From contig NZ_CP036298.1 of the NCBI RefSeq assembly GCF_007752135.1, positions 1,550,001-1,614,000 on the forward strand: a stretch of 64,000 nt of DNA. The letters run 5' to 3'. A program made the translations under genes and the position numbers. A model generated the notes under the pieces. It saw only the letters and a list, made by a program, of their open reading frames with translations, did not search any database and had not been told where the DNA came from. The stretch comes from Aureliella helgolandensis. Lineage in GTDB: Bacteria > Planctomycetota > Planctomycetia > Pirellulales > Pirellulaceae. This document shows positions 1-64,000 of this stretch, piece by piece (position 1 is the first letter of the stretch; each line of letters begins with the position of its first letter).

Positions 1-108
1 GTACAGGGCGAGCGATCCGTCGGGACGAACAACGATGTCGCCCGGTTCGTAAGCGGCGGTGGCTGCGAATGGGTAGCGACCGTCGGGATAGATGATTTTG
101 GCTTCCAT
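1..108 (-). CDS. Partial phage decoration/DUF2190-like protein
   Basis: The N-terminal 36 codons are in the window and the gene runs off the left edge. The start is ATG at 108; an AAAAAGG purine run lies 11 bases upstream. An in-frame GTG further upstream is possible. The visible residues (a YPDGRYPF segment, then AAYEPGDIVV) resemble the start of DUF2190-type capsid decoration proteins, which are small beta-rich proteins encoded beside major capsid genes. It is the last minus-strand gene visible after the capsid fusion and the 176-residue protein, which fits a head-module role. The family call is a resemblance only, because too little sequence is present. Confidence 0.45.
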   Translation of the reverse strand, partial: MEAKIIYPDGRYPFAATAAYEPGDIVVRPDGSLALY

Positions 109-170
109 TGGAATCACAGCCTTTTTCACAGGGGGGGAGCGGGAGTGGATTGTTGCGGGCTGACGGCCCG

Positions 171-701
171 CTATGTGATCAGGCCGGCGGCCTGCAATTG
201 TGCAATGATCTTTTTGTTGGTTTCGCGCCCCACGCCGTCTAGTAGCTCAAACGACTTGTGCGTGGTGTAGTGCTCGGCCGCATCGGCCAGCGTGACAATT
301 CCCACTTTGGCCAATCCTCGGCGCGTCGGTTCCGGGTAGTGGTCGAACACAGTGGGCTCGTCGGAGTCGTCCCCGGAATTGTCCCCGGAGTTATCTGGTT
401 CGGCTTCGGCAACTGGCTCGCTAGCCGCGGCTTCTGGTTCGGGATTGGGGGCGATGGGGTCGGTCGCATCGGCCCCCGGCCCGTGTGTGGGAGCAAGTTC
501 GATTGTTTCCAACTCTTCACCTTCCTCATCTTCGGCATCGATTTCGAGCAGCTCCGCATGATTGAATTGCAGCAACTGCAACACCTTGCGGATCGGCAGA
601 TCGCATTGCAGTTCGAGCGTGACCAAATCGTCCTCCGGTGTCAGCGTTTGCCCGGCAATTAGAATTGGCCGTTTCGTGTGGAGTGCGTATCGTTTGACCA
701 T
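171..701 (-). CDS. Acidic phage-module protein with C-terminal helix-hairpin-helix-like domain
   Basis: This 176-residue protein has three parts. Residues 1-55 form a small alpha/beta head (MVKRYALHTKRPILI). Residues 56-120 are a strongly acidic, proline-rich linker with an NSGD repeat. Residues 125-174 resemble a helix-hairpin-helix or RNA polymerase alpha C-terminal fold (GLAKVGIVTLADA, then LDGVGRETNKKII). It lies between the capsid fusion gene and the partial decoration-like gene on the same strand, so a head-completion or DNA-contact role is inferred. I do not recognise a named family over the full length. The acidic linker agrees with a flexible virion or scaffold protein. Confidence 0.6.
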   Translation of the reverse strand: MVKRYALHTKRPILIAGQTLTPEDDLVTLELQCDLPIRKVLQLLQFNHAELLEIDAEDEEGEELETIELAPTHGPGADATDPIAPNPEPEAAASEPVAEAEPDNSGDNSGDDSDEPTVFDHYPEPTRRGLAKVGIVTLADAAEHYTTHKSFELLDGVGRETNKKIIAQLQAAGLIT

Positions 702-828
702 GGTCGAAATTCCTGCAGTGGATCAGTAAAGCAGCGGAGCGCTAAAGTGGTTCAGTGGTGCGGGAGGCTGGCGAACCATACCTCCCGCACCTTCGCGGGG
801 TTGTGCGAGTTTTAGCCGGTGACGAGTT

Positions 829-3267
829 TTAGCCGGTGACATTCACACGCACGGTGCCAACACGGCGTTGGAACGCGGCACCGACATCCAGGAAGATGTC
901 CCAGTAGAGGCCCCATTCCCCTTCGGTCAGGATGCCACGTCGAGTGATCGGGCCGCGGTTCGTGCCCCGCCGAAACGCCAGCTTGACCGAACGTTTGTCA
1001 CCGGTGGCGAATGCGTAGAGCGAATCGGGCGTTCCGGCAATTGCGGCCTCGTCATTGGCTGGGTCGTCAACTCCCAAGTCGATCGCAGTATCCTCGACAA
1101 CACGGTAGGCATTGCGGTGAGGGTTGACGGCATGGTTGATCGTTTCCGATCCGATCTGGATTTTGGCGGCTGGGCTCTGCGTCAGTCCGGCTGCGATCAC
1201 GCCACCCGCAACTTGGATTCGCCGCTTGCCAATTTTCTTGGCTCCGAGGGCAACGCCCATGGCCGTCACACCATCGGTGTCGAATGCAGCAACGTCGATG
1301 TCGTTTCCGTCGGTCGAGTTGTAGCGAGCTTTGCCATCGGACAAATTGTCGGTGCGGAGAATTTCCGCCCAGACGATATCGGCGACCATTTGCTTGGCGG
1401 TCTTGCCGAGCTCTTCGGGCATGTGGCCGGCAATGCCAAAGCTATCGTTGATCATCGCCAGGTCGGTCAGCTTGAGCACTCCGGCGTAGCGTTCGGCGGC
1501 AACGCTCTGCAGCGTTGGATCGTCGACGTTCAACGTGGCTGCCTTGCCGGGGTTCTTCTTGCTCTGCTTGACCATGCGGCCGACGCCAGTCATGTCGGCG
1601 TCTTTGTGGTCGCGGTGATCCATCACGTCGACGATATCCACAAACTGCTCGTACGCGCTGTAGGCCAGGGCGTAGCTGTTGAGCAGTTGCATGTGCACGA
1701 CCGAGCCGTAAAGGGCGGTGAATCCACCGGAGGCGAACGCCCGTTCGATCAACTGCGTTTCGTCGTAGACCCGTTCGCCCGTTTCCTGCTCAATCACCAA
1801 TTCGGCGAGCCGCATTAGAGTCAGGTTTCGCAGGCCACGTTGACCAGCGATGTCGAACGCTTGCTCCAGGGCGTCGCGTCGCTGGCCGGTGGCGGGTTGA
1901 TTGCAGATCCAATCGGATTGGAACTCTCTGCGGCCGCCCACCGACCGAGCCAGATCGCTGGTCAGGAACGGAGAATCGGGGCGAATGCCAGCTCGCTCGA
2001 GCAGAGCCGCATGCAGGACTCGCAAATTGAGCTGCTCGGATCCACGCACATGGCCCGCTGGGGGAACTCCGGTTTGGCGTCCGGTGCGGATTGCTTCCAG
2101 GAATCGCCCTTGAGCCGCCTCGACGGTGATTCCCTCGTTTTCAGCCGCACGGACGACCGTTTCGGAAACCTCGGGATGCTGGGCGGCCAATTCGCGGATC
2201 GCGGTAATGCGAGCTCGCTCGGCGGCGATCGCTTCGTTGGACGCCGTTCGGAGGTGCGTTTGCAGTTGCTCGGCGGTGAGTGAGTCGCTGCGCTGGCCAC
2301 CGTCGGTGGGAGCTGGATTGGTCGAATCGGTGCCAGTTGCTCCAGCTCCGGTTCCTCCGCTTCCCTCACCACTGCGTGTTCCAGTGGTGGCAGAGCCCTT
2401 GACCTTGGCGGATGATACCTCGAACGCCACGCCATCGGACTTGCAATAGTTGGCCAGTTCGTTCAGCTGTGCGGAGGTTAGCACGCCACCGCGAGCCCAC
2501 TCGAGAGCGGCGTCGGTATCGGTGACAGTGGACGCCAGGCCCAACCCGTGCAGAAATCGTAGGAATTGTTTCATGGTATCCTCTGCCGTTTCGAAAGTAC
2601 GTCCAGCGGTCGCTGGTGGGGTAGCTGATTGCTCAGCGAAAAATTCTAAAGTCGTCGCATCTGCCGTCCCTTGCGACTTGAGCTTGGCTCGTGCATCGGC
2701 TGGGATCACTACGACCGAAACCTCTCGCAATCGCCATCGGAAAACGATCCGCAGAGAGCGATCCTTGGGGGCGGTGTACGATTTGCCTTTGACGGTCTGC
2801 GTTTCCCCGGCGGGAATCGTCACGTAGTCCTTGGCCGTGTAGTCGTAGCCGATCGAGACCCGCCGCAAGTGCCCTTGTTTGACGCGTCGCCAGATCGATT
2901 CGGCCGTATCGTCGAGCTCGGTACCGAACTCGAGCCAGCCGTCGAGGCGATCATTGGCCACCACTGGCTCGATCACCGATCCGAGGATCGAGGTTACCGA
3001 GTATTGGTTGTGGTCGCGCAGCAGTGGCGTTTGCTCCTCGTACTCAGCACCATCCATGCGGAGGATTTCGAGCACGATTTCGCCACGCCGCCAATCGTAG
3101 ACCGCCACGGGATCTTCCGTGGTGAGCACCGATTGGATGCGTCGATTCTCTTCGTCGAGCGTTTTGGGCGTGAGGACCGCCGCGCGCGTGATTACCGGAA
3201 CTGGTTCGCTACGTGTGGAGCGGACCAGGTCACGGAATTGATCGGCGAGTTGGGAGTGTGTGGCCAT
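829..3267 (-). CDS. Prohead protease / major capsid protein fusion
   Basis: This 812-residue polyprotein-like gene joins a prohead maturation protease to a major capsid protein. Residues 1-205 resemble the U35 (HK97-type) prohead protease: His86 sits in an LRDHN motif followed by ILGSV, and Ser138 sits in RRVSIGYDY; these are the expected catalytic positions. A low-complexity Gly/Ser/Thr linker follows around residues 290-330, then a charged helical segment to about 405 that could act as internal scaffold. The remainder, from about residue 470, resembles the Mu gpT-type major head subunit, with conserved stretches around LMRLAELVIE and VDIVDVMDHRDHK. The protease would free the capsid domain during prohead maturation. 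It starts 45 bp after the tape-measure-like gene ends. Such fusions are known in temperate phages; the exact cleavage site cannot be seen. Confidence 0.85.
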   Translation of the reverse strand: MATHSQLADQFRDLVRSTRSEPVPVITRAAVLTPKTLDEENRRIQSVLTTEDPVAVYDWRRGEIVLEILRMDGAEYEEQTPLLRDHNQYSVTSILGSVIEPVVANDRLDGWLEFGTELDDTAESIWRRVKQGHLRRVSIGYDYTAKDYVTIPAGETQTVKGKSYTAPKDRSLRIVFRWRLREVSVVVIPADARAKLKSQGTADATTLEFFAEQSATPPATAGRTFETAEDTMKQFLRFLHGLGLASTVTDTDAALEWARGGVLTSAQLNELANYCKSDGVAFEVSSAKVKGSATTGTRSGEGSGGTGAGATGTDSTNPAPTDGGQRSDSLTAEQLQTHLRTASNEAIAAERARITAIRELAAQHPEVSETVVRAAENEGITVEAAQGRFLEAIRTGRQTGVPPAGHVRGSEQLNLRVLHAALLERAGIRPDSPFLTSDLARSVGGRREFQSDWICNQPATGQRRDALEQAFDIAGQRGLRNLTLMRLAELVIEQETGERVYDETQLIERAFASGGFTALYGSVVHMQLLNSYALAYSAYEQFVDIVDVMDHRDHKDADMTGVGRMVKQSKKNPGKAATLNVDDPTLQSVAAERYAGVLKLTDLAMINDSFGIAGHMPEELGKTAKQMVADIVWAEILRTDNLSDGKARYNSTDGNDIDVAAFDTDGVTAMGVALGAKKIGKRRIQVAGGVIAAGLTQSPAAKIQIGSETINHAVNPHRNAYRVVEDTAIDLGVDDPANDEAAIAGTPDSLYAFATGDKRSVKLAFRRGTNRGPITRRGILTEGEWGLYWDIFLDVGAAFQRRVGTVRVNVTG

Positions 3268-3312
3268 TCGAGCAGTGTGCCCGAGTTTCCCCCCGCGTCC
3301 CGCGCGTACGCC

Positions 3313-5226
3313 CTAGGGTTGCAGATTGTTGACCGCCCCAGTGGCCGGTTGCGGGTTGGCCGGTGGTGCTTCAGGTTGGTCTTGCATGGCTTCATTGCTC
3401 GCCGCGATCGACTCGACCATGCGTTTCATCCCTGCGTTGAACTCCTCGTCCGCAAACCGTTCTCGCACGGTTCCGGCGTTGGCGACGGCCGAGCGTTGTC
3501 GCTCCAGTGCGGTTTGCACTCCTCCGCTATCGAGTGCACCTATTCCGCCCTGTGCAGCGAGCACTTGCTCGATGTTCTTGACCTGCTGGTCGATCAACAC
3601 GAGCTTGGTCTCGTCGCCTGCCTGGATTCCATCGCCACGCAATCGTCCCGCCCGCAGCAAGAGCGTTCGCACGGCCGATGCTCCTTCCTCGGCCGCAGTC
3701 GATCCGGTGAGCCCCCCATACGCCGAGAAATCTCCGCGAGCCGCCAAGAACCCATCGATCCCGGCCGGCAACGTTTTTCCCAGAGTTTCGCTGGTGATCT
3801 CGCGAATTAGGTCCAGCGTGGCCCCTTCGGTATCTTCCAAATTCTTGGCGTTGAATGCCGCTTTAGATCTATTTTCTGCTGAAGCAATTGCGAGCGGGGA
3901 GGTTGCGCCATGAATCTGCCCCACGACCTTATCGTACTCTCCGCGGCCTAGACTGACGGACTCAACGCCGCTGGCTACGTTGCGAGATAACTCGGACGTC
4001 GGGTCTAGGAGCGACTCAACAGCAATTTTGGCGGCCCCACCGCCTAGCACCGAAGAGAGAAATTTCTCTTGGATTTCCTTACTACTATTGCGCAATAACT
4101 CTAATCGGCCCAATGTGGAACCCGGATCATCCACTTTATCCTTTGCGAACGCTCGCAACTGAGGTTCTAGGTCTCGAAGTGCCGTAGCGGAAATATCACC
4201 AGTTTTGTCGTTTAGCTGCTTGGTTAAGCTTCCAAATAAAGCCGCCGTTTCCCGGACTTTTACCTCAGGGGCTGCCTCAGAAGCAGCGGCGCTAATTGCA
4301 AATAACTTAGGGAGTTGTTCTGCGAGCTTAGCGGGGTCTTTGACTGCCGAGATATTGCCTGCAGTTAGTAGTAAGTTCAGGCCCTGGATTGGATCATTTG
4401 TGCCTGTATACCGACCAACTGTGTGTGCCGCCGCCGACAAATCGTCGAGTGCTTCTGGTGAATTCGTTGTGAGGCTAGCCGCCGCGCGAACTGCCGCGAC
4501 TACCTGTTTTTCATCGGCGCCAACCGAGACTGTAGCCCCCACGGCGTCATTCAGCGAGGATACGTCGGGAAACCCTGCGTCTCTGGCGATGTTCGGGATT
4601 TCAACCTTGAGGAGTTCAGACTGCTGAATGGCAGTTAGCCCCACAGAGTTTTTGTGGAAATCCTGCTGGGACCTCGCAAGAGCAATCTGTGCATCCTTGG
4701 CCTCTTTCAGCAGGTCGCGCTGCTGTTTGAGATACCCGTTGACGGCTTGAATCGCTTCCGACACACCCACGTAAGCACTCGCAATTCCCGCGATTTGCCC
4801 GACCGCCGACTTGCCAAACCGCTGGAAAATCGATTCGCCTTTGTTGCCTGCGTCCTGCATGTTCGAGACCAGCTTGCGAGCAGCGGCCGCCGATTCCGGA
4901 TCGATCAAATCCAGCTTGGCGACCACACTCTCGATCGACTTCTCGCCGATCTTGCCCGCTTCTACCAAGTGCTTGCGGAGCTCCTCCGATGCCTGGCGTC
5001 CCTCCGGCCCAAGAGTGTTGAGTTCCTTCAACAGGCCCTTGAGTGTCTTTTCGGCCTCGGCCTCGACCTTGGCTAGGGCGTCCTTCATCTGGATCCCAGC
5101 AGCATCACCTTGCACACCGGTGTCGCGCAGCTTCCGCTCGAGCTCGAGTTGCTTTTGAATGACGTTGTCGAGCGATTTGAGCAGTTTTGCCTCGTCGCCC
5201 GTCAGTTCTACGATTTGCGTCGCCAT
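3313..5226 (-). CDS. Tape-measure-like phage tail protein
   Basis: The 637-residue product opens with a long alpha-helical, coiled-coil-prone segment (residues 1-130, rich in Lys, Glu and Leu). A small Gly/Ala-rich hydrophobic stretch near 135-160 (VGQIAGIASAYVGVSEAI) follows, then a long helical body. This layout is typical of tail tape-measure proteins, which set tail length. It has no enzyme motif. It is short for a tape measure. The coding region from about 3840 to 4640 is visibly richer in A and T than both flanks, as if this part had a different origin. It starts 86 bp from the divergent helix-turn-helix gene and is followed 45 bp later by the protease/capsid fusion. The function is inferred from composition and context. 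Confidence 0.6.
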   Translation of the reverse strand: MATQIVELTGDEAKLLKSLDNVIQKQLELERKLRDTGVQGDAAGIQMKDALAKVEAEAEKTLKGLLKELNTLGPEGRQASEELRKHLVEAGKIGEKSIESVVAKLDLIDPESAAAARKLVSNMQDAGNKGESIFQRFGKSAVGQIAGIASAYVGVSEAIQAVNGYLKQQRDLLKEAKDAQIALARSQQDFHKNSVGLTAIQQSELLKVEIPNIARDAGFPDVSSLNDAVGATVSVGADEKQVVAAVRAAASLTTNSPEALDDLSAAAHTVGRYTGTNDPIQGLNLLLTAGNISAVKDPAKLAEQLPKLFAISAAASEAAPEVKVRETAALFGSLTKQLNDKTGDISATALRDLEPQLRAFAKDKVDDPGSTLGRLELLRNSSKEIQEKFLSSVLGGGAAKIAVESLLDPTSELSRNVASGVESVSLGRGEYDKVVGQIHGATSPLAIASAENRSKAAFNAKNLEDTEGATLDLIREITSETLGKTLPAGIDGFLAARGDFSAYGGLTGSTAAEEGASAVRTLLLRAGRLRGDGIQAGDETKLVLIDQQVKNIEQVLAAQGGIGALDSGGVQTALERQRSAVANAGTVRERFADEEFNAGMKRMVESIAASNEAMQDQPEAPPANPQPATGAVNNLQP

Positions 5227-5312
5227 GGCTGTTCCCGTGTGAAATTTGCGGCAGTCTGTAGCATTCTTGCCAGGTCCGTTCTAGTGTCCCATGCGTCCAC
5301 TGAGGGTATAAT

Positions 5313-5786
5313 GTGCGGACTTTTCCAACGCGGGCCCCGGGGATTGGTGCTATTGCTGCAGATTTGCCGCCGGACGACACTCTCTTTTTGCGCCGCATGT
5401 TGGCCGATCGTGTGCAGAATCGTGGCCATACGATCAAGCACATCGCCAACACGACTCGTATTTCACGCAATCGCCTCTTGCAGATCGCCCGCGACTCTGG
5501 GTTGCACTACCGATGCAAGTTGCCAACTCAGGCACAAGTCGACCAAGCATTGAGCGGCGTGCTGCGCGAGGGACTGAGTTGCAAAGGGGCGGCCCTCAAA
5601 GCTGGCATGAGCAAATCGGCGGTCCACCGCCTGGTGCAAGCGGCGCGCAATCGCCACATCGATTCCGCCGGGCCGGTGCGATACTTCCAACGCACGTGGA
5701 GGTGCCCAGACCATGGCCTGGTCGGTTTGGTGCCTTGCGTCGCATGCCTGGCGATGGGAAATCCGGGGTTACCCGAAGAGTTCTAG
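5313..5786 (+). CDS. Two-HTH, zinc-ribbon-like phage regulator
   Basis: The frame encodes 157 residues from GTG 5313, but an ATG at 5397 is an equally likely start because a TATAAT sequence sits at 5307-5312. Two helix-turn-helix-like segments are visible: IKHIANTTRISRNRLLQIA near residues 41-60 and KGAALKAGMSKSAVHRLV near 91-108. The C-terminus has CPDH, then PCVAC, a four-ligand zinc-ribbon pattern. DNA binding is therefore likely. It is the first plus-strand gene of the island, diverging from the tape-measure-like gene, a usual place for a regulator. It could alternatively be a remnant of a transposase DNA-binding domain. The last codons carry one copy of a 16-bp repeat that recurs at 7825. 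Confidence 0.6.
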   Translation: MRTFPTRAPGIGAIAADLPPDDTLFLRRMLADRVQNRGHTIKHIANTTRISRNRLLQIARDSGLHYRCKLPTQAQVDQALSGVLREGLSCKGAALKAGMSKSAVHRLVQAARNRHIDSAGPVRYFQRTWRCPDHGLVGLVPCVACLAMGNPGLPEEF

Positions 5787-5795
5787 TGGGACGCC
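5780..5795 (+). repeat. 16-bp direct repeat, copy 1, over a stop codon
   Basis: The sequence GTTCTAGTGGGACGCC covers the TAG stop of the preceding gene and recurs exactly at 7825-7840, again over the stop of a gene. The pair brackets the secreted protease gene and the packaging-type gene. Confidence 0.8.
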
Positions 5796-5879
5796 GCGCG
5801 GGACAAATCAAAACTAGTGGGATTGTCTAGCGAATTCAGTTCGCGCTTCAGTTGCCACTCGTTCTATAAGGATTTACCC

Positions 5880-7121
5880 GTGAAACCATTCGCACTTGCC
5901 ATGATTGCGATACTCGCAATCACGGAGTTTGCCGGGCTGGCTTCGGCGCAGCTCCTTCCCTGGCGTCGACAGGCTCAAACAAGTACTTCCGCACAATATG
6001 CCACTTGCCCACCTGGAACGGTGTGCCCTTCTCCCGGAACGCTCTACGATTCCGGACAGGTTGTTACGGCTCAATTTGATCCTGGACCCCTCGCCGTCTC
6101 GCCAGTCGCTCGTCGCGAGACCCCCGAGGTCACCGAAACTGCCGAGGTGGAAGCGGATCATCCCCACACCCGATGTATTTACAACGGCAGTTGCGGCTCT
6201 GGAACGATCTGTGGGGCCGACGGCAATGGTAGCTTCATTGTCACCAATGCCCACGTGACCGGGACACAATTGGGGAGGGTTGTCTCTGTCGATTGCGTCG
6301 TCAATGGCGGGCAAAGGCGACTCACTGGGCGCACCGTGATGACAGGTTACTCTGACAGTCGGATGGTGGATTTCTCAATCGTCTATGTGGAGGGATTATC
6401 AAGCAAACGCTATATGCCAATGCTGAAATCCGAACCCGATAGTCCTCCGTTCGGTACCACAGGCTCTCCTCGCTGCGTTTGGCCTTTGGTCGTAAAGCAG
6501 TTCAACGATGCCCGCAACTACGGAGATGGCTTGATCACCGGAACGCCCAATGCGATCGGTGGCCAATCTGGATCCGCGATCTACAACAGCAAAGGACAAC
6601 AGATTGCTTTGTTGACTTGGTCGATTGGCAATCGCTGTGCTGGCCAAAAAACGTCAAAGCTGTGGCAGGTAGCCAGTCAACGCAACATGCACTTGGCCGA
6701 TTTGCGTCCTCAGGGGTTGAGCGAACTTAGCGATGGAGACGGCGAACGACCTGATACAAGTGAGGGCATTTTCGGCTCCTGTGCGCTGATCGAAACGTCT
6801 GAACGTTACCGGCCAGAGACCGCTAGCGTACTAGCTTCAATTGCCGGAAGCGCGATGGAAGATATGCCGATCTGGGTCGTCCCTGATGGGGAGGGGCCTA
6901 CCGATCCGGATTGTCCACCATGCCCACCATGTCCGGATTGCAAGCCAGATTGCCCGCCAGGCGATGATTGCATGGTTGTGACGCAGAACGAACGCGAGTT
7001 GATTGAGTTTCTGCGGGCACAGCGTACCGCCTTTGGTGACGGGGAGAAGGCTTTCGACTGGGCTAAGATCATCAGTTTGATATTGGAACTGATCCGAGAG
7101 ATCCAGGAAGGCCGCGGCTAG
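5880..7121 (+). CDS. Secreted trypsin-like serine protease
   Basis: The start is GTG 5880, preceded by AAGGA seven bases upstream. The 413-residue product has a signal peptide (hydrophobic residues 4-22, likely cut after ASA at 21-23). A chymotrypsin-fold protease domain follows: His125 in TNAHV, Asp164 in MVDFSIV and Ser230 in GGQSGSAIYN form the expected triad. Several cysteines (43, 49, 99, 105, 111, 139, 199) suggest disulfides and an extracytoplasmic location. After residue 330 comes a Cys/Pro-rich stretch of repeated CPPCP units, then a short helical tail ending in LILELIREIQEG. It sits among phage structural genes, so it may be cargo or a virion-associated enzyme. Its substrate is unknown. 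Confidence 0.8.
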   Translation: MKPFALAMIAILAITEFAGLASAQLLPWRRQAQTSTSAQYATCPPGTVCPSPGTLYDSGQVVTAQFDPGPLAVSPVARRETPEVTETAEVEADHPHTRCIYNGSCGSGTICGADGNGSFIVTNAHVTGTQLGRVVSVDCVVNGGQRRLTGRTVMTGYSDSRMVDFSIVYVEGLSSKRYMPMLKSEPDSPPFGTTGSPRCVWPLVVKQFNDARNYGDGLITGTPNAIGGQSGSAIYNSKGQQIALLTWSIGNRCAGQKTSKLWQVASQRNMHLADLRPQGLSELSDGDGERPDTSEGIFGSCALIETSERYRPETASVLASIAGSAMEDMPIWVVPDGEGPTDPDCPPCPPCPDCKPDCPPGDDCMVVTQNERELIEFLRAQRTAFGDGEKAFDWAKIISLILELIREIQEGRG

Positions 7122-7207
7122 TTGCCGGGCTGCGGTCCGAGGCGGTAGAATTCTTCGCTAAGCCTGGCACCCAGGCCGCGAAATCCGCGTAGTGTTCGCA
7201 ACTATGA

Positions 7208-7831
7208 ATGGCGAAGAAAAAAGCCGCGGCGAAAGCAGAGTCGAACGATGATGCGCGCCTCCTCGCCGCGTACCAAGCTCGCATCCGACAGCTGCAAGGC
7301 AGCCCGCTCCGGCGCCAAGACATTCGCGATATCGAATGGCTAGACGCCCGCGTACGTGCTGAGGCAATCGCCGCTTGGCGATCGGCCGTTCCCAAGGGCG
7401 AGTATTGCCAACTGGCTGGCCGGCAGCACAAACTGATCGACGATGCGGCGGACAACTACCGGTTGCCGCTCCGCGGGGCGTCGGTCAATCTCCGCGAGGC
7501 GCTCACCGCCCTGCACGATTTGATCGCCGCCAATTCCCATCGACTCCGCAGCGAATTAGGGGACGATCGCGACGAGCTCGAGGCGGAGAAACTCCGCCAG
7601 CAGATCGTCGGACTCGAACGCGACAACGAACGCAAGTTGATCGATTTGCAATTCTCCAAAGGGGACGCGATCCCCAAGGCCGCCGTGCGATCGGCCTTGG
7701 TCGCACTCGCCGCAAAGCTTCGCACCCTGGGGCAAACTCTCGCTCGCATCGATCCGGAGGCTCGAAAAGCACTGAACGATTTCCTCGAGGCCCTGGCCAC
7801 GGAAATCGAGGATGGCGAACTGTCGTTCTAG
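7208..7831 (+). CDS. Packaging-type phage protein (terminase small subunit-like)
   Basis: This 207-residue, mostly helical protein has a basic N-terminus (MAKKKAAAKA), a central segment with KGEYCQLAGRQHKLIDD, and a long C-terminal coiled coil containing LEAEKLRQQIVGLERDNERK. The arrangement of an N-terminal DNA-binding-like part followed by a coiled coil is that of Nu1-type small terminase or packaging proteins common in planctomycete prophages. No large terminase is in the window. The gene ends on the second copy of the 16-bp repeat and is followed 82 bp later by the tail-tube-like gene. The assignment rests on architecture and context. Confidence 0.55.
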   Translation: MAKKKAAAKAESNDDARLLAAYQARIRQLQGSPLRRQDIRDIEWLDARVRAEAIAAWRSAVPKGEYCQLAGRQHKLIDDAADNYRLPLRGASVNLREALTALHDLIAANSHRLRSELGDDRDELEAEKLRQQIVGLERDNERKLIDLQFSKGDAIPKAAVRSALVALAAKLRTLGQTLARIDPEARKALNDFLEALATEIEDGELSF

Positions 7832-7840
7832 TGGGACGCC
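7825..7840 (+). repeat. 16-bp direct repeat, copy 2, over a stop codon
   Basis: This is an exact second copy of the 5780-5795 sequence, covering the TAG stop of the packaging-type gene. In both genes the last codon before the stop is TTC (Phe). Confidence 0.8.
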
Positions 7841-7913
7841 TGGCCAGCGGTGGTCATCATGCAGACTGCTAACACGCAAACGATGATTCGATCCCATAAA
7901 TGCAGGTTGCCAC

Positions 7914-8837
7914 ATGTCACTCCACACTGCCTACGCAATCAAACACGGCACCACAGTGCTCTCCGGCCTGCAGGGACTGAACGTGTCCACCAATCCGGAA
8001 GTGCAAAACAACGTCGGTATCGGTTCGCCGTTTCCGCAGTTTGCCGCGATCGTCGCCCAGAAACCTCGCGATGCCTTCGGATCGACGATGGTTGCCCAGG
8101 CCCTGGCTCTGACTGGATCCACCGGCGCGAAGATCGACGCCAGTAATCCACTCGTCGGCTACTTCGCCAAACTCGACGTTGACGGACTCCCACTCTCCGG
8201 ATCGGTCCACCGGTCCTATACGTCCAATCGTGGCGTGATCGTCCCCCGTCGACTAACTTGCTCCCACCGCCAGGCCGCCCGCCTCGACATGGAGGCGATC
8301 CTATTCTCTTCCGACGGGGCCGCTCATCCATTGGTCATCGCTGACGATGTCGCTCTGCCGACTTTGGTCGTGGCCAACGTCGAACATACACTCGGGCCAA
8401 TCTCTCTGGGTGTCACCGCTGGCGTGGTCGCGTTTGGTTGTGCGCAGTCTGTCACTATCGACTTTGGCCAGGGTGCCGAGGCCCTCGGATGCGACAGCGA
8501 CATCTTCGACACGCACATGCAGCAAACCGGCATCCGCCCAGTAATCACGCTCACCGGACTCGACGCGTCTGCGTTCGGAGCGTCCGGTGTGCCACCAGTC
8601 GGATTGAAGGTCGACCACACCGAGACGGCCATCTATCTCCGCAAGCGTGACGATGGAATCGGATTTGTGGCAGACGATACCGCCGAGCACATTAAGCTCA
8701 CCGCCAATGGCGTCGCTGTCGTGACGCAGCACACCGGCCAGGGTACCAGTCGTGCCGAGATCACAGTCCAAATCACCTGCTCTTGGGATGGCACCAACGC
8801 CCCCATCACTATCGATACCGCAGCGGAGCTCCCATAG
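7914..8837 (+). CDS. Putative phage tail tube protein
   Basis: The 307-residue product is rich in Thr, Val, Gly and Asp with alternating hydrophobic residues, as in beta-rich tail tube or tail fibre-base proteins. It has no signal peptide or membrane segment. Motifs such as LTGSTGAKIDASNPLVGYF and ITVQITCSWDGTNAPITID are beta-strand-like. It is followed directly by an 88-residue gene and a chaperone-like gene with a frameshift site; the gene before the tail chaperone pair in long-tailed phages is normally the major tail protein. That order is the main support for the call. I do not recognise the family from sequence alone. Confidence 0.5.
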   Translation: MSLHTAYAIKHGTTVLSGLQGLNVSTNPEVQNNVGIGSPFPQFAAIVAQKPRDAFGSTMVAQALALTGSTGAKIDASNPLVGYFAKLDVDGLPLSGSVHRSYTSNRGVIVPRRLTCSHRQAARLDMEAILFSSDGAAHPLVIADDVALPTLVVANVEHTLGPISLGVTAGVVAFGCAQSVTIDFGQGAEALGCDSDIFDTHMQQTGIRPVITLTGLDASAFGASGVPPVGLKVDHTETAIYLRKRDDGIGFVADDTAEHIKLTANGVAVVTQHTGQGTSRAEITVQITCSWDGTNAPITIDTAAELP

Positions 8838-8839
8838 TC

Positions 8840-9106
8840 ATGGCGAAAGCAAAATCCCAAAAATCCACGGAACCAACGGCCGCCGCCGCTCTATCCACCG
8901 ACACTGCAGAGCCGCAGATCTCGCCGGACGACATCAAAGTCGCCGTGCGATGCGTGTGCTGTGTGACTGGATGCGGCAGTAAAGAGGCAGCTGCCCGTGT
9001 GGCCAACATGTCCAGCCGCGACATTGCCAAGCTGGTGGCCGCCGAACGCAGCAACAATCGCCGCGCTGCCGTGCCCGTGCTCTATTCGCGACCCACTGCC
9101 GCTTAA
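8840..9106 (+). CDS. Small phage-module protein, unknown
   Basis: The ATG lies two bases after the stop of the tail-tube-like gene, implying translational coupling. The 88-residue product has a Lys/Ala/Ser-rich start, then VRCVCCVTGCGS (four cysteines close together), and a helical region around SSRDIAKLVAAERSNNRR. The Cys cluster could bind a metal. No family is recognised. Its position between the tail-tube-like and chaperone-like genes suggests a tail-assembly accessory role. Confidence 0.55.
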   Translation: MAKAKSQKSTEPTAAAALSTDTAEPQISPDDIKVAVRCVCCVTGCGSKEAAARVANMSSRDIAKLVAAERSNNRRAAVPVLYSRPTAA

Positions 9107-9129
9107 TTCCTCCCTCTCAAAGGTCCCCC

Positions 9130-9888
9130 ATGCTTTTGTTTTTCATCCCGGAGGCAAAAGCTGTCAGCGACCAGCTCCTCCGCGACCACGGACTCGACCG
9201 CATCATCCTCGCCGGTCGTCACCATCGCGAGACATTCCGCGGACCAAGCGGCGGCCAAGGCCTGCTAATTGCCGACGCCCGCACTCCAGCTGGAGCGCTG
9301 GAATACCTGGCTGATAAGCAGACTTGGTCGCCGCGTTTTGGATTCTCCTCACTGGTCGGCACGTTCAACGACAAGCCGCCCACCCCTCGCGAACTGCTCC
9401 GCGAGAAAACACTGCCCGGAGAATCGATCCGGATGGTCGACGGCCACGACTGGATCGTGCCGCTCCTACGCAACTGGCGGCCCGGAGAGACGCTCGACTT
9501 TTCTGCGACCCTCCCGCGAGTGATGCGGCAGTCTCCCGAGACTGGCAGCTTTGTCCTCGGCGACGTGGTGCCCCAATACTCGGCCATCTGGGAAACCTCC
9601 CTCGACATCGCCAACACGCTGCTAGCGCAACTGGCCAAAGATGGAGCCGCCGAGCTCAACGACGCGATCACGATGCAATTTGTGTGCGACTTGCTCGCGA
9701 TCAACTATACGGTCGACGCGTCGATCGTGTCGCACCTGCAGATCCTCACCCCCGAGTTGTCCGGCCGGATCATTACCTCGGCCCTGGACTGGGACACGTT
9801 GAGGGCCCATCTAAAAAAACTCCTCAGCCGCTCGACATCCGGCGGCACAAATTCCGACTCTGGTGCAACGCCGCCGACCGAGGCATAA
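9130..9888 (+). CDS. Tail assembly chaperone-like protein, zero-frame product
   Basis: The zero-frame product is 252 residues and ends in a low-complexity Ser/Thr/Gly tail (SGGTNSDSGATPP). The body is a soluble mixed alpha/beta protein without known motifs. Near its 3' end, seven A at 9813-9819 are read as A-AAA-AAA in the zero frame. A -1 shift there gives a 272-residue product ending at 9947. Its position after a tail-tube-like gene matches the G/GT chaperone pair of lambda-type phages. The next gene would normally be the tape measure, but here it is chromosomal; the tape-measure-like gene lies on the other strand at 3313-5226. The chaperone role is inferred from the frameshift and context, not from recognised homology. 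Confidence 0.6.
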   Translation: MLLFFIPEAKAVSDQLLRDHGLDRIILAGRHHRETFRGPSGGQGLLIADARTPAGALEYLADKQTWSPRFGFSSLVGTFNDKPPTPRELLREKTLPGESIRMVDGHDWIVPLLRNWRPGETLDFSATLPRVMRQSPETGSFVLGDVVPQYSAIWETSLDIANTLLAQLAKDGAAELNDAITMQFVCDLLAINYTVDASIVSHLQILTPELSGRIITSALDWDTLRAHLKKLLSRSTSGGTNSDSGATPPTEA

Positions 9889-9947
9889 CCACCGGCGATT
9901 ACTTTCCCACACCAGCCGAGTTGGCAATTTGGCACTACGCTCGCTAG
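9813..9947 (+). other. -1 ribosomal frameshift site and shifted C-terminal extension
   Basis: The slippery heptamer A-AAA-AAA occupies 9813-9819 in the reading phase needed for a -1 shift. A possible stem (GCCGC at 9827-9831 with GCGGC at 9842-9846) starts seven bases after it. The -1 frame then stays open to TAG at 9945-9947, adding 42 residues in place of the zero-frame 22. The shifted tail contains RRHKFRLWC and PTPAELAIWHYAR, which look more protein-like than the zero-frame low-complexity tail. The structure has not been tested. Confidence 0.65.
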
Positions 9948-9996
9948 GCTGCCCCCTCTCGAACTCGGCTTTTCCCACCTCTCCGATGTCACGCCC

Positions 9997-10026
9997 CACG
10001 CCAGCTCGCCCCCATGAGCTGGCGTG
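9997..10026. terminator. Perfect 11-bp inverted repeat after the phage plus-strand genes
   Basis: CACGCCAGCTC at 9997-10007 and GAGCTGGCGTG at 10016-10026 form a perfect stem with an 8-base loop, about 50 bp after the frameshifted stop. There is no T run, so it is terminator-like rather than a classical intrinsic terminator. It could also be a protein-binding palindrome at the edge of the island. Confidence 0.45.
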
Positions 10027-10479
10027 CACACTTACATACCCTCGTTTCGGCGCCGGTGTGCGCAAAAAATGCCATCGATGAACGGGCTACGCCCCGCAGG
10101 GCACCCCGCCGGGAGGGACCCGCCACCCGGGGGGCCCCTCCGACCCTCGGCCCGCCGCCCTCCCGCCTCGCTGGCCGCCGCCGTGCGACACGCGTGACAC
10201 ATATCCACTGACACGCGTGCGTTTGGCCCTGCGTTTTTTCGTTGACGGGCCGATCCTTGCCTCTCTGGAGGGGCGTTTCGCGGTTCCTGAAGCCCGCTAG
10301 CTAAAGAATGCTCGCCAGGAAGTAAGAAGTAAATTGGAGAGCGAATAAGATTGCAGAATGGAATTCCAGAGGTGGGGCGAGGCTGGCCGAGTGGGGCTGC
10401 CTCCCGCTTTCGCTCGTCGAATTTCTTAGCGATGTGGTTCTTGGTGCTGTGGTGCTTGGCTCAGTAGCTCCTGGCATCT
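10027..10479. other. Gene-free boundary between phage island and chromosome
   Basis: No convincing gene is seen. The part from about 10,085 to 10,185 is extremely rich in G and C. Two direct copies of GACACGCGTG lie at 10187-10196 and 10210-10219, each holding the palindrome CACGCGTG. No integrase core, tRNA or obvious attachment duplicate was seen. Confidence 0.5.
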
Positions 10480-11871
10480 TCACCGTTCGGCAGTGTAGAG
10501 TCCGCCGAAGTTGAAATGGCCCCAGCCATCTGTGGACTGATCGACGATTCGTAGAAATACTCGTCGCCCGATCCACTGGTCCGTATGGATCAGCTGGGGG
10601 CGAAGAGAATTGGAGTTAGTCGCGTTCTTCACTCGCAGCAATTCGCTTTGGGTCTCCGAGTCGATGAGGGCGAGGTAAAGCGTCTTGTCGGCACCCCCAG
10701 AGGTTGTCGCGTAATAGGATGCTTCGGTCACTTCGAATTCTGGCGACCGAATTTGCCCGGTGCGCGAGTCGTCGAACCCTTGCTGAAGTTCGGAGGTTCC
10801 AATGAAGTAATCGTGCAACGCATTAAAATCACTCCGCTTGGAATTGGTGAAGGGGCCCGGCAGATTGCCCGATTCTATCTTCCAACCCGCTCGCACGCTC
10901 GCCTCGTCAAACGACCACAGGGGGGGGCCGAGCTTGGGCTTCGGCAGCCATTTCAGCCGCGCTAGCTGAATTCCATCTAATTCCGGCGTGAGGGCGACGA
11001 TGAAGTCCTCGCCATCGTGATGCACGATCTCCGGTGCAGCGACGGCTAGACGCGTTGCCAGGTATCGCTCGTCCTGGTTGATGCCGAACATCTTCGGATC
11101 CTTCGAATGGTAGACGGTAGTGATGCCGTTGGTTCCGTAATGCTGCGTGCGGAAGAGGTAGAACCGACCGTTGCGCTGCACTACGTGCGGGCACTCCGCA
11201 GAGAATTTCCCGGTGGTGGTGAAACCTCCGAACGAGACCGTTGTCGAGTTGCTCCAAGTTTTGAAATCCTCTGTTGTGCGCACGTAAACGGCTCCTTGGT
11301 CGTTGGGGTATGCTGTGTAGTAGGCGTGCCACAGGTCGCCAACCTTGAGCATCGCGACATCGCGCGTATTGTTGCCAGCTCCTTCGGTGAACATGGCGGT
11401 CATTCCCGAGGGTTGAATGACTCGCTGAAAGACCTTTCCATCTTCACTGATTGCATGACAGATATTGTTCCAGTCTCCGTAGAACATGTGAAATTGTCCC
11501 CCCTCGCGAACGACATGCGGAGCCTGCAGGCCGCCAGCAACCTCGCCGACCGATGGATCCGATTCCATGGCGATGCCCATCGGCTTCCAGTTGGGTTGAG
11601 TCAGGCTTTCTCCTTCCCAGCGATGGAATAGTCGCGTGTGGCCACCGCATTTCGTGCGTCGAATGCATGACCAGGCTTGCCAGGTTCCGTCTGCTGCCTG
11701 CCAGACTCCAAAGTCCACCGGCTGTTGCTTCGGGCCGGTGAACTCCCCGAGATCAGGATTGCCGGCGATGCGAATCCATGGCCCCTGAATCGTCGGCACG
11801 AGTGTCTCGTCGGCGAATGCAGAGGGCGTCAGCAGGATCGTCAGCAACAAGGCGTAGGGGAAGCGGGGCAT
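10480..11871 (-). CDS. Secreted GH43-like five-bladed beta-propeller protein
   Basis: The 463-residue product starts with a signal peptide (MPRFPYALLLTILLTPSAFA). The body from about residue 25 to 320 shows repeated propeller-blade features such as AWSCIRRTKCGGHTRLFHRW, QFHMFYGDWNNICHAISEDG and LWHAYYTAYPNDQGAVYVRT. These are typical of the GH43/GH32-like glycoside hydrolase superfamily and related sugar-binding proteins. The C-terminal 130 residues form a separate beta-rich module with SPEFEVTEASYYATTSGGADKTL. Catalytic acids cannot be assigned without an alignment, so it may be an enzyme or only a binder. It lies 43 bp downstream of the FadR-type regulator on the same strand and beside sugar uptake and oxidation genes, so extracellular glycan use is inferred. 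Confidence 0.7.
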   Translation of the reverse strand: MPRFPYALLLTILLTPSAFADETLVPTIQGPWIRIAGNPDLGEFTGPKQQPVDFGVWQAADGTWQAWSCIRRTKCGGHTRLFHRWEGESLTQPNWKPMGIAMESDPSVGEVAGGLQAPHVVREGGQFHMFYGDWNNICHAISEDGKVFQRVIQPSGMTAMFTEGAGNNTRDVAMLKVGDLWHAYYTAYPNDQGAVYVRTTEDFKTWSNSTTVSFGGFTTTGKFSAECPHVVQRNGRFYLFRTQHYGTNGITTVYHSKDPKMFGINQDERYLATRLAVAAPEIVHHDGEDFIVALTPELDGIQLARLKWLPKPKLGPPLWSFDEASVRAGWKIESGNLPGPFTNSKRSDFNALHDYFIGTSELQQGFDDSRTGQIRSPEFEVTEASYYATTSGGADKTLYLALIDSETQSELLRVKNATNSNSLRPQLIHTDQWIGRRVFLRIVDQSTDGWGHFNFGGLYTAER

Positions 11872-11914
11872 GGGGGTCTCACCGTGGAAAGAGGGTTGGA
11901 AAGTGATCAGTGTG

Positions 11915-12610
11915 CTACGATGCGTTTGGCTGGATCTTGCGGGTCATGCTGTATCGCAGGTGCGATTCCATCTCCACGCGAGCGCGATCGGTATCGGAAT
12001 CTCGAATTGCTTCGACAATGGATTCGTGAGCAAGGATGGCCCGCTGGCTGCGGTCCGAGTCATTCCGGCAGCTCTCCTTCTGCGCGAAGGCTACAAAGCC
12101 AGCCAATGCTTCCAGCAGCACCGGGAACAGCGGGTTGTCGGCCGCTCGGGCGATCTCGAGATGGAACTCCAAGTCGATTTGCTGTGCTTCCGCGTCGGCG
12201 GAGGTCATCGCTTGCCGGAAACGCTGCAACAATATTTCTAGCTTGCCAAGATGCGCGTCCGTTCGCCGTCGCGCAGCCAACGCGACTGTCTGAGATTCAA
12301 TGGCCAGGCGGACTTCAAACACTTGGTCAAACGTCCGTTGGCCACCGGACGAGAGCATCAACGGCAAGAGGTAGCCGAGCGTTTCCGAGTCGATGGATTT
12401 AACGCGCGTTCGCCGACCATGCCCAATGTCGACGACACCCAACCCACGCAGCATCGACAGGGCTTCGCGAATCGCAATGCGACTCACCCCAAACTCATCA
12501 ATCAGTGCACGCTCGCTCGGGATCGTGCTGCCTGTCTCCCAGACGCCTGACCTGACATTCTGGAGCATGTGGTGGAAAACTGTTTCCGTAGACGTCGTTG
12601 AACTGACCAT
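11915..12610 (-). CDS. FadR-subfamily GntR transcriptional regulator
   Basis: This 231-residue regulator has a winged helix at residues 10-75: GSTIPSERALIDEFGVSRIA followed by REALSMLRGLGVVDIGHGRR, the GntR signature. An all-helical FCD effector domain follows (about 95-225). The metal-ligand-type histidines of FCD proteins are visible in LEFHLEIARAADNP and MESHLRYSM, along with the AHESIVEAIRD segment. FCD regulators typically sense sugar acids or other organic acids and repress nearby catabolic genes. The gene diverges from the dehydrogenase-symporter genes, and a TGGT-N3-ACCA palindrome lies in the shared upstream region. It is followed by the GH43-like gene on its own strand. Confidence 0.9.
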   Translation of the reverse strand: MVSSTTSTETVFHHMLQNVRSGVWETGSTIPSERALIDEFGVSRIAIREALSMLRGLGVVDIGHGRRTRVKSIDSETLGYLLPLMLSSGGQRTFDQVFEVRLAIESQTVALAARRRTDAHLGKLEILLQRFRQAMTSADAEAQQIDLEFHLEIARAADNPLFPVLLEALAGFVAFAQKESCRNDSDRSQRAILAHESIVEAIRDSDTDRARVEMESHLRYSMTRKIQPNAS

Positions 12611-12666
12611 CCGCCATTTCCTGAGGCTGTGTTATTGCGATGACGGTGACCCGTTTACCGGCTAGA

Positions 12667-12781
12667 GATCATACCAGTTGGTGTGCGGGTGTCAAGAAGT
12701 TATGGTTGTTTGCAGCGTATGGTCGTTGATTCGTCACGGGGAACTGCTATGCTGGTCATACCAGTTAACGGCAGTTAACGG
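12667..12781. promoter_or_regulatory. FadR-type operator region between divergent genes
   Basis: CTGGTCATACCAG at 12752-12764 is a perfect 5+3+5 palindrome matching the TGGT-N3-ACCA pattern of FadR-subfamily operators. A related half site with the same TCATACCAGTT core lies at 12669-12679. Directly after the palindrome, CAGTTAACGG occurs twice in tandem (12762-12771 and 12772-12781). The region sits between the regulator start (12610) and the dehydrogenase start (12816), so control of both directions is likely. Confidence 0.65.
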
Positions 12782-12815
12782 AAAGCAGTCACGTAGATTC
12801 AGCTGGAGCAAGGCC

Positions 12816-13541
12816 TTGCCAACGAGTCCTCTTAATCAACAAGTCGCCATCATTACCGGAGCATCGAGCGGGATTGGTGCTGGCGTAGCGGAAGAATTGA
12901 ATGCGGCCGGAATGAAGTTGGTGCTGACGGCCCGACGCGCCGACAGACTCAACGCTCTTGCGGCCGATCTGACGGATTGCGAAGTCGTGGCGGCAGATAT
13001 CGCCGACGCTGAGACCCCGCAAAAGCTCGTCGATCGGGCGATCGAAAAATTCGGTCGACTGGATGTCGTGTTCAATAGTGCGGGCGTCATGTTTTCGGGC
13101 ACCATTGATGAAGTGGACATCGATGAAATGTGCCGGATGGTGCGCGTCAATGCTGAAGCCGCAGTGCGAATGGCCTACACGGCCGTCAAGCATTTCCAGC
13201 AAGTCGGTTCGGGGCACCTCGTCAATGTTTCCAGTATTCTCGGAACGAAGGTGCGGCCTGGTGCAGGCGTCTATGCCGGTACCAAGCATGCCATCGAAGC
13301 ACTTTCGGAAGCGTTTCGAATGGAATTGGCCAAGACGAACGTTAAGGTCAGCTTGATTGAGCCGGGAGTCGTCGATACCGAGCTCCAGAGTCATTTCCTG
13401 GTACATCCGAAGGAGATGTTGGGAATCAAGCAACCGCTTCAATCCGCGGACATCGCGCGTTGCGTGCGTTTCGTGCTAGAGCAACCATCCCACGTCCGCA
13501 TACCGGTGATGATGGTGATCCCGGGCGAGCAGGCAATGTAG
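12816..13541 (+). CDS. Short-chain dehydrogenase/reductase
   Basis: The 241-residue frame starts best at TTG 12816, with GGAGCAAGG just upstream; the longer open frame begins inside the operator region and gives an implausible N-terminus. The Rossmann cofactor motif TGASSGIG is near residues 15-22, followed by the NSAG-type motif in VVFNSAG. The catalytic Ser lies in VNVSSILG, and Tyr/Lys in YAGTKHA. It is the classical SDR fold that oxidises or reduces alcohols with NAD(P). The arginine pair after the first strand (TARRADRL) suggests NADP use. It lies 22 bp before the symporter gene, so the pair is probably one transcript for uptake and oxidation of a sugar or polyol. Confidence 0.9.
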   Translation: MPTSPLNQQVAIITGASSGIGAGVAEELNAAGMKLVLTARRADRLNALAADLTDCEVVAADIADAETPQKLVDRAIEKFGRLDVVFNSAGVMFSGTIDEVDIDEMCRMVRVNAEAAVRMAYTAVKHFQQVGSGHLVNVSSILGTKVRPGAGVYAGTKHAIEALSEAFRMELAKTNVKVSLIEPGVVDTELQSHFLVHPKEMLGIKQPLQSADIARCVRFVLEQPSHVRIPVMMVIPGEQAM

Positions 13542-13563
13542 GGCGCTGACGCGAATTGAACTC

Positions 13564-15306
13564 ATGAATGTATTCGGGATCCATCTCGTCGACCTGCTGG
13601 TGCTGGCCGCCTATTTCGCAGTCATCCTCTATCTGGGCGTCTATCTGGGCGCGAAGAAAACGAAAACGCTGGGAGACTTTTTTGTCGCTGGTGGACGCTG
13701 GGGGCCGCTCGTCTCGTTTGTATTTGTGTTTGCGTCAGCGATTGCGGGGAATGAGGCCGTCGTCGTCAGTGGCCAATCGTATTCGAGTGGGCTTTCGGGG
13801 GTGTGGTATTGGTGGAGTTTTCTGTTCGCGACGCCCGTGTACTTCCTTTTCTCCACCTACTACCGGCGGGCTCGCGTTTACAATCTGGCTGAGTTTCTGG
13901 AGATGCGATACAGCCGCGCAGTTGCCGCGATGTACGCGGTCATCGCCGGTATCGTATGTGTGTTGTTCATCGGAATGTTCGTGCTGGCAATTGGGAAAAT
14001 ACTCGCCGGCTTCACAGACTTCCCTTTGCCCATCTGTGTTTGGACGATCTCGGTTATCGTCGCTGCTTATGTCTTTTCCGGCGGAATGATGTCGGCCTTG
14101 CTGACCGATCTGGTACAAGGGGTGATGTGTCTGGTGATCCTGGGGTTCGTGATGCTGCCGTTCGTTGGGCATGCTGCGGGTGGAATGAAAACGCTCCGGT
14201 CTTTGCCTGCTGAAACTTGGGATTTCATTGGCGAAGGCATGACGCTAACCACCGTCGTCGCGTTGAACGTGTCTGCCTTGGTGGGTGGAATCGCCGCGCC
14301 GTGGATCTACAGTTGGATTGCGGTGTCTCGCGATGAAAGAGCTGCCACGCAATGCGCTTGGGGCCACCTCTGGAAGCGAATCGTAACTCTCTTGTTCGCC
14401 GTCTACGGGATCTTCTTTGCAACGCTTGCTCCAGAGATGTCCGATCCAGAGCTTGCCTGGGGCGTGGTCATGAAAGAGGTGCTGCCAATTGGTGTTGGCG
14501 TGGTGGGCCTGATGATCGCAAGCTTCTTCGCGGCCGCCATGTCGTCGGCCGACACGTACGCCACAACATCGTCCGCCATGACCGTCGATTTTCTCTATCG
14601 CAAAGTCATCGCACCGCACAAGACGACTTCCCATTATCTCATGTCAGCCCGCTGTTGGGCTGTCGTGTCGATTTTCATCGCCGCTGCGTCAACGTCTTGG
14701 TTCGATCATATTAAAGATTACGTCAAGCTGTGCATGGCGATTTTGTCTTTCTTAGGCATTCCGATTTACTTCGGGGTGATCTGGCGTAGGGCAAACACAA
14801 CCGGCATGTGGGCTTCCATCCTGCTCGGGATCACGTCGCATCAAGTGATTACTCATCTACTGACCGGAGACGGACGTCTGTTTTCCGACGCGGATGCCGC
14901 CTTCGCGACCAGCGTTTTTGTGCCGACGCTGATGTCGCTCACCGGCATGTGGATCGGAAGCCTATTGGGGCCGGCCCAGAGTTCGCGGCAACTCGATCGG
15001 TTTTACGCCATCATGAATACGCCGATTGGCTCAGAGCAACGCTTGGTGGACGCGGGCATCAAGCTACCCTCGCTGGTCGATGCCGGATTGGTGGACGCAA
15101 CTGTCGAAGAGCTCAACGCCGAGAGGCTTAGCGCCATTACGCAATCCGATGCCGAGCAGAAATACTTTGGACCGCAAAGCAACATTGAACTTCGCCGCGA
15201 GCAAAACGCAACTTGGTACGTCCGAGGATTTGTACTCGTGACTTTATCCTGCGTGGGACTGGTCGTCGGCACTTGGTTCGTAACCCGTTTGCTTTTTGTT
15301 TGGTAA
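13564..15306 (+). CDS. Sodium:solute symporter (SSS family)
   Basis: The 580-residue inner-membrane carrier has at least twelve hydrophobic segments. The first is VDLLVLAAYFAVILYLGVY. The family landmarks are present: FFVAGGRWGPLVSFVFVFAS with an unwound first core helix, YYRRARVYNLAEFLEMRYS, and FFAAAMSSADTYATTSSAM, the conserved SSAD segment of the sodium site. It is slightly longer than usual because of a C-terminal cytoplasmic segment (about 490-550) before a final helix (LVTLSCVGLVVGTWFVTRLL). SSS proteins import sugars, sugar acids, amino acids or acetate with sodium. The regulator, dehydrogenase and GH-like neighbours suggest a carbohydrate-derived substrate, but the exact one cannot be read from sequence. 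Confidence 0.9.
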   Translation: MNVFGIHLVDLLVLAAYFAVILYLGVYLGAKKTKTLGDFFVAGGRWGPLVSFVFVFASAIAGNEAVVVSGQSYSSGLSGVWYWWSFLFATPVYFLFSTYYRRARVYNLAEFLEMRYSRAVAAMYAVIAGIVCVLFIGMFVLAIGKILAGFTDFPLPICVWTISVIVAAYVFSGGMMSALLTDLVQGVMCLVILGFVMLPFVGHAAGGMKTLRSLPAETWDFIGEGMTLTTVVALNVSALVGGIAAPWIYSWIAVSRDERAATQCAWGHLWKRIVTLLFAVYGIFFATLAPEMSDPELAWGVVMKEVLPIGVGVVGLMIASFFAAAMSSADTYATTSSAMTVDFLYRKVIAPHKTTSHYLMSARCWAVVSIFIAAASTSWFDHIKDYVKLCMAILSFLGIPIYFGVIWRRANTTGMWASILLGITSHQVITHLLTGDGRLFSDADAAFATSVFVPTLMSLTGMWIGSLLGPAQSSRQLDRFYAIMNTPIGSEQRLVDAGIKLPSLVDAGLVDATVEELNAERLSAITQSDAEQKYFGPQSNIELRREQNATWYVRGFVLVTLSCVGLVVGTWFVTRLLFVW

Positions 15307-15447
15307 GCCGGGGCAGTTATAGAATTTCCCGTGAAGTCAACATCTGCCATGCCGGATTCTCCGCATGCAGTCAAGAAGAGTCACCCCGAACCTGGTCTGC
15401 GGCTACCGCCGTCGGACACTAGCCAAACCCAAGAAAGTAGTCCAACG

Positions 15448-17247
15448 ATGAATTCGAAGCTATCTTGCCTGATGCTAACCCTCTTGCTGCCGTGGGCGGC
15501 CAGAGCCTCAGCTGAGGATGAACTGGTGCTGCACACGTTTGAACGCGTGCCGTTGATTGAGGACTACCTTTCAGAAGGTGCCCACGCCGGCGACTTCAAT
15601 GGGGATGGCCAGGCCGATGTTGTTTACGGGCCCTATTGGTTCGAGGGGCCCGGATTCAAAACGAAACACGAAATTTTTGAGCCCGTGCCGCAGGACCGAA
15701 ATCGATACGCAAACCACTTCTTCGCTTGGCCTTACGACTTCAACGGAGACGGCTTCGACGATGTCTTCGCGGTGGGGTTCTGCATGACGCCGGCTCATGT
15801 TTACGAAAATCCCGGAGCCGATGCGGCGGGAAAACACTGGAGGAAGCATGAGGTGATCGACTGGGTTTCGAACGAATCGCCACAATTTGCAAACCTGATC
15901 GGCGATGAGCGACCGGAGTTGATCTGCACGCGCGATAGCATGTTCGGTTTTGCCACCATCGACTGGGAGAAGCCCTTTGGAGCGTGGGAGTTCCATCCAA
16001 TTTCCACGAAGATTGCTCCTGAAAAATTTGGGCACGGATTGGGCGTGGGGGACATCAACGGCGACGGACGCCAAGATGTGCTGTACAAGAACGGTTGGTT
16101 TGAGCAGCCTCAAGAGGACGTCGGCAACTCGCGCTGGATGCTACACGAATCCTCGTTCAGTATCGCAAACGGCGGCGCGGATATGTACGCGTACGATGTT
16201 GATGGTGATGGCGACAACGATGTCATCACTAGCCACTCCGCGCACGGTTTCGGCCTTGGTTGGTACGAGCAAGTCCGCGAGGGAGACGCCATCGCATTCA
16301 AGCATCATTTGATTATGGGGTCGCATCCGTCTGAGAACAAATATGGCGTCTTGTTTAGCGAGCTGCATTCCGTCGCGTTGGCCGATATGGACGGCGACGG
16401 CTTGAAGGACATCGTGACTGGCAAGACGTATTGGTCGCACCATAAGCAGAGCCCGATGTGGGATGCCGGGGCGGTCGTCTACTGGTTTAAGTTGATTCGC
16501 GGCAAAGAGGGCGTCGACTGGATTCCACAGCAGTTGGATGGCGAGGCGGGAATCGGACGGCAAGTTTCAGTGGTCGATGTAAACGCCGATGGCTTACCGG
16601 ACCTCGTTCTCGGTGGCATGAGGGGAGCACACGTCCTCAAACAGCGCACGACGATCGTTTCTGAGACTCAATGGCTGGAGGCTCAACCGAAGTTGTACGA
16701 CGGGCCCAGGCTCCCTGCCATCGGAGAGGCTGTCGCCGCCCGGGGACCCAAAGCAGAGCTCGCGTCCGTGACGGAAAGGGTTGCCGGTGCAATCGAAGGG
16801 GAGTCACTGAAGAGTCAGGTTTCCTCCGGCAGTGTGAAGACTCAAGACATGCAACGCTTCAACGATGATCGCTGGAGTGGCGGTTCGCACCTGTGGTGGA
16901 CCGGAGCTCGGGCTGGGGCCACGATGACGCTCGACTTGCCGGAGTTCAGCGGTACCGTTGATCTTGAAGTGGTCATGACGTGTGCGAGCGACTACGGAAT
17001 CGTCCAGCTTTCTTTGGACGATCAACCCTTGGGCAAGCCCATTGATCTGTACGAGGCGAATGTTGTCACTACAGGCGTTTTGTCGTTTCCCAACCAAGGG
17101 GTCAAGGGTAATAGGCACACGCTCAAAGTAATGGTCGTTGGCTCCAATCCCAAGGCGAAAAAGTCAATGTATGTTGCGCTCGATTACCTGCGCATCAAGC
17201 GGGAGGACGGAACCTACGCCGCCGGAGCATCTCTCCCCGCCCGGTGA
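15448..17247 (+). CDS. Secreted FG-GAP/VCBS repeat protein with C-terminal jelly-roll-like module
   Basis: The start is ATG 15448, chosen because it opens a signal peptide (MNSKLSCLMLTLLLPWAARA); the frame extends 117 bases upstream without a good leader. The 599-residue product carries at least six calcium-binding FG-GAP/VCBS loops such as DFNGDGQADVV, DFNGDGFDDVF, DINGDGRQDVL, DVDGDGDNDVI, DMDGDGLKDIV and DVNADGLPDLV, giving a seven-bladed propeller. Residues from about 470 to 590 form a carbohydrate-binding-like module (LWWTGARAGATMTLDLPEF, then MYVALDYLRIKRE). It is the last gene of the catabolic cluster. A sugar-binding or surface role is likely; no catalytic residues are evident. Confidence 0.75.
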   Translation: MNSKLSCLMLTLLLPWAARASAEDELVLHTFERVPLIEDYLSEGAHAGDFNGDGQADVVYGPYWFEGPGFKTKHEIFEPVPQDRNRYANHFFAWPYDFNGDGFDDVFAVGFCMTPAHVYENPGADAAGKHWRKHEVIDWVSNESPQFANLIGDERPELICTRDSMFGFATIDWEKPFGAWEFHPISTKIAPEKFGHGLGVGDINGDGRQDVLYKNGWFEQPQEDVGNSRWMLHESSFSIANGGADMYAYDVDGDGDNDVITSHSAHGFGLGWYEQVREGDAIAFKHHLIMGSHPSENKYGVLFSELHSVALADMDGDGLKDIVTGKTYWSHHKQSPMWDAGAVVYWFKLIRGKEGVDWIPQQLDGEAGIGRQVSVVDVNADGLPDLVLGGMRGAHVLKQRTTIVSETQWLEAQPKLYDGPRLPAIGEAVAARGPKAELASVTERVAGAIEGESLKSQVSSGSVKTQDMQRFNDDRWSGGSHLWWTGARAGATMTLDLPEFSGTVDLEVVMTCASDYGIVQLSLDDQPLGKPIDLYEANVVTTGVLSFPNQGVKGNRHTLKVMVVGSNPKAKKSMYVALDYLRIKREDGTYAAGASLPAR

Positions 17248-17361
17248 CCACCAAGTCACACTGCCCGAAAATGTCCAGCCAGTATTCTATTTGGGCCAAG
17301 GCCGCCCTGAATCATGCGTGCCACCCACCTGCTCGCTCTCGGAGATTGAGCCTTTACCGGT

Positions 17362-17399
17362 CCTCGATAGGTGCCATTCGTGGGTGGCACCGATCGAGG
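17362..17399. terminator. Hairpin between convergent genes
   Basis: CCTCGAT (17362-17368) and GGTGCCA (17370-17376) pair with TGGCACC (17385-17391) and ATCGAGG (17393-17399) around one A/G mismatch and an 8-base loop. The stem ends one base before the birA stop codon and lies 115 bp after the FG-GAP gene. It has no T run. A shared terminator for the two converging transcripts is likely. Confidence 0.6.
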
Positions 17400-17400
17400 G

Positions 17401-18273
17401 TTAGCGCCAGGCGAGGATCTCTGCGGACGCGAGTGCATGGACGGTCAATTCGTCGCGTATGAGGAGTCGACCACTGCGGTCAATCCCTTCGCAGCGACCA
17501 ATGATTTGTTGTCCTGCGGCTTTAACGCGAATGACTTGTCCGCTTAGGAGACAGCGATGCAACCACTCGTCAAACCATTCTTCGCCGCCTGCCTGCCATT
17601 GTCGTATCCTGGTTTCCAGTTTCTCAAGCAGCGTGGGCAGTACGATTTCCGGTTCCAGCGCCTGGCAGCGGCTGCTGGAAATGCAAGTTGCCTGGTCGCG
17701 CAGGCCGGCTGGCGCACGCTCCCAGTCAATATTCACATTCAAGCCAATTCCGATCAGCCAACCTGCCTGGGGGGCTGAGTAGGATTCGATCAACATGCCC
17801 GAGAGCTTCTGGCGGCCCAGGTAGATGTCGTTGGGCCATTTGAGCTGCACCTGTTCTGGGGGAATCCACTGGCTAATTGTGTCGGCAACTGCCACGCCAC
17901 AGACCAGTCCCAGCAACGCCCATTGGCTGCGATCGGTGGGGGCACCATCATTCCCCAACGCTAAGGTGAGCATGAGGCACCCCGCTGGCGACCACCACTG
18001 GTGCTCACCGCGGCCACGGCCAGCGGTTTGTTCATCCGCTACGAACAGCGCCGGGAGTGATGCGGTCGATGCCAGAGCTCGTTTGGCAGCGAGGTTGGTC
18101 GAATCTACGGTCGCCAGCCAGGATGAGCTAGCAATCCAGCCATGTGCGTGGATTTGGTCGAGGACCGCTTCGCGTAACGCTTGAGGAGGTGGCAGGCTCA
18201 ACTCCTCGTCGCCAGTACAACGGCGCAAACGGCTACGATGGTCAGAAGGCTGACGATCACCAGTGCCTGCCAT
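17401..18273 (-). CDS. birA: Biotin--[acetyl-CoA-carboxylase] ligase
   Basis: The enzyme activates biotin with ATP and transfers it to the acceptor lysine of AccB (63043-63525 in this window). The class I catalytic core is visible: DSTN at 57-60, the biotinyl-AMP loop GRGRG at 85-89, KWPND at 145-149 and KLSGMLIE at 156-163. A small C-terminal beta domain follows (GQVIRVKAAGQQIIGRCEGI). No N-terminal DNA-binding domain is present, so it should not act as a repressor. The ATG at 18273 gives 290 residues but an unconvincing first 24. A TTG at 18199-18201, overlapping the kinase stop as TTGA, is an alternative start giving about 266 residues. Confidence 0.9.
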   Translation of the reverse strand: MAGTGDRQPSDHRSRLRRCTGDEELSLPPPQALREAVLDQIHAHGWIASSSWLATVDSTNLAAKRALASTASLPALFVADEQTAGRGRGEHQWWSPAGCLMLTLALGNDGAPTDRSQWALLGLVCGVAVADTISQWIPPEQVQLKWPNDIYLGRQKLSGMLIESYSAPQAGWLIGIGLNVNIDWERAPAGLRDQATCISSSRCQALEPEIVLPTLLEKLETRIRQWQAGGEEWFDEWLHRCLLSGQVIRVKAAGQQIIGRCEGIDRSGRLLIRDELTVHALASAEILAWR

Positions 18274-19532
18274 GAGACGTGGCGTTCTGGTGGGGGGAGC
18301 AATTTGCGAGCTAGTGATTGCAGGCCGGGATCGGTCACGGTTCCAGCTCCAACATCGGGCGGTTGGGACGCTGCCTCGGCGGAGGACGCGGCGGGACGCT
18401 TTTCCAGCAAACGCAGCATGACTGCTTGTACCGTGCGGGCGTTGAAGGGGCGGCGGTCGGGGTCCTTTTCCAGCAGCTGGTCAATAATGCTAGCCAACTT
18501 GGAGGGGCAGTCCGAAATATACTCGGTGACTTTGGGAGCTGGTTTGTGCAGATGTTGCTCAAACAGCAATGCGAAGTTGTTGCCAGCGGCAAAGGGCTTT
18601 TCACCGGTGAGCAACTCAAACAGAACGCAGCCCAGAGAGTAAAGATCCGCCTTGCCGGTTAGGGTCGCCTGCCCCGTGATCTGTTCGGGAGACATGTAGG
18701 CGTGTGTGCCCACGGTAATGCCTTGGTCGGTGATGTCTTCTGCGTTGGTATCCCGGGCGATACCAAAGTCGCCGAGCTTCACGCAGCCCTCCTTGGTTAG
18801 GAATAGATTGGAGGGTTTGAGGTCGCGGTGGATAATGCCTTGATTGTGGGCATACTGCAGGGCGCTGCAGACTTGCCGGCCCACCGAAGCGACTTCTTGC
18901 CAGTTCAATTTGCCATAGCGATCGAGCAGATCTCGGATGTTCCCCCCCTCAACGACCTCCATGGCATAGTAGAGTCTGCCATCGACGTCTCCGCCGCCAA
19001 AGTAGCGAATGATGTGCGGGTGGTTGAGTCGCTGGAGGATTGACATTTCGAGGCGGAAGCGGGCACGCACCAGTTGGTTCTCTGACAGCCCAGGCTGCAG
19101 TAATTTGACAGCGACTTCTTCTCCCGTCTTTATCCATCGGCCGCGGAAGACTTCCCCCACGGTACCTGTGCCCAGCGGCTCCCCCAGCTCGATATTTGCC
19201 AATGATAGGTTCAAAACGCGATTCCGTAGTTGCGGAGGGCTGTCAAAAGCGGAGGAGGATTTCGCGGGTGCGGATTCCCCGGTGGCGGCGGTCCCGTTTC
19301 CACCAATCGTTCCCTCCGAAGTGTCGCATTTTGCGAGCAATTCATCAATCAGATTGAAAGATCTGCAATCATTCCGCTCAATTGACAATCTTACAACGTT
19401 TCCGCGAAAGGGGGTGTGGATGGCGTAACTCACTGGCTGTAAATGCCTTACGTCGCAAATCGAGGGGAGCCTAGGAGGTTCGGTGACGATTGGCACGGTA
19501 AATGCAGTAGTAGCAACTCTGACAGTCGTCAC
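18198..19532 (-). CDS. Membrane-anchored Hanks-type Ser/Thr protein kinase
   Basis: The 444-residue frame holds a full eukaryotic-like kinase domain at about 113-380. The glycine loop is GTGTVG (121-126), the ATP lysine is Lys143 in VAVKLL, the catalytic Asp237 is in HRDLKPSN, and Asp255 is in DFGIA; MSPEQ (280-284) replaces APE. One transmembrane helix (WQALVIVSLLTIVAVCAVVL, 421-440) follows a short Pro-rich stretch and ends at the C-terminus, so the kinase faces the cytoplasm with almost nothing outside. The first 110 residues are low in structure, and the true start may lie downstream of 19532. Its 3' end overlaps the birA frame. The target is unknown. Confidence 0.9.
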   Translation of the reverse strand: MTTVRVATTAFTVPIVTEPPRLPSICDVRHLQPVSYAIHTPFRGNVVRLSIERNDCRSFNLIDELLAKCDTSEGTIGGNGTAATGESAPAKSSSAFDSPPQLRNRVLNLSLANIELGEPLGTGTVGEVFRGRWIKTGEEVAVKLLQPGLSENQLVRARFRLEMSILQRLNHPHIIRYFGGGDVDGRLYYAMEVVEGGNIRDLLDRYGKLNWQEVASVGRQVCSALQYAHNQGIIHRDLKPSNLFLTKEGCVKLGDFGIARDTNAEDITDQGITVGTHAYMSPEQITGQATLTGKADLYSLGCVLFELLTGEKPFAAGNNFALLFEQHLHKPAPKVTEYISDCPSKLASIIDQLLEKDPDRRPFNARTVQAVMLRLLEKRPAASSAEAASQPPDVGAGTVTDPGLQSLARKLLPPPERHVSWQALVIVSLLTIVAVCAVVLATRS

Positions 19533-19596
19533 GATTGTGACAGGTTATTGCGAATTCCATGCGTCTTAGCGACGCGATTCCAAGGAGGAATTGGAG

Positions 19597-19854
19597 ATGA
19601 AGGTTCTGCACGAATCACGCCGAGAGCACACCGGGACTAATGGCAGCAACGGTTTTCTAGACATGGCAACCATTCAACGTCGCGTCGCAAAGATTAAGAA
19701 CGGCTGGACGGCGGACATGGTGCGGGCGCGGGCTGAAGAGGGCCGCCGCCGTCGGCAGGAGCTCGACTCCCTAGTGCTGCATTTGATGGGGGATGAGGGC
19801 TTTGCTGACGATGAGCAGAACTCGGGCTTGGGCGGACTGACGCTCGTCGGTTAG
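19597..19854 (+). CDS. Small basic/helical protein, unknown
   Basis: The ATG at 19597 follows a perfect AGGAGG (19583-19588) at eight bases, the best ribosome binding site in this part of the window, so expression is likely. The 85-residue product has a charged first third, then a helical segment IQRRVAKIKNGWTADMVRAR followed by EEGRRRRQELDSLVLHLM, rich in Arg, and an acidic C-terminus. No known domain is recognised. It lies between the divergent kinase gene and secA. A nucleic-acid or regulatory-peptide role is possible but unproven. Confidence 0.65.
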   Translation: MKVLHESRREHTGTNGSNGFLDMATIQRRVAKIKNGWTADMVRARAEEGRRRRQELDSLVLHLMGDEGFADDEQNSGLGGLTLVG

Positions 19855-20368
19855 ATGGCCCATTGATCGGAGTTGACCGCGCGGCATGAAAACCTTACTC
19901 TAAGCGATTGTAAACTAGCTGCGATACGGTAGTTACGTCGACTAGAGCGATTGCATCCCGCGGATGGGGCCGTCTTGGCCTACAAATTGCTATACTTTGA
20001 GCCGGCTAGTTTTACATTGTCACTTTGACACCACTTGGCCAGGCGAGCAGTATGAGGCGGGCGTAGAGAGCCCCTTCTGGGGACGATTTCTTTTCGTTCC
20101 TGGGTGTGTCCTTCAAATTAGCTTCCGCGCCAGTAGATCCCTCGATTCGAACGAGTTAGGGATCGTGTGGGTTGACGCTGTTGACAACGGATTGTTCAAA
20201 TGTTGGATACAATCCGCGAACGCTGGACACTGCCACACCCCTTGGAATCTCCTTCCTCAAAATGCCTCCGACAGCGAGGCGTCGAGGTGGGATTCGGAGG
20301 AGGCTAGTTTCGTCGAACGCGGGTGGTACACGTACGTCACACACAACTTCTTCGAAGTCTCACCGGTT
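19855..20368 (+). promoter_or_regulatory. Long secA upstream region
   Basis: This 514-bp stretch has no supported gene. An extended -10 candidate (TGCTATACT, 19988-19996) lies about 370 bp before secA. TTGACA also occurs at 20025-20030 and 20181-20186 without a well-spaced -10. An inverted repeat GATCCCT/AGGGATC (20136-20142 and 20158-20164) could fold in the leader. The frame in phase with secA is open from 19964, but its translation looks non-coding. Confidence 0.4.
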
Positions 20369-23300
20369 ATGGAATTCTTGGAACGTACTTGGGAAAACAC
20401 AGGGCTGTTTTTCTCGAATGTTTTGCAGGGCGTAGAACGCGGCGTCACGAGCTTGTTCGGCTCATCAAATGCTCGGCAGATCAAGCGTTTCGAAGCCATC
20501 GTGGCCAAGATCAACACTCTGGAAGAAGGCTTGTTGAAGCTGACCGATGAGCAGCTGCGCGGTAAGACTGAAGAATTTAAGCAGCGTATTCGCGACGGTC
20601 AAACGCTCGATGAACTCTTGGTGGAAGCCTTTGCCGTCTGTCGCGAGGGTGGCCGCCGCTTCATGAAGATGCGGCACTACGACGTGCAGCTCATCGGGGG
20701 CATCGTACTGCACAACGGCATGATTGCCGAAATGGTGACCGGGGAAGGTAAGACGCTCGTCGCCACCCTCCCGACCTATTTGAATGCATTGGCTGGTCGC
20801 GGCTGCCACGTTGTTACGGTGAATGACTATCTCGCGCGTCGCGATATGGAATGGATGGCTCCACTCTATATGGGGCTCGGTCTCACGGTTGGGGCGATTC
20901 AGGGTGGTTTGAGCAACGATGAACGTCAAGCGGCTTACGCTAAAGACATCACCTATGCCACCAACAACGAGTTGGGGTTTGATTACCTGCGTGACAACAT
21001 GCGGTTGGCGGGGCGCTTGGACGATCGTTTCCCCAAGCATCTGCAGCAGGTGCAAAGTCCGCTAGCGTACGCGATCATTGACGAAGTTGACAATATTCTG
21101 ATCGATGAGGCGCGGACACCACTGATCATTTCTGGGCCAGCTCACCAAGATATTGGCAAGTACAGTGAGGCCAACCGCGTCGCCAGCCAACTCAAGAAAG
21201 ACGAGCACTTCACCGTCAATGAAAAAGATCATTCGGTGAACCTGACCGATGAGGGAGTGCGCGCGGCGGAGAAGCTGGCGGGGGTCGAGAGCTTTTATAC
21301 CGCCGGAAACATGGAATGGCCCCATATGATCGATAATGCGCTGAAGGCGCACTATCTATACAAACGCGACGTGAGCTACGTCGTCAAAGATAACGCCATC
21401 ATCATTGTGGATGATTTCACCGGCCGCTTGATGGAAGGGCGACAATGGAGTGATGGACTGCACCAAGCGGTGGAGGCCAAGGAAGGGGTCAAGATCAAAG
21501 AAGAGACGCAGACGCTGGCTACGATCACCCTACAAAACTTCTTCAAGCTATACGACAAAATCGCGGGCATGACCGGTACCGCGATGACGGAAGCCAACGA
21601 ATTCTTAAAGATCTACAAGCTGGATGTGATTGCCATCCCCACCAACCGTGATCTGCAGCGGATCGAATATCCAGATACTATTTTCCTAACCGAAAAAGAG
21701 AAGTTTGCAGCCGTCGCCGAAGAGGTCGAACGGACGACGCAACTCGACGTCGTTCACCTCAAGAATGGCGAAGAATTCGTGGGGGATATTACCCAGGAAT
21801 CGGACTCGGAACTGACGATTAAATTGAAGTCGGACCGCAGCCTCAAGAAGGTGGACATGGCAGAGGTCCGCGAGATCAGCCGCAAGGGGCGTCCCGTTCT
21901 GATCGGAACCGTGTCGATCGAAAAGAGCGAGCAACTCGGGCACCAACTTGAGTTGAGAGGTATTCCCCACCAGGTTCTCAACGCCAAGCATCACCAGCGG
22001 GAAGCGGAAATTATCTCGCAAGCAGGCCGCTTGGGGGCTGTTACCATTGCCACCAATATGGCTGGTCGGGGTACCGACATTATCTTGGGGGGAAACCCGG
22101 AGACGATGGCTTGGGCTCAATTGCAGGATAAATATGCGACGCGTCTGGACGTGCCACGTGACGAGTGGGAGGCACTCGTCACCGAAATTGACCGTCGCGA
22201 AAACATGAAGGAAAGTGGTCTAAGGGTCCGAGAGATCGGAGGGCTGTACGTAATCGGAACGGAACGACACGAGTCCAGACGCATCGATTTGCAGCTTCGC
22301 GGTCGGTGCGGACGCCAGGGAGATACCGGTAGTAGCCGCTTCTTCCTGTCGCTCGAAGACGATCTAATGCGCATCTTCGCCGGTGACTGGGTACGGGGCA
22401 TGATGGGTAAGCTCGGTATGGGCGAGGGCGAGGCCATCGAGAATACGTTTGTCAGTCGACGGATCACCGCCGCACAGAAAAAAGTCGAAGAGCGCAACTT
22501 TGAGATTCGCAAAAATCTCCTTGAGTATGACGAGGTGATGGATCAGCAGCGCAAACGCGTTTACTCCTACCGTCAACAGATTTTGGATGGCGTGAGTTGC
22601 CGAGATATGGTGCTGGAGCAAATCCAGCAACAGATTGAACGCTACGTCGACATGTACACCGACCCGATGTTTACGGCCGAGTCGTATACCAAATGGGTTA
22701 GCAAGATTCTGTCCTGCGAGTTAGAGCCTCGCGATTTCCGCAATTTGGATCCTGGCGCCGCATCTGCCTATGCGATTGATGCAGCGGAACGTTCTGCAGA
22801 AACGCAGATTCTCGATGCCATCGAGGAAAATCTTCCGCAGGAGGAATCGGAGGATGATTGGAACTGGGGAGCGCTCGCGAAGTGGGTTAACACCCGCTAC
22901 AACACCAATTTTAGCGTGACCGAATTAAAGAAAATTCCGCGGTCCGAAATTGATTCGCATCTCATTGAACGCGTCTTTGCGCGATTGGCAGAAACGGATC
23001 TCAGCGAAGGTACACCTCTGCTGAATGCCGATTATGGCCTGCAAATGCTCGTCGGTTGGATGAAGAACAAGTTTGGAATCGAGCTCGAGCTGGAAGACCT
23101 CCGTTCGCGAGAAGCCGATGATCTCAAGCACGAATTGCTGACCGCCGCAGAGAAGGCCTACCGTCGCAAAGAGTCTGAGTTCCCCGTATTGGCAGGCATC
23201 ACGCGATTTGGAAAAGCGACCAGCCCAACGCAATATCAACTCGATCATGAGTCGTTAATAGCTTGGATGAACTCCCGCTTCAGCACCAATCTATCGGCGG

Positions 23301-24070
23301 AAGAGTTCTCTGGCGGATCGCTTAACGAGCTGACTTCCAAGTTGGTGGATTACAGCGAAGGGCACTACACTCAAGGTGAGGAAGCCGCCGGCAGGGCGCT
23401 CACCAAAGTGAAGGAGTTTTTCGGCGATGCAGAGCCCAATACTTCGGCGAAGTATATCGCTGGGAACAATGGCGCCCTGGAATCCCTCAACGATTGGTTT
23501 GAGCAAAATCTTGCGTGCCGCATCGCACCGGAGACCTTGGCGGAAATGGACCAAGATGCTCTCGAGCGACGGGTGCTCCAAGCCATTGATGATCGCTACC
23601 ACCCTGAGATACGCCGCATGGAACGACAGGTTCTACTGAGTATCGTTGATAGCGCGTGGAAGGATCACTTGCTGGCCATGGACCACTTGCGAAGTGCGAT
23701 CAGCCTCAAGAGTTTCGCTCAGATGGATCCGAAGGTCGAATACAAACGCGAGGGAATGCGGATGTATGGCGACATGTGGTTTGCCATTGGCGAACGCATG
23801 ACCGACCTGATCTTCCGCATGGAAGCCTTGGACGAAGGGTTCGTGACGCATACTTGGCATGAGACCAACGCGATCCACCAACCCGCTCCCACGACCACGC
23901 AAATGGCCCAAGAGCAGATTGCCGACCTAGAGGCTGCGGATAAAGCGGGTGCCCCCGTGGACGCCAAACCTGAACCCATTCGCAATCTGGAAACCCGGGT
24001 CGGCCGCAACGATCCGTGTCCCTGTGGAAGCGGGAAGAAATACAAGGCCTGCCACGGCCGTCGGCAGTAG
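20369..24070 (+). CDS. secA: Preprotein translocase ATPase SecA, enlarged
   Basis: SecA drives unfolded preproteins through SecYEG. From ATG 20369 the product is 1,233 residues, well above the usual 830-950. The start is chosen because [12 protein letters not shown] begins the normal SecA N-terminus. Walker A ([12 protein letters not shown]), the [15 protein letters not shown] motif, [14 protein letters not shown] and [12 protein letters not shown] are intact. Residues 455-505 are an insert in the second nucleotide-binding half with an Sm-like pattern ([14 protein letters not shown]). Residues about 831-1075 hold four copies of a Trp-centred helical repeat (for example [12 protein letters not shown] and [12 protein letters not shown]) before the scaffold helix ([20 protein letters not shown]). 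The C-terminus ends in the zinc-binding SEC-C motif [14 protein letters not shown]. It is followed 35 bp later by waaA. Confidence 0.97.
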
Positions 24071-24105
24071 TCGTCGAGTCGGATCATTCGTCTGCCGGAC
24101 CGAGC

Positions 24106-25422
24106 ATGCTCAGTATTTGGATTCGAAACCTCCTGTATCTGCTCGCGTTCTGCCTAGCAATTCCTTGGTTGGTGGTGCGTCGTCTCCGCACGGGGCGCTA
24201 TCGCCAAGGCTGGGCCGAAAAGTTGTGGGGCGCCGCGTCCCAACCCCCGCCGGCAGGCTCTCCAGCATCGCCCACAATCTGGTTGCATGGGGTGAGTGTC
24301 GGTGAGATACAGCTGCTCAATCCACTCCGCCAGGAGCTCCAAGCGGTTTGGCCCAACGCGAGGTTTGTGGTTTCCACCACGACGCAGAGCGGCATGGAAC
24401 TAGCGCGCAAGCTTCTTCCTCCGGCGGTGAGGACACTCTATTTCCCGCTCGACTTTTCCTGGGCCGTCCACCGCACTTTTCGCTCGCTGCAACCTGACCT
24501 GCTGGTGCTCGGTGAGCTGGAGTTGTGGCCCAACCTGCTCGCCATTGCGCAGCGGGCCGACGTTCCAGTGGTAGTGGTCAATGGCCGCTTAAGCGCGCGA
24601 AGCTCTGCCGGGTATCGTCGATTCCGTTGGCTGACACGAGGTATGTTTGCCTCACTGCGTCTAGTGTGTGCCCAGTCGGAATTGTACGCCGATCGCTTTC
24701 GCCAGTGCGGAACCGACGCTCGCGTCACGGTCGTTTCCGGATCGATGAAATTCGATAACGCAAGTTTGAATTCCTCTTCGACGGAAGTGCAGCAGTTGCG
24801 CGCCCTTGTGGGGGTGCAAGAGCGGCATACGGTGTTCATGGCCGGCAGCACCCAAGTTGAAGATGAGCAGGCCGCCATCACTGCCTTCCTGCATTGTCGT
24901 CAGGAGGCTCCCGAGCTGCGTTTGGTGGTTGTACCGAGACATCCGCATCGCTTTGATGCCGTTGCTCAATCGCTGCAGAGTCTGCCCGCCAAGGTCTTGC
25001 GACGAAGTGAGCTTACCACGGCAGTCCAGGCGACGGATTGGGACATCTTGCTTGTCGATACCGTAGGCGAACTGTCGCACTGGTGGGGATTGGCTACGGT
25101 GGCGTTGGTCGGTGGTAGCTTCGGTAAACGCGGAGGTCAGAATATGATCGAACCGGCAGCCTACGGAGCAAACGTCGCCTTCGGTCCCAATACTTCCAAC
25201 TTCCGCGATGTCGTCGAGCTGCTGCTCGACGACGATGCTGCCATCCAATTGCCTTCGCAAGAGTCGGTTTCTACCTGGCTGGCTGAGCAGCTTACCAATC
25301 CTCAGGCTGGGCAACAGCGGGGGCAGCGCGCTCGACAACTGGTGATCGCCCAGCAAGGTGCCATGGCCAAGACGGTACAGTTGCTCCAGACTCTACCCTT
25401 GCCTCACCGTGGGGCATGGTAA
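24106..25422 (+). CDS. waaA: 3-deoxy-D-manno-octulosonic acid (Kdo) transferase
   Basis: WaaA adds Kdo from CMP-Kdo to lipid A precursors on the inner face of the cytoplasmic membrane. The 438-residue product starts at ATG 24106 with an N-terminal membrane anchor (IRNLLYLLAFCLAIPWLVV). Family motifs follow: WLHGVSVGEIQLLNPL, the catalytic acid in VLGELELWPNLL, and GSFGKRGGQNMIEPAAYG near the nucleotide-sugar site. It is a GT-B fold glycosyltransferase of family GT30 and normal in length. Its presence argues that the organism makes a lipid A/Kdo-type outer membrane. It lies 35 bp after secA, probably in the same transcript. Confidence 0.95.
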   Translation: MLSIWIRNLLYLLAFCLAIPWLVVRRLRTGRYRQGWAEKLWGAASQPPPAGSPASPTIWLHGVSVGEIQLLNPLRQELQAVWPNARFVVSTTTQSGMELARKLLPPAVRTLYFPLDFSWAVHRTFRSLQPDLLVLGELELWPNLLAIAQRADVPVVVVNGRLSARSSAGYRRFRWLTRGMFASLRLVCAQSELYADRFRQCGTDARVTVVSGSMKFDNASLNSSSTEVQQLRALVGVQERHTVFMAGSTQVEDEQAAITAFLHCRQEAPELRLVVVPRHPHRFDAVAQSLQSLPAKVLRRSELTTAVQATDWDILLVDTVGELSHWWGLATVALVGGSFGKRGGQNMIEPAAYGANVAFGPNTSNFRDVVELLLDDDAAIQLPSQESVSTWLAEQLTNPQAGQQRGQRARQLVIAQQGAMAKTVQLLQTLPLPHRGAW

Positions 25423-25458
25423 TCGTCGGACGGTAATCGTCGGACGGTAGTCGTCGCG
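25418..25458. repeat. Short 14-bp tandem repeat at the end of waaA
   Basis: GGTAATCGTCGGAC is present twice in tandem (25418-25431 and 25432-25445), followed by a third, degenerate partial copy. It covers the waaA stop codon. The rest of 25459-25748 holds no gene; two imperfect copies of GTAGAGCGTT lie near 25573 and 25590. Confidence 0.7.
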
Positions 25459-25748
25459 TAGCATCGTCGCGTTGCACTGTTGCACTGGGCATGTGGACGT
25501 ACGCCCCTCTTGCTTCTTCACGTTGGACGAGCGGTACTCCTGCGCGGCAAGCCGACCTGGCAAGGGCGACCTGGTAGAGCGTTGATCTAGTAGAGCGTTC
25601 TAGTTGGACTGTCCAAAAATCGCTTCTACATTGCTTCTGCTCGATGTTGAAAGGCAAACGGTGCAATGCTGGATTCAACGCGACGCCAGCACTGGCCGAG
25701 CGAGCTGGGATGAGGGGCCGAATCCCGGTGTTCGACCCTGGCATAAAA

Positions 25749-25780
25749 AAACGCTCCGAAGATGACTCTTCGGAGCGTTT
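25749..25780. terminator. Strong intrinsic terminator of rpoC
   Basis: A perfect 14-bp stem (arms 25749-25762 and 25767-25780, core CGCTCCGAAGA) with a TGAC loop is followed on the minus strand by seven T. It lies 30 bp after the rpoC stop. On the plus strand it has a short TTTT, so it may also stop waaA transcripts. Confidence 0.9.
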
Positions 25781-25809
25781 TGAAGTGATGAACTATGCCG
25801 ACAGGAAGC

Positions 25810-28800
25810 TTACAGAGGCGTCGAAGAATCGTTCGACGGGCTGTCGAGTTCCGGTTCTGCAGTGGCGGCCGGAGGGCCTTGTTGCAGCAATGGGAAATCT
25901 TCTTGGAGGGCGGCAGTACCGCGATTCACGAGGTCTTCCAACGCTTCGCGACGGTAGGAAACTTCCGATTCTTGGAAGGAGCGGAAGCCGGTTCCGGCAG
26001 GAATCAAGTGCCCTAGGATCACGTTCTCTTTCAACCCTACCAAGCGATCGACCTTGCCGGACAGTGCCGCTTCGGTCAGTACCTTGGTCGTTTCTTGGAA
26101 GCTGGCAGCCGAGATGAAGCTGGAGCTTTGAACGGCCGCTTTGGTAATGCCTAGCAGTTGCGTGCTGGCTGTCGCTGGCTTGGGTTTCTTGCCCTTGGCA
26201 GGCGTCCCACCCAAGGCTTCGATCTGGGCATTGGATTGGTCGAGCGTCTCGCGTGGAACCAGCGTACCGATTGCATAGTCACCATCACCGGGTTCGGTGA
26301 TCTTCAGGCAGCCGGAGATCTCGTTGTTGACGCGACGGAACTCGAACTTGTCCATCACCAAGCCTGGCAGCAGGGTGGTATCGCCGGCCGACTCGATCTT
26401 CACCTTCCGCAACATGCGGGCAATGATGACTTCGACGTGCTTGTCATTGATTTCCACGCGTTGACTACGATAGACCTGTTGGATTTCGTGAGTCAAGTAT
26501 TGTTGAACGGCCTCTTCCCCGCTGACGCGTAGGATATCGTGTGGCACGAGTGGTCCGTCCACCAAGGCCTGTCCAGCCTTAACTTCGTCACCGGTGTGCA
26601 CCATGAATCGCTTACCGTGTGGAACCAAGTGTTCGTGCTCAGTACCACTTTCGCTGCGGACGATAATCGTTCGCTTACCGCGACGCTTGGTTTGTTGCAA
26701 TTCGACCAAACCGTCGACTTCCGCAATTACCGAAGGATCCTTAGGTTTGCGAGCTTCGAAAATTTCGGTAACTCGAGGCAAACCACCGGTAATATCGGCA
26801 ACGCCCTTCGACTCCCGAGGCATTTCCGCCAAGTCAGCACCCGCTTTGACCATGTTGCCTTCCGAGCACGAGATAACCGCACGCTCTGGTAGGTAGTACA
26901 CGTCCAGTGGCTTGCCGTCGGCGTCTTCGATCACGATCTGAGGGTGAAGATCTCCCTTGTGATCGATGATCACCTGGCGAGTACCGCCCCCTGGATCGCG
27001 TTCGTATCGCATGGTCTCGCCTTCGACCACGTCGTCGAAGCGGACCTTTCCGTTTACTTCACAGATGATTGGAATCTTGTGCGGATTCCACTCACAGAGC
27101 GTTGCACCGGGTTCGACGACATCATTTTCCTTGATGCTCAGTACTGCGGCAGCAGGGATGTCGTATTTCTCCAGTTCGCGTCCCTTGGGATCGAGCAGGA
27201 CGATCTCACTATTACGTGTGAGAACAATTTGTGCACCTTCTTCGGTGGTCACGCAACGCATCTTAGCGAGCTTCACCGTACCGCCGACCTTAGCGACAAT
27301 TTCGCTGTCTTCCACGCTAGTATTTACCGCACCACCGATGTGGAACGTACGCATGGTCAATTGGGTACCAGGTTCACCGATTGATTGAGCGGCGATGATC
27401 CCCACAGCCATCCCCTCTTCGACCATCGCACCGGTGGACATGTCCATTCCGTAGCAACGGCGGCATACACCAAGGGTTGCCTCACAAGTCATTGGACTTC
27501 GAACCTGAATCTTTTCCAGACCCATTTCTTCGATCTTACGGGCGATTTCCCGTGTGATCATCTGGTTCTCTTCGACAATGACTTCGTCCGTTACCGGATT
27601 GACGATGTTGTGGCGTGAGATACGGCCCGTAATGGCTTCGATCAAGCGAACTTCCACCTTCTCGCCACGGTACACGACACCCTTGGTAATACCTTGGGTG
27701 GTAGTGCAATCGTCGAGCGTGATGACCACGTTCTGTGCCACGTCAGCCAGCTTACGAGTCAAGTAACCCGAGTCAGCAGTCTTAAGGGCTGTATCGGCCA
27801 GACCCTTACGAGCACCGTGAGTACTGGAGAAGTACTCGAGCACCGACAGGCCTTCGCGGAAGTTGGCCTTGATCGGGGTCTCGATGATCTCACCGGTAGG
27901 CTTAGCCATCAAACCTCGCATACCCGCCAGTTGGCGAATTTGCTCAATACCACCCCGAGCACCAGAGTGGGCCATGAGGAATACCGGGTTGATGTACCAG
28001 TTGCCCAAGTGATCGTCATGCTCCATCGCTGTCATCATGTCCTTGGTGATGTTTTCCCGAGCGTGGGTCCACAAATCAAGTACTTGGCGATAGCGTTCGG
28101 TCTGAGTAATCAAACCGCGGTCATGGCGTTTCTTGTACTTCATGACTTCCTTTTCGGTATCAGCGATGAACTGATACTTCGAATCGGGAGTCACCAGGTC
28201 ATCGGTGCCGAACGACAGACCACTCTTGGTCGACTCACGGAAGCCGAGTTGGTTCATGTCATCGAGCAGGTTGATCGTCGCACGTCGTCCGAGGCGGGAG
28301 TAGCAGTCGCTAATGACCGCTGCCAAGTCGCTACCGCGGAGTGCAAAGTTGTAGAAGTCCATGCCGTCTGGCAGCATCATGTTGAACAACACGCGACCAT
28401 AGGTGGTGTCGATGATGTCGCCGAACTTGCCGCTACCATCCTCGGTTTTCAGACGACGGTGACGCGGCAGCCGAACTCGGATTTTGGAGTGTAGGCCGAT
28501 GATCTTTTGGTTGAACGCCAAATCGGCTTCGCCCATGGAGGAGAAGGTCATGCCTTCGCCCTTCATGTCGTTCTTGACCACCGTGATGAAGTAACAACCC
28601 ATCACCGTATCCTGCGATGGACTCATGATCGGTCGGCCGTTGCTAGGCGCGAAGATATTGTGAGTACTCATCATCAGCGTGTGCGCTTCGACTTGCGCCT
28701 CGAGTGACAGCGGCAAGTGGACCGCCATTTGGTCACCGTCGAAGTCGGCGTTGAAGCCCTTGCATACCAAGGGGTGCAAGTGAATCGCATTGCCCTCTAC

Positions 28801-30117
28801 CAGGATCGGTTCGAAGGCTTGGATACCCATCCGGTGCAAGGTTGGAGCACGGTTGAGCAGCACGGGGTGATTCTTGATGACCTGCTCGAGAATATCCCAA
28901 ACCTCTTCGTCCTTGCGCTCCAGCATCTTTTTGGCTGACTTGATCGTATCGGCGTGACCGAGATCTTTCAGCTTGCGAATGATGAACGGTTGGTAGAGTT
29001 CGAGGGCGATCTTCTTAGGCAAACCGCACTGGTGGAGACGTAGGCGTGGGCCCACCACAATCACGCTCCGAGCCGAGTAATCGACCCGTTTACCGAGCAA
29101 GTTTTCGCGGAAACGACCTTGCTTCCCCTTGATCATATCGGTCAGCGACTTCAGCGGTCGATTGCTGCTGCCCAGCACGGGACGCTTGCAACGATTGTTG
29201 TCGAACAGGGCGTCGACCGACTGCTGCAACATCCGCTTTTCGTTGCGAATGATGACTTCTGGTGCATTCAAGTCCACCAACTTGCGCAAGCGATTGTTGC
29301 GGTTGATGATCCGGCGATAGAGGTCATTCAAATCGCTGGTGGCAAAGTTGCCGCTATCCAGCAATACGAGCGGACGCAAGTCTGGAGGGATTACCGGAAT
29401 CACGTCCAGCACCATCCACTCGGGACGATTGTCGCTGTCACGAATGGCTTCTACCAGTTTCAGGCGTGTGCTGAGATCCTTCTTCTTTTGCTTACTGTTG
29501 GTCTCAGACAGTTCTTTGCGGAGTTCTTCGCCGAGCGTGGAGAGGTCCAAGGCGGTCAACAGCGAGTGTACCGCTTCGGCACCCATGCCCGCTTCGAACG
29601 AGTCTTCGCCGTACTTGGTGCGCGCTTCGCGATACTCGCCTTCACTCAGCAATTGCAGAGGCTCGAGCTCGGTTTCTTTGGGATCGAGTACCACGTAGTC
29701 CTGGAAGTAGATAACCTTTTCCAAGCTCGAGGTCTTCATGCCGAGCAGGGCTCCCAGCCGACTTGGCATGGCTTTGAAGAACCAGATGTGAACGATCTTG
29801 GCGGCCAGCTCAATGTGCCCCATGCGTTTGCGGCGAACCCTGGAGTGGGTCACTTTTACGCCACAACGATCGCAGATCATCCCTTTGTATTTCATGCCCC
29901 GGTACTTACCGCAGGCGCATTCCCAGTCTTTTTCTGGTCCGAAAATTCGCTCGCAGAAGAGGCCGTCCTTCTCAGGGCGATAGGTTCGGTAATTGATCGT
30001 CTCTGGCTTTTTTACTTCTCCAAAGGACCAGCTTCGAATGTCCTGGGGACGTGCCAAGCTAATTTTGACGGAAGTAAAATCGTTTACGCGATCGTAACTG
30101 TTCTCAGTTGTCGACAT
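25810..30117 (-). CDS. rpoC: DNA-directed RNA polymerase beta' subunit
   Basis: The 1,435-residue beta' subunit forms the catalytic clamp of RNA polymerase. The N-terminal zinc ribbon has Cys67, Cys69, Cys82 and Cys85. The magnesium-binding [12 protein letters not shown] motif starts at residue 456. The second zinc site is visible in [15 protein letters not shown]. The trigger-loop and bridge-helix regions are present ([20 protein letters not shown] and [18 protein letters not shown]). An AGGAG box precedes the ATG. The C-terminus has a short acidic tail after the conserved [12 protein letters not shown]. It lies 258 bp after rpoB, an unusually long and structured gap, and ends in a strong terminator. 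Confidence 0.98.
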
Positions 30118-30375
30118 GAACCGCGGCTCCTAAGGATCTGGATTGTGTTAGCAGTTCGAGAGGCGACTGCCAAAATACCCAACCGGAATGTGCTATCGTT
30201 TATGATGGATCAGGAAAATGGGCGACCAGCCAATTCGATGCAGTGATTGAATTGGCCGGTCGGGTTGCTTGTGGGGTTGCGGGGGGTGGTTCTGCGTCCG
30301 AGAGGTCAAGGCTTCGTCCCACGACAAGCCTTGACCGAGTGCAGCTCCTGAAGAGTTGCCGGGACGCCTAGCAGG
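30118..30375 (-). promoter_or_regulatory. Structured rpoB-rpoC intergenic region
   Basis: The gap has two inverted repeats. GGTCAAGGCTT (30304-30314) pairs perfectly with 30326-30336. CGACCAGCCAATTC (30223-30236) pairs with 30249-30262 with one mismatch. Neither is followed by a T run on the minus strand, so RNA processing or a translational control element is more likely than termination. No open frame is supported. Confidence 0.55.
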
Positions 30376-33300
30376 TTACAGCTTGCGTTTTTCTAAACGC
30401 ATGTTGAGTCCCAGACCGCGAATCTCGTTGGTCAATACATCAAAGCTGGCTGGGGTGCCCGCTTCGAGGGTGTTTTCTCCCTTGACCATCGACTCGTAGA
30501 TCTTAGTACGACCTTCCACGTCGTCACTCTTGACTGTCAGCAATTCCTGCAGAATGTAAGCAGCACCGTAAGCCTCGAGTGCCCAAACTTCCATCTCTCC
30601 AAAACGCTGACCGCCGAAGCGAGCCTTACCACCGAGTGGCTGTTGCGTAATGAGCGAGTAGGGGCCCGTGCTACGAGCGTGAACTTTGTCATCCACCAAG
30701 TGGTGCAACTTGAGCATGTAGATGTAGCCAACAGTGGTCTCTTGCTCCATCGGCTCGCCCGTTCGACCGTCGGTCAAGCGGACTTTTCCGTGCTTCGGCA
30801 AGCCTGCTTCGGCTAGACAGTCGTTGATCACCCCTTCAGTGGCTCCATCGAATACTGGCGTGATCGACTGGAAGCCAAGCTTCGCTCCGGCCCAACCCAA
30901 GTGGGTTTCCAAGATCTGCCCCACATTCATCCGGCTTGGTACGCCGAGTGGATTGAGCATGATTTGGATCGGGGTTCCGTCGGGAAGGTGTGGCATATCC
31001 GCAATCGGCAATACCTTGGAGATAACCCCCTTGTTACCGTGGCGACCCGCCATCTTGTCACCCACGCTGATCGTTCGCTTGGTGGCAATGTAAACCTTGA
31101 CCATTTGAAGGACACCGCTGCGAAGCTCGTCGCCACGCTTCATGCTGTTGAGCTTGCGGTCGCGTTCGTCGATGGCTTCTTCCACATTGGGCCAATACCC
31201 CTTGTAGACTTCGCGAAGTGGTTCGTGCAAGCCTTCGTCGAGGCGGTTGAGGAGGCGCGACAAGTTGAACGTCTGTGCATTCTCCGCCACAAAACGTGGG
31301 TCTTGCTCACCGGCCAGTGGAGTGCCGTCGTCATCGGTTAGCTTGGTACCGATCACATTTTCCATCTCGAGGATGAACTTGGTAAAGACCACCGAGATCT
31401 CGGCGTTACCGGCACTTTCAACTTCCTTCAACTCTGCTTCGAATACCTTGCGTTCGTCGTCCGAAAGGCTCATGCGACGGCTGAATTTTTGCGTGTCGAT
31501 GACGATTCCTTCCATCCCCGACGGGACTTCCAAGGAGTCGTTCTTCACGTCTTCGCCAGCCCGTCCAAAAATGGCGTGCAGCAGTTTTTCTTCGGGGGTG
31601 AGCTCGGTTTTGCTCTTAGGGGAAACCTTGCCGACCAGAATGTCTCCCGGACGAACATACGTTCCCACCGCAACGATTCCACTTTCGTCCAGGTTCCGCA
31701 GAGCCTTTTCCGAAACGTTGGGGATGTCCCGCGTGAATTCTTCGCGACCTAGTTTGGTTTCGCGAATCTCCACGTCGAAGTCTTCGATATGAATCGAGGT
31801 ATAGGTATCGGCCCGCACCAGCTCTTCGCTGATGATGATCGCGTCTTCGTAGTTGTAACCATCGAACGACATGAAGCCGACGAGAACGTTGCGGCCCAAA
31901 GCGAGCTCGCCCTGGTAGGTGGCTGCACCGTCGGCAATGATCTGCCCTGGCTCAACCACGTCGCCCAGATTGATAATCGGCTTCTGGTTCAGGCAGGTAC
32001 GCTCGTTCAAGCCCTGGTATTTGTGCAGGCGATAGATGTCGGGACCGATTTCGATCTTGGTCGCATCCACGGCCGTGACCGTGCCAGCACGCTTGGCTCG
32101 CACTACCATGGCGCTATTCTTGGCCACTTCGCGTTCCATGCCGGTACCGACGATCGGGGGTTCGGCCACCAGCAACGGCACTGCTTGACGCTGCATGTTG
32201 GAGCCCATCAAGGCCCGGTTGGCATCATCGTGTTCCAAGAATGGAATTAACCCAGCCGAAATTCCCACCATCTGGCTTGGCGCAATATCCATGTATTGCA
32301 CTTCCTCGGGCAGGGTGATCTGGAAGTCAGCACGGTAGCGGGCGATCAGGTTGGGGCCCGAGACCAAGGCTCCGTCTTTGACTTCTGTATCCGCCGGACA
32401 AATGTACGCGTCGGCCTCTTGATCGGCACGCAGCCACACGACGGTTTCGGTGAGCTTGCCTTCTTTGATAATCCGGTAGGGAGTCACGAGGAAGCCGTAC
32501 TCATCGACGCCCGCGTAGATCGCCAGCGAGCTAATCAAGCCAATGTTCGTGCCTTCAGGTGTCTCAATAGGACAGATGCGACCATAGTGGGAAATGTGAA
32601 CATCGCGGACTTCGAAGCCTGCGCGTTTACGATTCAAACCACCTGGGCCGAGGGCGGACAGGCGTCGCTCGTGGGTCAACTGGCTGAGAGGGTTCGTTTG
32701 ATCCACTACCTGCGAGAGTTCGCCACGACCGAAGAAGTATTCGATGGCAGCGCTGATGCTCTTGGGATTCACCAAGCTGCGCGGAGAAACTTCGTCAGCC
32801 TCTTTCAGGCTCATCCGTTCTTGAACCGTGCGGCGAAGCTTCAGGAAGCCCTTGCGGAGTTCTTCACTGGCCAGTTCGTCGATGGTCCGGAGACGGCGAT
32901 TTCCCAGGTGATCGATATCGTCGAATTGCGCGCCCGAATCGGGGTCAAACAAGTCGATCATGTACTTGATCGAAGCCAGCAGGTCCTCCGAACGCAAGGT
33001 CATGACATTTTCATCGACCTCGAGTCCCAATTTGCGATTCAGACGAAAACGTCCGACGCGGCCGAGGCGGTAGCGATTGACATCGAAGAATTTTTCATGG
33101 AACAACGTCCGGGCCTTCTCCAGTTGTGGAGGGTTTCCGGGACGCAGTCGTTGGTAAATCCGTAGCAACGCCTCTTCGTGGCTATTGGTGTTGTCTTCAG
33201 CCAGCGAGTTTGTCAGCAGCGGGGTGCGAGGGGCGGTCATCACCTCGATCTCTTCGATGCCCGATGTGCAGATGGTTTCTGCCGTCGTCTTCGAGATGGA

Positions 33301-34095
33301 GTGCCCGGCCTCAATAATGATCTCCCCAGCGCGCTCGGAATCGCCTGGGTAAACCACGTCGTCCACCGCCACCTTATTTTCGATCTTGCTGACGCTGCGG
33401 CCGTCCTCAATCGATTCAACCGTGGTTGGGTAGAAGGCTCGCAACAATTCGGTATCGCTGCTCAACTCAGGGCTCATCGCCCGCAGGAGCGTCATTACCG
33501 AGAACTTACCGCTCTGGTCGATGCGGACGCTCAGGCTATCCTTCTTGGTGATATTGATCTCGATCCAACTACCACGTTCAGGGATCACTCGGCAGCTAGG
33601 CAGCTTGCGGTCGGTGGTGGTTTCACTCTCCTCGACAAAGTCGACGCCAGGGCTGCGGTGCAACTGGCTAACGACTACCCGCTCAGCACCATTGACGATG
33701 AATTCCCCGCCACCGAGCATGATGGGGATGTCCCCGAGGTAGACCTCTTCTTCGATGGGTTGCTCGCGATTGAGACGCAACCAGACCTTCATCGGGCGAC
33801 CATAGGTCAAGCGCAGTTGTCGGCACTCGTCAGGCGTGTAGCGTGGCTTGCCTAGTTCGTAGCGAAGGTATTCGAGCGATACGTTCTTGTCGTAACTCTC
33901 AATGGGGAAAATTTCACGAAAAACGCCTTCGAGCCCAATGGGCAAGCGATCGTCGGAGGAGCTCTCGTCCTGTAAGAACAGCCCGTAACTCTTGGTCTGC
34001 AATTCGGTAAGTGACGGGATCTCAAGGGTGTCTAGACCCGAGCCGAACTTGCGAACACTTGTAGGTTGTAGTCGTCGCTGCGAAGAAGTGGCCAT
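30376..34095 (-). CDS. rpoB: DNA-directed RNA polymerase beta subunit
   Basis: The 1,239-residue beta subunit carries the expected landmarks: the fork-loop/rifampicin region around [20 protein letters not shown], the [17 protein letters not shown] motif, [20 protein letters not shown], and the C-terminal [20 protein letters not shown] segment. AGGAG lies about ten bases before ATG. The gene is not preceded by rplK, rplA, rplJ or rplL; its upstream neighbour is a divergent secretion ATPase. A well-formed sigma-70-type promoter lies 244 bp upstream on its strand. Confidence 0.98.
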
Positions 34096-34338
34096 TGACG
34101 AAGCGTTCTCCTAAATGATCCGTAAGTTTTAAGATACTGAGGCCGCTCGACTAGGGTTCCACACACTTAGGAGCAAGCAAAAATGTACGAAGAAGGGGGA
34201 TTCATTCGCGCAAATTGCCCAAGCAGAAGACGATCGACGTGGCGCAGAATATAGCTCCACGTCCCTCAGGTTCTACTGCGCAGTCAAGAATGTGTTTTCA
34301 GCTGATAGGGGAGCGAGCGGGCCGACATGCAAGCAGAG

Positions 34339-34367
34339 AATATATCCCACTAGGCCCGACCTGGCAA
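34339..34367 (-). promoter_or_regulatory. rpoB: Sigma-70-type promoter for rpoB
   Basis: Read on the minus strand, TTGCCA (34362-34367) and TATATT (34339-34344) are separated by exactly 17 bases, each one mismatch from consensus. The expected transcript has a leader of roughly 240 bases before rpoB. The rest of 34096-34586 holds no gene. Confidence 0.6.
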
Positions 34368-34586
34368 ACCCAGGTGAGATAAGAGTTTGGGGAATTTTTG
34401 GGTTCCTGGACCGTTTCGGCACGTGGCTTGCCCAACGCGGGGCTCCAATCTACCGCGCCTTATCCACAAAATCATTGACACTCGTGCCCCCCGCGAGTCA
34501 AGATGATGGTGTAGAATTCCATCCTCGTCTTCGACCGCGCTTTTCGAACTTGTTTCGCACTTGCTTGCCACCAGGAGTTGATTTTC

Positions 34587-36356
34587 ATGGACCAGCCACG
34601 CGACTTTACCGACCTGCTCCTCCGGCAGGGGGCGATTAGCCTGGACCAATTGAGCGAGGCAACTACCCTGTCGCGTGAAAGTAATGTGCCTCTAGCTGAC
34701 GCCATTATTCAGACCGGCTATGTCGAAGGGGAGGCGGTTTATCGTGCGTTGGCAAAGTTTAACAAGATAGCCTTCGTCTCCCTGGCGGAAGTGAAGATCG
34801 CCGACGAGGTTATTCAGCTCGTTCCGGAGTCCGTGGCGCGTGAAAATAGCATTATCCCCTACAAGGAAGGGGAAGATGGTGCCCTGCATGTGTTGGTGAG
34901 CGACCCCTTCGATCTGGAGACCATCGAGAAGCTGCGGTTTATCCTGAATCGGAAGATTGAAACGGCTCTCTCCCCTCGGGAGGCCATTCAGGAGGCTATT
35001 AACCGCTACTATGGGCAGGTGGAAGGGGAGTCCGCTGACTCGATTCTCCAGGAGTTCACCGACACGCAGATCGACTTTACGGAAACTGCCGAGGATGGCG
35101 CCGGAGGGGATGATGAGTTTCCGGATGAGGCCAATGCGCCTGTGGTGCGACTGGTCGGGATGATGATTCAGGAGGCGGTCCAGCTGCGCGCCTCGGATAT
35201 TCACGTCGAGCCGTTTGAGGATCGCGTGCGGATTCGCTACCGCATTGACGGGATTTTGGTGGAGCGAGATTGCCCTCCCCGGCGGCTGCTGGGTGCCATT
35301 TTGTCGCGGATTAAGATCCTGGCCAAGATGGATATCGCGGAACGCCGTCGCCCCCAGGATGGGCGGATTAAGGTTACTGTGGGGGAGAAGGAGCTGGATT
35401 TGCGGGTCAGCATCATTCCCACCAACCACGGTCAGTCGTGCGTGATGCGTTTGCTCGACAAGGACAATATTAAGGTCGGGGTGCGGCAGCTTGGGTTGTC
35501 GGAACGCGATTTCAAGATCTTCATGGCAACGGTGAAGCGGCCGAATGGGATCATGCTGGTGACCGGGCCGACGGGCTCTGGAAAAACGACCACGCTCTAC
35601 GCGGCTCTCAATTCGATGAACCGCCCGGACAAGAAGATTATTACCGCCGAGGATCCCGTCGAGTACTACTTGCCGGGGATCAATCAGGTGGAGGTGCGGC
35701 ACAATATCGGGCTCGACTTTGCTCGCATTATCCGCTCGATGTTGCGGCAAGCACCCAATATCATCCTGGTCGGGGAAATGCGGGATACCGAGACCGCATC
35801 GATGGGTATTCAGGCTTCTTTGACTGGACACTTGGTATTCAGTACACTACACACGAACGATGCGCCCAGTGCTGTGACACGGATGACAGACATGGGGGTA
35901 CCCGGTTATCTGGTGGCAAGCTCGGTCGTGGCGGTGCTTGGGCAGCGTCTGGTGCGGACGATTTGCAAGCGTTGCAAGACGCAGATCAAGCTCAGTCCGG
36001 CCCAGTTGGAGGAGGCCGGAATTCCTCCGGAGATTGCTGCGAAAGCGACTTTCGCAAAAGGGAAAGGGTGTGGTTATTGCCAGAAGTCTGGCTATCGAGG
36101 GCGGATGGGTATCTACGAATTGATGGTAGTTTCCAGCAAGGTACGGGAGTTGATGTTCAAAGGGGTGTCTACCAAGGCGATCGCCGAGCAGGCGATTAAG
36201 GAGGGAATGACGACCTTGTTCTGCGATGGGATTCGCAAGGTCCTGCGCGGGTCGACGACCCTTGAGGAGGTTTTTCGCGTCGCCAAGACGACCGAGCAGG
36301 ATCAGTTGGCCCTGCAGATTGTGTTTAAAGAGTTCATGGACGCCCAGGACAAATAA
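34587..36356 (+). CDS. gspE: Type II secretion / type IV pilus assembly ATPase, first paralogue
   Basis: The start is ATG 34587 with AGGAG at 34573-34577. The 589-residue hexameric motor powers pseudopilus or pilus extension at the inner membrane. An N-terminal MshEN-like domain covers about 1-150. The linker domain includes ASDIHVEPFEDRVRIRYRID. Walker A is GPTGSGKT at 327-334, followed by the Asp-box ITAEDPVEYYLPGI, Walker B ILVGEMRDTET and the His-box LTGHLVFSTLHTND. A tetracysteine zinc site (CKRCK, then CGYCQ) marks the GspE/PilB class. Unlike the second paralogue it is separated from the rest of the cluster by a 386-bp gap. Which substrate system each paralogue drives is unknown. Confidence 0.93.
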   Translation: MDQPRDFTDLLLRQGAISLDQLSEATTLSRESNVPLADAIIQTGYVEGEAVYRALAKFNKIAFVSLAEVKIADEVIQLVPESVARENSIIPYKEGEDGALHVLVSDPFDLETIEKLRFILNRKIETALSPREAIQEAINRYYGQVEGESADSILQEFTDTQIDFTETAEDGAGGDDEFPDEANAPVVRLVGMMIQEAVQLRASDIHVEPFEDRVRIRYRIDGILVERDCPPRRLLGAILSRIKILAKMDIAERRRPQDGRIKVTVGEKELDLRVSIIPTNHGQSCVMRLLDKDNIKVGVRQLGLSERDFKIFMATVKRPNGIMLVTGPTGSGKTTTLYAALNSMNRPDKKIITAEDPVEYYLPGINQVEVRHNIGLDFARIIRSMLRQAPNIILVGEMRDTETASMGIQASLTGHLVFSTLHTNDAPSAVTRMTDMGVPGYLVASSVVAVLGQRLVRTICKRCKTQIKLSPAQLEEAGIPPEIAAKATFAKGKGCGYCQKSGYRGRMGIYELMVVSSKVRELMFKGVSTKAIAEQAIKEGMTTLFCDGIRKVLRGSTTLEEVFRVAKTTEQDQLALQIVFKEFMDAQDK

Positions 36357-36742
36357 TCGTTACTCGAATCCCCCACAGGAGTGCATGTTCACTCTGTTTT
36401 CGGTTCATTTGTTTGGACTGAGGAGGGGGGTGGTAGCTACAATGACAGCGTAAGGGGGCTCGGGAAGCCCCGCAACTCTCGTCTTTACTTCTATGTGATC
36501 CCTAAGCGTTGGCAAGACTTGGTCGCCCTGGCCTGTTGGGTCGGAGTCGCCATGTTCTGGTAGGGCGTGTCGGTTACCGAACCGTCGCCGTATTCGCAGT
36601 CGGGCTATGAGCTTGGCTCACCGGCAGGCTCCCAGCGAGCCCGGCGTGGTGGCTTTCGAGAATGTAAGCTTCGAGATTTTTTCACAGCCCGATATTTCAC
36701 AGCCCCTAGCTCAACCAGTGAAGCAGCTGGAATGGAACGTGC
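36357..36742 (+). other. Gap between gspE and pilT, no supported gene
   Basis: A small hairpin (GGGGCT at 36455-36460 with AGCCCC at 36466-36471) may terminate gspE. A weak frame from 36381, interrupted by one TAG at 36561-36563 and reopening in the same phase, has a basic segment and a hydrophobic stretch (LVALACWVGVAMFW). It could be a decayed membrane protein, but the case is thin. Confidence 0.3.
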
Positions 36743-37849
36743 ATGGCAACCGTATTAATTGACAAACTTCTGCAGGCAGCGGTAAAGCAGGGGGCGAGCG
36801 ATATCCACATTGTGGTGGGGCAGCCACCGGTTTTTCGGTTGCATGGCCGGATGCGCAAGCTTGAGACCAAAGTGCTCGAGCCGGAAGATGCCATGTCGCT
36901 GATGAAGAGTATCGCGCCGGATCGCTGCCAGCGTGAGTTGCAGGAATCGGGGAGCTCGGACTTCGGGTTTGCCTTTGGGGATCAGGCGCGGTTTCGGGTC
37001 TCGATTTTCAAGCAACGCGGTAACATCTCGATGGTGTTGCGGCAGATTCCCACCGACAAGCTGACCCCAGAGCAGTTGGGCTTGGCCCCGGCCATTGTCG
37101 AGATGGTGCAGCGCCCGCGGGGGCTGATGTTGGTGACCGGGCCAACCGGGTCGGGGAAGAGTACCACGCTGGCCAGCTTGATCAATTTCATCAACGAGAC
37201 GCACGATCACCACATCATTACGATCGAAGATCCGATCGAGTTCTATCACGACCACAAGAAGTCGACGATCAACCAGCGAGAGGTGGGCGTGGATGTCCCC
37301 AGCTTCTCCGAGGCGATCCGCCGGGCGTTGCGCCAGGATCCCGATGTGATTCTGGTCGGCGAGCTGCGAGATTTGGACACTATTTCCGCGGCGATTTCCG
37401 CTGCAGAAACCGGTCACGTGGTGTTTGGTACCTTGCACACCAACAGTGCGCAGGGAACGGTAAACCGGATCATTGATGCCTTCCCCGGAAACTTGCAGGA
37501 TCAGATTCGCACCCAGTTGAGTACGACCTTGATCGGAGTGGTCGCGCAGACGTTGCTGCCGAAGATCGGTGGTGGGCGTGTGGCCGCCTACGAAGTGCTG
37601 GTGGTGACACCGGGGATTTCCAACCTGATTCGTGAGAACAAGACGTTCCGAATCAACTCGGCGATCCAGACGGGGGCCAAGTTTGGGATGAACCTGATGG
37701 ATGATGCCCTGTTCAATCTCTGGAAGGATGGCACGGTCACCGTTGAGGATGTGCTGGGGAAAGCGCACCGTCCCGATGACTTGGCTCGCCGCATTGTGAA
37801 TGCGCGGCGGGGACTGGAGGACGAGGGAGCGGAAGTCGAAGAGGATTAG
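36743..37849 (+). CDS. pilT: Twitching motility / pilus retraction ATPase
   Basis: The 368-residue protein is the PilT type: it lacks the long N-terminal domain and the tetracysteine site of GspE. Motifs are GASDIHIVVGQPP near the N-terminus, Walker A GPTGSGKS at 133-140, the Asp-box ITIEDPIEFYH, Walker B VILVGELRDLDT and the His-box AETGHVVFGTLHTNSA. The AIRRALRQDPD segment is characteristic. PilT depolymerises pilins to retract type IV pili. The C-terminus has an acidic tail. Its place inside a secretion-type gene run suggests that at least part of this machinery makes retractable type IV pili. Confidence 0.93.
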   Translation: MATVLIDKLLQAAVKQGASDIHIVVGQPPVFRLHGRMRKLETKVLEPEDAMSLMKSIAPDRCQRELQESGSSDFGFAFGDQARFRVSIFKQRGNISMVLRQIPTDKLTPEQLGLAPAIVEMVQRPRGLMLVTGPTGSGKSTTLASLINFINETHDHHIITIEDPIEFYHDHKKSTINQREVGVDVPSFSEAIRRALRQDPDVILVGELRDLDTISAAISAAETGHVVFGTLHTNSAQGTVNRIIDAFPGNLQDQIRTQLSTTLIGVVAQTLLPKIGGGRVAAYEVLVVTPGISNLIRENKTFRINSAIQTGAKFGMNLMDDALFNLWKDGTVTVEDVLGKAHRPDDLARRIVNARRGLEDEGAEVEED

Positions 37850-37921
37850 GGTTGTTTTTACAAGTAGCGTCATGCATGCGGTCCCCGTAAAGGACCGCCT
37901 AACTGCCTGAGAAGGTCCGAT

Positions 37922-39634
37922 ATGGTAGTCCGTAGAATTGGTCAAATCCTAGTCGACTTAGGTTTCATCACCGATGAGCAACTTGAAGTCATCTTGGATG
38001 AACAGCAGCAGCGGCCTGGCGCCTTGCTTGGCAAGATCGCCGAAGATATGGGGCTCATTACCGATGAGCAACTTGTTCAGGCGTTAGCTGAACAGCTGAA
38101 TATGCAGACCGTGCAGTTGGGCGATGTGCAGCTGCCGCCCGACGTGCTGGACAAAATCTCCGAAACAATGGCTCAGTTGTATCGCATTGTGCCGGTGCAG
38201 TTTGATGGCAATACGCTGACGTGCGCGACGTGCGACCCGCAGAATCTGACTGTGCAGGATGAATTGCGAACGTTCCTGGGCTACGACATTCGCATGGTCG
38301 TTTCTACCGAGCGTGAGATCAAAGCGGTACTCGACAAGCATTATGCCTCGGACGTCGACTCTGTTGAGAGTATTATCAACGAGCTGAATGATGACGAGGA
38401 GTTGTTTCAAGCCGCTTCGATGGTCTCCAGCGACAAGTTCAATATCACCGACGCTGAAGCCTTGGCCGATAGCGTGCCGGTCCGCAAGCTGCTCAACATG
38501 GTGATGCTGCTCGCGATTAAGGATCACGCCAGCGATATTCACTTTGAGCCGTTTGAAGATGAGTTTCGCATTCGCATCAAGGCGGAAGGGGTGCTGTATG
38601 AGATGGTTCCCCCGCCTCGCCACTTGGCATTCGCAATTACCACACGCATCAAGGTCATGGCCAACCTGGACATTGCCGAACGTCGCATGCCTCAGGATGG
38701 ACGTATTGAATTGATGGTGGGTGGTCACCAGGTCGACCTGCGAGTGAGTGTGATGCCGACCATGTTTGGCGAGAGTACGGTAATGCGGATCCTGGACCGC
38801 TCGGTCGTTTCGCTCAGCTTGGAAAACGTGGGAATGGATCCTGACACGTTAGCTCTGTTTCGCAAGACCATCGATCGCCCCAACGGAATTCTGTTGGTGA
38901 CGGGCCCGACCGGTTCCGGCAAAACCACGACGCTCTACTCTGCGTTGAGCGAGTTGAACGACAGTAAAGATAAATTGATTACGACCGAAGATCCGGTGGA
39001 ATATGACATCGATGGGATTGTGCAGATCCCTATTGATCACGGGATTGGGGTGACGTTTGCTTCCTGCCTGCGAGCCATCTTGCGGCAGGATCCGGATACG
39101 ATTCTGGTGGGTGAGATTCGAGACATTGAGACGGCGGAAATTGCCGTTCAAGCCTCGCTCACGGGGCACTTGGTGTTCAGTACGCTGCACACCAACGATG
39201 CGCCTAGCACGATCACGCGGATGAAGGACATGGGGATTCCCACGTTCTTGCTCACCGCCTGTGTCGAAGCCATTTTGGCTCAGCGTTTGGTGCGCCGGAT
39301 TTGCACCAACTGCCGCGAGGAGACGGAGGTTAGTGAGGAGATTTTGCTCGATCTGGGGATTGATCCCAAGACGGTCGCCGACAAAAAATTCTTCCGCGGA
39401 ACCGGTTGTGAAAAATGCAACAACACCGGCTACAAGGGGCGAATCGGTTTGTTCGAGCTGATGATCATGAACGATGACCTGCGGGAGATGATCATGGAAA
39501 ATGCGACCACCGATGAACTGCGTGATCGGGCGGAGCACTTCGGCATGACGCCGCTCCGGAAGTATGGCATCAACTATGTCTTCCAGGGACTGACCACGGC
39601 GGATGAGGTCTTGCGGGAAACGATTGCCGAGTAA
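37922..39634 (+). CDS. gspE: Type II secretion / type IV pilus assembly ATPase, second paralogue
   Basis: This 570-residue paralogue has an N-terminal MshEN-like domain with two similar helical segments (GFITDEQLEVILDEQ and GLITDEQLVQALAEQ) whose DNA is also closely similar. The core includes HASDIHFEPFEDEFRIRIKA, Walker A GPTGSGKT at 328-335, Asp-box ITTEDPVEYDIDG, Walker B ILVGEIRDIET and His-box LTGHLVFSTLHTND. The zinc site is CTNCR, then CEKCN. It lies 72 bp after pilT and 193 bp before the gspF-type gene, so it is the ATPase most likely paired with that platform protein. Confidence 0.93.
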   Translation: MVVRRIGQILVDLGFITDEQLEVILDEQQQRPGALLGKIAEDMGLITDEQLVQALAEQLNMQTVQLGDVQLPPDVLDKISETMAQLYRIVPVQFDGNTLTCATCDPQNLTVQDELRTFLGYDIRMVVSTEREIKAVLDKHYASDVDSVESIINELNDDEELFQAASMVSSDKFNITDAEALADSVPVRKLLNMVMLLAIKDHASDIHFEPFEDEFRIRIKAEGVLYEMVPPPRHLAFAITTRIKVMANLDIAERRMPQDGRIELMVGGHQVDLRVSVMPTMFGESTVMRILDRSVVSLSLENVGMDPDTLALFRKTIDRPNGILLVTGPTGSGKTTTLYSALSELNDSKDKLITTEDPVEYDIDGIVQIPIDHGIGVTFASCLRAILRQDPDTILVGEIRDIETAEIAVQASLTGHLVFSTLHTNDAPSTITRMKDMGIPTFLLTACVEAILAQRLVRRICTNCREETEVSEEILLDLGIDPKTVADKKFFRGTGCEKCNNTGYKGRIGLFELMIMNDDLREMIMENATTDELRDRAEHFGMTPLRKYGINYVFQGLTTADEVLRETIAE

Positions 39635-39827
39635 CGCGTAAATGGATTGCCAAATAATCGCGAAATAAACCACTGCATGCTACGATCAAACATCGTGCGG
39701 CAATGGCGAGGTTCGCAGTGTGCGGGAATGGGTTCCAGTGAAGGAACGTCCGCCCATGACAGTGAACAACAACCAACATTCGAATCCATAAATTTTGCTG
39801 TAGCCCAGAATAGCGAGGACGAACGCC

Positions 39828-41261
39828 ATGCCTACCTTCCAATTTGAGGCAATGGACGCAACCGGCCAAGAGATCAAAGACATCATCGAAGCGGCGAGCG
39901 AAGAAGAAGCGCAGACCACTATTCGGCAGATGGGCTATTTCGTCACCAAAATCCAAGTCAAGAAGGGGGTCGCCAAGGCGGCGGTGGGCGCCAAACGCAA
40001 GCGTCCGTTTGCGATGGGGGGGGCCAAGACGAAGCACATTACCGCCTTCACTCGTCAGCTCTCCATCTTGCAGGATGCCGGTCTGCCGATCTTGCGCAGC
40101 CTCAAAATTCTGGAAACAAACAATAAGCCGGGTAAGCTCAAAAATGCCCTCATGGATGTGTGCGACGAGATTGAGACGGGGTCGACCCTGTCGGAGTCGA
40201 TGAGCAAGTCGCCCAAGGTTTTTACCCGCCTGTATGTGAACATGATCAAGGCCGGGGAGGCTGGGGGAGCTTTGGAGACCATTCTCCAGCGTCTGGCCGA
40301 CTTCTTGGAGAGTGCCGAAGCGCTCAAGCGGAAGGTGAAGGGGGCGCTGATCTATCCTATCGCGGTGGTCATCATCGCTGCCTTGATTATCTGCTTGATC
40401 ATGATTGTGATCGTGCCCACATTTAAGAAGATGTTTGAAGAGTTCGGGCTGACTCTTCCACCGCCCACTCTGTTGCTGATCGCGATGAGTGACTACATCG
40501 TCAAGTATTGGTTCTTGATGTTGCTCATTCCATTCTGTTATTGGTTGCTCACGAAACTACTCCGCAAGTTCCGCATGGGACGCATGGGGTATGACATGTA
40601 CATGCTCAAGCTGCCGGTGTTCGGGGCCTTGATCGAGAAGAATATTTTGGCGCGGACCACGCGAACGCTGGGCACGTTGATCTCCTCGGGGGTTCCGATT
40701 CTGGAGGCGCTGAACATTACCCGTGAGACGGCTGGCAACGCTTTGTTCGAGCGGATTTTCACCAAGGTGACGGAGGCAATTCGCGAGGGGGAAGTGATCA
40801 GTAAGCCCCTGCGTGAGAATTCGGTGCCTGGCTTCCATCCGCTGGCTGCGGTGTACTGGGTCATCATGGGGACCTTCCCTGGAGTCATGATTTTATCGGT
40901 CGCTTTAACGGCTGGTCGCAACACGGGCACCAAGGGCTCGATGGAAACGCTGTTGGCCGTAGGCGGGATCAGCTGCGGTCTAGGGGCCGTTGGCTGTCTG
41001 CTGTTCTATCTTATGAAGATGAAGAGTCGGGTGATCGACGAGTTGGTCGTGAATATGGTTGACGTGGGGGAAGAGACCGGTGAACTCGATACGATGCTGT
41101 ACAAGGTGGCGGATACCTATGATGACGAAGTGAACGTGATGACCGAAGGCCTGACGCGCTTGATTGAGCCGCTGTTGATTTGCTTCCTAGGGGTAGCGGT
41201 TGGCTTTATCGTGATTTCGTTGTTCATGCCACTCGTTTCGATGATCACCTCGCTTGCATAG
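39828..41261 (+). CDS. gspF: GspF/PilC inner-membrane platform protein with extra membrane hairpin
   Basis: This platform protein sits in the inner membrane and couples the ATPase to pilin assembly. The 477-residue product is about 70 longer than usual. The first conserved T2SSF domain is at about 70-200 (FTRQLSILQDAGLPILRSL) with the helix VVIIAALIICLIMIVIVP, and the second starts near 273 (LARTTRTLGTLISSGVPIL). Between the normal PLRENS (327-332) and VVNMVDVGEETGELD (407-421) is an added segment with two hydrophobic helices (AAVYWVIMGTFPGVMILSV and LLAVGGISCGLGAVGCLLFY). The final helix is GVAVGFIVISLFMPL. The insert does not disrupt the core motifs. Confidence 0.93.
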   Translation: MPTFQFEAMDATGQEIKDIIEAASEEEAQTTIRQMGYFVTKIQVKKGVAKAAVGAKRKRPFAMGGAKTKHITAFTRQLSILQDAGLPILRSLKILETNNKPGKLKNALMDVCDEIETGSTLSESMSKSPKVFTRLYVNMIKAGEAGGALETILQRLADFLESAEALKRKVKGALIYPIAVVIIAALIICLIMIVIVPTFKKMFEEFGLTLPPPTLLLIAMSDYIVKYWFLMLLIPFCYWLLTKLLRKFRMGRMGYDMYMLKLPVFGALIEKNILARTTRTLGTLISSGVPILEALNITRETAGNALFERIFTKVTEAIREGEVISKPLRENSVPGFHPLAAVYWVIMGTFPGVMILSVALTAGRNTGTKGSMETLLAVGGISCGLGAVGCLLFYLMKMKSRVIDELVVNMVDVGEETGELDTMLYKVADTYDDEVNVMTEGLTRLIEPLLICFLGVAVGFIVISLFMPLVSMITSLA

Positions 41262-41362
41262 AGTCAGAACTTTGGATTGGCCAGGGCTGCTTGCTACGGA
41301 ATCGCAGCAGCCGGATTGGTAGCGCGGAATGCACACTTAAATTCCCAAGAGGAACAGACGCA

Positions 41363-42433
41363 ATGAAAAATCGAGCCCCCCAGCGAATAGGCTTCACGTT
41401 AGTCGAAGTGCTGACCGTGGTTGCCATCATCGGCATTTTAGTTGGCCTGATCGTCCCGGCCGTAAATTATGCGTTGACCAAAGTCAAGCAGAATGCGATG
41501 GCCATGGAGGTCATAACCCTGGCCGGTGCCGTTGAGCAGTACCAGCAAAAATACGGCGACTACCCGCCCGATGGCTCGAGCCTGACCAGTCTGCAGCGAC
41601 ATTTGCGCAAGGCCTTTCCGCGCATTGCAGAATCTGAGGGAGTTTTGCTAACGAGCTTTAGCAATGCATCCAACTTTCCCGGCGCCGTGATGGATGGCCC
41701 CGAAGCCTTGGTCTTTTTTCTAGGAGGCTTTAGCAGCGATCCGGTGTATCCATTTTCTGGAACCGGGGGCCCCTTCTACATCCTGAACACGAGTGGCGTG
41801 CAGGTGAACTCCTCCACGCCGGCCTCCGAACGGGCTAGCGTCCAGTACAACGTGGATCGCAGCTCACCGTTGTACGAATTCAAGCAATCGCAATTGACGC
41901 TCGACACTTCAACCGGCCTGACCGTCTCATCGGACGAAGCCGAATTGTTCGGCGAATTTAGGAGGGTGCCTGGGCAATCGCAACAACCCATGCCCAATGA
42001 TCTGCTGCCTGTTTATGTTCCCTCGGGCATGCTGGCCCCTTACGTCTATTTCAACAGTCAGACCTACTCTGCTGGTGGTGTGTTTAATTACTACCACTCG
42101 GACGCCATCGGCACCGCGCGTCCGTATCGATCGGATGAAGTCAAGACGACGGGTACCATCGCTGCCGATACGTACTACCGCTACATGGAACCGAAGACCT
42201 TCCAGCTGATGACGGCTGGCTTGGATGATAACTATGGAGGAGCTCCTCAGCCGGCCACTGGCGCGCCGGTCTACTTCCGTTTCCCGAGTGGTGCCTCGCT
42301 CGACATTACCGTCGATTTAGACTCCCAGTCGGGTCCCAACAATTATCAGGTTCAGCAGGGACTGCCGAGTCAGCAACTCGACAACGCCACCAACTTTTCA
42401 GCAGGAATTTTGGGCGACGCGCTTGCGAACTAG
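41363..42433 (+). CDS. Type II secretion/type IV pseudopilin
   Basis: The start is ATG 41363 with an AAGAGGA box, giving a short basic leader (MKNRAPQRIG) directly before the prepilin cleavage motif G|FTLVEVL and a hydrophobic helix (VVAIIGILVGLIVPAVNYAL). The Glu at mature position 5 needed for pilin packing is present. The 356-residue length is larger than a classical major pseudopilin. The body has a Tyr/Gly-rich globular part (AVEQYQQKYGDYPPDGSS) with no calcium-loop signature. It lies 101 bp after gspF. A GspG-like role is possible; the exact class is not clear. Confidence 0.85.
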   Translation: MKNRAPQRIGFTLVEVLTVVAIIGILVGLIVPAVNYALTKVKQNAMAMEVITLAGAVEQYQQKYGDYPPDGSSLTSLQRHLRKAFPRIAESEGVLLTSFSNASNFPGAVMDGPEALVFFLGGFSSDPVYPFSGTGGPFYILNTSGVQVNSSTPASERASVQYNVDRSSPLYEFKQSQLTLDTSTGLTVSSDEAELFGEFRRVPGQSQQPMPNDLLPVYVPSGMLAPYVYFNSQTYSAGGVFNYYHSDAIGTARPYRSDEVKTTGTIAADTYYRYMEPKTFQLMTAGLDDNYGGAPQPATGAPVYFRFPSGASLDITVDLDSQSGPNNYQVQQGLPSQQLDNATNFSAGILGDALAN

Positions 42434-42612
42434 TCCAATTGGCATCTACTTGCTGAATTGCTTGCATCGATGCGAGAAACCAGCCATTGCGGCGCGTGAT
42501 TTGCGTCCTATTTAAGCAGGCGATTTAGGTTCGGTTAACTGTGTCGTTTTGAGATTAGGGTCTCAGGATGAAGCAGTTCTTATGCGATCGCTGAAAGAAT
42601 TTAGAGGCAACC
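42434..42612. other. Gap between two pseudopilin genes
   Basis: This 179-bp stretch holds no gene and no clear hairpin. It could contain a promoter for the downstream genes, but no well-spaced -35/-10 pair is evident. Confidence 0.4.
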
Positions 42613-43707
42613 ATGTTAGACATTCAACTGACTCGACCGCTGGCACCCCGCTATCGACCTAGCTTTACGCTGATCGAGTTGTTGGTCGTCGTCGCGATCA
42701 TCGGCATCATGTCCAGCATGGTTTTGTACACCCTGGCTGGCGCGCAAACCGATGCCAAAGTTAGTCTCACGCGATCCACCATCGAGAAGCTCAACGCGGT
42801 GATTCTCGAGGAGTGGGAGGGGTTCCGCTACCGGGCTGCGCGGATCGACATCGATCCTGACATGCTGCGACCGCAACTTGCCGACGGTCAGCCTCTACTG
42901 CGGCCTCGCGAGGGAGCGCGGCTGCGCATGTTTGTCTTGCGAGACCTCATGCGGATGGAATTGCCCGATCGCATGTCCGACTTAGTTTACTCTCCTGCCT
43001 ACTATTCTGCGACACTCAGCAATGGTGCCACCTATTCCGTAGTGAACCGCATTGCACCCGGGAAGTACAATAGTTTGCGTCAGAGGATCGGTATCGCGCC
43101 CTTGATTGGAGGGGGCTATACCGATGTGGTAAAGGCCATTTACCGCCTGCCGGTGAGCGGCCCGCAGACACCTCCACCCGAATTTAATGTTGAGTTTCAG
43201 GGGGCAGAAATGCTCTATCAAATCGTGGCATCATCGACCCACGGTGGAGGCTCTGCTTTGGAAGCCTTCCGTCCCACCGAGATCGGGGATGTGGACGGTG
43301 ACGGTCTGCCAGAGTTCCTCGACGCCTGGGGTGTGCCCATCCGCTGGCTCCGCTGGCCGGCTGGATACGCAAGTCCCTTGAACGACACGACATCGCCTGA
43401 CGCCATGGATCCGCTGCGCAGCGATCTACGTTGGCGAGATGGAGACTATACGCAGAAGCCTTGGCAGTTGGTACCGCTGATCATCTCGGCCGGTCCGGAC
43501 GGAGTGTTCGATGTCTCTTTCGATATTCAGGATAGTAGCGGGGCGGGGATCGCCTACGCTACCAATCTTGATCCTTACGTCGGTTCTTACGATACCGATG
43601 GGAGTTGGTTGGGGATGGGATTGGGAGCGAACATTGATGAGGATAGCTCGGGCAATTTTTCCGCTGCCGACGACAACATCACCAACTACAGTTTGTTACT
43701 TGAGTAG
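42613..43707 (+). CDS. Pseudopilin with atypical prepilin cleavage site
   Basis: The 364-residue product has a leader ending in YRPS before FTLIELLVVVAIIGIMSSMV, a normal pilin helix with Glu5. The residue before the cleavage point is Ser rather than the usual Gly, so processing by prepilin peptidase may be weaker or different. The C-terminal half has Asp-rich stretches (IGDVDGDGLPEFLDAWG and ANIDEDSSGN) that look like calcium loops. It is followed 11 bp later by the next pseudopilin, so they are co-transcribed. Confidence 0.82.
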   Translation: MLDIQLTRPLAPRYRPSFTLIELLVVVAIIGIMSSMVLYTLAGAQTDAKVSLTRSTIEKLNAVILEEWEGFRYRAARIDIDPDMLRPQLADGQPLLRPREGARLRMFVLRDLMRMELPDRMSDLVYSPAYYSATLSNGATYSVVNRIAPGKYNSLRQRIGIAPLIGGGYTDVVKAIYRLPVSGPQTPPPEFNVEFQGAEMLYQIVASSTHGGGSALEAFRPTEIGDVDGDGLPEFLDAWGVPIRWLRWPAGYASPLNDTTSPDAMDPLRSDLRWRDGDYTQKPWQLVPLIISAGPDGVFDVSFDIQDSSGAGIAYATNLDPYVGSYDTDGSWLGMGLGANIDEDSSGNFSAADDNITNYSLLLE

Positions 43708-43718
43708 GAGTGGACATC

Positions 43719-44909
43719 ATGAAGAGTCGAATGACTAGCCAGAGTCGACGTTCACTCGGTTTTACCTTGGTGGAGCTGCTCATCGTGATGGGGATCATGG
43801 TGATCTTAGCGGCCGTAACGCTTCCATCCTTGAAGAGTCTGCTATCGGGGCAAAAGGTTTCAGAAGCGGCGCGGATTGTCAGCACCTATGCCGAGAATTG
43901 CAAGGCGCGGGCGGTTACGACGGGACGCCCGGTGTCGCTCATTCTAGAGCGCGCTAGCTACTCAGCCGACGGCGGCTTGGGATCTACCAATATGTGCCTC
44001 CGCCTTTCGATGGGCGATGTGTTTCCAGCGTACCAAGGAGATTATGCGAGTGCCTCGGGGTGGCTGAGCGATCCCGATGGTGATGGCGTTCTGGACGCGT
44101 TGGACATTCCCATTGCGGAGGCGGCAACTCTGGCTGAGGTGACTGGCTTTGTGGAGGCGCAGGATTTAATTGAAATCGGTGTGTCGCGGCAGCGTTATTT
44201 GATTCGCGAAGCACCAACGACTTGGACGGTCACTGATCCCGTGTCGGGGACATCCATCCCTGTAGTTCGCGTGAAATTCATGCTCGAATTACCGCGTGAC
44301 GAGGGAGGTTTGCCGACAGCTAGGGGCGCTAACAATGCTCTCTCCCAGCAGAGATTCCCGTTTCGCATTTATCGCAAGCCGAGCAAGTCGATGGCGGGCA
44401 GCGTTCGGCTCCCACGCGGGACTTGTATTGATTTGCATATGTCGGGCTTGGGGCCAGCTGGGCGGCAGTTTAGTTCGGATATGATTTCGCTTTCAAGTGA
44501 TACCTATCCTCCGGATGTAAGCACTGGTAATTGGGATTACGGACCGATCTACATTATTTTTGGCCCGACGGGGCAGGCGGAGACATGGTATCGCCAACAG
44601 CGTTTCAGCGACGGTTCAACCACTTTCGCGCGAGGTCGGCCTGGTGGGTTGATTCATTTGTTGATTGGGCGGACTGAACAAGTCGCTTCTCCGCGATTCG
44701 ACAGTGTGGCTGCGATGTCTGCCGCAGAGGGGAGTCTGAGCAACATCATGGATGCGGAGAACTCGTGGGTCACGATCAATCCGTATACGGGGGGAATCTC
44801 GAGCAGTTCGATGCCAGCTCCCTCCGCTGCCACGATGTCGAGTATCGATGCCCGCGTGATCGAGGCTCGTACGTTGGCCACCAATGCTCTCTCTGAGCCG
44901 ACACTCTAG
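43719..44909 (+). CDS. GspH-like pseudopilin
   Basis: ATG 43719 lies eight bases after AGGAG. The leader MKSRMTSQSRRSLG precedes F-TLVELLIVMGIMVILAAVT, a standard prepilin N-terminus with Gly before the cleavage point and Glu5. The 396-residue product is much longer than canonical GspH (about 170). The early SLKSLLSGQKVSEAARIVST and AENCKARAVTTGRPVSLILE segments resemble the GspH/FimT type. Inferred role: minor pseudopilin at the tip or base of the pseudopilus. It is followed 110 bp later by another pilin-like gene. Confidence 0.82.
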   Translation: MKSRMTSQSRRSLGFTLVELLIVMGIMVILAAVTLPSLKSLLSGQKVSEAARIVSTYAENCKARAVTTGRPVSLILERASYSADGGLGSTNMCLRLSMGDVFPAYQGDYASASGWLSDPDGDGVLDALDIPIAEAATLAEVTGFVEAQDLIEIGVSRQRYLIREAPTTWTVTDPVSGTSIPVVRVKFMLELPRDEGGLPTARGANNALSQQRFPFRIYRKPSKSMAGSVRLPRGTCIDLHMSGLGPAGRQFSSDMISLSSDTYPPDVSTGNWDYGPIYIIFGPTGQAETWYRQQRFSDGSTTFARGRPGGLIHLLIGRTEQVASPRFDSVAAMSAAEGSLSNIMDAENSWVTINPYTGGISSSSMPAPSAATMSSIDARVIEARTLATNALSEPTL

Positions 44910-45019
44910 CCGAAAGCACTGGGATGAAACGATTTACCAATCCACCGATGATGCGACGGCTAGCCTGTTGTCAAACTACATGCGCTCACAGGGGCGCCGC
45001 GCAAGAAAAGGGCGGTTCG

Positions 45020-46285
45020 ATGCTTACAACCCTTCGGGGAACCGACGAATACTCCCGCCGGTTGGGAGAGCCCTCGCAAGCTGGGCGGCAGGGGACCACG
45101 ATTCTGGAAGTCCTATTTGCGACCGTGATTGCCGTCGGCGGGTTATTGGGAGTTGCATCGTTGCTGTTGATGGGCGGACGGTATGCTTCCCAGGCGAATG
45201 AATCGACCGAGGCCCAAGGCTTTTCGCACCAGTGGTACAACGTCTTCCAGGCACGCGAGTTCAATAACCCATCGCGGTGGTCTTGGTTCAACGATCAAAC
45301 CAAGACGTTTGGTCCCTACAATGCATCCGCAATGGTGTCCCCTGCCGGCAGCACGACGACGGCGACCAGCTCCGCCTTTCGGCATGCGATCTGCATCGAT
45401 CCGAGTTTTTATTCCGATCCGTTGACCTTGGGTGAATTCACTACGAGCACGTTCGACAGTTCGCAAGCCTACCGCCCAGGTCTGTTTCCGTATTATCACG
45501 ACAACTACAACCCACTGTCGAATCCTTATTCGCCAGCGACCCTGCCGGCGCCCACATCGCCAGGCATCGTCAATCAGCCGCGAATGCTGCGGATGCATTT
45601 AGCCGATCCTACGACCGGTTCGGTGCTTCCCCGTAGTTTGGTTGAGCAGATCTTCATGTCGGTGGATGATGTGGCGACGATGTTGCCCGAGGATATGACA
45701 CCGCCTCAAGATAAAGCGCTTCCTGCCCAGCGGTTGTTCGAAGCGAGCGGGGCGCGACGCACCTCCAGCGGCGAGTACTCCTGGTTGGCGACCCTTTGTC
45801 CCCGTGAAAACAACACCCTCGGTCCGCTAACTGCGTCGGAAAGGTTCTATACGCTGTCGATAGTGGTCATGCATCGTCGCGAGCGTGGATGGTTTGCGGC
45901 GACCGATTCGGAGCCTGATTCCATGCCCCAGGGAGAGCGGTTGTTGGCGGTGACGCCACAGTCCGGGAATTTCTCAGGTGGATTTGCGGGGCGTGTTGCG
46001 GTTTCCTCCAGCACTGGAGTTGACTCGACCATTCGCAGTGGTGACTGGATGATGTTCGCTCGCACCTTAGCGGGGGATGCCGTCAATCATTCCAACGTGT
46101 TTCGTTGGTATCGGGTGGTCGGTGTCGATGCCGATCCCGTGGTCGATGACGTGACCGGGGTTTGGACCCAGAACGTAGTGCTCGAAGGGCCTGATTGGAC
46201 GTTTGCAGGTCCAGCCTACAGCACCCAAGCCACGTTGCTCACCAATGTGGTTTCCGTCTACGAACGCGTCATTAGCGTTCCCTAA
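45020..46285 (+). CDS. PilV/GspI-like minor pseudopilin
   Basis: ATG 45020, preceded by AAAAGGGCGG, is preferred over ATG 44924 because the longer form adds a Cys/Arg-rich stretch unlike a prepilin leader. The 421-residue product has a long leader (about 30 residues) ending in RQG before TTILEVLFATVIAVGGLLGV, a PilV/GspI-type helix with Glu5. The rest is a large, mostly beta domain without recognised motifs. It lies 72 bp before the giant GspK-like gene. Confidence 0.75.
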   Translation: MLTTLRGTDEYSRRLGEPSQAGRQGTTILEVLFATVIAVGGLLGVASLLLMGGRYASQANESTEAQGFSHQWYNVFQAREFNNPSRWSWFNDQTKTFGPYNASAMVSPAGSTTTATSSAFRHAICIDPSFYSDPLTLGEFTTSTFDSSQAYRPGLFPYYHDNYNPLSNPYSPATLPAPTSPGIVNQPRMLRMHLADPTTGSVLPRSLVEQIFMSVDDVATMLPEDMTPPQDKALPAQRLFEASGARRTSSGEYSWLATLCPRENNTLGPLTASERFYTLSIVVMHRRERGWFAATDSEPDSMPQGERLLAVTPQSGNFSGGFAGRVAVSSSTGVDSTIRSGDWMMFARTLAGDAVNHSNVFRWYRVVGVDADPVVDDVTGVWTQNVVLEGPDWTFAGPAYSTQATLLTNVVSVYERVISVP

Positions 46286-46357
46286 AAAACAATAAGCCAC
46301 GCCTGGGAAAATGTTTTCCATCGATGCGCGGATTTTGAAGTCGTGGAGTGTGAAACG

Positions 46358-49300
46358 ATGAATAATAAACGAAACCAAACTCGCGGGCTGATCCTGTTGG
46401 TCGTCCTTGGCATGTTGGCGCTTTTTAGCCTGCTAGCCGTTTCGTATGTATTGGTTTCCAGTCAGTCGCGTTCCGCCAATTTGGGGCTGGCGCGTAGCGA
46501 TTTTCGTGGTACTCCGTCCGCCAAATTGTTGGATGTGGCATTGCGCGAAGTCTTGCGTGGAACGACCGATCGCGAATCGGCATTGTGGCATCATGATCTC
46601 CTGTCGGACCTGTATGGGAATGCCGAAGCACCGCTGCGAGTTCGCGTGCGGCGTTTCGAATTCGGAGTTCCCAGCGCTTCCTATCCTCCGTCCGGTAATT
46701 ATCCTCCGTTGTCGCACGGGGATAGCGAGCGTCCGCTGTTGCTGGCGGGGCGATTCCTGCGGATTCCCATCGTATTGAATAGTTGGCTGGCGACGAACGA
46801 GCGCCCAATGCTTGATTCAGTGCTTACGCAGCCAGCGTTATTCAACCCCTCACGAGATCTACCTCGAGAGAATGATGCGCTGACCGGTCGGGTTGCGACG
46901 TTCCTGGAGGGGCCGCTGCGTGGACAGTCGTTCCGCATCGTTAGGTACATGGGCGATCCCCATTTGACCGGCACCAGTTCGACCACTGCGCTTCCGCAGG
47001 CTTTTTCGATTCTAATCGATCTGCAAGAGGCGGAGGGACGCTTGGTAACGGTGGGATCCACGACGGCCACGATCCAGGAGTGGATCAATCAGATGCCAAC
47101 TGGCGGTAGCGACACCAGCAAGCGGGCGCTTTCACTTTGCTACGCCGGTGTGCCTGCCAATGGCAGTCCCAATGTTCAATTTCCGGTGACTGCTTATTCC
47201 TTACTGATCAATGCAGCGCCGTACAATTCGCACGGAGTGGGGATGACCGGGAATATTGCTATGCCCACGCAATTGCACAACCTTCCCGTTTCAGTAGATC
47301 CCCAAATTGGCGAGATGCCGGTTGCACTGCAGCCACGTTACGGAATGCTGCGTGATGGGGGCACTTTTTCTCCAGGACCGGCGATGATGGGGGACTCAGA
47401 CGAGTCGTACGATGCGGCCGATTTTCAAAACATGTGGTTATCGCATCGCCAGGCCGATGCGACGTCGAGCGAACAGATCATTCCCAGCTTTCACCGGGCT
47501 GCACTGATCAACTACATCGTCAATTGGAAGGATCCCAGCACCTACACCGCTGCGGAGGCATTAGCCACCATTGGCCGCATCGAGCAGGCCACCGGCCGTC
47601 CACTATCCATCAAATTTCTGGCTTCCGGGATGCCGCCCTATTTAAAAAACCCAAATTTCAGCGGCTCCAACCGAGGCGATTATGCGGCGGCGATCGCTCC
47701 ACAATTGGATGCGGAATGGACCGGCCAGTCGCAATGGGCCGATACCTCCAATCCTAAGGGTGTGACCGCCTTTCTGAATTGGGTGCGCTGGTTGACGCGC
47801 GGGCCGTGGGATGTCGATACGGATGCCGACGGCGTTTACGATGCGGTTTGGACCGATCCCAACCTACCGTTGATTACGTCGCGAGAAGGCAAGTTGCTGA
47901 AAACCTTGGTGGCCTACAGTATTGAGAGTTTCGATTCGAGGCTTGATTTAAACGCTGCTGGGAATCAAACGCAATCTCCGACGCTCGCTCCGCCGGCAGC
48001 GGCTGACGCCTGGCATGCAACCGGTGCGGGCACTTTCTGGCCGCAGGGGTTGGGATTCGGACCTGCCGACATCTCTCTCAATCACTTGTCACCTAGCGGA
48101 CCGACCACGGTGTCGACGGCCCGCGCTAGCGGAGTGTATTTCGATGCTGTTGCTGGGATGATGCGCAGCGAATCGGTACCTGGTACGTTCGGGGACGACG
48201 TTCGCAGTCAGCTTAATGCGCGAGAACGTGTCTATGTACCGATGCATGGCGTTCTGCCTGCGCTGCCCAACGCCATTCACGGTCGAGTGGCCCTCGGACT
48301 TGATCGCATGGGGAACCCGCTACTATTGAACAACAATCCCTTGACCATCGGCTCTGCAATTTTCAATCAAGGTACGGAAGAGGCCTACGAATCGCGGTTG
48401 ATGTCAGGGCCCTACCGCGATCAATTGGTGACGGTTGCCGAGTGGGAACGTGTCATGCGTGGCGGTGATTGGGATCGCTCTAGTCTGCCACGCCGGCTTA
48501 ACGGAGTGGTTGCGAATCCGTTGGCGGTCAGCCCACGAGCCCGTCACCTGCGGCATCAGCCGCTGACGGTCAGCCGATCCACGGGGCTCCAAAGCCATTC
48601 GATGTACGAACTAGTTCGCGATATGTATGCCTTTGACACTCCTTTGAACGCGGATACCGAGCTGTCGTTTTCCGCCTTCCAAGAGCTCTTTCCCCTCGAA
48701 TTTGCGCGGGCGCAGGGTTTTGATATCAATCGCGCCTTGGGCAATGGCGTCGACGATGACGGTGACGGCAACATCGACGAAATCGAAGAGATGCTTAAGA
48801 ACGGCGTGGATGACGACGGGGATGGCGCGATCGATGAATTCGATGAGCGGCTGGTGGATTCCTTCAAGCAGCAAACGGTCTCCGTTGTCAACGGAAATGT
48901 CCAGAAAATTAGTCTGCTTGAAGACTACCTGAGCGGTAAAGGGATCACCGATGGAAATCTGGATCCTGACTATGAGGCTCTGACTTTCTCGGGGGCCCAG
49001 CTTCAGCGACGTCGCTACCAGTTTGGGCAGCAAACACGTCAACTCATGGCCCGAAATCTCTATTGCTTGGCCATGCTCGTGTTACCCGACAGCTTGACTG
49101 TATCGAATCGTGGTGCACCAATTTCGAACGAGCAGCGTGCCCGAATGCTGGCCCAATGGGCCGTCAATATGGTCGATTTTCGAGATGCGGATTCTGCTAT
49201 GACGCGTTTTCCGTACGACCCAGAGCCATTCAGTCGCCAGGGGGGAGAGACGCTCTACTGGCATCCAGAGACCGCCAAGGGAGAGGTGGTGTGGGGTATG

Positions 49301-52147
49301 GAGCAACAGGATGTGGTCCTGACCGAATCCCTGTTTACACACGACTTGCGAGTCAAAGATACCGACAACGATCCCTCGGCTAAGCTGACGACGGCCACCA
49401 ACGACCCGGATCCTACCTTAGACCAATATCGTTTGCCCGAAGCCTCTGGGTTCTTCGAATTGCTTTGCTTGCGAACGACCGGTGCGACAAGCAACACAGC
49501 CATCCCCGGAGTCTCCAGCAGCTTGTATGGGCTTTCTGGCACCGACCGCGTATTAAATATGAGTGCTGTTTCGCCCGCGGACGCCGCTGGAGTTCTGTAT
49601 CCAGTTCACCGCATTGCCATTTCCACACCGCATCCGGCCCCAGTGGGGACGCCAGACCCCACTTCGCCACTTGGTCTTCAGACTGTGGGGGCTGGTGCAA
49701 CTCGCGAGAATGTGACCTATCAGCTGCCAGGGGCTCCCGCCAATAGTGGGCTGGCATGGGATCAATCGCAACCAACGCTGCCTGCTCCGTTCGAAATTGA
49801 TCGAGTCGTATTGTTCACTGATCTTTCAACTCTGAACGTGACTGCTGCATCCATCCCTGGCTTACCTGCAGGTCTGACCGATGTGCAGGTACAAGGACGC
49901 GTATTTAACAACCGGACCGGCGGTGATGTGCTGCTGCAGGGTGGCCAGTATCTGGTAGTGGGGCCGCGGGAAATTACCTACTTCGGTTCTCGCACGAATA
50001 CCGGTTCGCCTCCAACGAACATGCCTAGCAACCACCGCATTGTTTTGGAGAGCGCTTGGGGAGGACCCAGTGGTTCCGTTCCGGCTCCCTATAACAATTG
50101 GGCAACGATTTATGCACACGACAATTCTCTGGTGCCGAACTTTAGGGCTTCGATGCGCAGTGCGGTCACGATGATTGCAGCGACGGATGTTCCTTGGGAT
50201 CCGAGCCCAGGAGGCGCTGGAGGAGGTGCAGATGAGTTGGTGGATTTAGTGGGACTGAACGTCTCGGCTCCTTTCGCGAACGCTGGCCAGTATTACACAG
50301 CTCCGACCGAATGGTTGAATCGCGATGACACCACGGGCGATCCGGCCATGGGGGCGGAAGGGTTTGGCGACTTGCCGGGGGATGCCTATTACGATTTCTC
50401 GGGTAATGGAGCATCCGTAGCGTTACCGGACGATCCGTTTGACGGCGGAGATCCAGCTCGTTTTCCGTTGGGAGAGAGCATGGGCGGAGCCACGGCGACC
50501 AAGTGGTCGCTGGGGCATACGCAGGGCGTGCCCACGCCGGGAACCCAAGATAACTGGTGCACTGCATTCGTGCAGCGTTTGGCGGATCCCGAGCGACCCT
50601 GGGATGAAATTTTCAATCCCTACATTACCGTCGATTGGCTTCCTATTGACCTAACCGTTTTTTCGGGAGAGGAAACCATTTCGCCAGCCGGTGGTGGACC
50701 ACTTCCACCGGTGCAGTTTGCTTCGCGTCAGAAGACCGGTGCGATGGTGGACGTGGATGGCGGTGGCTTTGCAAACTTGTCGGCCAGCCCGGTACGCAGC
50801 TTTCTGTCTTACGACACGACGGAGTTGCAAGATTCGGTTGAGGATACGGCTTCAACAGCCTATTTCAAATATGGGTTGGAATTGGATATCGATTCAACCA
50901 TCAATGTTCGTCCGACCACCACTGCCTCACATTTCTCCACTCTTGGATATTTGAATTCCACTTTTGATTTGATGGGGGAAAGCGGTGGAACCACTGTCGT
51001 AGCTGGCATGCAGGGGGCGCCCGCTTCCATGCCTGCGGCCTTGTATTGGGCCGACCGTCCGTTCACCAACCCGCAAGAATTGCTGGCAGTCCCACTCTCG
51101 GGACCTGGGCAGTTGATGCAGGAGTTCACAGCACCGGCGACGACAGCAGCCTCCACGAGTCTGTACGATGCCAATGCGGCGAGCCCATACCGGCATTTGC
51201 CCAACTTCTTCCAAGCCTCGGCGAGCAGTACCGTGCTACATCCGGTGGCAATGTTTGAATTGATGGAGACACCTTCTCCCTGGTCCGATGCGCAAGACTT
51301 TGTGATGCCTGGGGATGTCCAGTACAACGCTTCAGCGTCGACGCCTCAACAAATCGCGATCAATGAGATCCTGCGTCCCCTGAATGCACCTTACAATCGC
51401 ATTTCACGATTCACCGAACCTGGTCGAGTCAATGTGAACGATGTCTCCGAGCCCAATGTGTGGCAGGGGTTGATGTGGGGGATTATGAATTCCAGCTCGC
51501 GCAACACCTTGGTTGGTAATTCCGATACCGCCCTTCCCTTCTGGTCGGTATTTAAGAGCAGCCGAACTGGTTACGATCTCCCCGTTCCCGTAGCCCAGCA
51601 GGGCTTTGTGTCGGCTCCCAATCCGTACCTGCATCCCGAAGTGCCCACGCAGTTTGCCCGGGTATTTAAATCTTCGTTCGAAGCGGGCATGGTGCCTCAG
51701 TTGAGAACGCCGGGTGTGCTGGACAGCGCGGCTGTCGCCACCAACAATCCGGCGGAAGTCACGCTGTTGCGGAGCGTTGGGGCCACTGCGAATGCGAGTG
51801 GCAATAGGCCGCTCTTTTCGACCGACACGATTAATAACGCCACGCCTGGAACCACCACTTTTCCAACCACTCTGCCAGTAGGGCACCCGTTCCTCGACAA
51901 TTTGCCTATGTCACGACTTCAGAATTTGACCACGACCCGGTCGAATGTGTTCTCGGTACGCGTAACGATTGCGTTCTTCGAATACGATTCGTCGACTGGG
52001 CTGGGACGTGAGTATGGTGAGGACGATGGAACCACGATGCGACATCGCGGCTTCTATGTCATTGATCGCTCCATTCCCGTCGCCTTCCAAGAAGGGCAGG
52101 ATTTCAACACCGATAAGTGCATCTTGGTACGACGCGTGCTCGAATAG
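46358..52147 (+). CDS. Giant GspK/PilX-like pseudopilin with EF-hand-like loops
   Basis: The start is ATG 46358 with GGAG nine bases upstream. The N-terminus (MNNKRNQTRGLILLVVLGML, then ALFSLLAVSYVLVSSQSR) is a GspK/PilX-type class III leader and helix without the usual Glu5. At 1,929 residues it is about six times the length of GspK. Most of the protein is a large extracytoplasmic region. Around residues 795-835 two near-identical acidic loops (NGVDDDGDGNIDEIEEM and NGVDDDGDGAIDEFDE) form paired calcium-binding sites, and another (VDTDADGVYDAVW) occurs near 490. No enzyme domain is recognised. It closes the pilin run, as gspK does in type II secretion operons, and may be a large surface tip or adhesin. 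Confidence 0.75.
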   Translation: MNNKRNQTRGLILLVVLGMLALFSLLAVSYVLVSSQSRSANLGLARSDFRGTPSAKLLDVALREVLRGTTDRESALWHHDLLSDLYGNAEAPLRVRVRRFEFGVPSASYPPSGNYPPLSHGDSERPLLLAGRFLRIPIVLNSWLATNERPMLDSVLTQPALFNPSRDLPRENDALTGRVATFLEGPLRGQSFRIVRYMGDPHLTGTSSTTALPQAFSILIDLQEAEGRLVTVGSTTATIQEWINQMPTGGSDTSKRALSLCYAGVPANGSPNVQFPVTAYSLLINAAPYNSHGVGMTGNIAMPTQLHNLPVSVDPQIGEMPVALQPRYGMLRDGGTFSPGPAMMGDSDESYDAADFQNMWLSHRQADATSSEQIIPSFHRAALINYIVNWKDPSTYTAAEALATIGRIEQATGRPLSIKFLASGMPPYLKNPNFSGSNRGDYAAAIAPQLDAEWTGQSQWADTSNPKGVTAFLNWVRWLTRGPWDVDTDADGVYDAVWTDPNLPLITSREGKLLKTLVAYSIESFDSRLDLNAAGNQTQSPTLAPPAAADAWHATGAGTFWPQGLGFGPADISLNHLSPSGPTTVSTARASGVYFDAVAGMMRSESVPGTFGDDVRSQLNARERVYVPMHGVLPALPNAIHGRVALGLDRMGNPLLLNNNPLTIGSAIFNQGTEEAYESRLMSGPYRDQLVTVAEWERVMRGGDWDRSSLPRRLNGVVANPLAVSPRARHLRHQPLTVSRSTGLQSHSMYELVRDMYAFDTPLNADTELSFSAFQELFPLEFARAQGFDINRALGNGVDDDGDGNIDEIEEMLKNGVDDDGDGAIDEFDERLVDSFKQQTVSVVNGNVQKISLLEDYLSGKGITDGNLDPDYEALTFSGAQLQRRRYQFGQQTRQLMARNLYCLAMLVLPDSLTVSNRGAPISNEQRARMLAQWAVNMVDFRDADSAMTRFPYDPEPFSRQGGETLYWHPETAKGEVVWGMEQQDVVLTESLFTHDLRVKDTDNDPSAKLTTATNDPDPTLDQYRLPEASGFFELLCLRTTGATSNTAIPGVSSSLYGLSGTDRVLNMSAVSPADAAGVLYPVHRIAISTPHPAPVGTPDPTSPLGLQTVGAGATRENVTYQLPGAPANSGLAWDQSQPTLPAPFEIDRVVLFTDLSTLNVTAASIPGLPAGLTDVQVQGRVFNNRTGGDVLLQGGQYLVVGPREITYFGSRTNTGSPPTNMPSNHRIVLESAWGGPSGSVPAPYNNWATIYAHDNSLVPNFRASMRSAVTMIAATDVPWDPSPGGAGGGADELVDLVGLNVSAPFANAGQYYTAPTEWLNRDDTTGDPAMGAEGFGDLPGDAYYDFSGNGASVALPDDPFDGGDPARFPLGESMGGATATKWSLGHTQGVPTPGTQDNWCTAFVQRLADPERPWDEIFNPYITVDWLPIDLTVFSGEETISPAGGGPLPPVQFASRQKTGAMVDVDGGGFANLSASPVRSFLSYDTTELQDSVEDTASTAYFKYGLELDIDSTINVRPTTTASHFSTLGYLNSTFDLMGESGGTTVVAGMQGAPASMPAALYWADRPFTNPQELLAVPLSGPGQLMQEFTAPATTAASTSLYDANAASPYRHLPNFFQASASSTVLHPVAMFELMETPSPWSDAQDFVMPGDVQYNASASTPQQIAINEILRPLNAPYNRISRFTEPGRVNVNDVSEPNVWQGLMWGIMNSSSRNTLVGNSDTALPFWSVFKSSRTGYDLPVPVAQQGFVSAPNPYLHPEVPTQFARVFKSSFEAGMVPQLRTPGVLDSAAVATNNPAEVTLLRSVGATANASGNRPLFSTDTINNATPGTTTFPTTLPVGHPFLDNLPMSRLQNLTTTRSNVFSVRVTIAFFEYDSSTGLGREYGEDDGTTMRHRGFYVIDRSIPVAFQEGQDFNTDKCILVRRVLE

Positions 52148-52528
52148 GCTGGTGCCTCGTCAGGTTCTGGGAAGCCGTCGCTGCTGACTTGCTTTGCAGG
52201 GCGTGGGATTTGACCAAACATCACATCCCTCCAGCACGGCTGGTACTTTGAAGACGAGAGGCCGCGAACCTGCCTGCAAATCTCGCCTGTGCTTATGCTG
52301 TCTGATCTGGTTAACCTCGCTCCAATCATTTCTACTCTCTACTCAATCTCTCTCTACTCAGTGCCCTGGGGCGAGGGGCACATGGGGAGCCAGCTTCGAT
52401 TCGAGGGATCGGTCTGGGAAATCTTGAGCGACCTTCCTGACACGGATGTTCCGCGTTCATCCGCCGCGCCTCGGCAGCATGCAACTGGTGTATGATGGGC
52501 GGTCGTTCGTGTGAATAATGAGGTTCGT
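52148..52528. other. Gap before the ceramidase-dehydrogenase gene
   Basis: No gene is supported in this 381-bp stretch. A pyrimidine-rich track (CT-rich, about 52318-52361) is visible. TATGAT at 52491-52496 is a possible -10 box for the downstream gene, without a convincing -35. Confidence 0.4.
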
Positions 52529-55500
52529 ATGCGGTGGCTTCTCGTGTCTATGATTTCCATTCTCCCCAAATTTTCGCCCATCTGTGGGGCACTGTTCGCT
52601 CTGGTATTCCTGAATTCGGCCTCCGGAGAAACTACGACTTGGAAGGTCGGATTTGCCAAAGTTGATATCACACCGACCGAACCGGTGCCCCTGAGTGGCT
52701 ACGCCTCACGGTCGGTTTCGCATGATGGAGTCGCAGACCCGATCAGCGCGCGTGCTATGTGCCTGTCACCCGCCGACGTGTCACCCGCCGACGCCGTTGA
52801 TGGGCAGCCAGACGGTGCGAGCGGCGACTTGCCCTCTCCCGAAACCTTGGTACTGATTTCGGTGGACGCGATTGGGATCCCTCAAAGCTTGACGGCCGAG
52901 ATAGCGCAGTGGGTTGTTGGCGAATATGGAATTCCCCGCAGCCAGCTCGTCCTGTCGTGCACTCACAGCCATTTTACGCCGCATTTAGAGGGAGGATTGA
53001 CCAACCTTTACCAGGAGCCCCTCACCGAAGAGCAGCTGGCAGCCGTTCATCGGTATACCGAGTCGCTCAAGGCAGCACTTCGCGAAGTTGTGCAGGCCGC
53101 GTTGGACGTCCAAGTTGCGGCGAACCTCGCCATGGGGACATCCACGGCTTCGTTCGCAGCCAACCGACGAGCGCTCAGACGACCACCCACTGAGGCGGGT
53201 GGGCCTCCTGAGAGCGGTCCGGTCGATTCACGGGTGAGAGTCTTGCAAGCCACCACGCCAGCGGGACAACTTTTGGGAGGCGCTTTCCTCTATGCCTGCC
53301 ACTGCACGACCATTGGTGGTGGCTTCAATCAAATCAGTGGTGATTGGGCCGGTCTAGCGGCCAGCCGGCTTGAGCAACTCAACGCCGAGGCGGTCTTCCT
53401 GCCGATTATTGGATGTGGAGCCGATGCGAATCCCAACCCACGCGGAAATTATCAATTCGCCGAACAGTATGCGGCGGAAATGGTGGATAGCGTCAATGGC
53501 GTCCTTCGTGGAAAAGACGTTGTTCCGTTGGTCGATTATCCGATCGCGCAGTTTGGCTATGCAGCGATCGTCCCCGAACAGCCTACCGGCGAGAGGTTGG
53601 ACAAGGCGTTGATGAGTTCCAATCCGAACGAACGCCGTTGGGCTGAACATATGCAGCAAGTGCGTCAGGAGCGTGGCCGTCTGCCGGAATCGTATCCAAT
53701 GCCGATACACACTTGGCAGTTCGGCGAGGCGCTGACCTGGGTGTTTCTTGGGGGCGAAGTCGTCGTTGATTACCAATTCCGGCTGGAAAAGGAAATGCCG
53801 ACGAAGGAGACGTGGGTTGCCTCGTACTCCGATGATGTGTTTGCCTATGTGGCAAGCGAGAGTATGCGCAGCGAGGGTGGGTACGAGGTTGACTCCTCCA
53901 TGATTTACTACTTGCAGCCAGGCCGCTGGGAGAGCGGAACGCAGGACCTCATTCTCCAGCGAGTCTCCGAGATCCGTTCGCAGAGTCAAGCGGACGATCA
54001 AGGGTTGACCGCCGCGGATGCACTCCAGGCGGTGCGCGTTCCGCCGGGTTTCCGAGTGGAGCTTGTCGCCTCAGAGCCGTTGGTGCGTGATCCTATCAAT
54101 CTTGCATTCGGCGGTGATGGGCGAGTGTGGGTGGTGGAAATGTCGGATTATCCCCTGGGGAATGCAACAGGTGGTCGCATCACGTGGTTGTCCGATACCA
54201 ACGGTGACGGGCAACTCGATTCCTCGCAGATCTTCTTGGACGGCCTGTCCTATCCCACCAGTGTCATGCCGTGGCGCGATGGAGTCGTGGTAATTGCCGG
54301 CACGGAAGTCATCTACGCGGAAGATCGGGACGGGGACGGTGTTGCCGACTTTCGCGAAGCGCTAATAACTGGGTTGAATCCAGCCAATCCACAGCATCGT
54401 GCCAGTGGATTTGAAATTGGGCTCGATGGGCGACTGCATTTCGGAGTAGGCAGTGGAAATCGAGAGATCTACAGTGTTCGCAATCAGAAAACCTACCAAG
54501 TGCAGGGCCACGATGTGGCTTGGAATCCCGATACGGGGGAACTGGAGTTGACTGCCGGAAAGACGCAGTTTGTTCGAACGCGAGATGCGTTTGGACGTTG
54601 GTTCGGAAATTCGAACAGTTTACCGATGTTTGAGTATGTGTTGGGCTCTCGCTATGCGCCTGAAGCGGAACGTTACGCCGGGGCGCTTCAGATTCTATTA
54701 ACACCCGCCGTGGCTCCTCCCGTCTACCCACGCAGTCGCACGGTTGGTAGGTTCAACGACCAATTTGCTAGAGATCGATTTACCAGTGCGTGCAGCAGTA
54801 TTGTCGCCCGCGTGCCGGGCGTGCTCAGTCCGGCAGAGCGGGCTAGCGGGGCAAGTATCGGTTTTGTCTGTGAACCGGTCCATAATTTGGTCGCCCGAAT
54901 TCAGATCGAACAGGCTGGCAGCGCCTCGCTGGCCCATCGACATACCGAAGATGTCGAATACGATTTTATGACCTCCACCGACGGTTGGTCGCGACCGGTG
55001 CGCATCATCAATGCGCCAGATGGAACCTTGTGGATCGTGGATATGGTACGGCAGGTTATCGAGCATCCCGAGTGGATTCCCACCGCTTGGCAAGATGGTT
55101 TGGACCTGCGGAATGGCGCCGAAATGGGGCGGATCTATCGAGTCTACCGCGACGATTTTACTCCGACTCCATGGCCGAATCTGCCAACGGTCGATGCCGC
55201 TGACTTCGAGCCGCAATGCCTGCAGTTGCTGAGCAGCGACAACGGGGCACTTCGCGATCTGGGGCTCCAAGCTCTTTTGCAATCGCCGTCCGATTCGATG
55301 CAATCCAACGTTCGGGAACTTGCCCTGAAGCACGCTTCTCCTGCCGTTCGAGCCAGTGCGCTGGGATGTCTGGTAGCCAAAGACTGGCTGCAAACCAGTG
55401 ACATTGCGTTGACTCTGGCCGCGGACAGCCCGGAACTGCTAACACTGGGGTTGATTCTCAGTGAAACGATTCCCTCGCCCGACCAAGCCATGGAGCGGGC

Positions 55501-56833
55501 GATGAACCTCTTGGTGGAACGCGATTTGGGGCCTCGTGTCGATTTGCAGTGGGTTCTAACCTCCACGCAGTGGACTGATTTTGACGCCGCCCCAGGAGTG
55601 GCGATGATTGCAGCCCGCTCGCGTGGCGACCGATGGATTAGCAAGGCACTACCGTTAGTTACTGGCGAACGCGAGTCGTTGGCTGTGGTTTCTGCCATTC
55701 TGTCGGGCTTGGACGACGTGCCCTGGAGCGATATCTCCCAATTGGCGGACACGCTGCGGGACTTGGAACAGCTCTGGGCGAGAGTTCCGCTGGAGACGCG
55801 GCAGGGGATGGCGGTGCAACGCGTCGAGGAATGTGGGCGGCGCGACACATTTCGTCCCAGTGACATCCTGTTGATGGCAATCTTGGATGGAGCCGAAGAG
55901 GGAACTCAGGGACTGCCTGACGAGAGCCTGCGGACGCTGGAAGTAGTCGTGGCGCGCGCTCGTCGACAGATGCTCGATGCCGACATGGAAGATGGCTTGC
56001 GGGTAGCTATTATTCGGCTGATCGGCAGCTCTGGCAATGACTCGGCGGCCCAGTTGGATGACTTGTCGCAATTATTGGAGTCCGAATCAGCGACGGTTCG
56101 AGCGGCCGCAATCGTCATGGGGAGAGGTCTGGGAAATGCCGCCGTAGGCCAGGCTCTGTTAGACAAGTGGTCGGTGCTTGTGCCCAGCGATCGTACCGCC
56201 GTGTGCACTACTCTATTGACGCGCGGTGAGTGGGCGGAACTGTTGCTCGACGCCGTAGAGTCGAATGCGATTCTACCGATCGATCTGCCGCCTGCCACCA
56301 TTCAGCAATTGCGGAGCCACGGTAACTTGACTATTCGTTCCCGCGCTATCTCGGCATTGGGTAAGCTCGGTGATCGTCAACGGGTGGTCGAGGACTATTT
56401 GACGCGGATGCCTAAGCCCGAGTCCATCGCTGCATCAAGCCTGGCAGGGAAGACCTTATACGATACCCATTGCGCCGCATGTCATCATTCTGATGCAAGC
56501 AAAAGTGCGCTCGGACCGCCTATCGACAACTTGGCTCATTGGACTTTGAGCCAATGGGTAACGGCGGTCCTGGATCCCAATCAGGCGGTCGACCCCAAGT
56601 ACCAGCAGAGTCGTGTGTTGCTCGACGATGGGCAGTTGATTGCAGGGATTGTTTTGGAGCAATCCCAGCGAAGTTTGAAGCTGGGCGGAACGGATGGAAG
56701 CATTCAGGAGATTGCAACGGACAGTGTTGAAGAGATCGCTGCCTCAACGCATTCGCTCATGCCAGATGGATTCGAGCAGAAGTTGACTCCACAGCAGATT
56801 GCGGAGTTAGTCGCCTACTTGCGCAGCCGTTAG
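52529..56833 (+). CDS. Neutral ceramidase-like / PVC dehydrogenase / cytochrome c fusion
   Basis: The 1,434-residue secreted product (signal peptide to about 34; start ATG 52529 with AATGAGG; GTG 52511 is an alternative) joins several domains. Residues about 38-450 resemble neutral ceramidase N-terminal domains: GFAKVDITPTEPVPLSGYAS, and LSCTHSHFTPHL with the zinc-ligand-type histidines. From about 505 begins the PVC-type membrane-bound dehydrogenase propeller (VPPGFRVELVASEPLVRDP, DTNGDGQLDSSQIFLDGL, DRDGDGVADFREALITGL). A HEAT-like helical region spans about 885-1290. Near the C-terminus is a single haem c motif, CAACH, with Cys1315. The dehydrogenase, HEAT and haem order is standard in planctomycetes; the N-terminal ceramidase-like domain is not. 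The electron donor and substrate are unknown. Confidence 0.85.
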   Translation: MRWLLVSMISILPKFSPICGALFALVFLNSASGETTTWKVGFAKVDITPTEPVPLSGYASRSVSHDGVADPISARAMCLSPADVSPADAVDGQPDGASGDLPSPETLVLISVDAIGIPQSLTAEIAQWVVGEYGIPRSQLVLSCTHSHFTPHLEGGLTNLYQEPLTEEQLAAVHRYTESLKAALREVVQAALDVQVAANLAMGTSTASFAANRRALRRPPTEAGGPPESGPVDSRVRVLQATTPAGQLLGGAFLYACHCTTIGGGFNQISGDWAGLAASRLEQLNAEAVFLPIIGCGADANPNPRGNYQFAEQYAAEMVDSVNGVLRGKDVVPLVDYPIAQFGYAAIVPEQPTGERLDKALMSSNPNERRWAEHMQQVRQERGRLPESYPMPIHTWQFGEALTWVFLGGEVVVDYQFRLEKEMPTKETWVASYSDDVFAYVASESMRSEGGYEVDSSMIYYLQPGRWESGTQDLILQRVSEIRSQSQADDQGLTAADALQAVRVPPGFRVELVASEPLVRDPINLAFGGDGRVWVVEMSDYPLGNATGGRITWLSDTNGDGQLDSSQIFLDGLSYPTSVMPWRDGVVVIAGTEVIYAEDRDGDGVADFREALITGLNPANPQHRASGFEIGLDGRLHFGVGSGNREIYSVRNQKTYQVQGHDVAWNPDTGELELTAGKTQFVRTRDAFGRWFGNSNSLPMFEYVLGSRYAPEAERYAGALQILLTPAVAPPVYPRSRTVGRFNDQFARDRFTSACSSIVARVPGVLSPAERASGASIGFVCEPVHNLVARIQIEQAGSASLAHRHTEDVEYDFMTSTDGWSRPVRIINAPDGTLWIVDMVRQVIEHPEWIPTAWQDGLDLRNGAEMGRIYRVYRDDFTPTPWPNLPTVDAADFEPQCLQLLSSDNGALRDLGLQALLQSPSDSMQSNVRELALKHASPAVRASALGCLVAKDWLQTSDIALTLAADSPELLTLGLILSETIPSPDQAMERAMNLLVERDLGPRVDLQWVLTSTQWTDFDAAPGVAMIAARSRGDRWISKALPLVTGERESLAVVSAILSGLDDVPWSDISQLADTLRDLEQLWARVPLETRQGMAVQRVEECGRRDTFRPSDILLMAILDGAEEGTQGLPDESLRTLEVVVARARRQMLDADMEDGLRVAIIRLIGSSGNDSAAQLDDLSQLLESESATVRAAAIVMGRGLGNAAVGQALLDKWSVLVPSDRTAVCTTLLTRGEWAELLLDAVESNAILPIDLPPATIQQLRSHGNLTIRSRAISALGKLGDRQRVVEDYLTRMPKPESIAASSLAGKTLYDTHCAACHHSDASKSALGPPIDNLAHWTLSQWVTAVLDPNQAVDPKYQQSRVLLDDGQLIAGIVLEQSQRSLKLGGTDGSIQEIATDSVEEIAASTHSLMPDGFEQKLTPQQIAELVAYLRSR

Positions 56834-56894
56834 CCGCTCCTGAAAACGCACCAGCGAAGTGATCTTTGGGGGCTCTCCTTTGCGAGGGCGCCCC

Positions 56895-56916
56895 GTGTGG
56901 TACTGGCTTGCCAGTG
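56895..56916 (-). repeat. REP-like 22-bp palindromic element, copy 1
   Basis: Read on the minus strand it begins CACTGGCAAGCC and differs from the plus-strand copy at 57149-57170 at three of 22 positions. The hairpin plus five T on the plus strand would act as an intrinsic terminator for the gene ending at 56833. Confidence 0.6.
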
Positions 56917-57148
56917 TTTTTAAAAGCGGCAGGTAGCCGTTCACGACCTTCCTCATCCACCAATTGCTTCAACCGTTGCTTTGGGGGGGAGTTTAAGTCG
57001 CTGACAACCCGGAACGGTTACTGGGTTCGCAGCTTGCAATTTGGAGAACAATTAAGTGTCTTGAGAGGATGGTTGCTAGCATCACAGCTCCGCCGGTTAT
57101 CGCTTGAGCGTACTGGTCTGACGCATGCAAGCTGGCATGGGGTAAGCT

Positions 57149-57170
57149 CACTGGCAAGCCCGTGCCATAC
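57149..57170 (+). repeat. REP-like 22-bp palindromic element, copy 2
   Basis: It begins CACTGGCAAGCC and is the inverted partner of the element at 56895-56916. The 232 bp between the two copies hold no open frame of interest. Confidence 0.6.
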
Positions 57171-57465
57171 AAGCGTTTTCAAAGAACAGGATTCGGGTGG
57201 TCGGCGACACTACAGCAGCACTCGGTCACTACGCACGTTGGATTGGTCTGTCCTGTGGGGGACTCGGTAAGGGACTTTGTATTCACTGGCTCAGCTGGGT
57301 AGACTATAGAGGTAGGCTGGAACCACTGGCCTGGCCCACCTGCTGTCCTGCCATTGAACTGACGAAGTGTTGTTTGTCCTTGCAGAGGGACGCGTCTTGA
57401 GAGACGTGATCGCACTGCAGGCTCGGCAGATTTACTACGCTCACCACGAAATTTACCACTGAATC

Positions 57466-58884
57466 ATGCTTCCACAACGTAGATGGTTTTTGTCGCAATG
57501 TGGTTTGGGACTCGGTTCCGTAGCGCTGTGGGATCTACTGGGAGGCCAAGTGCTCGGCGAATCCTCTGCAGGACGCGCCGCGCCCAGTCCCTTGGCTGCC
57601 CGGGCTGGTCACTTTCCAGGCAAGGCCAAGGCGGTGATCCATTTGTTTATGGCGGGAGCACCTAGTCAACTTGAGCTGTTCGATGAAAAACCGGCTTTGA
57701 CGCGTTTGGCGGGCGGGCCGCTGCCACAGTCCGTGATTGGCGACCAACGCTACGCGTTTATACAGCCAGATGCAGCCGTGATGGGGCCGCAGTATCAATT
57801 TGCCAAACATGGTGAATCGGGGGCAGATATCTCGGAAGCCCTGCCCCACCTCGCGAAGATTGCCGATCAGGTTTGTTTTATCAAGTCGATGCATACGGAT
57901 CAGTTCAATCATGCACCGGCACAATTGCTGCTCAATTCCGGTTTCTCGCAGCCGGGGCGCCCTAGCCTGGGATCGTGGGCCGTCTATGGACTCGGGGCTG
58001 AGACCAATGAATTGCCGGCCTTCGTGGTGATGAGTACTGGAGCCGGGTTGAGTGGCGGTGCCGCTCTGTGGTCCAGTGGCTTTCTGCCAACGATTTACAC
58101 TGGAGTGCCCCTACGCAAGCAAGGGGACCCCATTCTGAATGTGAGTAGTCCAGCTGGAGTTTCCAGCCAAATGCAAGCGGAGACTTTCCGCCTCATTGAA
58201 CAACTCAACCGCCGGCGTTTCGAAGCGGTCCACGATCCTGAGATTGCGACACGGATCTCCAATTTTGAGATGGCCGCTCGCCTTCAGACCTCCGCGCCGG
58301 AATTGATGGATTTGAGCCAAGAGACGCAGGCTACGCTGGATGCGTATGGTTGTGAGCCTGACAAACCTTCGTTCGCACGCTCCTGTCTCCTCGCACGAAG
58401 GATGGTGGAGCGAGGAGTGCGGTTCATCAATATATTCCACAGTGGATGGGATGCGCACAGTGACGTTGTTGGCAATATTCGCAACAATTGCAAGACGACA
58501 GACCAAGCATCCGCCGCGTTGGTGCAGGACTTGATTCAACGTGGCATGCTCGATGAAACGCTGGTGGTATGGGGCGGCGAATTTGGGAGAACGCCGATGG
58601 TCGAGTCAAATCCCGCACTGGGCCGCAATCTGGGAAGAGATCACCACCCGCAGGCTTTCACGATGTGGATGGCTGGCGGTGGCACTCGAGCTGGTACCAC
58701 GCTGGGAGCGACCGACGAGTTCGGTTTCCATGTGGTTGAAGACCCAGTGCATGTGCACGATTTGCAAGCAACGGTGTTGCATTGCCTCGGATTCGATCAC
58801 GAACGGCTCACCTACCACCATGCCGGACGCGATTTTCGGCTTACCGATGTTCACGGAAAAATTGTTCATAAGGTGCTGAGCTAA
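57466..58884 (+). CDS. DUF1501 family protein with Tat-type leader
   Basis: The 472-residue product starts with a twin-arginine-like leader ([19 protein letters not shown]). The body is a DUF1501 domain, an alkaline-phosphatase/sulfatase-like fold: [60 protein letters not shown] and the C-terminal [14 protein letters not shown], followed by [17 protein letters not shown]. The conserved His and Asp residues could hold metals. DUF1501 proteins are very abundant in planctomycetes, usually beside cytochrome c/DUF1549 or DUF1553 proteins, and are thought to act in the periplasm. Its stop codon overlaps the start of the esterase gene (TAATG), so they are translationally coupled. Confidence 0.93.
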
Positions 58885-59885
58885 TGCGTTATTCTCTATG
58901 GGCCGCTATCACACTCTGGAGTGGATTCTCAGTGCTTGCCCAAGCTCAGACGCAGCCTCCGCCTACGGCTTCAGAGGAGGCCGTTGAGTCGGCTAGCGAG
59001 GCGTTGTCAGTACTGGATCAAGCGACGAGTGCGAAGTCGGTAGCTTCTGAGATTGAGGTGAAAGTGCAACGAGATATTAAGTTTGCGGAGGTGAATGGGC
59101 AGAGTTTGCTGCTCGACGTGTATGTTCCGCAAAATGTGGCATCACCGCCCCCCTTGATCGTTTGGATTCATGGTGGTGGATGGCGAGGCGGTTCGAAGGC
59201 AAAGCCTCCCATTCGTCGTGTGACGGAGTGTGGATACGCTCTGGCGAGTATTAGTTATCGATTTAGCGACCAAGCCATCTTTCCGGCACAGCTCCACGAT
59301 TGCAAAGGGGCGATTCGCTGGTTGCGCGCCCATCAGAAGAATTATGGCTACAACGCGGAGTGGATCGGAGTTGCAGGTAGCTCCGCAGGTGGCTACTTGG
59401 CCGTCTTCCTAGGAGTGGCTGCGGGAGATGTAGCGCTGGAAGGAGAGGTCGGAGGGAATCTCCAAGAATCATCCCGGGTACAGGCTGTCGTCGATTATTT
59501 TGGTCCGACCGATTTTGTGCTGCGGGGAGCCACGCAACCGGAGGTTGCCTACTCCGAGAAGGCTGGCAGCTTTGCGTTGCTAGGTGGATTGAAACGTGGC
59601 AAAATCGATCCTCAGTTGGAGCGCGCCGCCAGCGCGGCCTACTACGTTGAGCCTACTGCGCCTCCCATCTTGGTGTTCCATGGTGAGAACGACAAACTCG
59701 TTTTACCGAGCCAATCGGAGCGAATCGTGGAAGCCTATCAAGCCGCTGGAGTGCCTGCCGAATTGGTGCGGGTAGCGGGAGCGGGGCACGGAGGTGCAAA
59801 ATTCTTTTGGGGCGAGAATTTTGAGAAGACGCTGAATTTCCTAGACCAGCAGCGCCCGAAGCGCGACACGCAAACTGACAAGTGA
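58884..59885 (+). CDS. Secreted alpha/beta hydrolase (BD-FAE-type esterase)
   Basis: The 333-residue product has a signal peptide ([20 protein letters not shown]). The hydrolase core shows the oxyanion motif HGGGW at 96-100, nucleophile Ser167 in GSSAG, an acid in [12 protein letters not shown] and a His in [11 protein letters not shown]. This is the BD-FAE/HSL-like group that removes acyl or feruloyl esters from polysaccharides. An internal helix-rich insert covers about 185-240. It starts on the last base of the DUF1501 stop codon. The substrate is inferred from the family; a polysaccharide ester is likely. Confidence 0.88.
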
Positions 59886-60389
59886 ACCTGAGCGTAGGGG
59901 GCGGATCGTCCCAGTCCTCTGGCCGAAATTGTAAACCGCCGCTTGACGGGCTGTTGATGCAAAAGCGTTTTCCGTTTTGGTGCACGAGTAGTGCACCGGT
60001 GGCGTGTAGTAGGGATCACCTGTCAGGGCAATCCATTTCCTTGCCCTCCCCCACACGGTAGCATGGTCCCCCGGACCGTGTCCTGGCGTTTCCCCACCAA
60101 ACCATGTGTTCAACTCAAGGAAATCAAGGGTCCATCCACGGGAGGATGCGGCTCCTTGCTCACCGGGCTGTTGATTTAATCGCGTCTTGAGTTTTAGCGT
60201 GAAGGTAGCGTCCCTAATCGCCCTGTAGTGGCGACCACCTATCCTTGCTGACGCGGCGGGTTACTATTTCGACAGACCGTCACGCGGTGGGTTACTATTC
60301 CAACAGGCCGTCTCGCGGCGGGTTGCGATTTCTAGCGGTGGTGGGGGCTTTAACTACGGTCCCGTATCAAAGAAGGGTGGGTGTAGGGG
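59886..60389. other. Gene-free gap with a 31-bp tandem repeat
   Basis: No gene is supported in these 504 bases. GGTGCAC at 59979-59985 is inverted at 59991-59997. A tandem repeat with a 31-bp period lies at 60251-60332. Confidence 0.5.
60251..60332. repeat. Tandem repeat, 31-bp period, about 2.6 copies
   Basis: The block ACGCGGCGGGTTACTATTTC recurs at 60282 with T for C and other small changes, and a third partial copy begins at 60314. The CGCGG start of each unit lies at 60252, 60283 and 60314. The repeats are imperfect, and no spacers are present, so it is not a CRISPR array. Confidence 0.75.
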
Positions 60390-61670
60390 CTAGTCTGGGA
60401 CGGGAGTTTCGATGAAGCGCGCTAGGCGGTGGAAATCGCTGCCGATTTCGATATAACGCACTTTGGTGACCAGCGTCTCGGGGTCAACGAGTGTTTCGAA
60501 AGGGACGAAGCTTAGGTTAAACTGCCCGCCGACGGAAATCATCACACCATTTAGCTTTTCTTCGATGAGAGCTCGGTAGGCACCGACACCGATTTGCGAT
60601 CCGAGCATTACGTCGAAGGCATGGGGTTGGGCACAACGGCTTTCGTAGCCGAGTTGCAGGCCGTTGACCTTGCGGTTGCGGCCGGTCTTCGCCTTGTAGG
60701 CCTTGGCGACCTCTTCGGCAAGCATTTTGCCGATGTTGGCCGAAGCGACGGCGATGTGTCCGTGATCGTCGCGAGCGATGCCGGCCAAGTACTTGTGTGG
60801 CAAGTATTCGGCAAGCCCTTCTGCTATGACCAGCACGCCGTAGGGGAGATCTTGTTTCTCACGGATCAGCATCATCTTGACGATGCGGTCGACGATCTTC
60901 TCCATGTGCATGATGGTGCGGGTGTTTTGCGTACCATCGGCTTCGGTGATCGTTTCTTCGCCGCGCACTTCGCCGACGACATCCTCGACGCTAAGGACCA
61001 TACAGGCTTCGCCAGCGATTGCGGCTCCATAGGCGAGCCAGCCGGCGCTGCGTCCCATGGCTTCGCACACGAAATAGGCTCGGCCAGCGGCTGCGTCATA
61101 GTTGAGATTTCGCATCTCGGTAGCCAAGAATTCGGCGGCGGTAAAATAGCCGAAGGTGAAATCAATCCCCATGTAATCGTTGTCAATGGTCTTGGGCAGG
61201 TGGACAACGGGCATCCGCTTGGCACTGGCGGGGAGCGTATCCTGGTAGAGTTTCATTTTGTTGGCGGTTTTCAGCGTGTCATCTCCACCGATGGAGATGA
61301 GCGCGTCGACACCGATGGACTGCAGCGCGTTGTAGACTCGCGAAAGTGGCGCGCTCTTGACGGGGTCGGTCAAATGCTCGACCGCTGAGACACCTTTACC
61401 GGGGTTGCTGCGCGCGGTACCGATGATGATCCCTTGAGACGTTCGGCACTGCGCCAAGTCTGCCTGGGTGATGTTGATGTAGTCGCGACCTTCCACCAAG
61501 GGCTGGTTGGGATCGAAATCGATCAGATTCGAGTAGCCGTGCTTGATGCCGACAACTTCGATACCAGCGTTCAGGAAAGAAAAGGCGGCTGTGCCGATGA
61601 CCGCATTGGCGGCAGGCGCGGGCCCACCGGCGAACAGCATGGCAACTTTTTTGATTTCAGAGCCGGACAT
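60390..61670 (-). CDS. pfp: 6-phosphofructokinase, pyrophosphate-dependent type
   Basis: The enzyme phosphorylates fructose-6-phosphate in glycolysis. The 426-residue protein carries the N-terminal phosphate-binding GGPAPAAN (15-22), the catalytic PKTIDND (159-165), and an MGRSAGWLAYG sugar-binding segment near 205-215. GGDD at 128-131 replaces the GGDG of ATP enzymes; the second Asp is the classical marker for pyrophosphate use, which would make the step reversible. An alternative, ATP use, is less likely. It is 14 bp after the accC stop, so both probably share a transcript. Confidence 0.9.
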   Translation of the reverse strand: MSGSEIKKVAMLFAGGPAPAANAVIGTAAFSFLNAGIEVVGIKHGYSNLIDFDPNQPLVEGRDYINITQADLAQCRTSQGIIIGTARSNPGKGVSAVEHLTDPVKSAPLSRVYNALQSIGVDALISIGGDDTLKTANKMKLYQDTLPASAKRMPVVHLPKTIDNDYMGIDFTFGYFTAAEFLATEMRNLNYDAAAGRAYFVCEAMGRSAGWLAYGAAIAGEACMVLSVEDVVGEVRGEETITEADGTQNTRTIMHMEKIVDRIVKMMLIREKQDLPYGVLVIAEGLAEYLPHKYLAGIARDDHGHIAVASANIGKMLAEEVAKAYKAKTGRNRKVNGLQLGYESRCAQPHAFDVMLGSQIGVGAYRALIEEKLNGVMISVGGQFNLSFVPFETLVDPETLVTKVRYIEIGSDFHRLARFIETPVPD

Positions 61671-61684
61671 GGTGGTGTGCCTAA

Positions 61685-63031
61685 TTACGAGCAGAGTAGT
61701 TCACGTTCAACCCATTTGGTGTCAATGGTTCCCGCCACGAAAGCAGGATCCTTCAGTACTCGGATTTGGAAGGATGCCGTGGTCGCAATCCCTTCGACTC
61801 GCAGCTCTTCCAGGCCACGAATCATGCAGGCAATGGCCTCTTCTCGCGTGGGTTTATGCACGATCAGCTTGCCGATCATGGAGTCATAAAACGGAGGGAC
61901 GGTGTAACCGGCGTGGGCATGGGAATCGAAGCGAATTCCGAGTCCACCTGGGATGAACATCTGCTTGATATGTCCGGGGCAGGGTTGGAAGTTCTTATCT
62001 GGGTTTTCGGCATTGATGCGGCACTCCATCGACACGCCGTTAAGTCGGATGTCTTCCTGTTGGAAGGGGAGTGGAACGCCTGCGGCCACGCGAATCTGGG
62101 TTTGGATGAGGTCGATGCCGGTAACCATTTCGGTCACTGGGTGTTCGACTTGGATGCGGGCATTGACTTCGATGAAGTAGAAATTGTCGTCTTGGTCGAC
62201 GATGAACTCGACGGTGCCTGCATTTTGGTAGTCCGCGTTGCGAACCAAGCGAGCAGCCGCTTCACAGATTGCCGTTCTGGTTTTGGACGACAGCAGGGGC
62301 GACGGGCTTTCCTCGATCAGTTTTTGGTGACGCCGTTGGGCAGAGCAATCGCGTTCGAACAGGTGGCAGACGTTGCCGTGGTTGTCGGCGATGACCTGGA
62401 CTTCGACGTGGCGGGGGCGGTCGATAAACTTCTCGAGATAGACGCCTGCATTGCCAAAGGCCGCTTGGGCTTCTTGCTGAGCTTGCTGGAGGGCAGTCCG
62501 CAGCGATTGTTCATTGGGAGCGACCCGCATTCCCTTGCCACCGCCACCGGCGGTGGCTTTGATCAGGACCGGGTATCCAATGGTTTGGGCGCTCTCAATG
62601 GCATGCGCTTCATCGGCGAGCAGTCCATCGCTACCGGGGACGACTGGCACGTTGGCCGCGATGGCGACGGCGCGGGCGGTAGCCTTGTCCCCAAGCTGAG
62701 TCATGGCCTCGGGCGAGGGGCCGATGAAGTCAAATTCGCTACTGCGGCAGACTTCATTGAAGTACGCGTTTTCGGCTAAGAAGCCATAGCCGGGGTGGAT
62801 GGCTTCCGCCCCACTGACTTCCGCAGCGCTGATGATATTTTCGATGCGCAGGTAGCTATCGGCAGAGCGGCTGGGGCCGATGCAATAGGCGTCGTCCGCG
62901 TAGCGCACGTGAGCCGAGTCGCGATCCGCCTCGCTGAATACAGCAACGGATTCGACTCCCATTTCTTTACATGCGCGAACAATGCGAAGAGCAATTTCGC
63001 CACGATTTGCGATTAGAATGCGGTTGTACAT
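61685..63031 (-). CDS. accC: Acetyl-CoA carboxylase, biotin carboxylase subunit
   Basis: AccC carboxylates the biotin carried by AccB using ATP and bicarbonate, the first step of fatty-acid synthesis. The 448-residue protein is of normal length. It opens with [20 protein letters not shown], a biotin carboxylase N-domain. The ATP-grasp glycine loop is [14 protein letters not shown], and the [40 protein letters not shown] and [15 protein letters not shown] segments hold the metal and catalytic residues. It lies 11 bp after accB, which supports co-transcription and a multi-subunit carboxylase. AccA and AccD are not in the window. Confidence 0.97.
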
Positions 63032-63042
63032 GCCGTGTGAGA

Positions 63043-63525
63043 TTACCCGCGGGTGTCGACCTTGAACAGGGGCCGGCCAAAATCGACCGCCTCTTCGTTA
63101 CTGGCTAAAATTTCAACGATCTTCCCACTGATCTCAGCTGGAATTTCGTTGAAAACCTTCATCGCTTCGACAATACAGACAACCGTATCCGCCGAGACGC
63201 TGGAGCCTACGGTTACAAAGTCTGGACTCTTTGGATTGGCTTTGGTGTAGAAGGTCCCGACCATGGGAGAGGCGATGATTTTGATGTGCTCAGCATCGGC
63301 CGCCGCCGATGGTGGAGTGGCGGGTGCGGCCGCCACGGGGGGCAAGCTCGCAGCTGGCAGGGCCACGGGTTGCGCAACGCCCCGCGCCAAGCGAACCTGT
63401 TGCTCACCCTGGCGCAAGTCCACTTCGCTGAGCCCGCGTTCTTCCATTAGATCGATCAATTCGCGGATTCTCGCGAGATCAAACACGTCGCCGTCGGACG
63501 AGTTTTTGCCAGCCTCTTTAGCCAT
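63043..63525 (-). CDS. accB: Biotin carboxyl carrier protein of acetyl-CoA carboxylase
   Basis: The 160-residue protein has an N-terminal helical region ([20 protein letters not shown]), an Ala/Pro-rich mobile linker (about 50-77) and a C-terminal biotinyl domain (about 82-157). The acceptor is Lys123 in [10 protein letters not shown]; the usual motif is EAMKLMNEI, so two neighbouring positions are altered while the AMK core is kept. The protein is the expected substrate of BirA at 17401-18273. It lies 78 bp after the M24 peptidase gene and 11 bp before accC. Confidence 0.96.
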
Positions 63526-63603
63526 GAATATTCCTAAGCTCTCGCGTAATTCAGTAACAGTTGGCGGTCGTCGTGCCCCAAGCAGTTCCGCTGGGGATAC
63601 GGT

Positions 63604-64000
63604 CTACGGTCCATCTAACAACTCGACTTGGTTGGCCTCTAACTCGCGTGGAAGCGAGCTCAGGACCTCACAGCCGCGGTCGGTGATCAGCACATCATCT
63701 TCGATACGCACACCACCAAAGCCTGGATAATACACCCCAGGCTCGACGGTGACGACCATACCACTTTCCAGTGGCCTATCTTCGTTCTTGCCGAGCCGAG
63801 GCGCTTCGTGGATGTCGAGGCCGATTCCATGCCCCAGTCCGTGCGTGAAACGCTTCCCCATGCCGGCCGAAGCAATCGATTCGCGTGCAATTCGATCGAT
63901 TTCGCTGACCAAAACTCCGGGCCGCAACGCGTCGATGGCTGCTTGCTGGGCTGTCAAAACCGTCTCGTAAATACGTGCAAATTTGGCGGGGATTTTACTA
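63604..64000 (-). CDS. Partial Xaa-Pro aminopeptidase (M24 family)
   Basis: The C-terminal 131 codons are present and the gene continues past the right edge; the frame is open to base 64,000. It carries the M24 pita-bread metal-binding features: [15 protein letters not shown] with a metal-ligand His, [20 protein letters not shown] with two Glu/Asp-type ligands, and a short C-terminal tail. M24B enzymes remove N-terminal residues before proline. Its position upstream of accB and accC matches a common bacterial order. A Xaa-Pro dipeptidase is an alternative. Confidence 0.88.

Follow-up and report, generated by a model that had tools for sequence, protein, structure and literature searches.

A probable G/GT-like tail-assembly chaperone family of planctomycete phages with two predicted routes to the longer product

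We suggest that the gene beginning at position 9130 of the window (the whole stretch of DNA analysed here, 64,000 nucleotides of the Aureliella helgolandensis genome, which is a single contig of 8.44 Mb) very likely encodes the tail-assembly chaperone of a long-tailed (siphophage-like) prophage, made as G and GT through a ribosomal -1 slip. The gene very probably represents a new family of G/GT-like tail-assembly chaperones. In this family the two products are probably made mainly by polymerase slippage on runs of exactly nine A's, and some lineages, including the window's clade, would have switched to a ribosomal -1 frameshift at phase-bound heptamers followed by a hairpin. In the window, most ribosomes would stop at 9886-9888 and release G, and a minority would shift into the -1 frame on A_AAA_AAA, with help from the hairpin that lies 7 nt further on, to give GT, which would carry the conserved 42-residue T end. 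By analogy with lambda, G may bind the tape-measure protein and T may recruit tube subunits. The features of the region are collected in Table 1.

Table 1. Features of the prophage region, in window positions
Feature	Position	Strand	Observations
Head protease and capsid protein of the same prophage	829..3267	-	phrog_4523 E 1.5e-53; Phage_capsid_4 E 4.5e-12
Tape-measure-like gene, 637 aa	3313..5226	-	Clusters with the gene following the chaperone in 12/13 family-level relatives
Tail tube protein (by predicted structure), 307 aa	7914..8837	+	Predicted structure pLDDT 94.9; matches P74-26, SH-Ab15497 and T5 tail tubes
Small protein between the tube and chaperone genes, 88 aa	8840..9106	+	Small genes at the same place in some relatives
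Zero-frame ORF, putative G-like tail-assembly chaperone, 252 aa	9130..9888	+	Homologues; structure model pLDDT 93.9
Slippery heptamer A_AAA_AAA, in phase for -1	9813..9819	+	In-phase heptamer at the matching position in 13/13 family-level homologues
-1 frame extension T, 42 aa plus stop, predicted to give GT of 272 aa	9819..9947	+	T profile in the -1 frame in 74/84 members
Hairpin	9827..9846	+	Starts 7 nt after the heptamer; 30-nt fold z -3.29; double changes in four sequences

The zero-frame codons around the run are CAT CTA AAA AAA CTC, giving A_AAA_AAA, which fits the X_XXY_YYZ heptamer pattern in the phase required for a -1 shift. The -1 frame is free of stops from the stop at 9315-9317 to TAG at 9945-9947, and the joined product consists of 230 + 42 = 272 residues with the C-terminal end PTPAELAIWHYAR. 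The zero-frame tail, LLSRSTSGGTNSDSGATPPTEA, is low-complexity. The original prediction, made from the letters of this DNA, had described a seven-A run in the exact -1 phase, a 42-residue extension with a protein-like end and a low-complexity zero-frame tail, and our analysis confirmed each of these descriptions. According to the available text of PMC5009743, A_AAA_AAA is much less shift-prone than A_AAA_AAG in E. coli, which counts against the ribosomal frameshift reading for the window. A_AAA_AAG was itself observed as the slip site in two other loci, L013 (G149) and L077. An identical 17-nt element was seen 3' of the chaperone gene in the window (10083-10099) and in L019 (15403-15419) of the same genus (E 0.004), which may be chance.

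Of 241 genomes from the same bacterial family that were searched, 14 had a match, among them the genome of the window. All 14 loci have an in-phase slippery heptamer near the ORF end and an open -1 extension, and the extensions share a common core around W...P[TS]. The original prediction had proposed conservation of the slip site and the extension as its own test, and both are kept in 13/13 family-level homologues. The heptamer is GGGAAAC in seven loci and an A run in the other seven (A7 in the window, A8 in L006, A9 in L008, L010, L014 and L015, A_AAA_AAG in L013). Homologues without an A run, named beforehand as grounds for giving up the reading, do therefore occur (7/14), but in the GGGAAAC loci a different in-phase -1 heptamer occupies the corresponding place and the extension is kept; the missing A run is therefore no refutation and the reading still stands. 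An in-phase heptamer within the last 70 codons was found in 14/14 family-level loci compared with 1.9 expected from synonymous resampling, for heptamer classes (A6N or GGGAAAN) that were picked after the set was seen. A chance A run was rejected on this count and on the absence of other A/T runs of at least nine in the loci. At the sequence level, the gene has a conserved, apparently programmed shift near its 3' end that would give a longer product, as expected of a G/GT gene.

The homologue set was enlarged through order-level (396 genomes, 19 with matches) and phylum-level (392 genomes, 12 with matches) searches, the window's own genome being counted in each, through 400 genomes from the order of G868 (2 with matches), through viral-contig scans (21 and 46 loci, partly overlapping) and through three loci reached via the tape-measure start. 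Single-protein scans of genome contigs and viral contigs, pair alignment against viral contigs, a search of viral contigs with the window's tape-measure-like protein and tblastn of two chaperones in phage records gave no result, and L054, found via the tape-measure start, has no recognisable chaperone gene. Altogether 109 loci were located; the removal of 18 loci with at least 90% identity to another left 91 below 90% identity, of which 87 had a readable 3' end, L050, L052, L053 and L088 being set aside for a profile match that fell short of it.

A slip site was detected in 84 of these 87 non-redundant members (A9 in 65, A10 in five, A8 in three, A7 in four and GGGAAA[AC] in seven). Both the slip site and the extension are absent in three loci (L041, L051 and L130), and the in-phase heptamer at the ORF end is also absent in L050 and L088, which makes 5/89 if these are counted; L050 was observed to have neither slip site nor T extension, like the three. 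A T profile built from the 14 family loci (threshold 5 bits) detected T in the -1 frame of 74/84 members, or 62/72 outside the family loci, and in the +1 frame of two. The eight members below 5 bits all have an open -1 extension when inspected by eye, with P[TS] in six. The two loci with T in the +1 frame, L048 (A8) and L120 (A10), may have an error in the run length or an indel, or may slip in the opposite direction.

The position of the shift is constrained by stop codons. The -1 frame has a stop 7 nt before the run end in eight loci and the zero frame has a stop 1-7 nt after the run in five, leaving the run as the only possible site across the family. Differences between six pairs of relatives, counted at -1-frame codon positions 1/2/3 of the extension, were 5/5/15, 13/16/21, 5/2/5, 9/9/24, 10/5/22 and 4/3/12; they fall mostly at third positions in 5/6 pairs, a pattern to be expected of a T end under selection, and the third pair is not informative. 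We consider it highly improbable that the A run is incidental and that T is a separate protein, translated from an internal start in the -1 frame. A -1-frame ATG, GTG or TTG precedes T in 51/84 members, and the window has such start codons upstream of T; internal initiation might occur at this locus taken alone. However, 33/84 members have no -1-frame start before T (L120 trivially, its -1 frame being closed there), for which internal initiation was rejected for the family. In addition, the slip site is conserved, and the other A/T runs across the 531,606 bp of these loci comprise 26 of seven, six of eight and none of nine or more.

The slip site is a run of exactly nine A's in 65/84 members, the first A being at codon position 1, 2 or 3 in 23, 23 and 19 of them, respectively. 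A ribosomal -1 slip needs seven A's when the run starts at codon position 3, eight at position 2 and nine at position 1. Among phase-3 runs, 19/23 are exactly nine long. If relatedness is left out of account, the probability of this is about 7e-24 when the continuation rate is set to 0.22 and about 4e-14 when it is set to 0.5; the observed continuation rates were 0.25, 0.20 and 0.19. In nine whole genomes, exact A9 has about 3-5% of the frequency of exact A7 (14 versus 448 in the window's genome). A quick and rough tree of 87 G domains (40/84 inner branches weak) requires at least 26 changes of codon phase among the A9 members, with the length staying at nine.

A run of nine A's of conserved length in homologues is very likely a mark of purposeful transcriptional slippage in the available text of Baranov et al. 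2005 (PMC1088944), where Thermus dnaX is cited. Following this source, we infer from the exact A9 in any phase that the A9 members, which are most of the family, make G and GT through RNA polymerase slippage. The conserved run of about nine A's is a feature of the family (65/84, three phases) and not of the window, which has A7. The original prediction could not have seen that most members have the exact A9 in any phase, which points to polymerase slippage in them rather than to a ribosomal frameshift. No report of a tail chaperone made by transcriptional slippage was found in the open-licence literature, as far as its available text goes.

One mechanism for the whole family, with the A9 members also using ribosomal -1 frameshifting and the long run offering extra slip positions, appears rather unlikely, although it is not without supporting observations. 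Phase 3 needs seven A's and phase 2 eight, yet the phase-3 runs have the excess of exact nines described above; exact A9 is rare relative to exact A7 in the nine genomes; and the A9/A10 members show no downstream hairpin signal (0/70 at 30 nt, 3/70 at 66 nt). On the other side, an in-phase A_AAA_AAA or A_AAA_AAN lies inside every A9 run, whatever the phase, the upstream SD-like 4-mers (8/14 heptamer and 22/70 A9/A10 members) give no clear split, and ribosomes are known to slip on A runs (PMC5009743, available text). Polymerase slippage in the A9 members is the reading we prefer.

The window's locus (L002) forms one branch with L003, L004, L006, L007, L009, L011 and L013 (SH-aLRT 95), which has phase-bound heptamers only; a strong local 30-nt hairpin was detected in five of these eight members. 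Changes between the heptamer and the A9/A10 class occur at least seven times across the tree. The possible stem seven bases downstream of the run, noted in the original prediction, was borne out locally. The 30-nt fold at 9820-9849 has -11.7 kcal/mol (z -3.29, 1/200 shuffles equally good) and its helix begins 7 nt past the run, in the place of a stimulatory structure for a ribosomal -1 shift, but the 66-nt fold at the same site is unremarkable and not significant (z -1.15, 27/200 shuffles; in a repeat z -1.00, 29/200). The 7-bp hairpins of the window, L003, L004 and L005 align gap-free with three pairs changed on both sides, a count that was reached in 18/500 shuffles, slid controls giving 0-1, for a comparison of only four sequences. 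The innermost of the seven stem pairs is non-standard in the window.

Downstream folds were scored as strong at z below -2 and compared between the 14 heptamer and the 70 A9/A10 members. At 30 nt, 5/14 versus 0/70 were strong (Fisher 6.5e-5, Mann-Whitney 0.011), these five hairpins being all in the window's clade and so not independent; the upstream control folds were strong in 2/14 and 6/70. The corresponding counts were 5/14 versus 2/70 at 36 nt (Mann-Whitney 0.066) and 5/14 versus 3/70 at 66 nt (Mann-Whitney 0.003, with no significant difference in control stretches). The strong 66-nt folds include L040 and L112, outside the window's clade, and do not include the window.

We also considered RNA polymerase slippage as the source of GT in the window, through an extra A in some transcripts, which seems quite improbable. 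The argument for it is that 65/84 slip sites are exact A9 whatever the codon phase, as transcriptional slippage would lead one to expect (PMC1088944, available text), and that an A run with a hairpin can favour polymerase slippage too (PMC5009743, available text). The window, however, has a run of only seven A's that is exactly in the ribosomal phase, its hairpin is at the ribosomal spacing, and its clade relatives mostly have GGGAAAC in the same phase, which offers no homopolymer for polymerase slippage. Polymerase slippage was rejected for the window on the A7 length, the phase-bound run and the hairpin, and these same features suggest that the slip in the window member is ribosomal.

The product G was modelled with pLDDT 93.9 and pTM 0.87, with a beta-rich N-terminal part and C-terminal helices; the lysines of the slip site (229-230) are in the last helix. 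In BFVD, one significant match of G was detected, named Tail assembly chaperone (E 6.5e-5, low TM 0.27/0.46), and PDB gave no match at E 0.001. Searches of 48 members against Pfam, PHROGs and NCBIfam gave no convincing match, with isolated weak ones (best E 0.0032), and no sequence homology to known chaperone families was detected. With predicted G/GT-like behaviour and no sequence or PDB match, the family cannot be placed by descent within the lambda family. Planctomycete phage tail genes were mostly unmatched in the family libraries tried.

The neighbouring genes provide the context for the function. The predicted fold of the upstream protein matches the P74-26 tail tube in PDB (E 3e-8, TM 0.64), as well as the SH-Ab15497 and T5 tubes, supporting its assignment as the tail tube. 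The original prediction had the chaperone gene following a tail-tube-like gene; the tube is upheld by the predicted structure, but the gene for the 88-aa protein lies between the two. Of 78 further loci scanned, many of which have just 1.5 kb of flank, 70 have a tube homologue upstream on the same strand and 28 have a tape-measure-like start downstream. The tape-measure-like gene follows the chaperone gene in 12/13 family-level relatives, the contig ending in the thirteenth. Its 637-aa counterpart in the window has no family match and is named from its position and length. The relatives thus have the G/GT arrangement of a gene between tube and tape measure, and the window has the tube upstream and the tape-measure-like gene on the other strand.

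The portal, terminase, capsid and tape-measure-like genes of the window are on the minus strand, to the left of the chaperone gene, so that the prophage is rearranged relative to its kin; with the tape-measure-like gene on the other strand, the tail module of the window may be disrupted. Two opposed blocks, capsid/tape-measure-like/portal/terminase on the minus strand and tube/chaperone on the plus strand, were seen in the window (829-9947) and in the left flank of L029. The head and tail genes seen in relatives are collinear, including the same-genus genome G009 (L019). A trypsin-like peptidase gene (5817-7121, plus strand; Trypsin_2 27.5 bits, cut-off 27.6) was observed between the opposed blocks.

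The chaperone role is suggested by the gene position, the G/GT architecture and one weak structural match. It is unlikely that the protein is another tail component (e.g., a completion or minor tail protein) that happens to be frameshifted. The large beta-rich domain of G, with no solved relative, and the missing sequence link to known chaperones would fit such a component, but the classic arrangement of a chaperone gene is this one, with a place between tube and tape-measure-like genes and a C-terminal extension reached by frameshifting, and the sole significant BFVD match of G is named chaperone. The lambda-type tail chaperone put forward in the original prediction thus gained support from the slip site and extension in the homologues and from the tube neighbour, the chaperone function itself being putative.

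Tail-chaperone frameshifting is textbook ribosomal recoding. Like lambda G/GT (PMC5009743, available text), the family described here has a single gene whose product would be extended by a -1 shift close to its 3' end, a place between the tube and tape-measure genes (in the relatives) and an X_XXY_YYZ slippery heptamer. It differs from lambda G/GT in that its G is much larger and has a beta-rich N-terminal domain, and in that most of its members have A9 in any phase; neither sequences nor solved structures show a detectable similarity between the two. GGGAAAC and A_AAA_AAC are g-t slip sites in haloarchaeal viruses (PMC5009743, available text), and this GGGAAAC -1 site in a tail-chaperone gene is similar to that of the window's clade, although the hosts and the proteins differ. 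According to the available text of PMC1088944, Thermus dnaX relies on transcriptional slippage at A9; according to that of PMC5009743, the E. coli gene relies on ribosomal frameshifting. The dnaX case resembles the present family in that homologous genes reach two products by either mechanism. It differs in that ours is a phage assembly gene whose shifted product is the longer one, with both types of slippage deduced from sequence.

If the two-mechanism reading is true, the chaperone family would be a phage counterpart of the dnaX story. Two mechanisms for one product pair would suggest that selection keeps the pair and its ratio and not the mechanism. The family offers a natural series, from phase-free A9 to phase-bound A7, A8 and GGGAAAC, and it can help annotators to find the GT products and tail modules of planctomycete phages.
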